Origin: Halorussus litoreus
Lineage (GTDB): Archaea; Halobacteriota; Halobacteria; Halobacteriales; Haladaptataceae
DNA length: 44,040 bases
Assembly (NCBI RefSeq): GCF_003382685.1
Contig: NZ_QLVG01000051.1
Coordinates: forward strand, 1 to 44,040
Direction: 5' to 3'
Within the stretch, counting starts at the first letter, position 1. Every line of letters starts with the position of its first letter. The position numbers were made by a program, and so were the translations under genes. The notes beneath the pieces are model-generated. The model saw only the letters and a program-made list of their open reading frames with translations, had not been told where the DNA came from and did not search any database. This document shows, piece by piece, positions 1-44,040 of this stretch.

Positions 1-869
1 GCTCGGCGGCCGCGCCCGACCGCCGGACCGACCGGCATCGCACCCTCCGCGACCGCGAGGTGGGCGACGCGCTCGGCGAGCAGGTCGGTCATCAGTTTTC
101 CGCGCGGAAACCACCGAAGTCGGTCGGTCCTGTCGCTAGTAGTTTCGTCGGCATCGCCGCTTGCGACCTCGTCGGCCAGTCCGTGCTCGCGGAGCAGTTC
201 GACGGGCAGCGAGCGCTCGCTTGGCTCGGGTCGCCCGTTCTCTCTCGCCGCGTCGACGAGTGCGCGCAGGCCGTCGCCGACGCGGTCGGCTATCGTCGCG
301 TCGCCAGCGTTGTCGTCGCCGATCTCGCCGCCATCGACGACCTCGCCGTCCGGGAAGATCACCGCGAACCCGCTCTCGGTGCGGCGGTCGCTCTCGCGCT
401 CGACACTGCCGCGGTCGGGACCCACCCGCCGGGCGACCTCCGAGAGCGGGTGGCCCTTCCACGACGCGTCGACCGAGGTGTACCGGTCGAGCGGCGCGCG
501 CAGGACCTCGAGGTCGGCGAGTGCGTCGTGGATTCCCCGGAGGGCGGTCCGGGCCGCGTCGCTGTCTGCGGGGTCGTCGCTCAGGCTGGCCGCGGGGTAG
601 AGCGCGACTCGCCGGACGCCCAATCGGTCGGCCAGCCCCCGGACTTCGGCGGCGGCGTTCTCGACCGTGGCGTCGAGGTCGACGGCGTCCGTCCGCTCGA
701 CCGCGACGAACGCGACCACGCACTCGTCCATCCGTCCCGCGGTCGACGCGTCCGCGGATTCCTCGCCGTCGGGTTCGCCCTCGCTCGCGTCAGAGGCTTC
801 GTTCTCGGCCTCGGCGGCCCCGCTGGCCTCGAACGCGAAGCGGTCGGCGTGGACGAACAGCAGGCGCAT
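1..869 (-). CDS. Archaeal-type threonyl-tRNA synthetase / ThrRS editing-domain protein, 5' part (3' end outside window)
   Basis: The frame opens at the ATG on the minus strand (MRLLFVHADRFAFEA) and runs off the window edge without a stop, giving 289 codons. The start matches the archaea-specific N-terminal editing domain of ThrRS (a D-Tyr-tRNA deacylase-like fold that hydrolyses mischarged Ser-tRNAThr), which usually begins with a similar hydrophobic strand and an H-A/S-D motif. After an acidic insertion at about residues 15-45, the last part, RWFPRGKLMTDLLAERVAHL followed by GAMPV, resembles the segment leading into the class II catalytic domain of archaeal ThrRS. As I recall, haloarchaea mostly use a bacterial-type ThrRS, so this may be a paralogue or a largely editing protein. 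The missing 3' end prevents a decision. It is divergent from thrB, a threonine-pathway gene, 184 bp away. Confidence 0.68.
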   Translation of the reverse strand, partial: MRLLFVHADRFAFEASGAAEAENEASDASEGEPDGEESADASTAGRMDECVVAFVAVERTDAVDLDATVENAAAEVRGLADRLGVRRVALYPAASLSDDPADSDAARTALRGIHDALADLEVLRAPLDRYTSVDASWKGHPLSEVARRVGPDRGSVERESDRRTESGFAVIFPDGEVVDGGEIGDDNAGDATIADRVGDGLRALVDAARENGRPEPSERSLPVELLREHGLADEVASGDADETTSDRTDRLRWFPRGKLMTDLLAERVAHLAVAEGAMPVGPAVGRGRR

Positions 870-1053
870 GGACCGATACATCGGCCCGCGGGCCAAAAGG
901 ATGTCGAGGAGTCGAGAGCGGAGCGATGATTCGGGGACGGCTCGGGAATTGGGACGCCGAATAGCGAAACCGGTCCGGTTCCGAACCGTCCGCGGGTACA
1001 CCGCGGGAGTGGTCCCCGGAGGGTTTTTGCTCGCGCCTTCACAACCCACGTAT

Positions 1054-1938
1054 ATGCTAACGGTGCGGGCTCCGGCGACGAGTGCGAACCTCGGGAGCGG
1101 CTTCGACGTGTTCGGCGTGGCGCTGACCCATCCCGCGGACGTGGTGCGGGTCGAGCGCGCCGAGGAGACCACCATCGAGGTGACCGGCGCGGGCGAGGAC
1201 TTCATCCCGACCGACCCCGAGAAGAACACGGCGGGCGTGGTGGCCCGCGAACTCGACGCCCCGGCCACCATCCACATCGACAAAGGGGTCCGGCCCTCCT
1301 CGGGACTCGGCTCGTCGGCGGCCAGCGCCGCGGGTGCCGCGGTCGCGCTGAACGAGTTGTACGACTGCGGGCTCTCCCGCGAGGAACTGGTCCGCGTCGC
1401 GGCCGAGGGCGAGGCGGTCGTCTCGGGCGACGCCCACGCCGACAACGTCGCACCCTCCATCCTCGGCGGCTTCACAGTCGTCACCGACGATGGCGTGACG
1501 ACGGTCGACGCCAGCCTGCCGGTCGTGGTCTGTCTGCCCGAGACGGTGGTGTCGACCCACGACGCCCGCGGCGTGGTCCCCGACTCGATGGCGATGGACG
1601 ACGTGGTCGAGACGGTCGGCAACGCATCGACGCTGGTCGCGGGGATGTGTCGCGACGACCCGGCGCTCGTCGGCCGCGGCCTGACCGATCCGGTCGTCAC
1701 GCCGGCGCGCTCTGCGCTGGTGGACGGCTACGACGCGGTGGCGGAGGCCGCACGCGACGCGGGCGCGACCGGCGTGACCATCTCGGGTGCGGGCCCGTCG
1801 GTGCTCGCGATCTGCCGGAGCCAGTCGCGGCGGCGCGCGGTCGCCGCGGCGATGGTCGGCGCGTTCGGCGACGAGGGAATCGAGGCCCGGGCGTACCGGA
1901 CCGAGATCGGAGGCGGCGCGGAGGTTTTCCGGTCGTAG
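1054..1938 (+). CDS. thrB: Homoserine kinase
   Basis: Cytosolic GHMP kinase that phosphorylates L-homoserine with ATP in threonine biosynthesis. The 294-residue protein opens with MLTVRAPATSANLGSGFDVF, the classic ThrB N-terminus. The ATP-binding motif PSSGLGSSAA is at residues 81-90 and the C-terminal GHMP motif TISGAGPSVLAIC is present. Length fits the archaeal family. The ATG at 1054 is chosen because it starts exactly at the conserved strand; an in-frame extension upstream is Arg/Ser-rich and not haloarchaeal in character. It is convergent with the SDR gene, with a 10-bp gap between stop codons, and divergent from the ThrRS-like gene, which places two threonine-related genes head to head. 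Confidence 0.96.
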   Translation: MLTVRAPATSANLGSGFDVFGVALTHPADVVRVERAEETTIEVTGAGEDFIPTDPEKNTAGVVARELDAPATIHIDKGVRPSSGLGSSAASAAGAAVALNELYDCGLSREELVRVAAEGEAVVSGDAHADNVAPSILGGFTVVTDDGVTTVDASLPVVVCLPETVVSTHDARGVVPDSMAMDDVVETVGNASTLVAGMCRDDPALVGRGLTDPVVTPARSALVDGYDAVAEAARDAGATGVTISGAGPSVLAICRSQSRRRAVAAAMVGAFGDEGIEARAYRTEIGGGAEVFRS

Positions 1939-1948
1939 CTCTCGCGAT

Positions 1949-2704
1949 TCACAGCGCCATGTACCCGCCGTCGATCGGGTAGGCGTTGCCGGTGACGAAC
2001 GACGCTTCCTCCGAGCAGAGCCACACCACGGCGTTGGCGACCTCCTCGGGCGTGCCCATCCGGCCGAGCGGCTGCATCCCGACGAACTGCTCTATCTGGT
2101 CGGCGTTGTCCGCGGCCGAGCGGTCGACCATCGGCGTGTCGATGACTCCCGGGCAGACCGCGTTGACCCGAACGTCGGCCCGAGCGTACTCTGACGCAGC
2201 CACGCGCGTCAGGCCGATGATGCCGTGCTTGCTGGCGACGTACGGCGTCGGCCCCGCGGCCGAGAGCCCGGCGATGGACGACGTGTTCACGATAGCGCCA
2301 CCGTCGTCGGCCATCGCCCGGAGTTCGTACTTCATGCACAGCCAGATGCCCTTCAGGTTAATGTCGACGACCCGATCCCAGTTGTCCTCGGTCTGTTGGT
2401 CGAACCGCTCGTCGTCGCCCTCGATGCCCGCGTTGTTGTGGGCCACGTCTACGCTCCCGTAGGTGTCGACGGCCGCCTGAACCATCGCCTCGACCGCCTC
2501 GGGGTCGCTCACGTCGGTTTCGACGAACGTGGCGGTGCCGCCGGCCGACTCGATGCGGTCGACGGTCTCGCGCCCGCCCTCGGTCAGCACGTCCGCGACG
2601 ACGACGTTCGCGCCTTCCTCGGCGAACCGTTCGGCCGTCTTCGCGCCGATTCCGGACGCCGCGCCGGTCACGATTGCTGTCTTGTCGGTGAGGTCGTACG
2701 ACAT
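1949..2704 (-). CDS. Short-chain dehydrogenase/reductase (SDR, classical type)
   Basis: A 251-residue NAD(P)-dependent oxidoreductase. The Rossmann glycine motif TGAASGIG is at residues 13-20, NNAG at 90-93, the catalytic Ser in NTSSIAG near 142, and YVASK with Tyr155 and Lys159. Asp at the end of beta-2 (VVVAD) favours NAD over NADP, as is known for SDRs. The C-terminus (GNAYPIDGGYMAL) is the usual SDR end. Start chosen at MSYDLTDKTAIVTG, where the family begins; a longer in-frame upstream extension has no family support. The substrate cannot be told from sequence. Convergent with thrB. Confidence 0.93.
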   Translation of the reverse strand: MSYDLTDKTAIVTGAASGIGAKTAERFAEEGANVVVADVLTEGGRETVDRIESAGGTATFVETDVSDPEAVEAMVQAAVDTYGSVDVAHNNAGIEGDDERFDQQTEDNWDRVVDINLKGIWLCMKYELRAMADDGGAIVNTSSIAGLSAAGPTPYVASKHGIIGLTRVAASEYARADVRVNAVCPGVIDTPMVDRSAADNADQIEQFVGMQPLGRMGTPEEVANAVVWLCSEEASFVTGNAYPIDGGYMAL

Positions 2705-2847
2705 GCCCGAAGCTACCACCCAAACCACCATGTAGGCCGGCGTCGATTCCCGCGCGTCGAAAACGGAAACGGTAGTCGTGGCGGGACGGTGACGGGTTCG
2801 GCTGCGGATGTCGAAGGAATCCGCGGGCGATAGCAAGGAAGTCGTCC

Positions 2848-2881
2848 TGCGAGCGCGGTCGCGGACGCGACCGCGCTCGCA
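2848..2881. repeat. Long perfect GC hairpin between SDR gene and small membrane-protein gene
   Basis: Two 16-nt arms (2848-2863 and 2866-2881) pair perfectly around a GA loop. The core reads GCGAGCGCGGTCGCG on the left. It lies downstream of the small membrane-protein gene (minus strand) and upstream of the SDR gene, so it could end the first transcript or be a REP-like palindrome. No T-run follows it. Confidence 0.6.
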
Positions 2882-2926
2882 CGCCGCGCCCGCAACTGCG
2901 CTGGAAAGACCCGCCCGCGGAGCGGA

Positions 2927-3115
2927 TTAGTCGTCGTCCTGCTCGTTCGCCCACTTCAGGAACTTCGGCGTGAGCACGACTTCCACGACCGCGAGTCCCA
3001 ACACGAGCCACCGGATGGTTCCTTCGAGGAAGGCGAACGCGACGAACACGAGTATCGCGGCACTGCTGAAGGCCATTCCGTAGCGCAAGACCGGATTATC
3101 AGAGTTCGAGTCCAT
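2927..3115 (-). CDS. Small two-span membrane protein, unknown function
   Basis: A 62-residue protein with two predicted hydrophobic helices, about residues 14-31 (AFSSAAILVFVAFAFLEG) and 34-50 (RWLVLGLAVVEVVLTPK), separated by a short Gly-Thr turn and ending in an acidic tail (NEQDDD). The N-terminus is short and polar. I do not recognise a named family. A TATA-like TATTAAAC sits about 28 nt before the ATG, typical of a leaderless haloarchaeal mRNA, which supports the gene and its start despite the small size. It appears to be transcribed alone. Confidence 0.75.
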   Translation of the reverse strand: MDSNSDNPVLRYGMAFSSAAILVFVAFAFLEGTIRWLVLGLAVVEVVLTPKFLKWANEQDDD

Positions 3116-3139
3116 AGCAATGTCAATTGAGTATTACTG

Positions 3140-3147
3140 TTTAATAG
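3140..3147 (-). promoter_or_regulatory. TATA box of the small membrane-protein gene
   Basis: TATTAAAC-type box on the minus strand, centred about 28 nt from the ATG at 3115, the usual distance for a leaderless haloarchaeal transcript. Confidence 0.6.
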
Positions 3148-3219
3148 CTTTCATGTGGGTTCGCAGCGACCGCTGTTCGACTCGGTTTCGAGAAAACGGC
3201 GTTTATCCGCGTGTACTGT

Positions 3220-4128
3220 TCAGTTCCCGCGGCCCTGTAACTTCTCGTCCTCGGGCAGGTCGGCGTTGGCCTCGCCCTTCATGCCCGAGCCGATGTCCTT
3301 GCTGATGTCGGCGAGCCGTTCGGGGTCGTCCCAGTTGTTCGTCGCCGCCACGATGGCGTCGGCCATCTCCTCGGGGTCCTCTGCGCCGAAGATGCCCGAG
3401 CCGACGAAGATGCCGTCGCAGCCGTGGTGCATCATCAGCGCGGCGTCTGCGGGGGTGGCGATACCGCCAGCCGCGAAGTTGACCACCGGGAGCCGGCCCG
3501 CCTCGGCCGTCTCGTGGACCAGCGGAGCGGGCGCTTCGATCTCGCGGGCGAACGCCTCGCGCTCCTCGTGGGTCATCCCCTCGGTCTTCCGGATCGCGCC
3601 CTTGATGGCACGCTGGTGGTGGACAGCCTGATTCACGTCACCCGTGCCCGCCTCGCCCTTGGTGCGGATCATCGCCGCGCCCTCCTCGATGCGGCGCAGC
3701 GCCTCGCCGAGGTTGCGCGCGCCGCAGACGAACGGCGAGGTGAACTCGCGCTTGTCGATGTGGTAGCGGTCGTCCGCCGGGGTGAGCACTTCCGACTCGT
3801 CGATCATGTCCACGCCCACGGCTTCGAGGATCTGGGCCTCCTTGGTGTGGCCGATGCGGGACTTGCCCATCACCGGGATCGACACCTCGTCGACGATGGC
3901 CTCGACGTCGGCGGGGTCGGCCATCCGCGCGACGCCGCCGCGCTTGCGGATGTCCGCTGGGACGGCTTCCAGCGCCATCACCGCGACGGCACCCGCGTCT
4001 TCGGCGATCCGGGCCTGCTCCCGATTCACCACGTCCATGATGACCCCACCTTTCTGCATCTGCGCGAACCCTCGCTTGACGAGTTCGCTCCCTCGCTTGA
4101 GTTCCTCGATGTCTGTCGCTTCGGCCAT
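3220..4128 (-). CDS. pdxS: Pyridoxal 5'-phosphate synthase lyase subunit PdxS
   Basis: Synthase subunit of the DXP-independent PLP pathway. With PdxT as glutaminase it makes PLP from ribose 5-phosphate, glyceraldehyde 3-phosphate and ammonia. The 302-residue sequence is strongly conserved: [11 protein letters not shown] with Asp32, [15 protein letters not shown] with the ring-opening Lys at 89, [11 protein letters not shown] with the second catalytic Lys at about 157, and [21 protein letters not shown]. Length matches the family (about 290-300 aa). The partner pdxT is not in this window. A TATA-like CATTAACC lies about 27 nt before the ATG, so it is probably monocistronic. Confidence 0.98.
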
Positions 4129-4149
4129 ACCTGAGGTTTCGAGGGGAGC

Positions 4150-4158
4150 GGTTAATGC
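4150..4158 (-). promoter_or_regulatory. TATA-like box of pdxS
   Basis: CATTAACC on the minus strand, centred about 27 nt before the pdxS ATG, consistent with leaderless transcription. Confidence 0.45.
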
Positions 4159-4295
4159 GTACCGATTGTCCTGAACGTTGCCGGGGTCGTCCGGTTCGAC
4201 GCTCGGCCGGACCGTCTACTGGACTCCGTCGTGGGTGACCCGTAGTGGAACTCGGATGCCAAACGATTAGTCCCTCGTGGAAGACAGTTCCGACG

Positions 4296-6116
4296 ATGAG
4301 CGACTCCGACGCTGATGTCCCCGACCCGGAGGAGTCGGTCCGAGAGGCCGTCGAACGCTCCCGGAGTGGCGCGCCGGCGGTCGGCTCGGTCGTCCGCGAC
4401 CGGTTCTCCTCGGACGAGATCTTCCAGCGGATCATCGCGGCTGCCGACGAGGAGATCACCTCGAGCAGCCGCGAGTTGTTCTTCAGCGCGCTCGCGGCCG
4501 GGTTCGCGATCACCATCACGTTCATGCTGTACGTCTCGCTGACCGTCTCGACCGGCGGCGACCCGGTGTTGAGCGCGCTGCTGTACCCGCTCGGGTTCAT
4601 CTACATCATCATCGGCGGCTACCAGCTGTACACCGAGAACACGCTCCCGCCGGTCGCGCTGACGCTCGAACGGCTCGCGAGCATCCCGGCGCTCCTGCGC
4701 AACTGGGCGGTCGTGCTTGCCGGCAACTTCGTCGGCGGAGCATTCGGCGCGGCCGCGCTCGCGTTCGGCGGCGTGCTCTCGCCCGAAGCCGCCGCCGTCG
4801 CGGCCGACCTCGGTCACAAGGGCGTCGAAACTGGATGGTGGAGCCTGTTCGCGAAGGCCGCGTTCGCCGGGCTCATCGTGGCGGGGGTCGTCTGGGTCGA
4901 GTACGCCGCGCGGGACACCATCTCCCGGCTCGCCGTGGTGTACATCGCATTCCTGTCGATCCCGCTCGGCAACCTCTATCACTCCGTGGTCTCGTTCACG
5001 GAGATGACGTATCTGGTGCTGCTCGGCGACCTCGCGCTCGCGGTCGGGATGGTCGAGTTCGTCCTCCCGGTCCTGCTGGGCAACACCCTCGGCGGCGTCC
5101 TGCTCGTCACCGTGGTCAACTACTTCCAGACGACCGAACACCGGCTCGAGTCCGCCCGCTTCGAGGGCGCACAACGTCAGCTCTCGATCCGGGAGTGGCT
5201 GCTGGGCGGGCTCGCCGGGCGCTCGTACGTCCCGCTGGTCGACACCGGCGAGGGGACCGAACTCGACCACCCCGGCGGCCACCGGGTCGTCGTGCCGATC
5301 TCGAACCCCCGCGCCGAGACCAACCTCGTGGAACTGGCGTGTACGCTCGCCAGCCGGGAGGAGGGCGCGAGCGTTCACATCGTCCACGTCGTCCAGATGC
5401 CCAAGCGAATGCCGCGGGGCTACAACGCCGACCGGACCGAGCGCATCGTCGACACCTCGGACGCACAGATGGAGGGCCTGCGCGGGATCGCGGGAAGCTA
5501 CGACGTCGATTGCGAGACCTCGACGGTCGTCTCCCACCGCTCGTTCGAGGAGATATTCAATATCGCCGAGCGCGAGCGCGCCGACGTGGTCGTGATGGGC
5601 TGGGGAGAAGACCGGCTGTGGTCGGCCGGTCGGGCCGAGCGCCCCATCGACGAACTCGCCAGCCGACTGCCGGCCGACTTCCTCGTGTTCAAAGACCGCG
5701 GATTCGACGTTTCGCGCGTCCTCCTCCCGGTCGCTGACAACGCCCACGCCGACCTGAACGCCGAGGTCGCGCGTGCGCTCCAGCGGGCCGCCGGGACGGC
5801 GGTCACGCTGATGCGGGTCGTCGACGGCTCCGACGAGCGCGAGGCGGGCGAGCAGTTCCTCGCCGACTGGGCCGCCGACCACGGCCTCGAAGACGCGGCG
5901 CGCGTGGTCGACGACACGGGTGACGTCGAGCGAGCGATCTCGCGGGAGGCGGACGACCACACGCTGTTGCTGGTCGGCGCGACCGAGCAGGGACTGCTCG
6001 CGCGGCTCGTGACCGGGTCGCTGCACTTCGACGTGCTCGACCGCATCGACACCTCGCTGCTGCTGGCCGAGCGAGCGACCGACCGCAGCCTCTTCGAGCG
6101 ACTGTTCGGCCGATAG
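4296..6116 (+). CDS. Formate/nitrite transporter (FNT) channel fused to two universal-stress-protein domains
   Basis: A 606-residue protein with an acidic N-terminal tail (1-40), an FNT-like membrane domain at about 40-300 with six hydrophobic segments, and two Usp-type alpha/beta domains at about 345-475 (HRVVVPISNPRAETNLVELA, HIVHVV, ADVVVMGWG) and 478-600 (SRVLLPVADNAHADLNAEVA, LMRVVD, TLLLVGATEQG). The FNT pore histidine seems kept in NLYHSVVSF, which aligns by eye with the FocA His region. FNT channels carry formate, nitrite or similar small anions; Usp domains bind nucleotides. The fusion suggests a cytoplasmic sensor or gate. The start at MSDSDADVPD is preferred because a TATA-like ACGATTAGT lies about 29 nt upstream; a start 51 nt further upstream is possible. 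Confidence 0.9.
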   Translation: MSDSDADVPDPEESVREAVERSRSGAPAVGSVVRDRFSSDEIFQRIIAAADEEITSSSRELFFSALAAGFAITITFMLYVSLTVSTGGDPVLSALLYPLGFIYIIIGGYQLYTENTLPPVALTLERLASIPALLRNWAVVLAGNFVGGAFGAAALAFGGVLSPEAAAVAADLGHKGVETGWWSLFAKAAFAGLIVAGVVWVEYAARDTISRLAVVYIAFLSIPLGNLYHSVVSFTEMTYLVLLGDLALAVGMVEFVLPVLLGNTLGGVLLVTVVNYFQTTEHRLESARFEGAQRQLSIREWLLGGLAGRSYVPLVDTGEGTELDHPGGHRVVVPISNPRAETNLVELACTLASREEGASVHIVHVVQMPKRMPRGYNADRTERIVDTSDAQMEGLRGIAGSYDVDCETSTVVSHRSFEEIFNIAERERADVVVMGWGEDRLWSAGRAERPIDELASRLPADFLVFKDRGFDVSRVLLPVADNAHADLNAEVARALQRAAGTAVTLMRVVDGSDEREAGEQFLADWAADHGLEDAARVVDDTGDVERAISREADDHTLLLVGATEQGLLARLVTGSLHFDVLDRIDTSLLLAERATDRSLFERLFGR

Positions 6117-6235
6117 CACGTATCGGCCCAGCATGGGGTCGACGGGGAGCCGCCGCGGCGCGAGACTGCCGAAGTGCAGACTCGCCCCGGTGCGAGACCG
6201 CCAAAGCTTTGCGCCGGAGGCGAGAGCGCTTCCAC

Positions 6236-6949
6236 ATGTCGTTGCCGAGTCGCGCGGCTCTGCCGCGGTACGTCGCCCCGCTGCCCGAGCGACTGGAGGA
6301 CCTCGCGCTGCGGTACGCGTGGGTCATCGTCACCGTCAACCTCGCGGGCACCGCGTTCGGCTTCTGGTACTACGGGTTCCACCCGCTGCCGCTCTCGACG
6401 CCGCTCATCACGTGGCAGTTCGCGGCCGAACCGCCCGTCATGTGGCCGTTCGTGCCCGACAGCCCGATGGCGACCCTGTTCATCGCAGGCAGCCTCGCGC
6501 TCTGGAAACTGGGCCGGAACTCCGAGGTACTCAACGCGCTCGCGTTCTTCGGCTGTCTCAAACTCGGGCTCTGGACGCCGTTCACCCTGCTCGCGTTCAT
6601 GGACGGGTTCTCGCACAACTCCGTGCTGATGTACAACTTCCTGTTCTGGAGCCACCTCGGCATGGTCGCCGAGGCGTTCGTCATCCATCGCTACAGCGAC
6701 TTCCCGGTCGGCGCGGTGTTCGTCGCCGTGGTCTGGTACGGGCTCAACGACGTGGTGGACTACTTCGTCCCCATCGTCGGCACGCCCCACCACACCACGC
6801 TTCCCGGACAGGAGGTGCTCGCGAACGGCTTCTCACACCCGTCGCCGACCCACGAGATCGCGGCCGCCGGGGCTGTCGTGATTACGTTCGCGGCGATCTT
6901 CCTGGCGCTCGCGACCCGGGTGAAGAAACTGGAGGCCGACGGTCGATAG
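6236..6949 (+). CDS. DUF1405 family integral membrane protein
   Basis: A 237-residue multi-pass membrane protein with about six hydrophobic helices. Conserved-looking features are the opening LEDLALRYAWVIVTVNLAG, FWYYGFHPLPL, PPVMWPFVPDSPMATLF, LKLGLWTP and VVWYGLNDVVDYF, the pattern I associate with DUF1405 (YpjA-like) proteins of Bacilli and haloarchaea. Function is unknown. Start chosen at MSLPSRAALPRY; the nine in-frame residues before it are basic. It lies 119 bp after the FNT-Usp gene on the same strand, with a weak AAAGCTTTG box about 30 nt before the ATG, so it may have its own promoter. Confidence 0.85.
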   Translation: MSLPSRAALPRYVAPLPERLEDLALRYAWVIVTVNLAGTAFGFWYYGFHPLPLSTPLITWQFAAEPPVMWPFVPDSPMATLFIAGSLALWKLGRNSEVLNALAFFGCLKLGLWTPFTLLAFMDGFSHNSVLMYNFLFWSHLGMVAEAFVIHRYSDFPVGAVFVAVVWYGLNDVVDYFVPIVGTPHHTTLPGQEVLANGFSHPSPTHEIAAAGAVVITFAAIFLALATRVKKLEADGR

Positions 6950-7021
6950 AAGCTTCGGCAGGCACGCTGCAGCGCGACGCCGACGAAATCCTTTTCCTCG
7001 GACGCTTCCATCCAAAAATCG

Positions 7022-8239
7022 ATGCCCTCCACCACGCTCTCCCGGCGCGATTTCCTCGCGGCCGGCGCGACGCTCGGCGCGACCGCCGCGGCGGGCTGCA
7101 CCGGCTCGAACGCCGTTCCGGACGCCCAGCGCTGGCCCCAGTTCGGCTTCGACGCGACCAACGCCGCCCACAACCCCGACGCCGAGGGGCCGCGCGAGGA
7201 GCCTCGCGTGGCGTGGGCCCACGCCGGCGGAAGCTACTACCGCAACTCGACTCAGCCCGTGGTCGGCGACGCGGTGTACGCCAACACCGCGTACGACGGC
7301 CTGTACGCGCTCGCTCCCGCAGACGGGTCCGTCCGGTGGCACGACTCGACTGGCTACAAGGCGCTCACGCCCGCGCTGGCCGACGACACGCTCGCGCTCC
7401 CGCACCGCGACGGGGTCCGGGCGGTCGCGGCCGGCGGCGGGTTCCGCGCGCTCGGCCGGTCGGTCGGGTACGGGCGCTGGCGCACCGATCTCACCTATCC
7501 CGAGTCGTCTCCAACGGTCGCCGACGCCGTCCTCCTCGCCGGCATCGGGATGGCGGGCCACTCGTCGGGCGGCGGTCGCGTGACCGCGGTCGACCTCGAC
7601 GACGGGAGCGTCAGGTGGGAGTTCCCGGTCGCAACGTCGGTCTGGGGCGCGCCCGCGGTCGCGGACGGCACCGTCTACGCCGCGGCCCGCGACGACGACG
7701 AGCGCGACCCCGACACGCAGGGGACCGTCCACGCCATCGACCTCGCGGACGGCGAGGAGGTGTGGTCGCGCGCGCTGGGCGAGTCCCCGCGGTTCAATCC
7801 CGTCGGCGCGCCGGTCGCGGGCGACGATCTGGTCTACGTGCCGACCGGGACCGGTCCGCTCGTCGCGCTGGAGATGGAAACGGGTGTGGAAGCGTGGCGA
7901 CTCGACCCGCCCGACGGCGTGCAGGCCTCGCCCGCGCTCGCCGACGGGGTTCTCTACGTCGCTTGCCTCGACGGGACGCTCCGGGCGGTCGACGCCGCGA
8001 CCGGCGAGGAGGAGTGGACCGCGAAGGGCGAGAAGTACTACGGCGGCCCGACTGTCGGCGAACGCGGCGTCTACGCGGTCGGCACCGACGGCGAGCTAAC
8101 GTCGTGGACCCACGACGGTCGAGAGCGCTGGCGAGTCCGGATCGACCCGCCGGTGAGCGGGTCGCCGGTGCCCGCGGACGGCCGACTGTTCGTCGGGACC
8201 GGCGACGGATTGCTGTACGGGCTCGAAGACTCGGCATAG
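7022..8239 (+). CDS. Tat-exported lipoprotein with PQQ-like beta-propeller repeats
   Basis: A 405-residue protein. The N-terminus has a twin-arginine signal (SRRDFLAAG, residues 7-15) ending in a lipobox AAGC with Cys26, so it should be exported folded by Tat and lipid-anchored outside the cell, the usual haloarchaeal route. The rest is a chain of PQQ/BamB-like propeller repeats with the hallmark blade ends: DGLYALAPADGSVRW, RVTAVDLDDGSVRWEF, TVHAIDLADGEEVWSRA, GPLVALEMETGVEAWRL, GTLRAVDAATGEEEW. About seven blades fit. It lacks an attached enzyme domain, so a binding or scaffold role is more likely than a quinoprotein dehydrogenase. Same strand as the DUF1405 gene, 72 bp apart. Confidence 0.9.
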   Translation: MPSTTLSRRDFLAAGATLGATAAAGCTGSNAVPDAQRWPQFGFDATNAAHNPDAEGPREEPRVAWAHAGGSYYRNSTQPVVGDAVYANTAYDGLYALAPADGSVRWHDSTGYKALTPALADDTLALPHRDGVRAVAAGGGFRALGRSVGYGRWRTDLTYPESSPTVADAVLLAGIGMAGHSSGGGRVTAVDLDDGSVRWEFPVATSVWGAPAVADGTVYAAARDDDERDPDTQGTVHAIDLADGEEVWSRALGESPRFNPVGAPVAGDDLVYVPTGTGPLVALEMETGVEAWRLDPPDGVQASPALADGVLYVACLDGTLRAVDAATGEEEWTAKGEKYYGGPTVGERGVYAVGTDGELTSWTHDGRERWRVRIDPPVSGSPVPADGRLFVGTGDGLLYGLEDSA

Positions 8240-8347
8240 CCGCGTTGTCGAGGTGGGTATCACCTAAGTCGGGTCGAGGTGACGAAAGCACCGCAGGTTT
8301 CGTCTCAGTTCCGGTTGCGTCGTCCTGCTCACAGTTCGAGGCCGACA

Positions 8348-9274
8348 CTACGTTTCGGCCTCGCTGTCCGCGTGCGCTCGGACCCAGAGTTCCCCGATGC
8401 GGGAGAGCCGCGTCCGGTGTGACTTCCCGCGCTCCTCCTGCTCGATGTACCCCTTGCCGCCCGGTCCCAGCCGGTCGACGTTATAGATGACCTTCGACCG
8501 GAAGCTGTCGGTGTACTCCTCGCCGAGTTCGCGAGCGAGCGCCTTCGCGAGTTCCGACACCGACTCGAACTCGCCGTCCTCGCCGAGCTTGAACAGGATG
8601 ACCTCCTCGAAGGGCTTGACGTTCGAGAACAACGCGACCGGGAGTTCCACGATGTGGCTGCCGTCGATCTCCTTCGCGCCGATGGTGGTCCCGCGCTCGT
8701 CGAACTCCGCGAGCAGGTCCCGGGCGCTGTCGAGGCGCTCGTCGACGCGGTCGGCGTGGTCGTCACCGGCGTCGCCGGGGTCCTCGTCGAGTTCACCGCG
8801 GAGGTCTTCGAGCAGGTCAACTTGCGTGCGGAGCTCCTCGGCGAGTTCGGTTTCGAGGTACTTCTCCGGGGCGGTGTAGTAGGTGTGGATCTTCTCGCGG
8901 TCGGCCTCGCGCTCGACCATCACGGAGTGGGCCGCGGTGGCGAACGCGAAGCTGACGGTCCGGGGCATCGCGGAGATGTTGACCCAGACCTCCCTGTCCG
9001 CGTCCAACTCGGCGTTGATGAGGTCGTAGGCCTGCTCGAACGCGGCGTCGTAGTCGTACACGTCCGCGACCACCACGCGCTCGGTCGAGGCTCCGAGCAG
9101 GTTCCGGAAGTCCTGTTCGAGCTTCTGGGTCAGGTTCCGCGAGTACTCGACGTTGGCCTCGCTCCCGACCGCGCCTTCGAGCAGGATGACCCGGTCGACG
9201 TTCAACTGGTCGCGCACGAGCGGCGCGATGAGCCGGTCGTAGTCGAACCCGACCGGAACGACGTGGGTTTGCAT
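8348..9274 (-). CDS. HFX_2341-type regulator (DUF6293): CARF-like N-domain plus winged helix
   Basis: A 308-residue protein. The N-terminal part (about 1-140: THVVPVGFDYDRLIAPLV, VILLEGAVGSE, WVNISAMPRTVSFAFATAA) has the alternating strand-helix pattern of a Rossmann-like CARF-type sensing domain. A charged helical linker follows (about 155-190), then a C-terminal DNA-binding module (about 205-300) with helix-turn-helix-like SVSELAKALARELGEEY and SFRSKVIYNVDRLGPGGKGYI. I recognise this as the haloarchaeal HFX_2341/DUF6293 family. Such CARF-wHTH proteins (as in Csa3) are thought to sense nucleotide second messengers, but no CRISPR genes are in the window. A clear GGGTTAAACCC box lies 28 nt before the ATG. 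Confidence 0.82.
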   Translation of the reverse strand: MQTHVVPVGFDYDRLIAPLVRDQLNVDRVILLEGAVGSEANVEYSRNLTQKLEQDFRNLLGASTERVVVADVYDYDAAFEQAYDLINAELDADREVWVNISAMPRTVSFAFATAAHSVMVEREADREKIHTYYTAPEKYLETELAEELRTQVDLLEDLRGELDEDPGDAGDDHADRVDERLDSARDLLAEFDERGTTIGAKEIDGSHIVELPVALFSNVKPFEEVILFKLGEDGEFESVSELAKALARELGEEYTDSFRSKVIYNVDRLGPGGKGYIEQEERGKSHRTRLSRIGELWVRAHADSEAET

Positions 9275-9296
9275 ACGCCCACCTTGCGGTGACGAG

Positions 9297-9307
9297 GGGT
9301 TAAACCC
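9297..9307 (-). promoter_or_regulatory. Palindromic TATA box GGGTTAAACCC of the HFX_2341-type gene
   Basis: Perfectly palindromic 11-mer centred 28 nt before the ATG at 9274. The TTAAA core fits a haloarchaeal TATA element, and the symmetric GGG/CCC flanks could also be an autoregulatory operator. Confidence 0.55.
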
Positions 9308-9498
9308 AACCGTTCGCTGGGCTCCGGACCGGTGTGGTGTGCATCCGAGTGGTCCACTCAGACGCTCGCCCTGATTCCCACCGTCGGCGCGCGCTGGTTC
9401 GTCCTCCACCCCGGCGCGCGCTGGCGCGCTCCTCGTGAGCGCGCCCATGCGTGCGAGGGACGAGTCGCGCAAGGAGGAGCGTAGCGACGACTGAGCAA

Positions 9499-9517
9499 CG
9501 CAGGAGGCTGGGGAGGT
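9499..9517 (+). repeat. Intergenic repeat family B, copy 1
   Basis: The 19-mer CGCAGGAGGCTGGGGAGGT, followed by CTGAGGCT, recurs inverted at 35597-35615 (followed there by TCGAGGCT). It lies in the large non-coding gap between the HFX_2341-type gene and the DUF2240 gene, in a stretch rich in GC palindromes (9395-9450). Confidence 0.55.
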
Positions 9518-9527
9518 CTGAGGCTCG

Positions 9528-9576
9528 CGCTCGGTGCCACTGTCCACCGGGATGTGCTCGACCGACCAGCTGATTG
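9528..9576 (-). repeat. 27-nt hairpin-unit repeat 3' of structured element copy 1
   Basis: Read on the minus strand, GGTCGAGCACATCCCGGTGG begins a 27-nt unit, and CACCGAGCGCGAGCC starts exactly 27 nt later. Same register and consensus as the arrays near 22690, 19221 and 41956. Confidence 0.55.
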
Positions 9577-9580
9577 TTTG

Positions 9581-9720
9581 GGTGGATGAAAGGGGCCGCC
9601 AGCTCGCGAGCCGCAGGCCCGTGGTCGTCTCAGCGCGGCCACTATTCGCGGCTCGGGCGGTGCGGAGTGAGCCGCGAATATCCCGCTGAGCGACCGCGAG
9701 CGGGCGGGGGCTTTCTAACC
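9581..9720 (-). ncRNA. Structured repeat element family A, copy 1 (candidate RNA)
   Basis: On the minus strand it begins TTAGAAAGCCCCCGCCCGCT and ends CCCCTTTCATCCACCC. GAAAG pairs with CTTTC. Inside are GGTCG/CGACC, CTCAGCG/CGCTGAG and the conserved A-TATTC...GAATA core, with an apical GCGGCTC-type hairpin. The internal loop is the larger variant (GGA opposite GTGGCC) also seen in copy 4. It lies in the divergent gap between the HFX_2341-type gene and the DUF2240 gene. On its 5' side (9721-9920) is a low-complexity stretch rich in ACNGCN triplets that resembles the 5' flank of copy 5. Confidence 0.72.
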
Positions 9721-9930
9721 GGTTGTTGCAATGCCTGTCGTAACCAAGACAGCTCTGTCCGTCGGATCGGCGAGAACCGTAACCGAAACGACAGTAGCAT
9801 CAGTGACAGCAACAGCCACAGCGACTGCCTGTACACTTGAGTCTCGGAGAACCGCACCCGCAACAACAACTGTACCCGCGACGACAACCGCGAAGACAGA
9901 CACTTCCGAACCGAGACGAACCGCCACCTT
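9721..9930. other. Non-coding low-complexity stretch 5' of element copy 1
   Basis: Short open frames here have a skewed Thr/Ala/Ser-rich or Arg-rich composition unlike haloarchaeal proteins, so I read it as non-coding. It is dominated by ACNGCN/ACAAC-type trinucleotides. The complementary strand resembles the GCGGTCGCNGTTGC stretch upstream of copy 5 (about 22335-22400). Confidence 0.4.
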
Positions 9931-9960
9931 TACGCGGATTACCCACACCACTCGAATCGA

Positions 9961-10413
9961 ATGTCCCTCCGAAGCGCAGTCGCCGCCCCGTTCCAGCAGA
10001 AGGGCAAGGAGTCGATGCCCGAGAGCGAGTACGTGGTCGCACTGTCGCTCGACCGCGACTGGTTCTCGCCCGATCAGGCCGAGCGCCTCGTCACCGTCGC
10101 GACCAGTCAGGGCCTGCTCGCGCACGAGGACGGCGAGGTCGTCGCCGAGTTCGAGCCGGGCGATGTCGACGTGCCCGAGGACTTCGTCCCGGACGAGTCC
10201 ATCCTGCAGGAGCAGTCGACCTTCGAGAAGGTGCTCGACAAGGTGGTCTCGGCGGGCACCGACAAGCAGACCGCGGTGGCCGAGATCAACGACCTCCAGA
10301 GTCGCCTCGGCGTGACCATCGAGGCCGCCGCGGTGGTGTACGCCCGCCGTCGAGGCATCGACGCAAGCGCGGAGGCCGCCGAGGCCCGCGAGGAACTGAA
10401 AGCCGAAGGCTAA
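9961..10413 (+). CDS. DUF2240 family protein
   Basis: A 150-residue acidic, mostly helical protein opening MSLRSAVAAPFQQKGKESM. The sequence DRDWFSPDQAERLVTVATSQGLL followed by the GDVDVPEDFVPDES region and the C-terminal IEAAAVVYARRRGID matches what I know as DUF2240, a conserved euryarchaeal family of unknown function. The first half resembles a small helix-turn-helix fold, so nucleic-acid binding is possible but unproven. A CCTTTACGC box lies about 30 nt upstream, supporting this start. The next gene follows 43 bp downstream on the same strand, probably as an operon. Confidence 0.85.
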   Translation: MSLRSAVAAPFQQKGKESMPESEYVVALSLDRDWFSPDQAERLVTVATSQGLLAHEDGEVVAEFEPGDVDVPEDFVPDESILQEQSTFEKVLDKVVSAGTDKQTAVAEINDLQSRLGVTIEAAAVVYARRRGIDASAEAAEAREELKAEG

Positions 10414-10456
10414 CCGAAAGCCGAAGGCTGATTCCGTCGCGGCCGGAACGTTCGGT

Positions 10457-10861
10457 ATGGTCGAGGACCGAACCACCGACGGCACGCGCATCGCCCAACT
10501 GCTCTCCTCGGAGGTGTCGGGCCGCGAGGACTCCGGCCTCGACGCGCTCGACGTGGCGAACGCCGACCCCGACGTGGAGCCGTCCGAGGACGGCGAACTG
10601 GCGTACGAGGTCGTTCGTGACGAACGCGACGCGGACTCGGACGCACTGGCCGAGGTGTACGTCCAGCCCGAGCGCATCCGCGTCGAGTTCCGCGAGGGCG
10701 TCGACGCCGCGGCCGAAGCTGCCGAGGCGGTGGGTCTGCGCGTGCGCCCGAAGGCGGTTCGGCCCCCGCGAACGCTGGTGTTCGTCGAGGACGGCGGAGA
10801 GGTCAAGCGCGCGACGGACGTGGTCGTGGCGGTTCTGGAGGAGAAGGATTTAGAGAAGTAA
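10457..10861 (+). CDS. Conserved haloarchaeal hypothetical protein
   Basis: A 134-residue acidic protein with typical haloarchaeal composition. Residues 1-50 are acidic and likely flexible. From about residue 55 on, an alpha/beta pattern appears (LAYEVVRDE, LAEVYVQPERIRVEFREG, AAEAAEAVGLRVRPKAVRPP, TLVFVEDG, ATDVVVAVLEEKD). I do not recognise a named domain. No TATA box is evident between it and the DUF2240 gene 43 bp upstream, so the two are likely co-transcribed. Confidence 0.72.
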   Translation: MVEDRTTDGTRIAQLLSSEVSGREDSGLDALDVANADPDVEPSEDGELAYEVVRDERDADSDALAEVYVQPERIRVEFREGVDAAAEAAEAVGLRVRPKAVRPPRTLVFVEDGGEVKRATDVVVAVLEEKDLEK

Positions 10862-10870
10862 TCGGGTTAG

Positions 10871-10952
10871 AGCACCCAAGTTCTCGAAAGCCCTCGGCGC
10901 GCTCTCCGACAACCGAACAGCACCCAAGTTCTCGAAAGCCCTCGGCGCGCTC
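10871..10952 (+). repeat. 34-bp direct repeat duplicating the 5' end of element copy 2
   Basis: Identical 34-bp segments at 10871-10904 and 10919-10952, each beginning AGCACCCAAGTTCTCGAAAG and ending GGCGCGCTC. Each contains the GAAAGCCC start of element family A, so the 5' arm is duplicated just before the degenerate copy 2. Confidence 0.8.
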
Positions 10953-11045
10953 GACCGGCCGGGACTCGCTGCGCTCCTCGGCTTTCGGCCTGCGGTGCTT
11001 ACTTCGTCCGGGCCGGGTCGAGCGCGCTTCGCCCTTTCATCCGCC
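10934..11045 (+). ncRNA. Structured repeat element family A, copy 2 (degenerate)
   Basis: Starts GAAAGCCCTCGGCGCGCTCG and ends CGCCCTTTCATCCGCC. The outer arms still pair (GAAAG/CTTTC; GCGCGCTCGACC against GGTCGAGCGCGC), but the conserved ATATC/GATAG core and 9-bp helix are gone, replaced by a GCTGCGCTCC...GGCCTGCGG stretch. Located between convergent genes. Confidence 0.6.
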
Positions 11046-11059
11046 AGGGGAGCAACTGG

Positions 11060-11109
11060 TTCACCGGTCGAAACTGACAGCTGATTCACCTGCCGAAACC
11101 GGCGGACGG
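11060..11109 (+). repeat. Two 25-nt hairpin units 3' of element copy 2
   Basis: TTCACCGGTCGAAACTGACA (from 11060) and TTCACCTGCCGAAACCGGCG (from 11085) are spaced exactly 25 nt. The same unit recurs singly at 33775 (TTCACCGGCCGAAACCGGTG). Confidence 0.6.
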
Positions 11110-11133
11110 TCGGACACATCGCCTGAAAACAAT

Positions 11134-11790
11134 TTACAACTGCGAGACGATTCCCGGCAGGTCGGTCGCCAGTGCGTCGCGCTCGACGTACGCGTCCGCG
11201 TCGGGATGGCGGTCCGGGCCGCCCTCGAAGACGACCTGCACGGCGTGCATGCCGACGTTCTTCGCGCCCTCCACGTCGGCCTCCGGGTCGTCGCCCACGT
11301 AGACGGCTTCCTCAGCCGCAACGCCGAGGTCGTCGAGCACCGCGCGGAACGCCCGCTCGTCGGGCTTGCCCGCCTCGATGTGGCCGGTGATCACGACCGC
11401 GTCGAAGGCGTCGACCCAGTCGAAGCGGTCGAGCTTGCTCTGCTGTGCGTCGCCCGGCCCGTTGGTGAGCAACCCGAGCGCGTAGTGCTCGCGGAGGTCC
11501 GCGAGCAGGCCGGGCACGCTCTCGACTGCCACCAGCGAGTCGGCGACCTTCTCGCGGTAGGCGTCGGCCAGCGCCTCGGGCGCGACCGCCGAGTCCTCGC
11601 CCAGCAGCTCGGCGAAGATGGGAATCCGGGTGTCGCTGTCGAGGTGCCGCGAGTGGGCCTCCAGATACGCCTCGCGGGACATGTCGGGCGCGCCCACCGC
11701 CGCAGTAGCGTCGTCGAGCACCTCCTGACGCGGGCGGTCCGGGACGGTCAGCGTGTAGTCGAAGTCGAAGACGACGGCAGAGACGGTCAC
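11134..11790 (-). CDS. HAD superfamily hydrolase
   Basis: A 218-residue HAD phosphatase. Motif I is FDFDYTLT (both Asp kept), motif II LLTNGP, motif III Lys in EAGKPDERAF, motif IV VYVGDDPEADVEGAKNVGM. The helical cap between motifs I and II places it in the subfamily with phosphoglycolate phosphatase-like and pyrimidine 5'-nucleotidase-like enzymes; the substrate is unknown. The GTG at 11790 is chosen because it starts exactly at the first beta-strand (VTVSAVVFDFDYT). An in-frame ATG at 11820 would add ten basic residues (MKRSSAQARP), unusual for this organism but not excluded. Confidence 0.88.
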   Translation of the reverse strand: MTVSAVVFDFDYTLTVPDRPRQEVLDDATAAVGAPDMSREAYLEAHSRHLDSDTRIPIFAELLGEDSAVAPEALADAYREKVADSLVAVESVPGLLADLREHYALGLLTNGPGDAQQSKLDRFDWVDAFDAVVITGHIEAGKPDERAFRAVLDDLGVAAEEAVYVGDDPEADVEGAKNVGMHAVQVVFEGGPDRHPDADAYVERDALATDLPGIVSQL

Positions 11791-11926
11791 GGGTCGGGCT
11801 TGGGCCGACGACCTCTTCATACCTGCGGGAGTGACTCTGTCTTCGGCGCGGGCGACGGTCCGGACAGCAGGGCTCGGAGAAGCGCGATTGACCACGGGCG
11901 TCAGCAGGTGACGAAATCAACTCCCT

Positions 11927-12040
11927 GGCGGACTGAAAGGGCGAGACGCGTTCAGTTCAGTCGCCGAGGAACCCCTATCCGTCGCAACTACGTCCGTCGG
12001 ATATGTTCCTCAGCGACCGCGAACGCGCCGAGGGCTTTCG
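11927..12040 (-). ncRNA. Structured repeat element family A, copy 3
   Basis: On the minus strand: GAAAGCCCTCGGCGCGTTCG at the start and CGCCCTTTCAGTCCGCC at the end. The central helix is CTGAGGAAC paired with GTTCCTCGG (one G-T wobble), different from the CTCAGCGAC/GTCGCTGAG of copies 5 and 7, yet the A/GGG internal loop and TATCCG...CGGATA stem are retained. CGCGTTC/GAACGCG forms the lower stem. It lies between the zf-HIT and HAD genes, all on one strand. At 114 nt it is the shortest intact copy. Confidence 0.75.
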
Positions 12041-12079
12041 AGGACCTGTTCGTTGTTCCAGTCAGCGGCTTCACTACGA

Positions 12080-12283
12080 TTAGAACCGCATCACGTCATC
12101 ATCGTCGAGGTCACTGGGGTCGACAGCCCCCTCGTCACTCCCGCGCTCGACGGTCGCGGCGCACTGCGCGCAGAGCCCCCGCGCCTCGACCCAGTGGTCC
12201 TCGCACGCGAGGGTGCCGCAGTTGGGACACGAGTGCTCGGCTTCGTTGCTCTCGCAGATCTGACAGAGCCCGGTGACGCTCAT
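12080..12283 (-). CDS. HIT-type zinc-finger protein
   Basis: A 67-residue protein with an interleaved set of eight zinc ligands in zf-HIT spacing: Cys7 and Cys10 (CQIC), Cys19 and Cys22 (CPNC), Cys27 and His30 (CEDH), Cys38 and Cys41 (CAQC). This CxxC-CxxC-CxxH-CxxC pattern binds two zinc ions in HIT fingers of eukaryotic snoRNP and chromatin-remodelling proteins. Small archaeal versions are of unknown role. The C-terminal third is an acidic tail (DPSDLDDDDVMRF). It stands alone, between mptA (upstream, same strand) and the HAD gene. Confidence 0.82.
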   Translation of the reverse strand: MSVTGLCQICESNEAEHSCPNCGTLACEDHWVEARGLCAQCAATVERGSDEGAVDPSDLDDDDVMRF

Positions 12284-12424
12284 GGTTCGTATCGTTCTCG
12301 TAATCGGACTTGGAGTCGTATGAGTGTGTGGGCAAATAGCACGGCATTCGAAACGAGTCGGTCGGGCCCCGAGAGTGAACCAATCGGAAGTCGGAATCGC
12401 GACTCATCGAAAAACGAGCGCCGG

Positions 12425-13354
12425 TCAGTTCTCGGCCAGCGCCTCTCGCAGCGACCCCATCTCCGCGACGCGCTCGGCGTGAGCATTATGTTGATGAATC
12501 GACTCGTCGTTGCTCTGCTTCATCGTCACCACGGCGTCGTCGGGCAGGTCCGGGAACGTCGTGACCACGCCTTTGGCCATGTCGCGCACGCAGTCCTCGA
12601 CGAACTTGGCGTTCGCGTGGGCCTCGAAGGTCATGTGGTCCTCGTCGGGGCGCTTGGCGAGGTTGTAGATGCGAGCGCTCATCGAGTCGCGGGCAGTAGC
12701 GATGAGTTCGTCGAGGTTCACCTCGGGCGCGCCCCCGCTCTCGACCGTGAGGGTGGCGTGCCCGCGCTGGGAGTGGCCCGCCTGCGGGACCTCCTGCAGG
12801 AACTCCTCGACCTCCTGTTCGCCCACGCCCAACTCCGCTAGCTTCTCGCGGGCGGTCGCGCTCATCATCCCTTGCGAACAGGGACACACTGTCATCCCGG
12901 TGACGCGCGCGCCGATCTCCTCGCGGGTCCCCTCCTCGGTCGCGGTCGCACCGGCGATGATGTCGGCGGTGGCCTGCGTCGGGCGGTCGCTCGCGGGCGT
13001 GCGGTCTTTCAGCATGTACTCGGCCTCCATCCGGACCTCGGCCTTCGTGGTGTAGTCGTGCTTCTCGAGCAGGCGCTCGGCGGCCTCGCCGCAGACGTCT
13101 TCGACGCGGTAGGTGGGTTCGCTCACCGCGTCTTCGAGGATCTCGTCGACGACCTCCATGTTGCGGCTCATGTCCGCGCCCTTCCGCCAGCCCGGCAGGT
13201 CGACCAGCACCTCGAACTCCGCGGTCAGCACGATGGGTCGCTTGTCGGTCCGGGCGAGTTCGACCAGCTTCTTGACGCCCGTCACGCCGACGCGGTTGAG
13301 ACCGACGCTCACGTCGGGCTCGGACGCCTGCACGTCCGGCAGTTGCTCGTCCAT
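12425..13354 (-). CDS. mptA: GTP cyclohydrolase MptA (archaeal type IV)
   Basis: A 309-residue Fe(II)-dependent GTP cyclohydrolase. MptA converts GTP to 7,8-dihydroneopterin 2',3'-cyclic phosphate, the first step of pterin synthesis for tetrahydrofolate or methanopterin in archaea. Diagnostic segments: [20 protein letters not shown] at the N-terminus, [36 protein letters not shown] with the conserved Cys pair, and [20 protein letters not shown]. Full length for the family. The ATG at 13354 places the conserved DVQ segment near the N-terminus. The neighbour nadK lies 87 bp upstream on the same strand. Confidence 0.97.
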
Positions 13355-13441
13355 TGTCCCGTTCTAGCGAGTCAGCGGGATTAGGACTTTCCTTTCCGGA
13401 AGAACTGCGGGGCGAGTTCGGCCCAGCGTCGACCCAACACG

Positions 13442-14263
13442 TCAGTCCAGCTTCCCGAGCGCCTCGAAGAAGTCACTGGCGGGCTCGGCGATGCGGGTCG
13501 GCTCCTCGGCCGCCCGGACGGTCACTCGCTCGGGCATCTCGAAGCGCTTGCGGGTGCTGTCGCTACTGACGTAGCCGAAGTCGGCTCCGCGGACCCGAAT
13601 CTCGACCTCGGCGTCGTCGCGCGCGACCAGCGCCGGCATCGACTCGGCGGCGCTCATCTCCGTGACGACCAGCGCGTCCACGTCGGGGTGGACCAGCGGC
13701 CCGCCCTCACTCAGGTTGTAGGCGGTGCTTCCGGTCGGCGTCGACACCAGCAGGCCGTCAGCGTGGCCGGTGTCGAATTCGTGCCCGTCGACCCGGACCT
13801 CGTAGTCGAGCCCGCGTCCGTGGCCGCGCTGGGGCCCCTGGACCACGATCTCGTTTATCGCCGGGTGGAGGCTCCAGTCGCCCTCGCCCACGGCTCGGAC
13901 GCGGGGCACCTCCCGGCAGGGAATCGTGTCAGTCTCTCGATACCCGGCGACCACCGCCGCGACCGTCTCGACGGCGTCGTCCGGCGGGACGGCGTTCAGG
14001 AAGCCGACCTCGCCGAGGTTGACCCCGAGGATCGGGGTGGCCGCCGCGCCGCGCGCCGCGAACAGGAAGGTGCCGTCACCCCCGATGGAGACCACGAGGT
14101 CGCAGGCGTCCATCTCGTCGACCGGGTAGCCGTCCGCTCCGAGTCGGTCGGCGGTCTCGGCGTCCAACCGGACCGTCACCTCGCTCGGCAACCTGTCGCT
14201 GATGCGCGCGGCGAGCGAGGCGGCCCGTTCGTTGCCCTTCTGGGCGACGATGCCGACGTTCAT
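13442..14263 (-). CDS. nadK: NAD kinase
   Basis: A 273-residue kinase that phosphorylates NAD(H) to NADP(H). GGDGT is at residues 61-65 ([11 protein letters not shown]), with [11 protein letters not shown], the catalytic-loop NEIVVQ and the conserved [21 protein letters not shown], all diagnostic for NadK/PpnK. Length fits the archaeal enzyme. The start at [10 protein letters not shown] is the usual N-terminus; a much longer in-frame upstream extension is Arg-rich and antisense in character, so rejected. Divergent from the KaiC-like gene (116 bp). NADP supply fits the general biosynthetic context, but there is no specific operon partner except possibly mptA downstream. Confidence 0.97.
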
Positions 14264-14366
14264 CGTCGGTGATTCTCGCCGGGCCGCCAAAAGTCCGCCG
14301 ACGCGCCGGCGAGAAACATTGAAATGCGGGCGGTCCGAGACACCGGACGTGTACCGCGCCCGTCCC

Positions 14367-14372
14367 GGAGGT
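14367..14372 (+). promoter_or_regulatory. Shine-Dalgarno GGAGGT before the KaiC-like gene
   Basis: A strong GGAGGT seven nt before the ATG at 14380. It is one of only two obvious SD sites I saw in the window (the other is at 28389), so this mRNA probably has a leader, unlike the leaderless majority. Confidence 0.6.
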
Positions 14373-14379
14373 CGAGACC

Positions 14380-15921
14380 ATGTCGGATGACGACTGGTTC
14401 GAGCGCGCGCTCCGCGAGGACGAGGAGGAGTCCGACGACGGTGCGCAATCGGACGCGGATTCGCCGAGTTCCGACTCCGACTCGTCGGCTTCGGAACCCG
14501 GTTCACCGTCTTCGGACTCCGATTCGTCGGCTTCGATCCCGGACTCGTTAACTTCGGACCCCCATTCGGCGGGGACAGCCGACGGTGAGGACGACTTCGA
14601 GGCGGACTTCGGGGAGTTGGCCGACGACGAGTCGGCGTTTGGCGAGTCGGGCGGCGACGCGGCATTCGGCGGGGGTGACGCGGACGGCGAGACTGATCTG
14701 GCCGACGAGACCGAACCGAATGACGCGACCGAACCGAATGACGCGACCGAGCCGAACGACCCCGCGAACCCCCCGGGCGAGGAGTCGGACGACTCCTCGC
14801 CCGGGGGGTTCGCGGACGCCGCTCCTTACGGCACCGACGACCGAAGCCAGTCGAGCGGTCGCGACGGGCAGGACGACGCTGGCGGGGTCGGCTCGTCGGA
14901 GGGTCAGGAGCGCTCGGACGACGCCGACGGGGACCTCTTCGAGGACGACTTCGCCAGCGCCTTCGAGAACGCGCCCGGCGGCGGTGGTCCTGCGAGCGGT
15001 GGCGGCTCTGCAAGTGGGTTCGGTGGCGGTGACGGGGAATTCGGTGGTGGCAGTGAGGAGTTCGGTGGGGGTAGCGGCGGAGCGTTCGGCGCTGGCAACG
15101 ACTTCGGCGGCGGTGGTGACGGACAGTTCGGCATGGGATCGGGCGACGATTTCGGCGGCGGCTTCGGCGACTCCGGGGAGTCGTTCGACGAGGACTTCGA
15201 CGACGAGGAGTTCGAGTCGTCGATCCCGCGCATCGATATCGGCATCGAGGGGCTCGACAGCATGATCCAAGGGGGCGTCCCCGAGCGCTCGCTGATGACC
15301 ACCATCGGTTCGGCCGGGACCGGCAAGACCACCTTCGGACTCCAGTTCCTCCACGAGGCACTCGAACAGGGCGAGAACGCCGTGTTCATCACGCTGGAGG
15401 AGAGCCACGAGCGCATCGTCAACACCGCCACCGAGAAGGGCTGGAACTTCGACGACTACGTCGAGGAGGGTCAGCTCGCGGTCATCGACCTCGACCCCAT
15501 CGAGATGGCCAACAGCCTCACCTCCATCCGCAACGACCTTCCGCGACTGATCGAGGCGTTCGGCGCGACCCGGCTGGTGCTCGACTCGGTGTCGCTGCTG
15601 GAGATGATGTACGACGACCAGGCCACCCGGCGAAACGAGGTGTACGACTTCACCAAGAGCCTGAAGCAGGCGGGCGTGACCACGATGCTCACCAGCGAGG
15701 CGAGCCAGGACACGCCGTACGCCTCCCGGCACGGCATCATCGAGTATCTCGTGGACGCGGTGTTCGTCCTGCAGTACATCCGGTCGGGCGACGACTTCCG
15801 GGAGACCAGACTGGCGGTCGAGATCCAGAAGATTCGGGACGCCAACCACTCCCGGGAGATCAAGCCGTACGCCATCACGAACGAGGGCATCAGCGTCTAT
15901 CGGCAAGCCAACATATTTTGA
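14380..15921 (+). CDS. KaiC/RAD55-family ATPase with long acidic and Gly-Phe-rich N-terminal region (HTR-like protein)
   Basis: A 513-residue protein in two halves. Residues 1-280 are low complexity: Asp/Ser/Glu-rich with repeated SSDSDSSAS and a triple TEPNDA (111-127), then Gly/Phe-rich with repeated FGGG motifs (212-265). Residues 282-513 form a single RecA-fold KaiC domain: Walker A GSAGTGKT (310-317), EESHERIV, Walker B-like [13 protein letters not shown], and the typical KaiC ending with [16 protein letters not shown] associate this with haloarchaeal HTR-like/RAD55 proteins, which may act in signalling or motility; ArlH is a relative, but no archaellum genes are near. A perfect 25-bp-arm palindrome lies inside the linker (14763-14814). 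The SD GGAGGT fixes the start. Confidence 0.85.
14763..14814. repeat. Perfect coding palindrome (25-bp arms) in the KaiC-like gene linker
   Basis: Arms 14763-14787 and 14790-14814 are exact reverse complements around a GA loop. In frame they encode [20 protein letters not shown] within the acidic linker. The core GAGTCG..CGACTC is shared with the palindromes in herA (18316) and in the small membrane-protein gene (40651). Confidence 0.85.
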
Positions 15922-15985
15922 CGGCTGCGAACGGCGTTACGATTCGCCGTCTGTCGGAACGGAAGTAGACCGGACTCTGGTTCGG

Positions 15986-16414
15986 TCACCGCACGACCGT
16001 CACCGGCACCGTCGCGCGCCGGACGACCGTCTCGGCCACGCTCCCGAGCAGGATGCGAGAGACGCCCGAGCGACCGTGGCTGCCCATCACGATCTGGTCG
16101 AAGTCGTGCTCCTCGGCGTACTCCACGATGGTCCGGGCGGGCCTGCCCATCTCGTGAGCACTGGCGAGTTCGATCCCGAACTCGTCGGCTTTCGCCTGTG
16201 CGTCCTCGAACAGCGCCTCGCTCTGCTCGGTCGCGTTCTGGTACCACTCCTCGGACCCGCCGGGCATCCCAACCGGCGCGCTGTACCCCGCGTCGATGGG
16301 GTCGATCACGTTGAGGACGGTGATGTCGGCGTCGCTGAACTCCTCGAAGGCGTAGTCGAGCGCGTCGTCGGACTGGGGCGATCCGTCGATGGGAACGAGT
16401 ATGTTCTTCGTCAT
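15986..16414 (-). CDS. Universal stress protein (UspA family)
   Basis: A 142-residue single Usp domain, full length. It starts MTKNILVPIDGSPQSDDALDYA and has the ATP-binding signature G-2x-G-9x-G-S/T as GSHGRSGVSRILLGSVAETVV, so it is likely of the ATP-binding subclass. Usp proteins act in stress responses in the cytosol. A textbook TATTAAAC box lies 28 nt before the ATG, indicating a strong leaderless promoter. Transcribed alone; convergent with the KaiC-like gene. Confidence 0.96.
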   Translation of the reverse strand: MTKNILVPIDGSPQSDDALDYAFEEFSDADITVLNVIDPIDAGYSAPVGMPGGSEEWYQNATEQSEALFEDAQAKADEFGIELASAHEMGRPARTIVEYAEEHDFDQIVMGSHGRSGVSRILLGSVAETVVRRATVPVTVVR

Positions 16415-16437
16415 GGTCGAAGGTAGGTTCGCCGTTC

Positions 16438-16445
16438 GTTTAATA
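16438..16445 (-). promoter_or_regulatory. TATA box of the UspA gene
   Basis: TATTAAAC on the minus strand, centred 28 nt from the start codon; one of the best TATA matches in the window. Confidence 0.65.
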
Positions 16446-16483
16446 CTTCAGGCAATTCCCGCGAGGTGAGACCTTCGAACCGC

Positions 16484-18472
16484 TCAGTCCCGACCGTGCT
16501 TGGTCACGCACTTCGAGAGGCCGATGATCTCGACCGGCTCGGAGTTGTCCGGCGAGTAGACCACCATCTGGCCCTTCTCCATGTACGGCACCTTCCCCTC
16601 CAGCTCCGCCGGGATGTTGACCGCCTTGATGGCGTCCTCGTCGCCGAGGTTGAGTACGACCGTGGTGTTAACCTGCTTGAACACCGCGTCGTGGATGTCC
16701 TGTGGGTCCTGCGTGATGAGGAAGAGACCGAGTCGCTCCTTGCGGCCCTGCTTGGCGGCCTCGGTGAACTTCCCGATGACCTTCCGGGCCTGCACGCTCT
16801 CGGCGTCGGTGAGGAAGTTGTGGGCCTCGTCCATCCCGACTATGAGAGGCGTTTCCTTGATTCGTTGGTAGAAGGGATCGTTGGACAGTTTTTCCTCCAC
16901 GAGTAAACTCGAAAGTGCTAACACCACGACTTCAGAGGCGCGAGAATTGTTAATATGATAGGTTGGTACGACTGTTAACTGTCCGGGCTTGACGAACGAC
17001 TTTATCTGATCGGTGATAGGCTTCGCATCTTGGTCGAACACTTGACGAAACGCCCATGTGTCCGTCTTCCTACGAACTGCGTCGTAGGTTGCTTCGTGTA
17101 CCTGTCCACTATCGTTTAATTCCTCACGAAGTGCCGGGTCATCAAGGAAGTTAAGGAACTTCTCATACGTCGTGGTGTCGTATTCACCGAAGAACCGACG
17201 GACGAGATGTTGTAATGCATGGTATTGGTTTTCGCTGTCACTAAGTGACCCACCAGCGATGAGCCAAGGCCGAGTTCTAACCATCGAGAACGGGATGGTG
17301 AACTCGACCTGCTCGGCGCGGTGGTGGTCAGCCGCGTAACTGCCCTTTCCAACCTTCGGCACGAACGCGACGGTGTCGTCGTGGCCGCCGCAGGCGACGC
17401 CCTCGGACTCCCACCGCCGCTTGTCCTCGCGGGTCACGTCCGGGTTGTCGTCGTGCATCTGGGCGTACTCGTCCTGCGGGTCGAACTGGACGACCGCGGC
17501 CCGACGCTCCGCGCCGTCCTCCATCTCGTAGCGGCGCTCCTCGGCGAGGAACTGCCGGAGCACGTTCTTCGCGCCGTGGGTCTTCCCGGAGCCGGTGCCC
17601 CCGGCGACGAGCGTGTGGCGGAAGACGAGCGGATCGCCGTCCTCGTAGTCGTCCTTGAGCCGGTAGTCGATGGTCGGCGGTTCGGCCGCTGTGCGGACCT
17701 TCTCACCGCCCACGGAGAGGTGGCCGAGGAACACCCCGTTCTCGGGCATCTTCAGCCCGGTCTTGATCTCGGCCTTGTCGTCTGCCTCGCGGACGACCGA
17801 CTTGGGCTTCGGGACGCGGTCGGTCATCCGGCGCTTGAGTTCGGCGTCTGCACCCTCGCCGTCTCGCGGCTCGCCGCCGCTCGACTCTTCCGAGGCGCTC
17901 TGCGCCTCGCTGTCCTCGTACAGCACCGCGACCGGCTCCAGATCCGCCAGCAGCTTGTAGTCGGCCTCCTCGATGTCGTCGCGGCGCATCGCGCGCCGGG
18001 CGTGGATTTCGGTCGCGTCGTCCACGCGGTACTCCTGGCGGTACTCCAGCGCGGCCACCTTGCAGAACAGCTTCTCGCCGTCGGGGTAGGGCACCAGCAG
18101 GTACTTGCCAACGCGCACGTCCTCGCGGTTGTCCGCGGTCACGTACGCCTGTAGGTGCGTGTCGTCGTCGCGCTCGCCGATGCGGAGCCCATCGGCCGCC
18201 GAGAGGGTGCCGATCCCCCGGTCGCTGCCCGCCGGGTCGGTGGCCATCGCGTCGAACCGGTCGTCGTCGGGCGCGCGCGCGTACCACCCCGATCCCGGCT
18301 CGAAGTCGCCCACGTCCGGGTCGGTCGCGGCGGAGTCGCGCGACTCCGCCGCGACCGACCCGGAGCCGTCAGCATCGTCAGCGCTATCGGCATGGTCGGG
18401 GTCGAGGTCGGCGTCGGAATCGCTCGCGCCGTCGTCCGCGTCGGACCTACTGAAGTCGCCGAGGTCGGTCAT
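16484..18472 (-). CDS. herA: HerA-type hexameric DNA-translocating ATPase
   Basis: A 662-residue FtsK/HerA-like ATPase. HerA pumps DNA for the NurA nuclease during end resection with Mre11-Rad50. Residues 1-60 are an acidic tail, a HAS-barrel-like region spans about 80-190, and Walker A GGTGSGKT is at 291-298, followed by AVVQFDPQDEY. Walker B GMDEAHNF begins at about 546, with LFLITQDPQDI and VNTTVVLNLGDEDA after it. nurA is 1 kb away on the same strand, separated by one opposite-strand gene. Oddities: a perfect palindrome at codons about 41-49, a peptide insertion at about 188-207 shared with GpmI, and an AT-richer patch (16840-17290) spanning residues about 400-545. Start at MTDLGDFS; an ATG 27 nt upstream (18499) is also possible because GGTAAAAGG lies 30 nt before it. 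Confidence 0.93.
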   Translation of the reverse strand: MTDLGDFSRSDADDGASDSDADLDPDHADSADDADGSGSVAAESRDSAATDPDVGDFEPGSGWYARAPDDDRFDAMATDPAGSDRGIGTLSAADGLRIGERDDDTHLQAYVTADNREDVRVGKYLLVPYPDGEKLFCKVAALEYRQEYRVDDATEIHARRAMRRDDIEEADYKLLADLEPVAVLYEDSEAQSASEESSGGEPRDGEGADAELKRRMTDRVPKPKSVVREADDKAEIKTGLKMPENGVFLGHLSVGGEKVRTAAEPPTIDYRLKDDYEDGDPLVFRHTLVAGGTGSGKTHGAKNVLRQFLAEERRYEMEDGAERRAAVVQFDPQDEYAQMHDDNPDVTREDKRRWESEGVACGGHDDTVAFVPKVGKGSYAADHHRAEQVEFTIPFSMVRTRPWLIAGGSLSDSENQYHALQHLVRRFFGEYDTTTYEKFLNFLDDPALREELNDSGQVHEATYDAVRRKTDTWAFRQVFDQDAKPITDQIKSFVKPGQLTVVPTYHINNSRASEVVVLALSSLLVEEKLSNDPFYQRIKETPLIVGMDEAHNFLTDAESVQARKVIGKFTEAAKQGRKERLGLFLITQDPQDIHDAVFKQVNTTVVLNLGDEDAIKAVNIPAELEGKVPYMEKGQMVVYSPDNSEPVEIIGLSKCVTKHGRD
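16840..17290. other. AT-richer mosaic patch inside herA
   Basis: Within this stretch the herA frame uses codons such as TTA, CTT, AGT, GAA, CAT, TAT and GCA freely, while codons on both sides are almost all G/C-ending. The protein remains continuous and HerA-like through the patch, which points to replacement by homologous DNA from a lower-GC relative rather than a gene insertion. Confidence 0.65.
17861..17911 (-). repeat. Coding palindromic element, copy in herA
   Basis: A 51-bp segment aligning to 33413-33463 in gpmI with 42/51 identities by hand. It holds the inverted repeat GAGGCGC/GCGCCTC around a 3-nt loop. Read in the herA frame it encodes SEAQSASEESSGGEPRD in the linker before the ATPase core. 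Confidence 0.75.
18316..18363. repeat. 48-bp perfect palindrome in the herA acidic linker
   Basis: The left half CCGGGTCGGTCGCGGCGGAG plus TCGC is followed by its exact reverse complement with no loop. In the herA frame it encodes the SGSVAAESRDSAATDPD segment. AAESxDSAA recurs in the product of the gene at 40454-40840, whose palindrome has a similar core. Confidence 0.85.
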
Positions 18473-18523
18473 GTCCCGGGCAATGAGCGCATCCGACAAA
18501 CAGGTTTCCCTCTAACGCGTCCC

Positions 18524-18532
18524 TTTTACCTC
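18524..18532. promoter_or_regulatory. Bidirectional TATA-like CCTTTTACC between herA and the 18554 gene
   Basis: On the plus strand it is about 26 nt before the ATG at 18554. On the minus strand GGTAAAAGG is about 30 nt before the alternative herA start at 18499. Weak but correctly spaced both ways. Confidence 0.35.
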
Positions 18533-18553
18533 CGCGTCTCCTACCACCGGTCC

Positions 18554-18904
18554 ATGCTACTCATCCGTGGCGAAGGCGGGGGCACCACCCTGACGGGCAC
18601 GCTGTACGAGCGGGGGGAGCGAGCGCCGCGGTTCAAGGGCGCGCCCGACGAGGACGCCCCGTACGTCTGGGTCTGCGACGAGTTCTACGCGGTCGAGAGC
18701 GGCGGGACCGTCCAGAAGGTCGACGGCGAGGAGGTCAACGTCGCCTTCGAGTCGCCGATGCCCCGCGGCTTCGACACCAAAGAGCAGGCCCTCGACGCCG
18801 CGGACGAGCACGTCCGGACCCAGTTCGCCCGTATCGGCGTCGACGCCGAGGACGTGGAGATCACGGTCGAGAAGCAGGACGTCGAGGCCGCGGAGCCGCA
18901 GTGA
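18554..18904 (+). CDS. Conserved haloarchaeal hypothetical protein (possibly DUF7113)
   Basis: A 116-residue acidic alpha/beta protein opening MLLIRGEGGGTTLTGTLYER. It has short strands (APYVWVCDEFYAVESG, TVQKVDGEEVNVAFES), a PRGFDTKEQALDAADEHVRTQF helix and an acidic C-terminus. It looks like a widely conserved small haloarchaeal protein of unknown function; the DUF number is from memory and unsure. It sits divergently between herA and nurA on the opposite strand. The start is supported by the TATA-like CCTTTTACC about 26 nt upstream. Confidence 0.78.
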   Translation: MLLIRGEGGGTTLTGTLYERGERAPRFKGAPDEDAPYVWVCDEFYAVESGGTVQKVDGEEVNVAFESPMPRGFDTKEQALDAADEHVRTQFARIGVDAEDVEITVEKQDVEAAEPQ

Positions 18905-19001
18905 GATAGCTTTCGTCAGACAGTCGAGTTTTTCGAGGTTTGACGCAGTGAAGATACTGTCCAGTAAGAGGTATCGACGAGAGGTCTGCGAGAGAGGTCT
19001 C

Positions 19002-19020
19002 GAAAGCCCCCGCCCGCTCG
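19002..19020 (+). repeat. Orphan 5' fragment of element family A
   Basis: GAAAGCCCCCGCCCGCTCG repeats the first ~19 nt of element copies 1, 4 and 5, but is followed by unrelated sequence (TAGACCCTTTGG). It lies 75 nt before copy 4, a situation like the duplicated 5' arm at copy 2. Confidence 0.5.
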
Positions 19021-19076
19021 CTAGACCCTTTGGCCAGTCTCCTCACACCAGCGACAATTGTGAACGAGAACATTTT

Positions 19077-19203
19077 GAAAGCCCCCGCTCGCTCGCGGTC
19101 GCTGTGCGGGATATCTCGCGGGCGCAGAACTGCGCCCGCGAGATAGTAGCCACGCACAGGCGACCAAGTAGAACGCGAGCGAGCGGCCCCTTTCAGTCCA
19201 CCC
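19077..19203 (+). ncRNA. Structured repeat element family A, copy 4
   Basis: Starts GAAAGCCCCCGCTCGCTCGC and ends GGCCCCTTTCAGTCCACC. The lower stem CGCTCGC/GCGAGCG, GGTCG-like and GCGACC arms, and CTGTGCG/CGCACAG helix (again different from other copies but paired) lead to the A-TATC...GATA core. The apical stem is a perfect 16-bp hairpin, TATCTCGCGGGCGCAG with loop AA (19112-19145). The internal loop is the larger variant. Located between convergent genes (18904 and nurA). Confidence 0.75.
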
Positions 19204-19220
19204 CGACTGATGAATAATGA

Positions 19221-19265
19221 GCCGAGCGCGTCCCGGTGGACCGTCGCACTGAGCGGGCCCCGAAA
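19221..19265 (+). repeat. 27-nt hairpin units 3' of element copy 4
   Basis: GCCGAGCGCGTCCCGGTGGA starts a 27-nt unit and CACTGAGCGGGCC begins the next at the same register. The consensus matches the arrays near 22690 and 41984. Confidence 0.55.
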
Positions 19266-19381
19266 CGTACCTACCGGCTCGCCGTCGCTAATCGACGTTT
19301 CGTTGCGCCCAGAACGGCGTAGCCGTGTGCGGAACGCGTACGCCGAGCGAAGCGAGGCGTTTCACCGACGGCGAGGCCGAA

Positions 19382-19402
19382 GGCCGAGTCGTCGGCCTTT
19401 TT
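19382..19402 (+). terminator. Hairpin plus T-run (intrinsic-type)
   Basis: GGCCGA-GTCG-TCGGCC is followed directly by TTTTT, a terminator-like hairpin on the plus strand in the convergent gap before nurA. It may end plus-strand transcription from the 18554 gene or from element copy 4. Confidence 0.45.
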
Positions 19403-19426
19403 CATCGACGTTTTTCGAGGAGTGGT

Positions 19427-19464
19427 TCGCGCCGGTTCGGCCGCGGACGGCCGAACCGGCGCGA
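19427..19464. repeat. Perfect 17-bp-arm hairpin near the nurA 3' end
   Basis: Arms 19427-19443 (TCGCGCCGGTTCGGCCG) and 19448-19464 around a CGGA loop. On the minus strand it follows the nurA stop and a T5 run (19476-19480), so it may belong to the nurA 3' end. Confidence 0.6.
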
Positions 19465-19489
19465 CCCCGACGAAGAAAAAGGTCGTCGT

Positions 19490-20746
19490 TCAGTAGTCCC
19501 GACCCCACCGCACCGCGTTGTAGTTCTCGTCGAGTTCGGTGTCCAGCGACTGCTCGAACGACTTGACGAGCGAGTCGGCGCTCCCGAGGTCGATGGCCGC
19601 GAGTTCGTCGGCCTTCGCGACCGCGCGGGGCGGCCCGCGCTGGAGCGCGACCTCGGTCAGGATTTGGCGCTCGATCCGCTCGCGGGTGTCGGAGTCCTTG
19701 GTGAACGCGTACGGTGATTCGACCTTGAACACGAGGTCCCGGCGCGGGTCGTAGACGATGCAGAACGTCACGCGGTACTGGTCGGGGTCGAGATCGTGGT
19801 CGAGGTGGCGGTTGTCCGACTCGCCGAAGAAGCGGTCCATCCCCGCGTACGACACGAACCAGTTCGTCAGGGTGAGTTCGTCGGTCAGCCGCTCGAACTC
19901 GCCGTCGACGAGTTCGCGTCGTTCGAGCAGGTGGGCGAACAGGCCCGCGTCGTGGGCCCAGGGAACCGGGCCGAAGTCCTTCTGGCGCTTGAGCGTCCGG
20001 ACGATGGACTTCGCCGAGACGTTCTTGACGAATCCCGCGAACGGCCGGCCCCGGTCGACGAACGTCTCGACCAGTTCGACGTAGTTGTCGAGAATGCGCG
20101 CGACGTGGTCCGACTCCTCGAACAGGTCGGTCAGCACCGAACTCCGGTAGTACCACCGCAGAACGCCCTTCGGATAGATAGGACCGTCGAGGAGGAGGAA
20201 GTCCTCCACCGCGTCGGCGTGTTCGAGGGCGTGACTGCTCTCGGCGAGGTAGAGCGCGAGCGCGTGGACAACGTCCTCCTCGTACTGGTTCTGCGGGAGG
20301 TGGGTGTGGACGATCCGACGCCGACTCCCCTCGTCGTACGACTCCCACTCGGTGCCGAAGTCCGTCGAGGTGTCGTTCGAGTGGAGCGCCTTCACCACGG
20401 TCCGGCGGTCGTGGAGCTCCAGATCCGACGGCGTGGCGCTCATCGCGGCGTGGGCCACGTCGAGCACCAGCCCGTTCTTGAACGGCTTGGGGTTGAGCGT
20501 CCCCGCGTCGACGCCGTGGGTCGTCGGAAACGGGGCGTCTTCGAGCGCGACCTCCTCGGCGGGCACACGGCGACGCGACAGTTCGTCCAGCGGCTCGACG
20601 ACGACGTCGCCGTCAGCGCGGAGCGGGTCGAGGAAGTGCTCCCAGACTGTCTCGGCGGCGTCCCGGTGGTCCTCGTCCTCGGCGTCGTAGTCGATGCGGT
20701 CGGCCAACCCCGCGATGCCGTCGAAGTGCACCGGGTCGAGGGTCAT
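19490..20746 (-). CDS. nurA: NurA nuclease (DNA double-strand-break end resection)
   Basis: A 418-residue NurA-domain protein. NurA is a Mn-dependent 5'-3' exonuclease/endonuclease dimer working with HerA, Mre11 and Rad50 to make 3' tails for RadA. The conserved first acidic catalytic region is seen in TTHGVDAGTLNPKPFKNGLVLDVAHAAMS. Further family segments are EDFLLLDGPIYPKGVLRWYY, FAGFVKNVSAKSIVRTLK and YAGMDRFF, with the late HDLDPDQYRVTFCIVYDPRR-like strand pair. Length is normal for haloarchaea. The minus-strand T-run just past the stop is a plausible terminator. herA is nearby on the same strand. Confidence 0.93.
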   Translation of the reverse strand: MTLDPVHFDGIAGLADRIDYDAEDEDHRDAAETVWEHFLDPLRADGDVVVEPLDELSRRRVPAEEVALEDAPFPTTHGVDAGTLNPKPFKNGLVLDVAHAAMSATPSDLELHDRRTVVKALHSNDTSTDFGTEWESYDEGSRRRIVHTHLPQNQYEEDVVHALALYLAESSHALEHADAVEDFLLLDGPIYPKGVLRWYYRSSVLTDLFEESDHVARILDNYVELVETFVDRGRPFAGFVKNVSAKSIVRTLKRQKDFGPVPWAHDAGLFAHLLERRELVDGEFERLTDELTLTNWFVSYAGMDRFFGESDNRHLDHDLDPDQYRVTFCIVYDPRRDLVFKVESPYAFTKDSDTRERIERQILTEVALQRGPPRAVAKADELAAIDLGSADSLVKSFEQSLDTELDENYNAVRWGRDY

Positions 20747-20811
20747 GGACGGGGATTCTCGCGGTCCCCGAAAAAGGGTTGGGTTCGGTCGCGTCCGGGC
20801 ACTTCGCTCTC

Positions 20812-20865
20812 CCGTTCAACCGCTCGCCTCCGTTCGACCGCTCGCCTCCGTTCAACCGCTCGCCT
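20812..20865. repeat. 18-bp tandem repeat, three units
   Basis: CCGTTCAACCGCTCGCCT at 20812, 20830 and 20848, the middle copy with one change (GACC for AACC). It lies in the divergent promoter region between nurA and moaB. Confidence 0.85.
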
Positions 20866-20925
20866 CGACCTCGCTCGAACGGCCCCCTCGGGAACGATAG
20901 TCCGGCTGAAACGTCGCGGCGTTGA

Positions 20926-20931
20926 TTTAAG
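20926..20931 (+). promoter_or_regulatory. TATA box of moaB
   Basis: TTTAAG (within GATTTAAGTTG) centred about 28 nt before the moaB ATG. Confidence 0.6.
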
Positions 20932-20955
20932 TTGCTGTCGCACAAATACGGGGGT

Positions 20956-21615
20956 ATGGTCGATTTCCAATCCCGCGACACGCGCCGCCGACGCGACGAC
21001 GGGGACGAGGACGAAGCGCCCGACCCCGAGGAGTCCGGGACCACCACGGAACCGGGCCGCGACGAGGGCGGCGACCACGGCGGGGACGAGCACGGCCACG
21101 ACCCCGAAACCGGCCACGACCATCACGCCCACGACGTGGACTCGCTCGGCGTAGCGGTCGTCACCGTCTCGTCGTCTCGGAGCCTCTCCGACGACCCCTC
21201 GGGCGACGCGGTGGTCGCGGGGCTAGAGGAGGCGGGCCACCTGGTCGTGAGCCGGGACCTCGTCGCCGACGACTTCGACGGCGTCCAGAGTTCCGTGAAC
21301 GCGCTGGTGAGCCGGGACGACGTGGACGCGGTGGTGACGACCGGCGGGACAGGCGTGACCCCCGACGACGTCACCATCGAAGCGGTGACGCGGCTGTTCG
21401 ACAAGGAACTGCCGGGCTTCGGCGAACTGTTCCGACTGCTCTCGCACGACGAGATCGGCACGAAGGTCGTCGGCACGCGCGCGACTGCGGGCGTCGCCGA
21501 CGGCGCGGTCGTCTTCTGTCTCCCGGGAAGCGAGAACGCCGCCAAGTTGGGCGTCGAAGAGATCATCGTCGAGGAGGCGGGCCACCTCGCGGGGCTGGCG
21601 AGTCGGGACGAGTAG
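20956..21615 (+). CDS. moaB: Molybdenum cofactor biosynthesis protein MoaB/MogA type with His-rich N-terminus
   Basis: A 219-residue MoCF-fold protein that adenylylates molybdopterin before molybdate insertion. The core starts at about residue 62 ([18 protein letters not shown]) and holds [19 protein letters not shown], the [15 protein letters not shown] segment and [14 protein letters not shown], all typical. The N-terminal 60 residues are Arg/Asp-rich, then His-rich: seven His within [20 protein letters not shown]. This could buffer metal ions, an inference from composition only. A TATA box at the right distance supports the start. Monocistronic, divergent from nurA. Confidence 0.94.
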
Positions 21616-21652
21616 GACGGCGAGACGGGACGAGTAGAATCCGCAGTTCTTC

Positions 21653-22276
21653 TCAGTAGGGGCCGGCCGGCGGCGTGTGGTCGGGCGACAGGTCCCGGCG
21701 CATCGCGATCTCGAACCACGGGCAGAGACGGAGCTGGCGGTACCACTCGGGATGCTCGTGGAGGCGCTCGTAGGGCATCCACAGCAGGCCCGCGACCTCC
21801 TCCTCGTCGGGGTCGAGCGACAGGTCCTCAAGCGTCAGCTTCAGCACGGCACAGACCTCGTACTCGACGCCCGCGTTCTCGAAGTAGCGCTTGTACTCGA
21901 ACCGGTCGGTGACTCGCAGGTCGTCGTACTGGTCGGGCGTGACGCCCAGTTCCTCTTCGAGACGCTGGCGGGTGGCCTCCTCCTGAGACTGGCCCTCTAC
22001 GGGGTGAGAGGCCACCGTGCCGTCCCACCACGTACCCCAGAGGCGCTTGCCCGGCGCGCGCTGGGCCAGCAAGATGTTGCCGTCGCCGTCGAACACCAGC
22101 GCGGTGAACGCCCGGTGGCGGATGCCGTCGCCTGTGTGGGCGTCGAGGCGGTTGGCGACGCCCTGCTTCTCGTCGTTCTCGTCGACGGTGACGACGTGCT
22201 GGCGGGCGTTCTCGTGGCGGTCCTCGGAGGCGGCCGTGCTGGCGTCCGCGGCCGCATCGTCGGCGTCAGTGCTCAT
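21653..22276 (-). CDS. idi: Type-1 isopentenyl-diphosphate isomerase-like Nudix protein, catalytic Cys apparently replaced
   Basis: A 207-residue Nudix-fold protein closest in pattern to type 1 IDI, which interconverts IPP and DMAPP for archaeal lipid synthesis. Seen: [78 protein letters not shown] and the late CPWFE. Known type 1 enzymes have Cys-x-H-P in the VASHP position (E. coli Cys67 in VCGHP); here the aligned residue is Ala89, with His91 kept. The Glu of EYEVC and the late Trp are kept. Loss of the Cys acid/base raises doubt about isomerase activity, since haloarchaea also carry type 2 IDI. The acidic N-terminus (1-25) is variable. Divergent from carB. Confidence 0.82.
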
Positions 22277-22329
22277 TGTGGTCGAATTGCAGGGGCCGGG
22301 TGAAACCGTCTTCGATACGATTCGGTAGG

Positions 22330-22410
22330 TGGTCGATGTGGCTGCTGATGCGGTCACGGTTGTGTCTGCGGTCGCGGATGCAGGTGCGGTCGCTGTTGCG
22401 TGTTCCTTCA
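22330..22410 (+). other. GCGGTCGCNGTTGC-type simple-sequence stretch upstream of element copy 5
   Basis: Repeated GCGGT(C)GC and GNTGC triplets (CTGCTGATGCGGTCACGG...GCGGTCGCTGTTGCG). The complementary composition is found beside copy 1 (9721-9930); related GCGGTCGCGGTTGCGG runs occur at 31782 and 40900. I see no gene here. Confidence 0.4.
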
Positions 22411-22479
22411 ACTACGCCGGCAGATGGAAGTGGAGAAAGACTGCGCCGTTCCCGTGACAATCAGGGTCGAAAACGGTTA

Positions 22480-22673
22480 GAAAGCCCCGCCCGCTCGCGG
22501 TCGCTCAGCGACATATCCTCGCTCGCTGTCGCTCGCCGACAGACGGTCCTCGTCGCGTTGCTCCTCGGCTGCGACTGCCGAGGTCACACTCGCTTCGCTC
22601 GCGTGACCGCTCGGATAGGGGTCGCTGAGACGACCGAACTGAACGCGAGCGGGCGGCCCCTTTCAGTCCACCC
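22480..22673 (+). ncRNA. Structured repeat element family A, copy 5 (long apical domain)
   Basis: Starts GAAAGCCCCGCCCGCTCGCG and ends GGCCCCTTTCAGTCCACC. GGTCG (22499-22503) pairs with CGACC (22631-22635) and CTCAGCGAC (22504-22512) with GTCGCTGAG (22621-22629). A22513 faces GGG (22618-22620), then TATCC pairs with GGATA. The apical region is about 94 nt with its own palindromes (GTCACACTCGCTTCGCTCGC), the longest of all copies. It lies in the divergent gap between idi and carB. Confidence 0.8.
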
Positions 22674-22689
22674 AAACGGTGATCTCGGT

Positions 22690-22770
22690 CACCGAGCGTT
22701 TGCCGGTGGATAGCCCCACAGAGCGAAGCCACGTGGATTAAATCACCGAGCGCCCGCGCGCCGGCGCGCA
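22690..22770 (+). repeat. Three 27-nt units in perfect register 3' of element copy 5
   Basis: Units start at 22690 (CACCGAGCGTTTGCCGGTGG), 22717 (CACAGAGCGAAGCCACGTGG) and 22744 (CACCGAGCGCCCGCGCGCC), exactly 27 nt apart. Units 1 and 2 have the CACCG/CGGTG-type inverted ends; unit 3 runs into a long hairpin. Confidence 0.75.
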
Positions 22771-22789
22771 GAACTGCGCGCCGGCGCGC
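22756..22789. repeat. 16-bp-arm hairpin with CAG-AA-CTG apex
   Basis: GCGCGCCGGCGCGCAG and its reverse complement around an AA loop. The same GCAGAACTGC apex occurs in the copy-4 hairpin (19124-19133) and, inverted as GCAGTTCTGC, at 40949-40958. Confidence 0.65.
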
Positions 22790-22928
22790 TCGCGTGCAGG
22801 GTGGCAGATGTCTCGTCGCGCCATCTCCCATGCCAACCGGTGACAAATACGAAAATCGAAATCTTGTTCCGAAACTCGTAATTCATCGTCGGATTTATTA
22901 CGATGAGCGAACTTCGTCCTATCAACAG

Positions 22929-25900
22929 ATGACCGACGACACCGCGGGCGACGGACGGACCATCCTGCTCATCGGTAGCGGACCGATACAGATCGGACAG
23001 GCGGCCGAGTTCGACTACTCCGGGGCACAGGCCTGCCGGGCGCTACAGGAGGAGGGCGCGCGAGTCGTGCTGGTCAACTCCAACCCCGCGACCATCATGA
23101 CCGACCCCGAGATGGCCGACGAGGTGTACGTCGAACCCATCACCACCGAGGCCATCGCCGAGATCATCCGCGAGGAGCGCCCCGACGGCGTCATCGCCGG
23201 ACTCGGCGGCCAGACCGGGCTGAACGTGACGGCCGAACTCTCCGAAGAGGGCGTGCTCGAAGAGTACGACGTCGACATCATGGGCACGCCGCTGGACACC
23301 ATCTACGCCACCGAGGACCGGGATCTGTTCCGCCAGCGCATGCGCGAGCTGGGCCAGCCCGTCGCGCGCTCGACCACCATCACGCTCGACGAGGGCGAGG
23401 AGGTCGCCGCGATGGACGAGGAGAGCCTGCGCGAGCGCGTCGAGGTGGCGGTCGAGGAGGTCGGCGGCCTTCCGGTCATCGCCCGGACGACCTACACCCT
23501 CGGCGGGTCGGGGTCGGGCGTCGTGAGCGAGATGAACGAACTCTTAGAGCGCGTTCGGAAGGGCCTGCGCCTCTCGCGCAACGGCGAGGTGCTGATCACC
23601 GAGTCCATCGCCGGCTGGGTCGAACTGGAGTACGAGGTGATGCGCGACGCGGGCGACTCGTGTATCATCATCTGCAACATGGAGAACATCGACCCGATGG
23701 GCATCCACACCGGCGAGTCGACGGTCGTGACGCCCTCGCAGGTCATCCCGGACGACGGCCATCAGGAGATGCGCGACGCGGCCCTCGAAGTGATTCGGGA
23801 CCTCGGCATCCAGGGCGGCTGTAACATCCAGTTCGCGTGGCGCGACGACGGCACGCCCGGCGGGGAGTACCGCGTGGTGGAGGTCAACCCGCGCGTCTCC
23901 CGCTCGTCGGCGCTCGCCTCGAAGGCGACCGGCTACCCAATCGCCAGAGTCACGGCGAAAGTCGCGCTCGGCAAGCGCCTCCACGAGATCGACAACGAGA
24001 TCACCGGCGAGACCACCGCGGCGTTCGAGCCGGCCATCGACTACGTGGTGACGAAGGTGCCCCGCTGGCCCATCGACAAGTTCGCCGACGTCGACTTCGA
24101 GCTCGGCACCGCGATGAAGTCGACCGGCGAGGCGATGGCCATCGGCCGCACCTTCGAGGAGAGCCTGCTGAAGGCGCTCAGGTCCTCGGAGTACGACCCG
24201 GACGTGGACTGGGCCGCACTCGACGACGCGACGCTCGAAGCCGACTACCTCGAATCCCCGACGCCCGACCGGCCGTACGCGATGTTCGAGGCGTTCGACC
24301 GCGGCTACACCGTCGAGGAGGTCGTCGACCTCACTGGCATCTACGAGTGGTACGTCGAGCGCTACGCGAACGTGGCCGAGGCCGCGGTCGCGGCCCAGGA
24401 CGGCGACTTCGCGTCCGCCGCGGCGGTCGGGTTCACCGACCACGAGATCACCGCGATGGCGGGCGGCGAGTTCGACGACACCCACGCCTCGTGGCTCCCC
24501 GCGGCAACAGCCGACGAAGCCTCGGGTGATGCCGCGGCCGACGACGCGACGGTCACCGACGGCGGAGCGGTCGGCGCGAGCGACGACGGGGCGGGAACGA
24601 GCGTCGAGACAGTCGAAGCGGACGCCCCCGACCGGGACTTCAAGCAGGTCGACACCTGCGCGGGCGAGTTCGCGGCCTCGACGCCGTACTACTACTCCTC
24701 GCGCCAGCCCGGCGTCGGACTCGGCCGCGACGAGGTGCGGGTCGACCGGGACGCCGAGAGCGTCGTGGTCGTCGGCGGCGGCCCCATCCGCATCGGCCAG
24801 GGCGTGGAGTTCGACTACTGCTCGGTCCACGCGGTGCGCGCGCTCCGCGAGCAGGGAATCGACGCCCACGTCGTCAACAACAACCCCGAGACGGTCAGCA
24901 CGGACTACGACACGAGCGACGGGCTGTTCTTCGAGCCCATCACCGCCGAGGAGGTCGCCGACGTGGTCGAGACCACCGACGCCGACGGCGTGATGGTCCA
25001 GTTCGGCGGCCAGACCTCGGTCGACATCGGCGACCCGCTCGAAGCCGAATTGGAGCGCCGCGAACTCGACTGCGATATCCTCGGAACCTCGGTCGAGGCG
25101 ATGGACCTCGCGGAGGACCGCGACCGGTTCAACCGGCTGATGGACGACCTCGGGATCGCCCAGCCCGAAGGCGGGTCGGCCACGAGCGAGCAGGAGGCGC
25201 TCGACCTCGCCCACGACATCGGCTACCCCGTGCTCGTGCGCCCGTCCTACGTGCTCGGCGGTCGCGCGATGGAGGTCGTCCACGACGACGCGGAACTCAA
25301 GGAGTACATCGAGGAGGCCGTCAGGGTGTCGCCGGACAAACCCATCCTCGTCGACGAGTTCCTCGCGAACGCGGTGGAACTGGACGTGGACGCGGTGGCA
25401 GATGGGGAGGACGTGCTCATCGGCGGTATCATGGAGCACGTCGAGTCCGCCGGTGTCCACTCCGGGGACTCGGCCTGCATGATCCCGCCGCGCTCGCTCG
25501 ACGACGACACCCTCGGGCGCGTCCGCGAAGTCGTCGAGGACATCGCGGTGGCGCTCGACACCGTGGGGCTGCTCAACGTCCAGCTCGCGGTCCAGGAAGG
25601 CGAGGTGTACGTGCTCGAAGCCAATCCGCGCTCGTCGCGGACGGTGCCGTTCGTCTCGAAGGCGACCGGGGTCCCCATCGCGAAGCTCGCGGCGAAAGTG
25701 ATGGCCGGCGCGTCGCTGGCCGACCTCGCACCCAGCGAGCAGGTGCCAGAGCAGGTCAGCGTCAAGGAGGTCGTCCTGCCCTTCGACCGCCTGCCGGGCA
25801 GCGACCCCCGTCTCGGCCCGGAGATGAAGTCCACCGGCGAGGTGATGGGCACCGCGGACACCTTCGGCAAGGCCTACGACAAGGCACAGGACTCGACCGG

Positions 25901-26255
25901 CAAACCCATCCCCGACGACGGCACCGCACTCGTCGACCTGACCGACGACTTCGGCGAGTACTTCAGCACCGAGGAGTTCGCGACCTACTTCGACGTGGTC
26001 ACGCCCGACGAGTTCGGCGACAGCCCCGAGGAGTGGACTGCGCGCGCTGAACAGGCAGTAATCGACGGCGAGTTCGATCTGGTCGTCTCGCGGAACCGCG
26101 ACGTGCTCGAAACCGCGGTCGAGGAGGAGGTGACCTACTTCTCCACGGAGGCCAGCGCGCGCGCCGCGCTGGAGGCGCTCGACTCGCGCGACGAACCGCT
26201 CCACGTGAAGCCGGTCGGCGACCGGGTCAAGCAGGTGCGCGACTGGGGTCGCTGA
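22929..26255 (+). CDS. carB: Carbamoyl-phosphate synthase large subunit
   Basis: A 1108-residue enzyme that makes carbamoyl phosphate from bicarbonate, ammonia (from CarA) and two ATP, for pyrimidine and arginine synthesis. The N-terminal half starts TILLIGSGPIQIGQAAEFDY and contains TYTLGGSGSGVV and VEVNPRVSRSSALASKATGY. The second half repeats the layout with GGGPIRIGQGVEFDYCSVHA, RPSYVLGGRAMEVV and LEANPRSSRTVPFVSKATG. A C-terminal MGS-like allosteric region follows (about 1010-1108). It is longer than the usual ~1070 aa because of an acidic linker (about 518-575) between halves. Start at MTDDTAGDGRTILLIG; a TTTATTA box lies about 32 nt upstream. carA is not in the window. Confidence 0.97.
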   Translation: MTDDTAGDGRTILLIGSGPIQIGQAAEFDYSGAQACRALQEEGARVVLVNSNPATIMTDPEMADEVYVEPITTEAIAEIIREERPDGVIAGLGGQTGLNVTAELSEEGVLEEYDVDIMGTPLDTIYATEDRDLFRQRMRELGQPVARSTTITLDEGEEVAAMDEESLRERVEVAVEEVGGLPVIARTTYTLGGSGSGVVSEMNELLERVRKGLRLSRNGEVLITESIAGWVELEYEVMRDAGDSCIIICNMENIDPMGIHTGESTVVTPSQVIPDDGHQEMRDAALEVIRDLGIQGGCNIQFAWRDDGTPGGEYRVVEVNPRVSRSSALASKATGYPIARVTAKVALGKRLHEIDNEITGETTAAFEPAIDYVVTKVPRWPIDKFADVDFELGTAMKSTGEAMAIGRTFEESLLKALRSSEYDPDVDWAALDDATLEADYLESPTPDRPYAMFEAFDRGYTVEEVVDLTGIYEWYVERYANVAEAAVAAQDGDFASAAAVGFTDHEITAMAGGEFDDTHASWLPAATADEASGDAAADDATVTDGGAVGASDDGAGTSVETVEADAPDRDFKQVDTCAGEFAASTPYYYSSRQPGVGLGRDEVRVDRDAESVVVVGGGPIRIGQGVEFDYCSVHAVRALREQGIDAHVVNNNPETVSTDYDTSDGLFFEPITAEEVADVVETTDADGVMVQFGGQTSVDIGDPLEAELERRELDCDILGTSVEAMDLAEDRDRFNRLMDDLGIAQPEGGSATSEQEALDLAHDIGYPVLVRPSYVLGGRAMEVVHDDAELKEYIEEAVRVSPDKPILVDEFLANAVELDVDAVADGEDVLIGGIMEHVESAGVHSGDSACMIPPRSLDDDTLGRVREVVEDIAVALDTVGLLNVQLAVQEGEVYVLEANPRSSRTVPFVSKATGVPIAKLAAKVMAGASLADLAPSEQVPEQVSVKEVVLPFDRLPGSDPRLGPEMKSTGEVMGTADTFGKAYDKAQDSTGKPIPDDGTALVDLTDDFGEYFSTEEFATYFDVVTPDEFGDSPEEWTARAEQAVIDGEFDLVVSRNRDVLETAVEEEVTYFSTEASARAALEALDSRDEPLHVKPVGDRVKQVRDWGR

Positions 26256-26285
26256 GCGAGCCGGACGCCTGAGTAACTGTTCTTC

Positions 26286-26402
26286 CTACAGCATCGCGGT
26301 CCCGCGGTTGCACAGCGCGAGCGCGACCGCCCCGCCGAGGACGGTCTCGTGACGCTCCCGACGCGTGAACTCGTTCTCGGTTCCGAGGACCGGCGTTCCC
26401 AT
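26286..26402 (-). CDS. Possible 38-residue small protein, unknown
   Basis: A short open frame starting MGTPVLGTENEFTRRERHET and ending in a hydrophobic helix (VLGGAVALALCNRGTAML). It lies 30 bp past carB on the opposite strand, in a stretch with codon-like third-position GC. No promoter is obvious and I do not recognise it. It may be a real small membrane-associated peptide or the remnant of a longer gene. Confidence 0.3.
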   Translation of the reverse strand: MGTPVLGTENEFTRRERHETVLGGAVALALCNRGTAML

Positions 26403-26517
26403 GCCCGGGGATAGACTCACCGGTGGTGTATTTCTTCTGCCGGCCGCGGGAAAATTCGCTTTCCGAAACCAACCTCGCTCGCGTTGCGATGCTGTTCGGT
26501 CGAGGACCGACTCGCGC

Positions 26518-26874
26518 TCAGGTCCCGACGCCGGGATGCTGTTGCTGGTACTCCAGCAGCTGGGCCGCCCGGTCGGCCTTCGCCAGCAGGACCTCCTTGA
26601 GTTGGGGCGGGTTCCGGATGCGCGTGTCGTCGAGGACGCTCTCGGGCAGCGCCAGCGTTCCCTCCGGGAGGTCGTCTTCTCCGCGGACCGCGAGGTGGTG
26701 GCTGTCTACCTTCATCACGAGCGGGTTGTCGAGTCGTTCGATGCCCTCGCCGGAGGCGTACAGCTGTTCGTTGATGCGCTCGTGCTGTTCGCGGCGCATT
26801 GCCGCGTGGTCGCCGTCGGTCGGCTCGACGTAGAGCCGACCAAGGTAGTAGCCGCTCGAAAACTCCTCGAACAT
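26518..26874 (-). CDS. DUF5802 family protein
   Basis: A 118-residue haloarchaeal protein starting MFEEFSSGYYLGRLYVEPTD. The N-terminal strand region (YYLGRLYVEP), REQHERINEQLYASGEGIERLDNPLVMKVDSHHLAVRGE and the C-terminal PESVLDDTRIRNPPQLKEVLLAKADRAAQLLEY match the family I know as DUF5802; function unknown. Unlike many haloarchaeal proteins it is only mildly acidic. It is divergent from the DUF5815 gene across a 267-bp control region full of repeats. A CTTATGTC box lies about 30 nt upstream and a stronger TATATAAA about 50 nt upstream. Confidence 0.87.
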   Translation of the reverse strand: MFEEFSSGYYLGRLYVEPTDGDHAAMRREQHERINEQLYASGEGIERLDNPLVMKVDSHHLAVRGEDDLPEGTLALPESVLDDTRIRNPPQLKEVLLAKADRAAQLLEYQQQHPGVGT

Positions 26875-26922
26875 GAGACACGCTAACGTATATCACCACC
26901 AGACATAAGTCTTTCGTAAAGG

Positions 26923-26930
26923 TTTATATA
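26923..26930. promoter_or_regulatory. Strong TATA element TTTATATA in the DUF5802/DUF5815 gap
   Basis: The best TATA match in the gap. On the plus strand its predicted start site (about 26 nt on) falls just before the 21-bp repeat array, so it could drive a short RNA through 26958-27111. On the minus strand it could serve DUF5802 with a ~25-nt leader. Confidence 0.5.
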
Positions 26931-26957
26931 GTCGTGCAAAGACACTATTTAACAATA

Positions 26958-27061
26958 CGTGGAACGTCGCGGAATCCACGTGACACGTTTCGGAGCCACG
27001 TGACTCGTCGCGAGGTCCATATAACCCGTCACGAGGTCCACGTGATTCGTCGCGGAGGCAG
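26958..27061 (+). repeat. Array of five ~21-bp tandem repeats
   Basis: Units start at 26958, 26979 (20 nt), 26999, 27020 and 27041, with consensus CGTGANNCGTCGCGAGGTCC plus A. Five imperfect copies at two helical turns per unit are typical of iterated protein-binding sites, or of a repetitive RNA. It lies between divergent DUF5802 and DUF5815 genes. Confidence 0.7.
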
Positions 27062-27063
27062 CC

Positions 27064-27111
27064 AGCCCGCGACTCGGAGAACGCGCCGGCGCGTTCTCCG
27101 AGTCGCGGGCT
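27064..27111. repeat. 48-bp perfect palindrome abutting the DUF5815 TATA box
   Basis: AGCCCGCGACTCGGAGAACG plus CGCC, followed by its exact reverse complement with no loop. Its last T is the first base of TTTAAACG, the DUF5815 TATA box, so it covers the BRE position. It could be an operator, a terminator for a plus-strand RNA, or an inserted palindromic element. Confidence 0.8.
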
Positions 27112-27118
27112 TTAAACG
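27111..27118 (+). promoter_or_regulatory. TATA box of the DUF5815 gene
   Basis: TTTAAACG centred about 28 nt before the ATG at 27142. Confidence 0.65.
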
Positions 27119-27141
27119 CCCGAGAATCTAACCCTACTCCC

Positions 27142-27675
27142 ATGGCAGAACCGCGCGTTCCGGGCGGTCGCGGGGCCGAACTCGACCTGCCCTGCGGGGA
27201 GTCGGTCAACGTCCACGACCTCGACATGGGTATGCGCGAGTACGACTGCACGTGCGGCGCGAGCCACGCGGTCGTCACGGACGTCCACCCGCCCTCCCGG
27301 TTCGTCCCCGAGTTCCTCGTCGAGGTGCTCCGGGAGACGGTCGACACGGACGACGACCTCGGCGAGTTCGGCACGCCCCACGTGATGGGCGTCGTGCTCG
27401 AGGAGTTCCCGACCGAGGTCGTCAGCGAGAACGTCGAGGAGGACTCGGACGTGGGGTACGCGCTGGTGTGGGTCACCGACTTCGACTCGCGGCGCCTCCA
27501 CGAGATCGTGGTCGAACTCCTCGTCGAACTGATGGAGCACGCCGTCAGCCACGCGGAGGACGACGCCGCGATGACCCAGTTCGAGGAGAACATGCTGAAC
27601 TTCGACGTGGAAGCGTTCGTCGAGCAGTACCGCGAGGAGCGGGAGTTCTCCGGACCGCACGATCAGGCGGTGTGA
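27142..27675 (+). CDS. DUF5815 family protein
   Basis: A 177-residue acidic haloarchaeal protein. It begins MAEPRVPGGRGAELDLPCGE and has a Cys-containing N-terminal segment (LPCGESVNVHDLDMGMREYD then CTCGASHAVVTDVHPPSRF) that could bind a metal, with Cys18 and the CTC pair. A long amphipathic helical C-terminal half follows (HEIVVELLVELMEHAVSHAE, QFEENMLNFDVEAFVEQYRE). I recognise it as DUF5815, function unknown. Leaderless promoter as annotated. It is the last core-like gene before the AT-rich island. Confidence 0.87.
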   Translation: MAEPRVPGGRGAELDLPCGESVNVHDLDMGMREYDCTCGASHAVVTDVHPPSRFVPEFLVEVLRETVDTDDDLGEFGTPHVMGVVLEEFPTEVVSENVEEDSDVGYALVWVTDFDSRRLHEIVVELLVELMEHAVSHAEDDAAMTQFEENMLNFDVEAFVEQYREEREFSGPHDQAV

Positions 27676-27701
27676 GGGCCGCGTTCGAGACCGTTATTTC
27701 A

Positions 27702-27716
27702 CCTCCGTTCTGGAGG
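27702..27716. terminator. Short hairpin at the island boundary
   Basis: CCTCC-GTTCT-GGAGG just after the DUF5815 stop and before the AT-rich island, between converging genes. On the minus strand it follows the operon 28399/27745. Confidence 0.35.
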
Positions 27717-27744
27717 GGGGAAACTAATCTATCTAAATTCGAGG

Positions 27745-28383
27745 TTAATCTTGTAACCATTCACCCCAGTTCACGTCGAAGTAACCTGTACAACAGGCCC
27801 CGTTCACCTCCATCGTGATTTGATCAAGCGCCCCATTTATGTCGAACTTGTCGTGGCCACCATTAGTGATTCCAGAATCTCCATACGCTTTTGATTTGTC
27901 GTAGCTATCACCTGATTCAAGTGAACCACTGCCAGTCCCACAGACCATTCCCGTTGTATAGAAGTCAGTGTGTACCTGACCACCGTCTGCCGTAATCTCG
28001 ACAGTACCTTCTAGGTCGTATGTCGTATTACTTTGAGATACACGTAATGCTATCGAGGCCCCACAGCTATTCACTTCGAGATATCGGATGCGACCGTCAT
28101 GGCTGTAGGTATCGATACCTCCATCTTTGACTTTCCCGTCGATAACCGAATAGTTCGAGTAGTTGTACACATCGTCTCCAGCATTTGCTTTGCTCTCTTT
28201 GGTACAATTCGATGTATCGACTTCGATTATGTATTCTATTTCGTCATCGTCGTAGTAGTGCTCGACTTCTAGGTCAACGCTGTACGCGCTGGCTTGGCTA
28301 CTGAGTAGCGGAACAGAACCGATTGCAGTGGCTGAAACACCCGTTGCTTTTAAGAAGTTTCGTCGTGAGTTTGAATTGATCAT
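27745..28383 (-). CDS. Tat-exported protein of the halocin-like operon, unknown
   Basis: A 212-residue secreted protein. The N-terminus MINSNSRRNFLKATGVSATA is a clear twin-arginine signal (SRRNFLK), with likely cleavage after ASA near residue 33. There is no lipobox, so it is probably released. The mature part is rich in Asp, Tyr, Ser and Gly, with five Cys (in SNCTK, NSCGA, MVCGT and GACCTG), and looks all-beta. I recognise no domain. The DNA is AT-richer than the core genes, a sign of transfer. It is second in an operon: its ATG is 15 nt past the stop of the Cys-rich precursor gene, with GGAGGT at SD distance. It may be a maturation, immunity or partner factor; that is inference from context. 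Confidence 0.82.
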   Translation of the reverse strand: MINSNSRRNFLKATGVSATAIGSVPLLSSQASAYSVDLEVEHYYDDDEIEYIIEVDTSNCTKESKANAGDDVYNYSNYSVIDGKVKDGGIDTYSHDGRIRYLEVNSCGASIALRVSQSNTTYDLEGTVEITADGGQVHTDFYTTGMVCGTGSGSLESGDSYDKSKAYGDSGITNGGHDKFDINGALDQITMEVNGACCTGYFDVNWGEWLQD

Positions 28384-28388
28384 GTTTG

Positions 28389-28394
28389 GACCTC
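28389..28394 (-). promoter_or_regulatory. Shine-Dalgarno GGAGGT for the second island gene
   Basis: GGAGGT on the minus strand, six nt before the ATG at 28383, in the 15-nt gap after the upstream gene's stop. It supports translation from a bicistronic mRNA. Confidence 0.65.
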
Positions 28395-28398
28395 CATT

Positions 28399-29289
28399 TT
28401 AGTAATTGCAAGTTGTGCATCCACCGGGGCCGCCACATATATATGAGTCCGGGTAACATCCTCGTGGCTCGTGACATTCTCCCGACGATCCACAGACTGT
28501 ACAGCAGCGGTCCTGATCTTGACAGCAACAACACCCGTCACAGCACGCCGACCCTGTACAGTCTAAGATGTCACAAGAAGTTTCAGTGAAGCATTCACTC
28601 TCCCACGAGTAGCAAGAGTAACTACCACAGGAGGTACTCCCGCGATTTCGGCAAAGGTATGCAATTGTACCTTCCGTAGAGGGATCGTCTGATGTAGATA
28701 CGCTTTCATTGTCCATTTCACCGGGGCGTTTAGGATTAATTTCCACCCTTGATTTATCTATATTCGAAGCTCCTGTTATTCTGTAGTGAGTTGCCTTGAC
28801 GCGCTCACCGTTTCGTTTCGGGATGTCCGGTTTTAGAATACCTCGCGGGCGCGTGTCATTCCGTCCAGGGTTGAACGCGATTGTGAGTCTTCCGTTTTGA
28901 GTCTTTCGTCGGATTGTCACATGTGCAGTTGGTTTGCCATCTTTTGGATAATCAACACCCCAAACCCTTGTTCCAGATTCACTATCTAGATAGTCGCAAG
29001 CATTCAGGAGACCTCGAATTTGCACCTTGTTTTCTTTCAGAAGGCCATCTTGGGCGAGCTGTCTCACGAAAGTTCCATAACTATTTACGTATTTCATCAA
29101 ATAGTCAGTATCAGAGTACGATTCGCGAACGTTATTTAGTTGTTCTCTCTTCTCGCCTGGTTTTTCTTGTAGGTTGTCTTCCGCGGTGGCCGTACCGGTA
29201 ATTGAGCCTGTGGTTGCTACGCCTCCGAGTCCTTTAAGTATCTTCTTTCGCGTTATCCTGCCTTCATTTTCATGAGTCTTCTTTCCCAT
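28399..29289 (-). CDS. Tat-exported precursor with 20-Cys C-terminal peptide, halocin C8-like layout
   Basis: A 296-residue precursor. Residues 1-36 hold a Tat-like signal (TRKKILKGLGGVATTGSITG; Arg-Lys in place of Arg-Arg) ending at ATA-ED. A middle domain of about 175 residues (40-211) has an alpha/beta pattern including DYLMKYVNSYGTFVRQLAQD and GRLTIAFNPGRNDTRPRGI. The last 85 residues (212-296) contain 20 Cys, among them ACCDGCCCCQDQDRCCTVC. Halocin C8 is made from a Tat-exported ~283-aa precursor whose N-terminal ~207 residues are the immunity protein and whose C-terminal 76 residues are the Cys-rich toxin. The layout and sizes here match; the peptide sequence itself does not obviously. 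Codon use is AT-richer than the chromosome. A TTAAG box lies about 27 nt upstream. Confidence 0.75.
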   Translation of the reverse strand: MGKKTHENEGRITRKKILKGLGGVATTGSITGTATAEDNLQEKPGEKREQLNNVRESYSDTDYLMKYVNSYGTFVRQLAQDGLLKENKVQIRGLLNACDYLDSESGTRVWGVDYPKDGKPTAHVTIRRKTQNGRLTIAFNPGRNDTRPRGILKPDIPKRNGERVKATHYRITGASNIDKSRVEINPKRPGEMDNESVSTSDDPSTEGTIAYLCRNRGSTSCGSYSCYSWESECFTETSCDILDCTGSACCDGCCCCQDQDRCCTVCGSSGECHEPRGCYPDSYICGGPGGCTTCNY

Positions 29290-29507
29290 ACTGTATAATA
29301 TAAGAATACTAACTTAAGTACTTCTAAATATAATTTATATATTTTATATTACTTCATAAGCACAGAAAGTATCTATGGCCGGGTCCTCACTATCAGCTAT
29401 GTAAATACTACTTAGTCGTAACATTAATATGCTCATAGAAATAGACAGGATATTATTGGACTAACCATCCATAAAAGCTACAAATGTAGACAAGAGAAGA
29501 TTATTCT
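29290..29507. promoter_or_regulatory. AT-rich divergent promoter region of the island
   Basis: A 218-bp, strongly AT-rich gap with many TATA-like runs (TATAATATAA, TAATTTATATATTTTATATT). A minus-strand CTTAAG about 27 nt before 29289 and a plus-strand CCATAAAAG about 35 nt before 29508 are the best-placed boxes. No gene is seen in it. By eye it is the most AT-rich part of the window. Confidence 0.5.
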
Positions 29508-30404
29508 ATGAGCGATAATCCAAAGTTAGGCTCTTCAGATATAAATATAGGGGAGTACGTCCAATCACTGGTCCTGATTATATTGTGCTTGATAGGAAGT
29601 TTTGCAATTACGAACGCAGTAGTCCCAACGAGAGAATACCTATCGATGACTTTTAGCTTTGCCGAAACCCGTGCAGGGGGATGGTGGTTAATTCAGACGG
29701 TCCTCGCAGAGGCAACTTTTCTGGTCTTATTTTTGATAGCAATTGCAACAGTTACCGCGATTCGAAACGGAGGGTTGCTCTGGTGTTGCACGCTAACGAC
29801 GGCCCTCCCCCAAGGGATGGCAGTTGCTCTCTTCGGTTTGGACTCCTCGCTTTTGGAGATGGTTGAACCGTCCGTCCCCGTGGGCGTCGTCACAGGGATT
29901 GTTGGTTGGACTCTTGGGGCAGGGATAACAGTCGTCACGAACCGCTCCAGCGACGACCTGCGCATGGTTGTGTCCGGCCAGTGGACCGACCAGCGACGGA
30001 TCGGGGCACTCCTCGGTAGCTTCGTTGTGTTGCTGTTCACCGGCTACGTCGTCGTAACCGGAGCGGAGCTGATGACGGTGTATCTTGAACGCACGGTTGG
30101 ACGACCACGCAGCGGTATTGTGTTCTTCCTGGAGCTGTATCTCGTTCGCGCACCGCTGGTCGTCGTCTTCCTCCTCGGAATCGGCGCAGGCAACGCGGTT
30201 CGTGGTGGTGACGTCGTCACGAGTAGCGCACTCCCGACGGCCATACTGCTCGGGATGGCGTTCGCCACGTTCGGTTTCCCGCCCTTGCTTTTGAACGTCT
30301 TCTATCAGGGCGTTCCCGCCGGAATTCTTCTGGGGGCGCTCGGCTGGAGTGTCGGAATCGGAGCTGTGAAGCTCTATCACACACGCCGCTCCGCAGCCGC
30401 ATGA
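29508..30404 (+). CDS. Multi-pass membrane protein divergent from the halocin-like operon
   Basis: A 298-residue integral membrane protein with about eight hydrophobic segments in two similar halves: SLVLIILCLIGSFAITNAVV, VLAEATFLVLFLIAIATVTA, VGVVTGIVGWTLGAGITVVT, then LLGSFVVLLFTGYVVVTGAE, VRAPLVVVFLLGIGAGNAVR and AGILLGALGWSVGIGAVKLY. The halves look like an internal duplication (each ends G-x-x-GW-x-x-G-x-G). No named family recognised. The first ~270 bp are AT-rich like the island and the rest is GC-rich like the core, so the gene spans a composition boundary. Its position suggests immunity or export for the Cys-rich peptide, which is unproven. Confidence 0.78.
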   Translation: MSDNPKLGSSDINIGEYVQSLVLIILCLIGSFAITNAVVPTREYLSMTFSFAETRAGGWWLIQTVLAEATFLVLFLIAIATVTAIRNGGLLWCCTLTTALPQGMAVALFGLDSSLLEMVEPSVPVGVVTGIVGWTLGAGITVVTNRSSDDLRMVVSGQWTDQRRIGALLGSFVVLLFTGYVVVTGAELMTVYLERTVGRPRSGIVFFLELYLVRAPLVVVFLLGIGAGNAVRGGDVVTSSALPTAILLGMAFATFGFPPLLLNVFYQGVPAGILLGALGWSVGIGAVKLYHTRRSAAA

Positions 30405-30479
30405 AAACGCACCGATACGTGTCTGACGCCAGTCTGACTGAAGGTTAAGTGTCATTCTGACGTATAGGTACACGAACGC

Positions 30480-30701
30480 ATGGCTCAGAGCGCGAGGGAG
30501 TACGATAGGATTCGGACCGTCCTCGCCGAGGCCGACCCCGACGAGCCGTTGACCGCACGCGAGATTCTCCAGTTGCTCGAAGCCCACGGCGAGCAGATAG
30601 ACAGCGCCCACCGGATCGCCACCGTCCTCGGTCGGGCGGCCCGCGAGCGGGACGTGCAGGTCATCCAGTCGTCGCCGTACCGCTACCGACTCGAAACCTG
30701 A
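30480..30701 (+). CDS. Small winged-helix-like haloarchaeal protein
   Basis: A 73-residue protein starting MAQSAREYDRIRTVLAEADP. The pattern LTAREILQLLEAHGEQIDSAHRIATVLGRAARERDVQV followed by PYRYRL reads as a helix-turn-helix with a C-terminal beta wing, like small wHTH DNA-binding or anti-regulator proteins. No named family is certain. GGTTAAGTG lies about 35 nt and GTATAGGTA about 15 nt upstream. It is monocistronic, beside the island edge. Confidence 0.75.
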   Translation: MAQSAREYDRIRTVLAEADPDEPLTAREILQLLEAHGEQIDSAHRIATVLGRAARERDVQVIQSSPYRYRLET

Positions 30702-30734
30702 ACGGTCTTCGCCGTCTCGTTGCCGTCCGCCAAT

Positions 30735-31691
30735 CTACTCCGGCGTCGGCTCGTACTTCTCGCCCACGGGAAGTTCGAGTTCCCGCGTACGGGTCGTCAT
30801 TCTGACCGACTCGTAGGACCCCATCTCGCCGTCGAAGCTGAACTCGGCGGGCTCGTCGCGTCGGACGTCCACCCGGAGTTCCGAGGACAGCAGTCGAGTC
30901 ACGTGCTCGGTCTCCTCGCCGAACAGTCGCTGTATCGCGGCTTCCTCGACCAGTTCGGCCGAGGGCATCCGCTCGACGATGGTGACGTCGAGCAGCCCGT
31001 CCTCGACGTTCGCCTGCGTGTGCCCCTCCACGGGAAAGCGCCGCGCGTTGCCGACCAGTACGGTCACGGCCTCGCCGGACCACGTCTCCTCGCAATCGGG
31101 CCCCACCGCCTCGACCGAGAGCGGGAGCCCGTCGAACGACGTGACCGAGCGCAGACCGCCGACCACGTAGGCGAGCACGCCGAACCGCTCTTTCATCTCG
31201 GGCGTTGTCGAGGCGCTGGCGTCGGCGGTCACCCCCGCGACGCAGGAGTTGAGGAAGAGCCGCCCGTCGGCGGTCGCCACGTCGATTCGGCGGCGCTCGC
31301 CCCGTTCGATGACCTCGAATGCGTGGGTGATGCTCTCGACGCCGACGTTGCCGGCGAAGTTGTTGCCCGTCCCGCAGGGGACCACTGCGAAGGTCACCTC
31401 TCCGAGCGCGTCGGCGGCGTCGAGCCCCCGAGCGACGCCGTTCAGCGTCCCGTCGCCGCCCGCCGCCGCTACGAGGTCCGCCCCCGACGCCGCGGCGAGC
31501 CGTGCGAACCGGACCGCCTCGCCCTCGCCCTGCGTCTCCAGCACGGTGAACCCGTTCTGATCGGCGAGCTCTCTGACCTGCTCGCGGTGGTTCGCGTCGC
31601 CGCTGACGGGATTGAGGACGAGTACCCGGTCGACCCCATTCGCTTCCGTCTCCTCGCCCCCGTCGCTTCGCAGGCCCCCACTCTCGACCAT
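30735..31691 (-). CDS. Diacylglycerol/lipid kinase family protein (YegS/DgkB-like)
   Basis: A 318-residue lipid kinase of the DAGK catalytic family. Seen: RVLVLNPVSGDANHR at the N-terminus, the nucleotide-binding GGDGTLNGVARGL, PCGTGNNFAGNVGV, a central GVTADASASTTPEMKERFG region, and the C-terminal beta-sandwich with FSFDGEMGSYESV. Such enzymes phosphorylate diacylglycerol, sphingoid or archaeal ether lipids at the membrane; the substrate here is unknown. The first ~18 residues are acidic and variable, so a slightly later start cannot be excluded. Confidence 0.93.
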   Translation of the reverse strand: MVESGGLRSDGGEETEANGVDRVLVLNPVSGDANHREQVRELADQNGFTVLETQGEGEAVRFARLAAASGADLVAAAGGDGTLNGVARGLDAADALGEVTFAVVPCGTGNNFAGNVGVESITHAFEVIERGERRRIDVATADGRLFLNSCVAGVTADASASTTPEMKERFGVLAYVVGGLRSVTSFDGLPLSVEAVGPDCEETWSGEAVTVLVGNARRFPVEGHTQANVEDGLLDVTIVERMPSAELVEEAAIQRLFGEETEHVTRLLSSELRVDVRRDEPAEFSFDGEMGSYESVRMTTRTRELELPVGEKYEPTPE

Positions 31692-31781
31692 GTTTTCGGT
31701 TCGGGAGCGAGAGCCAAAGGACTACTGGCGTGAGAGGAGTATTACTCTGACTTCATCGCGTGCGCGGCTCGCGGACCTGTT

Positions 31782-31825
31782 CGGTGCAGTGCGGTCGCGG
31801 TTGCGGTGCAGTGCGGTCGCGGCAC
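31782..31825. repeat. 22-bp tandem duplication in the gap between gpmI and the lipid kinase gene
   Basis: CGGTGCAGTGCGGTCGCGG repeats at 31782 and 31804, two units of 22 bp differing only in the last bases. It resembles the GCGGTCGCGGTTGCGG runs near 22335, 35400 and 40900. Confidence 0.8.
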
Positions 31826-31873
31826 CCACTCGGGAAATTCCAGAATTCGAGCAGTAGTCGCGTCTCGCTCTGA

Positions 31874-33505
31874 TTACTCCAGCAGGCTCCGGCCGGTCAT
31901 CGCTGTGGGCTGTTCGACGCCGACGAGCGAGAGGAGCGTCGGTGCCACGTCACAGAGCGACCCGCCCTCGCGGACGCGTTTGCCCCCGCTGTCGCCCTCC
32001 GGCGAGAGGTAGACGAACGGAACCGGATTCGTGGTGTGAGCGGTGTGGGGGTCCTCGGGGGTGCCCATGTCGTCTGCGTTGCCGTGGTCGGCGGTGGCGA
32101 GGACGTGCCCGCCCGCGGACTCGACCGCCGCCACGAGCCTGCCCAGTTGTTCGTCCACGGCCTCGACTGCCGCGACCGCGGCGTCGAAGTCGCCGGTGTG
32201 GCCTACCATGTCGGGGTTCGCGTAGTTTAGCACCAGCACGTCCGGATCGTCGGTCTCGACGAGTCGGAGCGCGCTGTCGGTGACTCCCTCGGCGCTCATC
32301 TCGGGCTTGCGGTCGTAGGTCGCCACGTCGGGCGACTCGACGATTTCGCGAACCTCGCCCTCGAACTCGACTTCGCGGCCGCCGTTGAGGAAGTAGGTGA
32401 CGTGGGCGTACTTCTCCGATTCTGCGATGCGGAGTTGGGTCAGCCCGTTGTCGGCCAGCACCTCGCCGAGCACGTCCTCGGGCTGGGTCGGCGGGAAGGC
32501 GACCGGGAGGTCGAACGTCTCGTCGTACTCGGTCAGCGTAGTGAACTCGATTTCGGGCGCGGACGTGTCGATTCCCTCGGCCTGCCAGTCCTCGGGCCGA
32601 ACGTCCGCCAGCATCCGGGTCAGCTGTCGCCCCCGGTCGGCTCTGAAGTTGAAGAAGACGGCCGCGTCGCCGTCTGTTATCGGGACTCCACCGTCCACCA
32701 GCGTCGGCTCCACGAACTCGTCGGTGGTGTCGCGCTCGTAGCTCGCCTCGACCGCGGCGACGGCCGACTCGGCCTTCCACTTCGCCTCGCGGTTGGCGAT
32801 GGCGTCGTAGGCGCGCTTGGTCCGGTCCCAGTTCTGGTCGCGGTCCATCGCGTAGTAGCGCCCGGAGACGGTCGCCACCTCGCCGGTGCCCGCGCGGTCG
32901 ACGACCTCCTGTAGCTCCGCGAGGAAATCCGCGCCGCTCTTGGGCGGGGTGTCCCGGCCGTCGGTGAACGCATGGGTCACGGCGTCGAATCCGCCGTCGG
33001 AATCCGTCGGTTCCGACGAGCAATCGGACGTAGTCCGATGACCGCGCTCGGCAGCAAGTTCGACCAGCGCGTAGAGGTGCTTCTGGTCCGAGTGGACCCC
33101 GCCCTCGCTTACGAGTCCCAAGAAGTGGACGGTTCCGTCGTTCGCTTGCGCGTGCTCGAACGCGCCGTCGATGGCCTCGTTGTCGCCCAGCTCGCCGTTC
33201 GCGATGGCGTCGGTGATGCGGGTGTACTCCTGTTTGACCACCCGGCCCGCGCCGATGTTGAGGTGCCCGACCTCGCTGTTGCCCATCTGTCCCTCGGGCA
33301 GGCCGACCCGCCGTCCGGAGACGGTGAGCGTTCCGTACGCGCCGGTCTCGGCGAACCGGTCGAAGTTCGGCGTGTCGGCGGCCTCGATGGCGTCTCGACC
33401 TCCATTCGGACTGTCTCGCGGCGTACCGCCGCTCGACGTATTCGAGGCGCGTTGCGCCTCGCTACCCAACCCCCACCCGTCGAGGATTATCAGCGCGGCC
33501 TTCAT
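31874..33505 (-). CDS. gpmI: 2,3-bisphosphoglycerate-independent phosphoglycerate mutase, with two linker insertions
   Basis: A 543-residue alkaline-phosphatase-fold enzyme that interconverts 3- and 2-phosphoglycerate in glycolysis/gluconeogenesis. Seen: MKAALIILDGWGLG, the nucleophile Ser77 in GQMGNSEVGHLNIGAGRVV, VHSDQKHLYALVELA, FTDGRDTPP, ALRLVETDDPDVLVLNYANP, DMVGHTGDF and ATADHGNADDM, with Mn ligands in the expected places. It is about 30 residues longer than usual. One extra segment (about 15-36, SEAQRASNTSSGGTPRDSPN) matches a segment of HerA. A second (about 156-172, HRTTSDCSSEPTDSDGGF) also comes from palindrome-rich DNA. Both sit in surface-loop positions, so activity is probably kept. 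Divergent from the dehydrogenase gene across element copy 6. Confidence 0.96.
   Translation of the reverse strand: MKAALIILDGWGLGSEAQRASNTSSGGTPRDSPNGGRDAIEAADTPNFDRFAETGAYGTLTVSGRRVGLPEGQMGNSEVGHLNIGAGRVVKQEYTRITDAIANGELGDNEAIDGAFEHAQANDGTVHFLGLVSEGGVHSDQKHLYALVELAAERGHRTTSDCSSEPTDSDGGFDAVTHAFTDGRDTPPKSGADFLAELQEVVDRAGTGEVATVSGRYYAMDRDQNWDRTKRAYDAIANREAKWKAESAVAAVEASYERDTTDEFVEPTLVDGGVPITDGDAAVFFNFRADRGRQLTRMLADVRPEDWQAEGIDTSAPEIEFTTLTEYDETFDLPVAFPPTQPEDVLGEVLADNGLTQLRIAESEKYAHVTYFLNGGREVEFEGEVREIVESPDVATYDRKPEMSAEGVTDSALRLVETDDPDVLVLNYANPDMVGHTGDFDAAVAAVEAVDEQLGRLVAAVESAGGHVLATADHGNADDMGTPEDPHTAHTTNPVPFVYLSPEGDSGGKRVREGGSLCDVAPTLLSLVGVEQPTAMTGRSLLE
33005..33039 (-). repeat. Palindrome-rich insertion 2 in gpmI
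   Basis: Two adjacent inverted repeats, CGTCGG-TT-CCGACG (33005-33018) and ATCGGAC-GTA-GTCCGAT (33023-33039), inside the codons for the HRTTSDCSSEPTDSDGGF segment that other GpmI proteins lack, by my recollection of the family. Confidence 0.5.
33413..33463 (-). repeat. Coding palindromic element, copy in gpmI
   Basis: A 51-bp segment aligned without gaps to 17861-17911 (herA), 42 of 51 identical by hand. It contains the GAGGCGC...GCGCCTC inverted repeat and encodes SEAQRASNTSSGGTPRD right after the conserved DGWGLG of GpmI, where family members have a short loop. Confidence 0.75.
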
Positions 33506-33602
33506 GCGCGAACGGTGGGCATCGCGGCCTAACTACCCTTCGGCTTTCGAGGGAGAGAACGGGAGTGTACTGCCGCGATTCGTCGGCCGAATTCGTGTCC
33601 TC

Positions 33603-33731
33603 GAAAGCCCTCGGCGCGCTCGCGGTCGCTGAGCGACATATCCTCGGTTCGCTTCGCTCACCTCGGATAGGGGTCGCTCAGACGACCACGGGCCTGCGGC
33701 CCGCGAGCCCGCCTCGCCCTTTCAGTCCACC
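33603..33731 (+). ncRNA. Structured repeat element family A, copy 6
   Basis: GAAAG (33603-33607) pairs with CTTTC (33719-33723); GGTCG (33624-33628) with CGACC (33683-33687); CTGAGCGAC (33629-33637) with GTCGCTCAG (33673-33681). A33638 faces GGG (33670-33672) and TATCC (33639-33643) pairs with GGATA (33665-33669). The tail is CCCTTTCAGTCCACC. A 3' sub-stem GGGCC..GGCCC is also present. It lies in the divergent gap between gpmI and the dehydrogenase gene. Confidence 0.8.
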
Positions 33732-33747
33732 AGGACCGCAGTTGGTC

Positions 33748-33799
33748 GGTCCAGCGGTCGACATTGGCGGCTGTTTCACCGGCCGAAACCGGTGGTCGA
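33748..33799 (+). repeat. Hairpin units 3' of element copy 6
   Basis: TTCACCGGCCGAAACCGGTG at 33775 is the same unit as the pair at 11060/11085. A degenerate unit (CCAGCGGTCGACATTGGCGG) starts about 26 nt before it. Confidence 0.55.
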
Positions 33800-33844
33800 T
33801 ATTTGTTCGTTCGACCGACTCCGGCCGGTCCCGTTGAGGTACAG

Positions 33845-33850
33845 TTTTAC
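33845..33850 (+). promoter_or_regulatory. TATA box of the dehydrogenase gene
   Basis: TTTTAC (CAGTTTTACGCC) centred about 27 nt before the ATG at 33874. Confidence 0.5.
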
Positions 33851-33873
33851 GCCGGGCGGCCCACATCCGGGGT

Positions 33874-34923
33874 ATGAAAGCCGTCCAGTTCGGCGACCAC
33901 GGGGACAGGAGCGTCATCGAGTACGACGACTTCCCGGACCCCACGCCCGACCGCGACGAGGTGCTGGTCGACGTGAAGGCCGGGGCGCTCAACCACCTCG
34001 ACGTGTGGACTCGCAAGGGCCTGCCCGGCCTCGACCTCGACATGCCCCACATTCCCGGGAGCGACGCGGCGGGGACCGTCGTGGAGGTCGGCGAGGACGT
34101 GACCCGGTTCGAGCCGGGCGACCGCGTGGCCGTCTCTGCGGGCGTCTACTGCGGCGAGTGCGAGTACTGCCGCGACGGCGAGTACTCGATGTGCGTGAAC
34201 TACCACATCATCGGCGAGCACGTCCGGGGCGTCCACAGCGAGCGCGCGGCGGTGCCCGAAGACAACCTCGTCGAGGTCCCGACCGGCGTCGACTGGGACA
34301 CCGCCGCGGCCGCGCCGCTGGTGTTCCAGACCGCGTGGCGGATGCTGCTGAACCGCGGAGACCTGACCGCCGGCGAGTCGGTGCTGGTACTCGGCGCGTC
34401 GGGCGGCGTCGGCCACGCCGCGGTCCAGATCGCCGACCACGCCGGAGCCGAGGTGTACGCCACCGCCTCGAGCGAGGAGAAGCTCGACTACGCCGAGGAG
34501 ATCGGCGCGGACCACGCCATCGACTACGCGGAGAACGATTTCGCCGCCGAGATACGGGAGCTGACGGGCAAGCGCGGCGTCGATATGGTCGTCGACCACG
34601 TCGGCGCTGAGACGTACCCCGATTCGCTCAAGAGCCTCGCGAAGGGCGGCCGCATCGTGACCTGCGGCGCGACCACCGGGCCGAACCCCGGCGCGGGACT
34701 CAACCGCATCTTCTGGAACCAGCTGTCGGTCATCGGCTCCACGATGGCCAACCCCGGCGAGGTCGACGACGTGCTCGACCTCGTCTGGGACGGCACCTTC
34801 GAGCCCCGAATCCGCGAGGTACTGCCGATGAGCGAGACGGCCCGCGCCCACGAACTGCTCGAAGACCGCGAGGGGTTCGGCAAGGTCGTAGTCGTCCCCG
34901 ACAGCGAGTACGAGAGCCGGTAG
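33874..34923 (+). CDS. Zinc-containing alcohol dehydrogenase / quinone oxidoreductase-like MDR protein
   Basis: A 349-residue medium-chain dehydrogenase/reductase. The GroES-like N-domain includes VKAGALNHLDVWTRKGLPG, and the structural-zinc lobe is kept (Cys93, Cys96, Cys99 and Cys107 in CGECEYCRDGEYSMC). The catalytic-zinc Cys position is occupied by Asn40-His41, as in the NHLDVW group, so a classical zinc alcohol dehydrogenase mechanism is unlikely. The Rossmann motif is GASGGVGHAAVQIA. The product ends SMAN..EVDDVLDLVWDG-type, usual for the family. Substrate unknown. The next gene starts directly after its stop (TAG then ATG), indicating a two-gene operon. Confidence 0.92.
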   Translation: MKAVQFGDHGDRSVIEYDDFPDPTPDRDEVLVDVKAGALNHLDVWTRKGLPGLDLDMPHIPGSDAAGTVVEVGEDVTRFEPGDRVAVSAGVYCGECEYCRDGEYSMCVNYHIIGEHVRGVHSERAAVPEDNLVEVPTGVDWDTAAAAPLVFQTAWRMLLNRGDLTAGESVLVLGASGGVGHAAVQIADHAGAEVYATASSEEKLDYAEEIGADHAIDYAENDFAAEIRELTGKRGVDMVVDHVGAETYPDSLKSLAKGGRIVTCGATTGPNPGAGLNRIFWNQLSVIGSTMANPGEVDDVLDLVWDGTFEPRIREVLPMSETARAHELLEDREGFGKVVVVPDSEYESR

Positions 34924-35277
34924 ATGGCCGACGACACGTACACCCACCGACCCGGCGAGGTACCCGAGGAGCGCGGCGGCCGCGGGGACACCGAGAGCGA
35001 TAGTGAGCGCACGAGCGACGGCGACCACGAGCGCGGCGTTTCCGACCCCGACCCGGTTTCGGACCCCGCCGCGCCGGTCGAGCGCGGCCGCGAGGAGTGG
35101 AGCTGGCGCGACTGGCTCCTCGTGGGCGTCATCGTGCTCTGCTTTCTGGTGATTCCGTCCGCGATTCTGGTCCTCCCGCCGATCCGGCCGTACCGGTTCG
35201 CCTACCTCGTCCTGCCGCTCATCCCCGCCTTCCTGCTCGGTGCGGTCGCGGTCTGGTCGGCCCAGCGGAGCGAGTGA
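34924..35277 (+). CDS. Small two-span membrane protein with acidic N-terminal half
   Basis: A 117-residue protein. Residues 1-60 are hydrophilic and acidic/Arg-rich (RPGEVPEERGGRGDTESDSE) and two hydrophobic helices follow: about 63-83 (DWLLVGVIVLCFLVIPSAIL) and 88-110 (PYRFAYLVLPLIPAFLLGAV). The ATG abuts the stop codon of the dehydrogenase gene, so translational coupling is likely. The family is not recognised and no catalytic motif is visible. It may be a haloarchaeal-specific membrane protein whose link to the dehydrogenase is by operon only. Confidence 0.75.
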   Translation: MADDTYTHRPGEVPEERGGRGDTESDSERTSDGDHERGVSDPDPVSDPAAPVERGREEWSWRDWLLVGVIVLCFLVIPSAILVLPPIRPYRFAYLVLPLIPAFLLGAVAVWSAQRSE

Positions 35278-35490
35278 GTCGTCGTCAGTTCGTCGTTTCT
35301 CGATCTGCGATGTTTTCATCCGATTCGACTGCTTCACCCGGTTCGTCTGCTTCAGTCAGTTCGACTGCTTCACACAGCGCGTGCTCCGATAGGCGAGGCG
35401 GCCGCGGTTGCGGTGTCTGCGCGAACGGACGTGAGCGCAGGCTCGCCAGAGCAAGCTCTGCCGGTGCTGTGTGGTGTCGCCTACGCTCAA

Positions 35491-35551
35491 GCAGTAGCTA
35501 GCTTGACTCGGCCGTCTCCGTCTGTTCGAGGGCTGACGAGCTAGCTACTGC
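35491..35551. repeat. 13-bp exact inverted repeat with 35-nt spacer
   Basis: GCAGTAGCTAGCT at 35491-35503 and its reverse complement at 35539-35551. It is AT-richer than its surroundings and symmetric within arms (AGCTAGCT), so it could be mobile-element ends or a cruciform/RNA stem. Confidence 0.6.
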
Positions 35552-35596
35552 CGAGGCATAGGAGTGACCGCGACCGCAACCGCACCGCAGCCTCGA

Positions 35597-35615
35597 ACCT
35601 CCCCAGCCTCCTGCG
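35597..35615 (-). repeat. Intergenic repeat family B, copy 2
   Basis: Reverse complement of the 19-mer CGCAGGAGGCTGGGGAGGT at 9499-9517, followed here on the minus strand by TCGAGGCTGCGGTGCGGTTG. Confidence 0.55.
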
Positions 35616-35794
35616 GTCCTCGGCCTTCGGCCTGCGGTCCTCGTCCACCGGCGGACAAACCGCGTCCTCCGAGCCTGCAGTCGCTACGATCCTGCAGACC
35701 TCGCGCGCGTTGCTCGCGCGCGGACCGCCGGGAAAAGCAAGTTCGCCGTCCCACGCTCTTCGGAACAATCGAGTCCCACGCGTCCAGTTCCATC

Positions 35795-36490
35795 TCAGTA
35801 GTCGGCGCGAAGCCGGTGGTAGTCCAGTCGGAGATAGTGGTACAGCGTCCCGGTCAGTCCGGAACTCGCGATGCGCCGCGCGGAGGTCCGGACCAGCACG
35901 TCGGGATGGTAGCCCGTCGCCCAGTCGCGGCCGAGCCGCCGGCTGAACGCGGTGTCCTCGTTCGGCACGGTCGGGAAGCCCCCCGCCGCGTCGTAGGCTT
36001 CGCGGCGGACGAAGAAGTTGAACCCCGGGAGAATCGGCCGGTCGAGCCGCGGGAACACGTGGTTGATGGTCGCCTCCATCAGCTTCGCGCGCGCCGGGCC
36101 GACCAGCCGGCAGCGCGAGGACGCGGCCGCGAGGTCCTCCCGGCGGGCGAACGCCAGCATCGCGTCGACGTAGTCGGGGTGGACAGCGGTGTCGGCGTCC
36201 ACGAACGCCAGCCAGTCGCCCGCGGCCTGCTCTGCGCCGCGATGGCGCGCGTCGGCGATGGCGGACCGCTGGTGCGTACGGCCGCCGTCGGCGACGCCCG
36301 ACTCCGGCTGCTCGACGACCGTGGCGTCGTACTCGCGGGCGATCTCCGGCGTGGCGTCGCCGTCGCCGTCCACGACCAGGAGCTCGTACTCGCGGTCGGT
36401 GCGCTGGTCGCGGACGCTGGCGAGCGCCGAGGAGAGGTAGCGCTCCTCCGCTTTCGCCGGCACGACGAAACTGACCACGGGGCCGGTCAT
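35795..36490 (-). CDS. Family 2 glycosyltransferase
   Basis: A 231-residue GT-A fold glycosyltransferase that would transfer a sugar from an NDP-sugar at the cytoplasmic membrane face. Seen: VVSFVVPAKAEERYLSSALA at the N-terminus, YELLVVDGDGDATPEIA, the metal-binding DxD in WLAFVDADTAVHPDYV, and the acceptor-side PGFNFFVRREAYDAAGGFPT with PNEDTAFSRRL (the ED motif). No TM segment is obvious, so it is probably peripheral. The segment GVADGGRTHQRSAIADARHRG seems about 15 residues longer than usual before the AE-x-GDWLAF strand and comes from a repeated GTCGCCGACG/ATCGCCGACG sequence. Confidence 0.92.
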   Translation of the reverse strand: MTGPVVSFVVPAKAEERYLSSALASVRDQRTDREYELLVVDGDGDATPEIAREYDATVVEQPESGVADGGRTHQRSAIADARHRGAEQAAGDWLAFVDADTAVHPDYVDAMLAFARREDLAAASSRCRLVGPARAKLMEATINHVFPRLDRPILPGFNFFVRREAYDAAGGFPTVPNEDTAFSRRLGRDWATGYHPDVLVRTSARRIASSGLTGTLYHYLRLDYHRLRADY

Positions 36491-37143
36491 GGGTGTTGCA
36501 CGGGATCGGTCACGGGGGTTTCAGCGGTTCGGTCATGGCTGCCGGGGAGTGTTCGGGATGGGTCGATGCTCGCCCGGGAGGAGTAAGGGTCTTTTCACCG
36601 GAGCGAGAAGAGCCGCGTGGCCGATGACGAGGCGCGCGCTCCGAGCTGGTCTCGGCAACCAGTCGTGACGAGCCCTATGAGTGCCGAGGCCAGCTTTCTA
36701 CCCATACATTTCCGAGGAGAAGTGACCGTACGTCATCGAATCGCGGCTGCTACCCTCTGAGAGAGGACAGCTGTCGATAGAGGTTGATTTGAGCTCACGC
36801 TATGCGGTGACATAGGGGATGTCATCTTAAAAAGAAATTTCCGAGGAGGGATACTGGGCCTACTCCTAGTCTCCTCCACGAAGTCGGGGATATCGATTTC
36901 CACTGGACAGGACCGAATTCCCCGGCGTAACCATTCTAAACACTGGATTTTGCCCGATAACAACGCTATTCAACAGAGCACACTGCGCATAGCTGGACGA
37001 TTCAGGTGACCGAGAGCGAGACTGGTGGTTCCCGGTTCGAGATTTACGATTTCGAATCCGTGGAGTCAATCGGTTGGAGGGCCCAATCTGTCCTGACGAA
37101 CTCATACTCTGCTACGGTTGCCGAAACGAAATGCGGGTAGTGA
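36491..37143. other. 650-bp AT-richer gap, possible decayed mobile element
   Basis: No intact gene. From about 36700 the composition falls toward AT. TTTCCGAGGAG occurs twice in direct orientation (36710 and 36838), with AAAAAGAAA before the second. On the minus strand the frame around 36850-36963 reads LEWLRRGIRSCPVEIDIPDF followed by VEETRSRPSIPP, which looks like a genuine protein fragment and could be the N-terminus of a haloarchaeal transposase. GTTGAATAGC near 36970 could be an IS end. Nothing here is certain. Confidence 0.35.
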
Positions 37144-39303
37144 CTATTCGAGCGAGTTCCAGGTGACATCGTCGCCCGAACGGTTATTCGAGGAGAACTG
37201 GACGGTCGCGGACCCATGGACGCGGAGGTGATCGTAGTCTTTTCCACCCCCGACGTCCGCTTCGCTCCACTCGACCAACCGGAGATCGTCGACGGTGGCG
37301 GCACGTTCCTCCCCGTCGTCGGGAGGGTAAAGGCGGAAGTAGAACCGGACGTGGGTGGCGTTCTCGGGTATCGAGGAAGACCATTCGATCCGTTCCCAGC
37401 CGGCCGTCCGGTCGAGGTCAGTCGAGACTGACTCGAGTGCCGAGCTACTTGTCGACTCGTACCACCGGACAAGCAGTTCCAGCCGCGCGTCCGTCTCGTG
37501 GCGGTATCGGCCGAGAAGCGTCGTCGGGCCGGTCACCGGAACGCGTTCGGTCGTCGTCAGGATCGACCGCTGTGAGTTGTCTGCGGTTCGGGAGAGCCGA
37601 ACGCCGCCACTCCCGTCGTATCCGAACTCGGGACCGTTGGAGTCCGCGCCACGGCTGAATCGCCACAGTGGGCCTTCGTGCCGTTCATCGTCAACGTCAG
37701 GGTCGTCGAACGTTCCAGTGGGAAGCAGGTCACGACCCAGTTCTACGGACTTCTCTCTGTCTACGACGCGGGTGACCCATCCGACGTTCCGAGTGTAAAT
37801 CGTCCCGTCCCCGTCCAGCGTTCTGGTAACCGTCCGGGTCGTCGTCTCGTCTCCTGTAACATACTCGAGGCTGGCACCGGAGAGCGAGAAATCGTCCGCC
37901 GACAACGCGGCGGTTTCGCGGAGTTGCCACTCCCTTGGCTTGCCGACGACCCCCTTCGGAACGTACCCCTTGAGGAGGAGCGGGTCGGCGTAGGCTCTGG
38001 TGACGCCGTCGGCAGTGACGTGGACGCTCAGGACGTATGAAGGGAACGTCGGCCAGAGCTCCTGCTCGAAGACGAGGTTGCCGAGCGACCAGGCGACCAG
38101 TGTCCCGTCCCGCAGTTCCAGCCCGCCGGTCACGTGCGAGTGGTGATTGACGACTACGTCCGCGCCGGCCACACTCGCCGCTTCGGTCAGACGTCTGATC
38201 TCGTCGGTCGGTTCCCGCTGGTACTCGGTGCCGCCGTGGATTTGGACGACGGTCACGTCCGCATTCGCGTCGACCCGGGACACCTCCCGGGAGAGTCTGT
38301 TATGAGTCGCCGCTGCGGTCCCGACGTTCCCGGAGACTGTCAGTTCCTCGGCGTCAGCCACTCCGGCGGCGGCCCTTCCCGGTACCGAGTACGTCTCTGA
38401 CTGGCCGTCGTCGGCTACCCAGTCGATTTCATACTGGCCACCCGTCAGAGCGGTACAGGAGAGCAAGCCGACGGTGAGGCCCTGCTCCTCGAAGTACGCC
38501 GGTTCCCACGCTGCTGTCCCGGACTTGCCGGCACCAGAACGTTCGATGCCAGCGGAGGAAAGAACCTCAAGCGTCTCGTTCAGCCCCGGTGTCAGCGCGT
38601 CGAACGTGTGGTTGTTCCCGAGCGCGACGTAGTCGATCCCGGCACTGGCCATCGCAGGTGCGGCGTCCGGGTGCGAGACGAAGTGGTACCGTTTCGAGGG
38701 GTGTCTCCATGCCGTCGTCGTCAGCGGTGTTTCGAGATTCACTGACGTGATATCGGCGTCCTGTAACAGGGGGGAGATGTACTGTAGTATCGTCTGGTGT
38801 GATTCCAGCCGGTCGTCAGGTCGAATCTGGAAGTGCGGTTCGAGGGGGTCGTCGTCCTCGTAGAACCGACGGCCGAACATCACGTCACCGCCGAAACTGA
38901 GCGCGACTGTTCCCGCACGAGGCGAGAGTCTGATACGAGGAGTTGTTCCCGGAGCCACAGCGACAGTCCGTCCGATAAAGCCAGTTTTCGTTGCGCGAAG
39001 CCAGATGGGTTCGTCGACTTCCGCTACTTCGAATCGTCCCTGATTATCAGTGGTCGTCTCGACTACGGACCCTCTCGTTGGAACGATCCCATTCAGCGTC
39101 GCACCTGCGATTTCATCGCCATCTATGTCGACAACTCGCCCCGATACGGGCTCGGAGCTACGTGCGGGTTTTTGACTGGTCTGTCTTGTCTGCGAATAGT
39201 TTTCGGTCGACTCGGACGGCGAACGACCGCTACACCCGGCAATACCCATTCCCGCCCCTACTGTCGCGAGTCGAACAAATTCACGCCGGGACCACTCACC
39301 CAT
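37144..39303 (-). CDS. CapA-family (poly-gamma-glutamate/capsule synthesis-like) Tat lipoprotein
   Basis: A 719-residue lipoprotein. The Tat signal SRREFVRLATVGAGMGIAGC ends in a lipobox with Cys24, so the protein is exported and membrane-anchored. It then has a carboxypeptidase-regulatory/SdrD-like beta domain (about 50-125, VSGRVVDIDGDEIAGATLNG), and a CapA metallophosphatase-like domain (about 130-440) with LSFGGDVMFGRR, DADITSVNLETPLT, DYVALGNNHTFDALTPGLNE, VVQIHGGTEYQREPTDE and VVNHHSHVTGGLEL. The C-terminal ~150 residues form a beta-sandwich like a carbohydrate-binding module. CapA proteins act in polyglutamate or surface-polymer export, though many are uncharacterised hydrolases. Slightly AT-richer than neighbours. 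A strong TATA box is 28 nt upstream. Confidence 0.9.
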   Translation of the reverse strand: MGEWSRREFVRLATVGAGMGIAGCSGRSPSESTENYSQTRQTSQKPARSSEPVSGRVVDIDGDEIAGATLNGIVPTRGSVVETTTDNQGRFEVAEVDEPIWLRATKTGFIGRTVAVAPGTTPRIRLSPRAGTVALSFGGDVMFGRRFYEDDDPLEPHFQIRPDDRLESHQTILQYISPLLQDADITSVNLETPLTTTAWRHPSKRYHFVSHPDAAPAMASAGIDYVALGNNHTFDALTPGLNETLEVLSSAGIERSGAGKSGTAAWEPAYFEEQGLTVGLLSCTALTGGQYEIDWVADDGQSETYSVPGRAAAGVADAEELTVSGNVGTAAATHNRLSREVSRVDANADVTVVQIHGGTEYQREPTDEIRRLTEAASVAGADVVVNHHSHVTGGLELRDGTLVAWSLGNLVFEQELWPTFPSYVLSVHVTADGVTRAYADPLLLKGYVPKGVVGKPREWQLRETAALSADDFSLSGASLEYVTGDETTTRTVTRTLDGDGTIYTRNVGWVTRVVDREKSVELGRDLLPTGTFDDPDVDDERHEGPLWRFSRGADSNGPEFGYDGSGGVRLSRTADNSQRSILTTTERVPVTGPTTLLGRYRHETDARLELLVRWYESTSSSALESVSTDLDRTAGWERIEWSSSIPENATHVRFYFRLYPPDDGEERAATVDDLRLVEWSEADVGGGKDYDHLRVHGSATVQFSSNNRSGDDVTWNSLE

Positions 39304-39328
39304 TGTCGTGTAGTCAATTCCTATAGGA

Positions 39329-39334
39329 TATAAA
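39329..39334 (-). promoter_or_regulatory. TATA box of the CapA-family gene
   Basis: TTTATA (GTTTATATCC on the minus strand) centred about 28 nt before the ATG at 39303. Confidence 0.65.
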
Positions 39335-39401
39335 CAAGGTGGTAGTGTGTGGGTCGTGAGTGCTGTGGCCTTTCTCAAGCCGAACGCTCGTTCTCCGACG
39401 A

Positions 39402-39662
39402 TTAGCGTAGCGCGTCCGTATCCACCAGTCGCTTGCCGTGGTGCTCCCGGAAGTGGCGCACCCGGAGCTTCCAGCCGTTGTTGGCGTCGCCGGGCGGCAA
39501 CTCCATCCCGCAGAGCGTACAGGCGTGGCCCCCGTCGCGGTCGACCGACAGCAGCGTCTCGCCGTGCAGCGAGTGGTAGTGGTAGAACACCGAGGAGACC
39601 CGCACGTCGCGCGAGCACCGCGCGCAGGAGTACATCCGGTCGCGGAAGGGCGTCTTGGGCAT
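39402..39662 (-). CDS. Small zinc-finger protein (two CxxC...H motifs)
   Basis: An 86-residue protein with two similar halves. The first is CARC (Cys13, Cys16) followed by YHYHSLHGE; the second is CTLC (Cys48, Cys51) followed by RHFREHHGKRL. Each half fits a C2H2-like finger with a ~13-20-residue loop, so two zinc ions are likely. Function is probably nucleic-acid or protein binding; the family is not named with certainty. Start at MPKTPFRDRMYS; Met10 is an alternative. CTTTTGG lies about 26 nt upstream. It is downstream of element copy 7 on the opposite strand. Confidence 0.8.
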   Translation of the reverse strand: MPKTPFRDRMYSCARCSRDVRVSSVFYHYHSLHGETLLSVDRDGGHACTLCGMELPPGDANNGWKLRVRHFREHHGKRLVDTDALR

Positions 39663-39798
39663 ACGCGAACGAGGGCGGTACGTCACCAAAAGCGTACGGC
39701 CCGACTCGGGGTGGGGATTCCGGTACGTAGTTGGAACCGATGAGTGATCTCCGAAGTCATCGGTGACTCGACTACGGAGAACCAGAGGAGATAGCCTC

Positions 39799-39921
39799 GA
39801 AAGCCCTCGGCGCGCTCGCGTCGCTCAGCGACATATCTGACGGACGTGGTTGCGTCAGATAGGGGTCGCTGAGTCGACCACGGCCTTCGGCCGCGAGCCC
39901 GCCTCGCCCTTTCAGTCCACC
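39799..39921 (+). ncRNA. Structured repeat element family A, copy 7
   Basis: GAAAG (39799-39803) to CTTTCAGTCCACC (end 39921). CTCAGCGAC (39824-39832) pairs with GTCGCTGAG (39865-39873); A39833 faces GGG (39862-39864); TATCTGACG (39834-39842) pairs fully with CGTCAGATA (39853-39861), giving the tidiest apical stem. A 3' sub-hairpin GGCC-TTC-GGCC is present. It lies between the zinc-finger gene and the rhodanese gene. Confidence 0.8.
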
Positions 39922-39935
39922 AGGAAGTCGGTTGA

Positions 39936-39963
39936 TTCACCGAGCGAAGATGGGCTCTGGTGG
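39936..39963 (+). repeat. Single hairpin unit 3' of element copy 7
   Basis: TTCACCGAGCGAAGATGGGC then TCTGGTGG: CACC..GGTG ends and spacing fit the 25-27 nt unit seen after the other copies. Confidence 0.45.
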
Positions 39964-40009
39964 CACGTATCTGAACACTGCGGACCCGCAGGAGATCGAG
40001 CACTGCGCG

Positions 40010-40375
40010 TCAGGAGAACAGCCCGCGCACCGCCGACGCGACCCGGTATACTAGCGTGTTCGCCTCGTAGTGTCGCCAGCCGGTGAACCCCCCGGAGAGG
40101 GTCACCGCGTCGTAGCCCCGCTCTTGCAGGTGGTCGGTCGCGTCCCGCGCGACCACACCGGCCTTGCAGACGGTCACCACCTCCCTCTCGTCGGGCACCG
40201 CGTCGAGGTGGTCGTCGAGCGCCGCGGTGTCGCCGCTCCGCAGGTCATGGTACACCGGCGCGTTGTAGCTCCCGTCGACGTGGTCGGCCCGGTAGTCGTC
40301 GCTCGGCCGAACGTCGAGGACGAACGCCTCGTCGGGAAGCCGGTCGTCGAGTTCCGACGGCGTAATCTTGCTCAT
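40010..40375 (-). CDS. Rhodanese-like domain protein
   Basis: A 121-residue single rhodanese domain. It has EAFVLDVRPSDDYRADHVDG (the CH2A-type D-x-R and HxxG motifs) and the active-site loop VVTVCKAGVVARDA with Cys70, so it can likely carry a persulfide for sulfur transfer or redox roles. The C-terminal GGFTGWRHYE is usual for the fold, with a short extra helix (ANTLVYRVASAVRGLFS). Cytosolic. Monocistronic, with element copy 7 at its 3' side. Confidence 0.93.
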   Translation of the reverse strand: MSKITPSELDDRLPDEAFVLDVRPSDDYRADHVDGSYNAPVYHDLRSGDTAALDDHLDAVPDEREVVTVCKAGVVARDATDHLQERGYDAVTLSGGFTGWRHYEANTLVYRVASAVRGLFS

Positions 40376-40453
40376 GGAGTCCAGTATCGCACCGGCCTAC
40401 TTAGGCCCCGCGCACGACCGCGATGCGCGCTGGCCCGACGCCCGACTGGCCAC

Positions 40454-40840
40454 TCACACGTCGTAGATCGCGCCGGCGATCAGCGCGGCGGCTCCGACGA
40501 ATGTCGCGGCGAGCAATGCGAAGTACGGCGTCCTCGGCGGCGGGTCGAACGGCACGGCCCCGAACCAGAGCGCGACCGCCGGGATCAACGCGAGGACGAC
40601 AACGAACGCGAGGAACGCGACCCAGACGGCCCGCGCCGCCGTTTCGAGCCGGTCGAACAGCGCGGCCGAGTCCGACGACTCGGCCGCGCTGTTCGACCTC
40701 GTCTCGCCGTTCGCGTCGCGGTTCGCGTCGTCAGCCGAGACGCCATCTGTCGCGCCGCTGTCGGTCGAATCGACTCGCTCGCGCCGGTCGGTGGTCGAGT
40801 CGGCCGAGCTCCCGGAGTCGGCGGACGAACTCGTCGCCAT
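40454..40840 (-). CDS. Small membrane protein with acidic Ser/Asp-rich N-terminus
   Basis: A 128-residue protein. Residues 1-65 are Ser/Asp/Ala-rich and likely disordered (MATSSSADSGSSADSTTDRR). Two hydrophobic helices follow: about 72-97 (VWVAFLAFVVVLALIPAVAL) and about 106-127 (YFALLAATFVGAAALIAGAI). The disordered part contains SAAESSDSAALFD, encoded by a perfect 22-bp-arm palindrome and matching AAESRDSAA of HerA. The start at MATSSS avoids a longer Arg-rich frame upstream. Function not recognised. Confidence 0.72.
   Translation of the reverse strand: MATSSSADSGSSADSTTDRRERVDSTDSGATDGVSADDANRDANGETRSNSAAESSDSAALFDRLETAARAVWVAFLAFVVVLALIPAVALWFGAVPFDPPPRTPYFALLAATFVGAAALIAGAIYDV
40651..40698. 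repeat. Perfect coding palindrome (22-bp arms) in the small membrane-protein gene
   Basis: Arms 40651-40672 and 40677-40698 around a CGAC loop. In frame it encodes the AAESSDSAA region of the acidic linker. Same GAGTC/GACTC core as the palindromes at 14763 and 18316. Confidence 0.85.
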
Positions 40841-40894
40841 GCGGCCACCGACGCCGCGCAGGACAATCGGCCTGTCGGTCGGCTGCGCGCGGTC

Positions 40895-40967
40895 GTGTAC
40901 GGTCGCGTCGCGGTGTACGGTCACGTACGGTCGACTGCGCGCGGTCGCGCAGTTCTGCGCGACCGCG
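40895..40967. repeat. GTGTACGGTCGCG repeats and CAG-TT-CTG hairpin upstream of the 40454 gene
   Basis: GTGTACGGTCGCGTCGCGG and GTGTACGGTCACGTACGGTC are imperfect direct repeats. They are followed by a 13-bp hairpin (40940-40967) whose apex GCAGTTCTGC is the reverse complement of the apex in the hairpins at 19124 and 22769. Confidence 0.5.
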
Positions 40968-41043
40968 AGCGAGCGCAGCCACGCGATGATCTGCCGACAC
41001 CCCGGCCACACCACCTAACCGCCCGGCCACCGACCCTTCTGCC

Positions 41044-41445
41044 ATGACGGATTACGACCGACTCGGCAGCGCGTCAGTCAGCGGTGACTCCCGGGAGCTA
41101 CCGGTGCCACAGAAAGCCGTCAATCTCGAACTGGTGAAGTCCGGCGGCGAAGTGTACTGGGCAGTCCGCGAGACTGACGGCGCGGTCGTGGCCTCCCAGC
41201 TCTACGACCCGCTGGAGGACGCTCCCAACGTGAGGTTCGTGACGAGCACGGCCATCGCTGACGACAGCCGACAGCTGCGAGTCCCCGACGCCGTCTTCGA
41301 CCACTGGGACGACGTGTACGGCGGCGGGACCGCGGTGGTCGGCGGCGACGAATTAGCGTTCGCGACCAGCGACGAGTTGGCCGCAAACGAGCAGATGCTC
41401 GTCCTGCCCGAGTGGCAGGTCGACGACGTGCTGGGCGAGGAGTAG
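41044..41445 (+). CDS. Conserved haloarchaeal hypothetical protein
   Basis: A 133-residue acidic protein starting MTDYDRLGSASVSGDSRELP. Strand-rich segments (LELVKSGGEVYWAVRETDGA, VRFVTSTAIADDSRQLRVPD, TAVVGGDELAFATSDEL) include two DDSRxLxVP/GDSRELPVP-like words, which suggests a duplicated small beta module, perhaps similar to AbrB/SpoVT-type strands, but this is weak. Family not recognised. Its stop codon directly abuts the stop of the opposite-strand gene at 41446, a very tight convergent pair. Confidence 0.72.
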   Translation: MTDYDRLGSASVSGDSRELPVPQKAVNLELVKSGGEVYWAVRETDGAVVASQLYDPLEDAPNVRFVTSTAIADDSRQLRVPDAVFDHWDDVYGGGTAVVGGDELAFATSDELAANEQMLVLPEWQVDDVLGEE

Positions 41446-41703
41446 CTACTTTTCGCGCTCTTCGCGCCGCGCGCGGCCGTGCTCCGCACAGAGGACTTCG
41501 CCCGTCTCGGTGTCGAGGTAGAACTCGTCGCCAGCCTCGATGGGTTCGCCGCCCTCGTCGCAGCCGTCCGCGTGGGTCAGGAAGTACTTGCCCTCCGCGC
41601 GGCCAGTTTCGAGCCGGTCGGCCGACCGCGCGAACGTGACCAGCGCCTCGCCGATCTGGGTGCGCTCGGCCGCGTCGGCCGCCTCGAAGTGGATGACTGG
41701 CAT
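41446..41703 (-). CDS. Small haloarchaeal protein with putative zinc-binding C-terminal half
   Basis: An 85-residue protein starting MPVIHFEAADAAERTQIGEA. The C-terminal half has HADGCDEGG, then GDEFYLDTETGEVLCAEHGR, giving a His/Cys plus CxxH set that could bind one zinc. This pattern is common in small haloarchaeal proteins of unknown function. The ATG at 41703 is the family-like start; GTATGTGG lies about 27 nt upstream. Tail-to-tail with the preceding gene with no gap. Confidence 0.75.
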   Translation of the reverse strand: MPVIHFEAADAAERTQIGEALVTFARSADRLETGRAEGKYFLTHADGCDEGGEPIEAGDEFYLDTETGEVLCAEHGRARREEREK

Positions 41704-41813
41704 GGAATAACAGTCCGAGTACCACATACGTCCGGAAAAGGATTTCTGCACCCTTTCGTTGCGATTCTCGCGGTGTTGTGAGTCAACCGCAGAATTCCAG
41801 CGAAGACGGTTTT

Positions 41814-41938
41814 GAAAGCCCCCGCCCGGTCGCGGTCGCTCCGGCGGATATTCTCGCGCCTCGCTCCGCTCGGCGCTCCGAATAGGGCCGCCGGAGGCGA
41901 CCACGTAAACGCGACCGGGCGGCCCCTTTCAGTCCGCC
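41814..41938 (+). ncRNA. Structured repeat element family A, copy 8
   Basis: GAAAG (41814-41818) pairs with CTTTC (41926-41930); CGCCCGGTCGC with GCGACCGGGCG forms the lower stem; GGTCG (41834-41838) pairs with CGACC (41898-41902). The central helix CTCCGGCGG (41839-41847) pairs with CCGCCGGAG (41888-41896), a wholesale change from CTCAGCGAC/GTCGCTGAG that keeps every pair. A41848 faces GGG (41885-41887) and TATTC pairs with GAATA. The tail is CAGTCCGCC. Confidence 0.82.
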
Positions 41939-41955
41939 CAGACCGTGGTTTGCGC

Positions 41956-42091
41956 CAGCGAGCGCGTCCTCAGGGGAATGTATCACCGAGCGCGTCCCCG
42001 TGGAAGGCGTCACTGCGGGTTCCCCCGTGGTCTGTCGCACCGAGCTTCTGCCGGTGGTCTGTCGCACCGGGCGCATCCCCGTGGACTGCAA
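41956..42091 (+). repeat. Array of five 27-28 nt units 3' of element copy 8
   Basis: Units start at 41956, 41984, 42011, 42038 and 42065; the last four are exactly 27 nt apart. Best unit: CACCGAGCTTCTGCCGGTGG followed by TCTGTCG. This is the longest array in the window. It is tandem without spacers, so not a CRISPR. Confidence 0.8.
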
Positions 42092-42239
42092 CTATCCGCT
42101 CGGCGAACTCGAACACCGGCCGTCGGTTCGGCCCGAACCCTCACTTTCGCGCGCGGCGTATCCGACTTCGAGCAGGGGTTCCGTCGCCGGCGTCCCCGCT
42201 CGCGTTCGGCCGCATCATCGCCGGCGACACCCGACAACG

Positions 42240-43409
42240 ATGGACATCCAATCCTACGAACTCCACGACCGGATCGAGCGCGTCGAAGCCGCCGAGGCGA
42301 GCGAGAGCGACCTCGTGACCGTCGCGGTCCCGCCCGACAAGCCCCTCGGCGAAGCGCTCGAACGCGTCGAGGAGGACCGCGCGGAGGCCGAGTACATCGA
42401 CACCGAAGGCGAGGACGCCGCGTATCTGGAGGCGCTGGAGCGCGTCCGGCGGGTCCTCCAGCGCGAGGCGGCCACGCCCGACAAGGGGCTGGTCGTCTAC
42501 GCCGGCGTGGTCGACGGCGAAGTGGTCTCGTACGTCTTCGACGACCTGCCGACGCCCGTCGGCGAGTTCGTCTACAAGCGCGCCAACGAGTTCGACACCG
42601 CTCCGCTGGCGGGCGTCGAGGAGTCCTCGAAGACGTTCGGCCTGCTCGTGGTCGAACGCGGCGGGGCCGCGCTGGGACTCGCTCGCGGCGACGAGGTCGA
42701 ACCCATCGAGACGATGGACAGCGACGTGATGGGCAAGACCAAGGCCGGCGGCCAGTCGGCCCAGCGGTTCGCCCGCGAGCGCGAGCGTCAGAAGGAGGAG
42801 TTCTTCGATACGGTCGCCGACGAGGCCGAGCGCGCGTTCCTCGGCGACCACCACGTCGAATCGGCCAACACGAGTGCCGAGTCGGCCAGCGCGAGCACCG
42901 ACGTCGACGGCCTGATTCTCGGCGGCACCTCGGTTACGGTCGACGACTTCCGGGAGGGCGACCACCTCGACCACCGGCTCGACGACCGGCTGGTCGGCGA
43001 CCCCGTCTCGGTGGAGTACGCCTCCGAGCAGGGCCTCCAACAACTGGTCGAGGCGGCCAGCGACCGCATCGAGGACGAGGAGCGCCGGGAGACTCGCGAG
43101 ACGCTCGACCGCTTCTTCGAGGCGCTCCACGCGAGCGACGGATCGGCCGCGGGCGAGGACGACAACTCCAGCGACGCCGAGGAGGTCGTCTACGGCCGCG
43201 AGGCCGTCGAGGAGGCGCTGGAGTACGACGCCGTCGAGACCGTGCTCGTCTCCGCGGACCTGCCGGTCGACGAGGTGCAGGCGTACGAGGGCCGCGCGTC
43301 GGACGAGGGCGGCGACTGCGTGGTCGTGCCGGCCGACTTCGACCGCGGGCGACAGTTCAGTGAGGCGTTCGGCGGCGTGGCCGCGATACTCCGGTTCCCC
43401 ATCGAGTAG
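42240..43409 (+). CDS. aRF1 paralogue / Vms1-like GGQ peptidyl-tRNA hydrolase
   Basis: A 389-residue protein of the eRF1 superfamily. The GGQ motif is at residues 170-172 within MGKTKAGGQSAQRFARERER, the loop that catalyses peptidyl-tRNA hydrolysis on the ribosome. The preceding domain (LVVYAGVVDGEVVSYVFDDL, FGLLVVERGGAALGLARG) and the C-terminal eL30-like domain (EEVVYGREAVEEALEYDAVE, TVLVSADLP, GGVAAILRF) are in aRF1 order. The N-domain is divergent and lacks the NIKS codon-reading motif (EYIDTEGED in that region). It is therefore probably not the stop-codon release factor but a rescue/quality-control factor like Vms1/ANKZF1. Start at MDIQSYELHDRI. The 27-nt array ends about 150 nt upstream. 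Confidence 0.88.
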   Translation: MDIQSYELHDRIERVEAAEASESDLVTVAVPPDKPLGEALERVEEDRAEAEYIDTEGEDAAYLEALERVRRVLQREAATPDKGLVVYAGVVDGEVVSYVFDDLPTPVGEFVYKRANEFDTAPLAGVEESSKTFGLLVVERGGAALGLARGDEVEPIETMDSDVMGKTKAGGQSAQRFARERERQKEEFFDTVADEAERAFLGDHHVESANTSAESASASTDVDGLILGGTSVTVDDFREGDHLDHRLDDRLVGDPVSVEYASEQGLQQLVEAASDRIEDEERRETRETLDRFFEALHASDGSAAGEDDNSSDAEEVVYGREAVEEALEYDAVETVLVSADLPVDEVQAYEGRASDEGGDCVVVPADFDRGRQFSEAFGGVAAILRFPIE

Positions 43410-43486
43410 TCCGTGCTTACCGACGACGCGTCCGACTTCCGGTCGCTCGGCGTCGCGGTCGAGACGTACTGAGCCTGCTCGGCCGG

Positions 43487-43930
43487 TCAGTACGTCTGGT
43501 AGCGCGCCGACCCGATTTCCACCCAGACCAGCGTGTTCTCGGGATACTCGTCGGCTGTCGCGCCGTACTTCGGATTGATGCGCTCGGCGGCCGCGGCGGC
43601 TTCAGCCCGATCCTCGACGACGGTCGCGGTGCCGAGCAGGGTGACCATCCACTCCGCGCGCCCGTCGGTCGACTGCTCGACCGACACCGCGACGCGGGGG
43701 TTCTCGCGGACGTTCGCCAGCTTTCGACCGGTGGTGAGCACCTCCAGTACGCCGTCGTCGTACGCGTACCAAACTGGCGCGACGTGGGGCTTGCCGTCGG
43801 CGCACGTGGCGAAGTGGGCCATCAGGGGCGCACCGGAGAGCAGCGCTTCGGCCTCGGGCGGGACCGGGTCGTCGGGCGAGCCGGACTCGTCGGACGGGTC
43901 GGTGTCGCCGGACTGGTCAGTGTCGGCCAT
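43487..43930 (-). CDS. Pyridoxamine 5'-phosphate oxidase-like (PPOX) flavin/F420-binding protein
   Basis: A 147-residue split-barrel protein with an acidic N-terminal tail (1-25). Core features: LMAHFATCADGKPHVAPVWY, then DGVLEVLTTGRKLANVREN and PRVAVSVEQ, ending in a WMVTLLGTATVVED strand. This pattern is typical of PPOX-family proteins that bind FMN, F420 or haem, and the subfamily cannot be set from sequence alone. Ends normally (IGSARYQTY). A 21-bp-arm hairpin lies just upstream of its start region. Confidence 0.9.
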   Translation of the reverse strand: MADTDQSGDTDPSDESGSPDDPVPPEAEALLSGAPLMAHFATCADGKPHVAPVWYAYDDGVLEVLTTGRKLANVRENPRVAVSVEQSTDGRAEWMVTLLGTATVVEDRAEAAAAAERINPKYGATADEYPENTLVWVEIGSARYQTY

Positions 43931-43962
43931 GGAAACGCTCCGGTCTGAGCGAGCAAAACGTT

Positions 43963-44009
43963 TGGCCCGGCGGCGGCGCGCTGGCTACCAGCGCGCCGCC
44001 GCCGGGCCA
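43963..44009. repeat. Long perfect GC hairpin upstream of the PPOX gene
   Basis: Arms 43964-43984 (GGCCCGGCGGCGGCGCGCTGG) and 43988-44008 are exact reverse complements around CTA; T43963/A44009 extend the pairing. It sits about 35 nt before the PPOX start on that gene's upstream side, near an AACGTTTTG TATA-like stretch. Confidence 0.75.
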
Positions 44010-44040
44010 GAACGGGGTGGGGCTGCCGGGCCCCAACGCA

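Follow-up and report, generated by a model that had tools for sequence, protein, structure and literature searches.

In the one haloarchaeon with a detailed account that we could find, small repeats carrying no transposase gene abound, and that account calls their mobilization enigmatic (PMC3119063). For instance, the SMR-A repeats of Haloquadratum walsbyi (HqIRS42, HqIRS43 and HqIRS55) are about 110 bp long and have inverted terminal repeats; they have no transposase gene, up to 54 copies and no evident target duplication, and they insert mostly into PATEs and IS605-type transposons (PMC3119063). 'SwitchRepeats' have been described in the same genus, where distinct repeats occupy one position (PMC3119063). 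A second group comprises the REP and REPIN sequences that go with TnpA-REP (RAYT) proteins. These are 20 to 40 bp long with GTAG or CGTC tags, a Y1 transposase going with the GTAG types (PMC8266576, PMC3733652), and the TnpA-REP of E. coli depends on a bulge within the hairpin that it acts on (PMC8266576).

The element considered here occurs in eight copies in a 44,040-bp stretch of the Halorussus litoreus genome (the window; contig NZ_QLVG01000051.1, positions 1 to 44,040). Set beside it by description rather than by sequence, the small mobile repeats of Haloquadratum appear to be its closest known kind: SMR-A is about 110 bp long and the present element 115 to 140 bp, and both have inverted ends, no transposase gene and tens of copies (PMC3119063). 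The swapping of two interiors, cores A and B, at the gpmI-qor site recalls the SwitchRepeats (PMC3119063). However, SMR-A elements mostly enter PATEs and IS605-type transposons and the copies here appear to lie in ordinary intergenic stretches, and the internal loop and the link to an OB-fold gene described below find no mention in the available part of the SMR-A account (PMC3119063). With REP and REPIN sequences the element shares its nature as an intergenic imperfect palindrome with a conserved bulge and inverted doublets, and a processing as folded single-stranded DNA like theirs is proposed for it; it differs in its length of 115 to 140 bp, its GAAAG and AGTCC ends and the lack of a Y1 transposase in its own genome (PMC8266576, PMC3733652). 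No description of the element or of its link to an OB-fold module was found in the open-access literature, which was mostly screened at the level of titles and abstracts. The finding is more general than the window alone would reveal. Its structural consensus, two exchangeable cores and link to a mobile OB-fold gene are testable handles, since they specify the folded strand and the invariant base and point to a protein that is a candidate for binding. Should the OB link fail, what remains would be covarying DNA palindromes spread over the class, with arms that change and loops that survive.

A conserved loop in a covarying hairpin

Copies in the window were located with a covariance model, R1, built from 25 copies of the Halorussus litoreus genome (Table 1). 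Copy 6 is a 130-bp imperfect hairpin whose flanking genes we take, from their reading frames, to be gpmI-like and qor-like. In its fold (window coordinates), the unpaired A33638 faces GGG at 33670-33672, and the adjoining TATCC (33639-33643) pairs with GGATA (33665-33669). The 151 bases around the loop fold far better than shuffled sequence on both strands, with z = -3.8 on the loop strand and z = -4.9 on the opposite strand, and none of 200 shuffles was as good in either case. A sequence-only reading of the window had counted eight copies, a number that the covariance model returns, and had placed an A facing GGG in copies 3, 5, 6, 7 and 8, each of which does have this loop, that of copy 6 at the stated coordinates. 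It had also assigned copies 1 and 4 a larger related loop, GGA facing GTNGCC. The larger form is real but that pairing is not the best one; by our own pairing, an A faces GTGG or GTAG and a one-base bulge lies two pairs below. The A/GGG loop or its 4-nt form is thus present in seven of the eight window copies.

Table 1. Positions in the window of the eight copies, of two isolated element parts and of the conserved features of copy 6
Feature	Position	Strand	Evidence or frequency
Copy 1, core A, 4-nt loop form	9579..9718	-	covariance model + sequence
Isolated 5' part of element, 48 bp before copy 2	10882..10902	+	tandem duplication
Copy 2, core B, ends as in core A, interior distinct, A/G-N-G loop absent	10931..11046	+	weak match, 25 bits
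Copy 3, core A, A/GGG loop	11926..12042	-	covariance model + sequence
Isolated 5' part of element, upstream of copy 4	18998..19024	+	sequence
Copy 4, core A, 4-nt loop form	19074..19203	+	covariance model + sequence
Copy 5, core A, A/GGG loop, terminal hairpin with large insertion	22477..22673	+	covariance model + sequence
Copy 6, core A, A/GGG loop, divergent gpmI-like/qor-like intergenic region	33600..33732	+	covariance model + fold
P1 5' arm GAAAG, first conserved bases of element (copy 6)	33603..33607	+	alignment
Invariant unpaired A of internal loop (copy 6)	33638	+	106/106 aligned copies
GGG facing the A; family consensus G-N-G (copy 6)	33670..33672	+	G-N-G 98/106, GGG 59/106
P1 3' arm CTTTC (copy 6)	33719..33723	+	alignment
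Conserved unpaired 3' tail AGTCC (copy 6)	33724..33728	+	alignment
Copy 7, core A, A/GGG loop	39796..39922	+	covariance model + sequence
Copy 8, core A, A/GGG loop	41811..41939	+	covariance model + sequence

The consensus comes from an alignment to R1 of 106 matches at E<=1e-10, taken from 98 chosen sources that bear 20 genus labels; one genus supplies 38 of the copies. The hairpin rises from P1 (GAAAG/CTTTC) through a fixed CCC/CC asymmetric loop to P2, which covaries freely. Above P2 come the GTCG/CGAC helix, fixed and with one bulged base, then P4 and the A/G-N-G loop with its flanking TAT/ATA, and at the top a tip that varies; the AGTCC tail follows on the 3' side. GAAAG/CTTTC and the P2 arms form prominent inverted terminal repeats. 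Most copies measure about 115 to 140 bp, and those with insertions reach about 200 bp. Pairing is kept in 97.3% of 3373 cells, a score that is favored by the fitting of the alignment to the structure under test; controls with slid partners are only 34 to 42% paired. Both sides have changed in 24 of the 32 pairs, amounting to 372 such cells where shuffles give 92 +/- 9.

Conservation is unevenly spread over this scaffold. The mean is 1.81 bits for the loop A, G and G and 1.82 bits for the TAT/ATA beside them, compared with 1.05 bits for P4, 1.04 bits for the next P5 pairs and 0.87 bits for the lower P2, and values weighted by genus agree. Other positions are about as fixed as the loop, namely P1 (1.89 bits), the CCC/CC loop (2.0 bits), the GTCG/CGAC helix (1.69 bits) and the TCC of the tail (1.93 bits). 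The scaffold thus covaries freely but for several fixed patches, of which the loop is one. These figures qualify what had been proposed from the window alone. The A is invariant throughout the alignment, whereas the GGG opposite it is replaced in many copies by the looser G-N-G. The helices do vary freely where they adjoin the loop, in P4 and the next P5 pairs, but P1 and GTCG/CGAC are about as conserved as the loop itself. That the loop would stand out from its adjoining helices in a wider alignment did prove right, and a constrained recognition site is therefore likely. Its description as the functional core goes too far, since P1, CCC/CC and the 3' tail are fixed to the same degree and a second family with the same ends has another core. 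Judged from these patterns, the A/G-N-G loop looks like one recognition patch and not the whole function.

Two exchangeable cores

The second core, core B, has the same ends as core A around an interior with GCTGCGC(G/T)CCTC and GTGCTT and no A/G-N-G loop, and it occurs in several genera. A strict core-B pattern is found four times in the Halorussus litoreus genome, copy 2 included. Cores can be exchanged at a given place: at the gpmI-qor site of a relative (G197), a core-B element lies between the same ends as copy 6, and two OB-fold modules of one genome (L148 and L149) have different cores ahead of alike genes. With a second family that has the same ends and a different core, the A/G-N-G loop is dispensable for family membership. 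What had been called a functional core would more aptly be described as a recognition mark, conserved within one of the two interchangeable cores of this mobile DNA hairpin of haloarchaea. Near copy 2, a 48-bp tandem duplication (window 10884 and 10932) takes in the flank and the first bases of the copy.

Dispersal and mobility

The Halorussus litoreus genome (3.84 Mb in 75 contigs) holds 77 R1 matches at E<=1e-3 and, by row count, 59 at E<=1e-10; a congener has no strong match. Across the class, 141 of 194 genomes match R1 at E<=1e-3, a threshold at which weak matches to GC-rich palindromes may be due to chance, and among the matches listed the best reaches E<=1e-10 in 51 of the 194. Copy numbers outside the Halorussus litoreus genome are lower bounds because R1 was trained on that genome and the wide searches score few candidates per genome. 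In a sample of the phylum, 6 of 120 genomes match at E<=1e-6, all six from the same order as Halorussus litoreus. Phages gave no match to the element, and viral contigs gave no exact match to one core pattern and no relative of the OB module.

Copy 8 offers a closer view of one element. It has a near twin on contig C4 that is about 97% alike over 127 bases, and the likeness starts at TTTT before GAAAG and stops at AGTCC. The corresponding place in four relatives with conserved neighbors (L187, L188, L190 and L192) contains no R1 match, and in a fifth (L189) only a match at the level of chance (E 0.012). The relatives are only about 70 to 85% alike there, and at this divergence no exact empty site was found among them; no consistent target duplication was seen around copy 8 and its near twin or at the ends of the OB module. 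Elements can also lie close together. In four genomes (G136, G077, G050 and G154), all 19 of the 19 element pairs less than 500 bp apart, as read off the match list, are inverted with their tails facing. The spacers of these tail-to-tail pairs range from about 20 to 305 bp, and eight pairs were inspected in sequence.

The hairpin as the left end of an OB-fold module

On Haloarcula plasmids, about 500 bp separate one element from a downstream gene annotated 'SOSS complex subunit B', whose product matches archaeal SSB/RPA OB folds in its C-terminal part. The archaeal SSB/replication factor A proteins (NCBIfam PRK07217, PDB 2kbn) are alike in this C-terminal OB fold. However, the module protein scores only 64 to 71 bits against PRK07217, far under the family cut-off of 353 bits, has a helical N-terminal part of its own and sits on a mobile unit. 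An AlphaFold model of the protein has a mean pLDDT of 62, being fair for the OB fold and the helical part and of low confidence for the rest, and it speaks only weakly against a hidden catalytic domain.

Searches with the protein and with an alignment turned up many loci; 278 relatives were reported, of which 80 named loci (L241-L320) were kept. In 79 of these 80 OB-gene loci, totaling 532 kb, some of them near duplicates, R1 gives 49 matches at E<=0.01; 47 of the 79 loci have a match upstream on the same strand, one per locus, and only 2 further matches lie elsewhere. The hairpin starts about 540 to 790 bases before the OB gene. A stricter count by regular expression puts the hairpin upstream in 31 of 78 loci, the controls being 1 downstream, 2 antisense and 2 reversed; the model count is preferred because the regular expression missed evident copies. 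Counted from the start of the gene, homology between unrelated contexts runs from about -650 to +1010 and thus defines a module of about 1.6 kb, which begins at the hairpin and stops about 110 to 140 bp after the gene, behind a short conserved right end. The two modules of the Halorussus litoreus genome (L141 and L142) have nothing in common outside this unit in the stretches compared. Since homology is confined to the unit in unrelated contexts, the module moves as a unit. What is new here is that the hairpin forms the left end of this mobile module, which encodes an SSB/RPA-like protein. No transposase was seen in it. A MITE of a known insertion sequence may be compared, given that the module has the same left end, and the OB-fold protein is its only coding content as far as seen.

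Several further observations concern these modules. The SSB/RPA-like module is found on plasmids and chromosomes across haloarchaea. In L141-L151, the roughly 500 bp between hairpin and OB gene appear noncoding and hold further conserved blocks (about 115 bp) that are kept between genera. One contig (L139, G173:C4) has three partial hairpins without P1, matching in the core only (4716-4770, 12717-12771 and 13537-13593), near two OB-fold genes. Two loci in genomes of different families (L137/L138; G154 contig C6 and G024 contig C14) look identical in the element and the OB protein where compared, which would reflect either recent plasmid exchange or contamination.

Folded DNA or RNA

On balance, we lean toward the loop being part of a small mobile haloarchaeal DNA element that acts as folded DNA. 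One strand of the 115 to 140 bp (up to about 200 bp) would fold into the long imperfect hairpin, and the unpaired bases and fixed pairs, at their set heights, would probably be protein contacts. The contacting protein may recognize, cut or join the folded strand and tell it from its opposite. The sequence-only reading had suggested a protein- or ligand-binding site or a cleavage site, and a protein-binding site in folded DNA seems, from sequence patterns, a better fit than either a ribozyme or an RNA that binds a ligand.

Some of the evidence also speaks for a structured RNA, either a leader element or a small RNA, whose A/G-N-G loop would bind a protein or ligand or be the point of cleavage. 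Covariation is strong, unpaired bases are more conserved than the adjoining helices, and the hairpin keeps its place about 0.5 to 0.8 kb ahead of OB-fold genes and on their strand. The nature of the mispairs bears on this question. In functional RNA helices, G-U pairs are expected on the sense strand, and A-C mismatches should be rarer. Across 113 elements, isolated mispairs comprise 28 G-U, 44 A-C and 105 transversions in the 83 with core A, and 23 G-U, 15 A-C and 64 transversions in the other 30. Over all pairs of the 106-copy alignment there are 62 G-U and 48 A-C, a balance that comes from one helix-end pair being G-U in 44 of 102 cells, itself a point for an RNA. This pair and one other helix-end pair together hold 46 G-U and 17 A-C, and once both are set aside the count falls to 16 G-U against 31 A-C. 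Apart from these two pairs there is no G-U excess on either strand, which favors selection or correction at the level of DNA over an RNA, although few G-U pairs may be possible anyway in a GC-rich genome. In Rfam, no covariance model matched over the element at its gathering score. Neighboring genes lie in all orientations, and the fall from 77 copies to no strong match in a congener is not what an RNA would lead one to expect. An RNA is thus unlikely, and on the missing Rfam match and wobble bias we set it aside.

The near-perfect complementarity of the arms could also stem from template switching between them. Template switching would erase irregularities unless they were selected, and the persistence of the same loops, we infer, argues for their use. 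Another possibility is that the element is a host DNA site, such as a landmark for the nucleoid, replication or repair. Recombination would copy it, template switching would keep its arms complementary, and selection for a bound protein would keep its loops. Arms that are nearly perfect Watson-Crick complements and yet retain the same irregularities would fit such a site, as would the exchange of cores between the same ends and the spread of elements in genomes without a candidate mobilizer. Against it stand the strong differences in copy number between congeners and the movement as a unit of a module with the hairpin at its end, and we find a host site rather improbable.

A bolder form of the mobile DNA reading, which we also hold to be rather improbable, makes the hairpin and OB-fold module a new type of transposon without a recognizable transposase. 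The SSB/RPA-like protein and the conserved unpaired marks in the folded single strand (A/G-N-G in core A, GCTGCGC..GTGCTT in core B) would steer insertion by host replication or repair enzymes, and solo hairpins would be its non-autonomous offspring. If true, it would account for those small mobile repeats of haloarchaea that have been called 'enigmatic'.

Candidate mobilizers

The full-length OB-module protein is present in the Halorussus litoreus genome, G147, G171, G175, G024, G035, G050, G079, G068, G138, G161 and G164, with a partial-profile match only in G077, G136, G094, G123, G127, G166, G173 and G080. Its presence and the number of solo elements do not go together: G077 (27 matches), G136 (47) and G094 (14) are rich in elements with neither a full-length OB protein nor a Y1 transposase, and G024, with its two OB modules, lacks any strong core-A solo. 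The three element-rich genomes without it dismiss the OB protein as sole mobilizer; it may be at most a partner in movement, or have been lost in some lineages.

Y1 transposases (Y1_Tnp, PF01797) were found in 9 of the 17 genomes searched. One of the IS200/RAYT type could in principle move the element in trans by reading its folded strand, as with REP and REPIN sequences, and the imperfect hairpin, the conserved irregularities and the conserved unpaired tail are all features that such a repeat would have. The 19 of 19 close pairs (less than 500 bp, four genomes) that lie tail to tail are arranged as REP doublets often are. However, no Y1_Tnp match was obtained in the Halorussus litoreus genome (G000) or in G147, G077, G136, G094, G164, G123 and G024, and the conserved ends contain no GTAG or CGTC tag. 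Absent from the element's own genome, the Y1 transposase is rejected as mobilizer, and a repeat of this kind is very unlikely.

A role as transcription terminator is dismissed by the position of copies 1, 5 and 6 between divergent genes and by neighbors in all orientations. With genes predicted by a home-made caller, the gene on the 5' side of the element points away from it in 53 of 74 cases, and in 34 of 47 in a second count, made up of 19 of 26 in the Halorussus litoreus genome (p 0.03) and 15 of 21 in others (p 0.08). Apart from the element, the plus strand of the window carries a match to the sR-tMet C/D box RNA (RF02163, 59.7 bits) at 36619-36691.

Follow-up and report, generated by a model that had tools for sequence, protein, structure and literature searches.

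We estimate, with a probability of about 0.65, that the 27-nt units of this stretch form the module at the 3′ end of a palindromic mobile element that is non-autonomous and distributed class-wide in Halobacteria. The window, i.e., the whole 44,040-nucleotide stretch that was analyzed, corresponds to contig C32 of a Halorussus genome of 3.84 Mb and holds eight copies of the element. In the copies, a ~120-nt hairpin core carries at least one unit at a fixed distance, and the length and sequence of the unit follow the subtype of the core. In the explanation that we propose, the element would be moved in trans, part of subtype B probably by an IS6-family transposase and the remaining copies by some other enzyme, and after insertion the end motif may be multiplied on both sides by local tandem duplication.

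Subtype-specific units on the 3′ side of the core

The longest array in the window belongs to copy 8, whose type A core (GAAAGCCCCCGC...GGCCCCTTTCAGTCC; 41814–41935, + strand) has covarying stems and matches our core model R1 at 41814–41938. Five units follow on the same strand, with spacings of 28, 27, 27, and 27 nt. The first (41956–41983, 28 nt) starts with CAGCGAGCG at offset 23 after CTTTCAG; the second (41984–42010), fourth (42038–42064), and fifth (42065–42091), each of 27 nt, are identified by unit sequence and weight matrix; and the third (42011–42037, 27 nt) is degenerate (CACTGCGGG) and in register. Copy 5 (+ strand), a type A core with an internal insert (22480–22669; R1 match), is followed at 22690–22759 by three units that start at 22690, 22717, and 22744 (spacings of 27 and 27 nt), the third being cut by a palindrome. 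Two 27-nt units follow each of the other type A cores, namely, copy 4 (core 19077–19199, + strand, R1, 132 bits; units 19220–19273, starting at 19220 and 19247) and copy 1 (core 9581–9715, − strand, R1 match; units 9510–9563, − strand). In copy 1, the units are followed by a second repeat, module D (9413–9516, − strand; R3 match).

The type B copies carry 25-nt relatives of these units. Copy 2 (+ strand), recognized by its sequence, has a core with a replaced interior (10934–11044) and two units (11062–11111); copy 3 (− strand) has a core at 11927–12039 (R1 match) and one unit at 11886–11910 (offset 22); copy 6 (+ strand) has a core at 33603–33728 (R1 match) and two units at 33752–33801 (offsets 26 and 51); and copy 7 (+ strand) has a core at 39799–39918 (R1 match) and one unit at 39938–39962. 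The unit counts of the first-pass annotation for copies 1, 4, 5, and 8 are thus recovered, as are the 25-nt relatives that it had placed after copies 2, 6, and 7, and copy 3 has one as well.

Genome-wide, units were detected using weight matrices trained on the element flanks, with a threshold of 10. Elements with at least one unit number 22 in type A and 24 in type B. The type A consensus is CACCGAGCGC-nnnC-cgGtGG-acngtnc with a period of 27, and the type B unit is CACCGgcCGaaACtGGngGttGgtc with a period of 25; the 3′ flanks show autocorrelation peaks at the same lags of 27 (A) and 25 (B). The first unit lies ~22 nt from the hairpin, mostly 19–24 nt past CTTTCAG for type A and mostly at offset 21–26 for type B. 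Within 250 nt on the 3′ side, we found 59 type A units on the same strand vs 3 on the other, and 40 type B units vs 0, while the 250 nt on the 5′ side hold none and one, respectively. Spacings below 35 nt are 27 (26 times), 26 (6 times), and 28 (once) for type A, and 25 (12 times), 26 (once), and 28 (once) for type B. Altogether, this placement is far above chance.

The unit is also tied to the subtype of its core. When each locus was excluded from its own matrix, unit type equaled core type in 44/44 cases, with 21 A cores scoring best with A units, 23 B cores with B units, and none crosswise; 10 further cores had no unit score of 7. Since unit type always follows core type, the unit belongs to the element and not to its target. 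The fixed offset, the fixed strand, and this match of types support the earlier suggestion that element and units make up one composite entity in which the unit number varies.

Occurrence of the units independently of the element at similar frequency had been named as the result that would speak against such an entity. A sequence model of two units, searched against the whole genome at E<1e-3, gave 35 matches. Of these, 30 immediately follow the 3′ end of an intact core with matching strand, 4 adjoin what is left of a core, and the last one belongs to the tail of a D repeat. The arrays on contigs C25, C31 (two matches), and C30 adjoin deleted or shrunken cores, that on C50 is the D tail, and at 63.7 kb of contig C6 a further array, of six units, comes after a core of which a deletion has left GAAAGCCC|GTCCGCCC. 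Since the off-element arrays adjoin remnants or D, arrays outlive cores, and none of those examined arose away from an element. A difference in unit number between two records of Halorussus amylolyticus (L100 and L177) was set aside, because it has no element near it and seemed to be an assembly artifact.

The further claim that the unit folds into a small hairpin finds no support in covariation: no nested covarying columns were seen within 94 A units and 40 B units, and the unit as a hairpin was rejected on this basis. The units are conserved as sequence at fixed spacing, not as hairpins. The motif CACCGAGCG..GGTGG and the spacing are kept while the unit sequence diverges, with neighboring units only ~57% alike. 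Because sequence and spacing are kept and pairing is not, we regard the unit as a putative protein-binding end sequence. The haloarchaeal Orc box is TTCCAGTGGA; a likeness of the unit to it was dropped, as the similarity is not kept in the units of relatives.

These same properties would also fit selected, iteron-like sites, in which a chromosomal protein binds each 25–27-nt unit cooperatively beside the hairpin and, for example, organizes or silences the locus or regulates its neighbors. The conserved motif and spacing argue for such sites, as do the recurrence of a 27-nt period in the tails of the unrelated D element and some orientation bias relative to genes. Based on simple ORF calls, copies of the source genome lie in 26 vs 8 tandem contexts (p=0.003), a moderate bias that could reflect a function in cis and that we count against the mobile-element reading; in other genomes the bias is weaker (24 vs 18). 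However, the number of units ranges from 1 to about 9, with many copies carrying one, close relatives carry other unit sequences, the D tails are weakly periodic, and no protein was identified, and we therefore consider this explanation unlikely.

The hairpin core and module D across genomes

The core that the units accompany runs from GAAAGCCC to CTTTCAGTCC over 110–132 nt, with prominent inverted ends (GAAAG...CTTTC), and a search with R1 finds ~60 copies in the source genome. It folds into a single long hairpin with three covarying helices. In an alignment of 112 copies from the source and other genomes, 97.6% of the pair cells are paired and 372 cells show double changes, vs a shuffled mean of 104; the signal is lost when the alignment is slid by one column. 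The two subtypes are told apart by the base of the stem, which reads CCCCCGC...GGCCCC in A and CCCTCGG...CTCGCCC in B. Model matches number 7 (8 with copy 2) in the 44 kb of the window, vs 0.72 expected, an excess with a Poisson P (≥8) of ~1e-6 when the expectation is taken from the genome average. Several cores, at 22520–22610 in the window and at L004, L028, L029, and L030, contain ~50-nt palindromic inserts (CGGAAGAC..GTCTTCCGAGGTCACRCTCGCTTCGCTCGCGTGACC), and it looks as if cores are themselves targets of still smaller repeats.

Core matches occur in at least 123 of 391 genomes across the class Halobacteria, a lower bound because few candidates were scored per genome. Their occurrence is patchy, also between species of the genus Halorussus, where the count per genome runs from none detected to 59 or more. 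Outside the class, the exact pattern matched twice, at L081 (Methanoliparum) and L168; we rejected L081 as a real core, as its sequence looks like a chance match.

Module D, with the consensus CCTCCCCARCC...CATCCCTCGCRCG...CAGCRCRCGCC, is the second repeat family. It contains a covarying hairpin. At 43 of the 80 loci from other genera, chiefly Halosimplex, it lies 40–118 nt 3′ of the core, and at none of the 80 is it on the 5′ side. Between core and D, Halosimplex has a linker of ACCGCA-like repeats and Halorussus one made up of 27-nt units; five type A copies of the source genome have a D. Alone, D has more than 100 copies in the source genome (e.g., L286–L315), mostly without a core, and looks like another undescribed palindromic element. 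It often stands in inverted pairs ~150–180 nt apart around a center CTCAAGCAGTAGCTAGCTT...AAGCTAGCTACTGCTTGAG.

This arrangement bears on the suggestion of a repeat-carrying RNA. In such a reading, the core, alone or within a ~300-nt transcript of core, linker, and D, would act as a structured RNA, and the units would be a variable linker. The strong covariation of the core, the covarying hairpin of D, and the order fixed in 43/80 loci of other genomes are consistent with such an RNA. Nevertheless, when one helix-end pair is left aside, the + strand shows 34 A-C mismatches vs 15 G-T mismatches, which is the reverse of the expectation for an RNA of that strand; the excluded pair has a G-T excess in the opposite direction, so there is no consistent strand signal. 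D, in addition, mostly occurs without the core and often as inverted pairs, and a search of Rfam over the element gave nothing above or near the gathering cut-off. For the units, this half of the first-pass suggestion is not supported, as there is no covariation inside them, and we judge the RNA explanation as a whole to be improbable. Elsewhere in the window, the same database identifies a C/D box RNA, sR-tMet (RF02163; 36619–36691, + strand, 59.7 bits).

The tails of D show an autocorrelation peak at lag 27, with weak periodicity, and 9 matches to the A unit follow D ends, vs a shuffled mean of 0.7. From this lag and these matches, it follows that two different elements share an end motif and its period. 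The core and D families might then form a previously undescribed system shared in Halobacteria, in which a single protein recognizes a common ~27-nt end motif and is responsible both for the movement of the elements and for the growth of their ends into phased arrays; we consider this extension doubtful, and just as doubtful its consequence, a mechanism of transposition and end maintenance with no known counterpart.

Probable mobility and local amplification

The mobile-element half of the first-pass suggestion is the better of its two options and is supported by an empty site. The element at 41.8 kb is missing from the orthologous site in five relatives; aligned with G006 and G015, which have short intergenic DNA between two gene starts at this position, the insert measures ~350 nt. 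It is further supported, for a subset of copies, by IS6-type ends. Paired inverted ends like AGTGTTCAGATAMG / GGTAGTGTTCAGATA enclose the core at ten type B loci, where they are 209–354 nt and mostly ~217 nt apart; in the window, an exact match to such a terminal repeat (AGTGTTCAGATACG) lies at the 3′ end of copy 7 (39966–39979, − strand). An 8-bp target duplication is complete at L046 (8/8; CGTTCTTC), nearly so at L277 (7/8), and matches at no more than 6/8 positions at other loci. The same terminal repeats occur on IS6-family transposons of related Halorussus species, and 14/18 genomes of the genus have some match to the transposase domain PF13610; the source genome has 0.

IS6-type ends are absent from most B copies and from every A copy. 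For subtype A, a terminal repeat and a target duplication were looked for and neither was found, and no transposase was identified, which we count against the mobile-element reading. Orthologous sites share copies between species in Halosimplex and Natronomonas, which indicates that movement or turnover is slow. A viral origin received no support from a pattern search of IMG/VR or a blastn search of phage records.

An element derived from IS200/IS605 (PATE/REP type), whose ends an HUH transposase would recognize as single-stranded hairpins, would share with the repeats of Haloquadratum its palindromic, non-coding nature and many copies (PMC3119063). However, there is no HUH (Y1) transposase in the source genome, nor in five relatives (G001, G002, G009, G010, and G016) that each have 33–59 or more cores, and the four TnpB loci of the source genome are without core ends; weight-matrix matches near TnpB turned out to be parts of coding sequence. 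We rejected this origin as very improbable, and for present-day movement it is already largely refuted.

Returning to the non-autonomous mobile element, its iteration is not confined to the units. The first-pass claim that units always lie 3′ of the structured element holds genome-wide, but the 5′ side of the core iterates too, and the D tails have a 27-nt period of their own. On the 5′ side, a repeat is made up of the initial ~20 nt of the core together with flanking sequence and is 47–48 nt long in B and 72–75 nt in A in the source genome and 51–57 nt in the relative G005. Copy 4, with GAAAGCCC 75 nt upstream of its core (19002–19076, + strand), and copy 2, in which the start of the core recurs without change 48 nt upstream (10886–10933, + strand), are examples in the window.

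In G005, the 5′ copies are identical or nearly so within a locus but not from one locus to the next, and the same is true of the 3′ units. Within-locus identity of units exceeds between-locus identity in every set tested by permutation (0/300, 1/300, and 0/300 permutations). One array of the source genome repeats an exact 81-nt trimer. At an orthologous locus of Halosimplex, there are four 5′ repeats (L110) vs two in another species (L151), the core's own start being counted. Such locus-specific, near-identical arrays indicate local tandem amplification, probably through slippage at the hairpin base or unequal exchange, although a constant 27-nt spacing between neighbors that are ~57% alike suggests that pure slippage is insufficient. 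If the proposed explanation is right, a large share of haloarchaeal intergenic repeats (~60 cores and more than 100 D here) would be families of undescribed hairpin elements, and each locus would keep a record of end amplification. The phased, subtype-specific units would then be a probe for capturing the binding protein and a handle on the movement of short palindromes in archaea.

Comparison with known systems

We found no earlier description of the element in Rfam or the open literature searched, and a search on REP-like repeats and IS6 MITEs in haloarchaea gave nothing closer than the work on SMRs, PATEs, and MITEs of Haloquadratum. The 5′ arrays resemble CRISPR in their repeat-spacer look, with a ~20-nt constant and a ~35-nt variable part; since the variable parts, which would be the spacers, hardly differ or do not differ at all within a locus, the arrays are tandem duplications and CRISPR was rejected. 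REP/BIME sequences moved by RAYT are likewise short intergenic hairpins with many copies and tandem units, but here there is no RAYT/Y1 gene and the units do not form hairpins. IS6-family MITEs resemble about ten of the subtype B loci, which have ends like GGTAGTGTTCAGATA and, in one case, a perfect 8-bp duplication, whereas most B and all A copies are without such ends and the core is class-wide without them.

The small mobile repeats SMR-A (HqIRS42/43/55) of Haloquadratum walsbyi are ~110 bp long and non-coding with inverted ends, insert into the near-terminal palindromes of IS605/PATE, and are commonly >95% alike (PMC3119063). The Halorussus element is similar to them in length, non-coding nature, inverted ends, and tens of copies per haloarchaeal genome, as well as in having no known mobilizer and, for subtype A, no target duplication seen. 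Compared by description, it differs in lying between genes, in having two subtypes that have diverged, in the covariation of its stems, and in the iteration of its ends; insertion into IS605/PATE palindromes was not seen here, where there are only 4 TnpB loci, none with core ends. As such, the element is best seen as a variant of the non-autonomous palindromic mobile repeats, with SMR-A as the nearest known case, set apart by subtype-specific, phased, and iterated ends.
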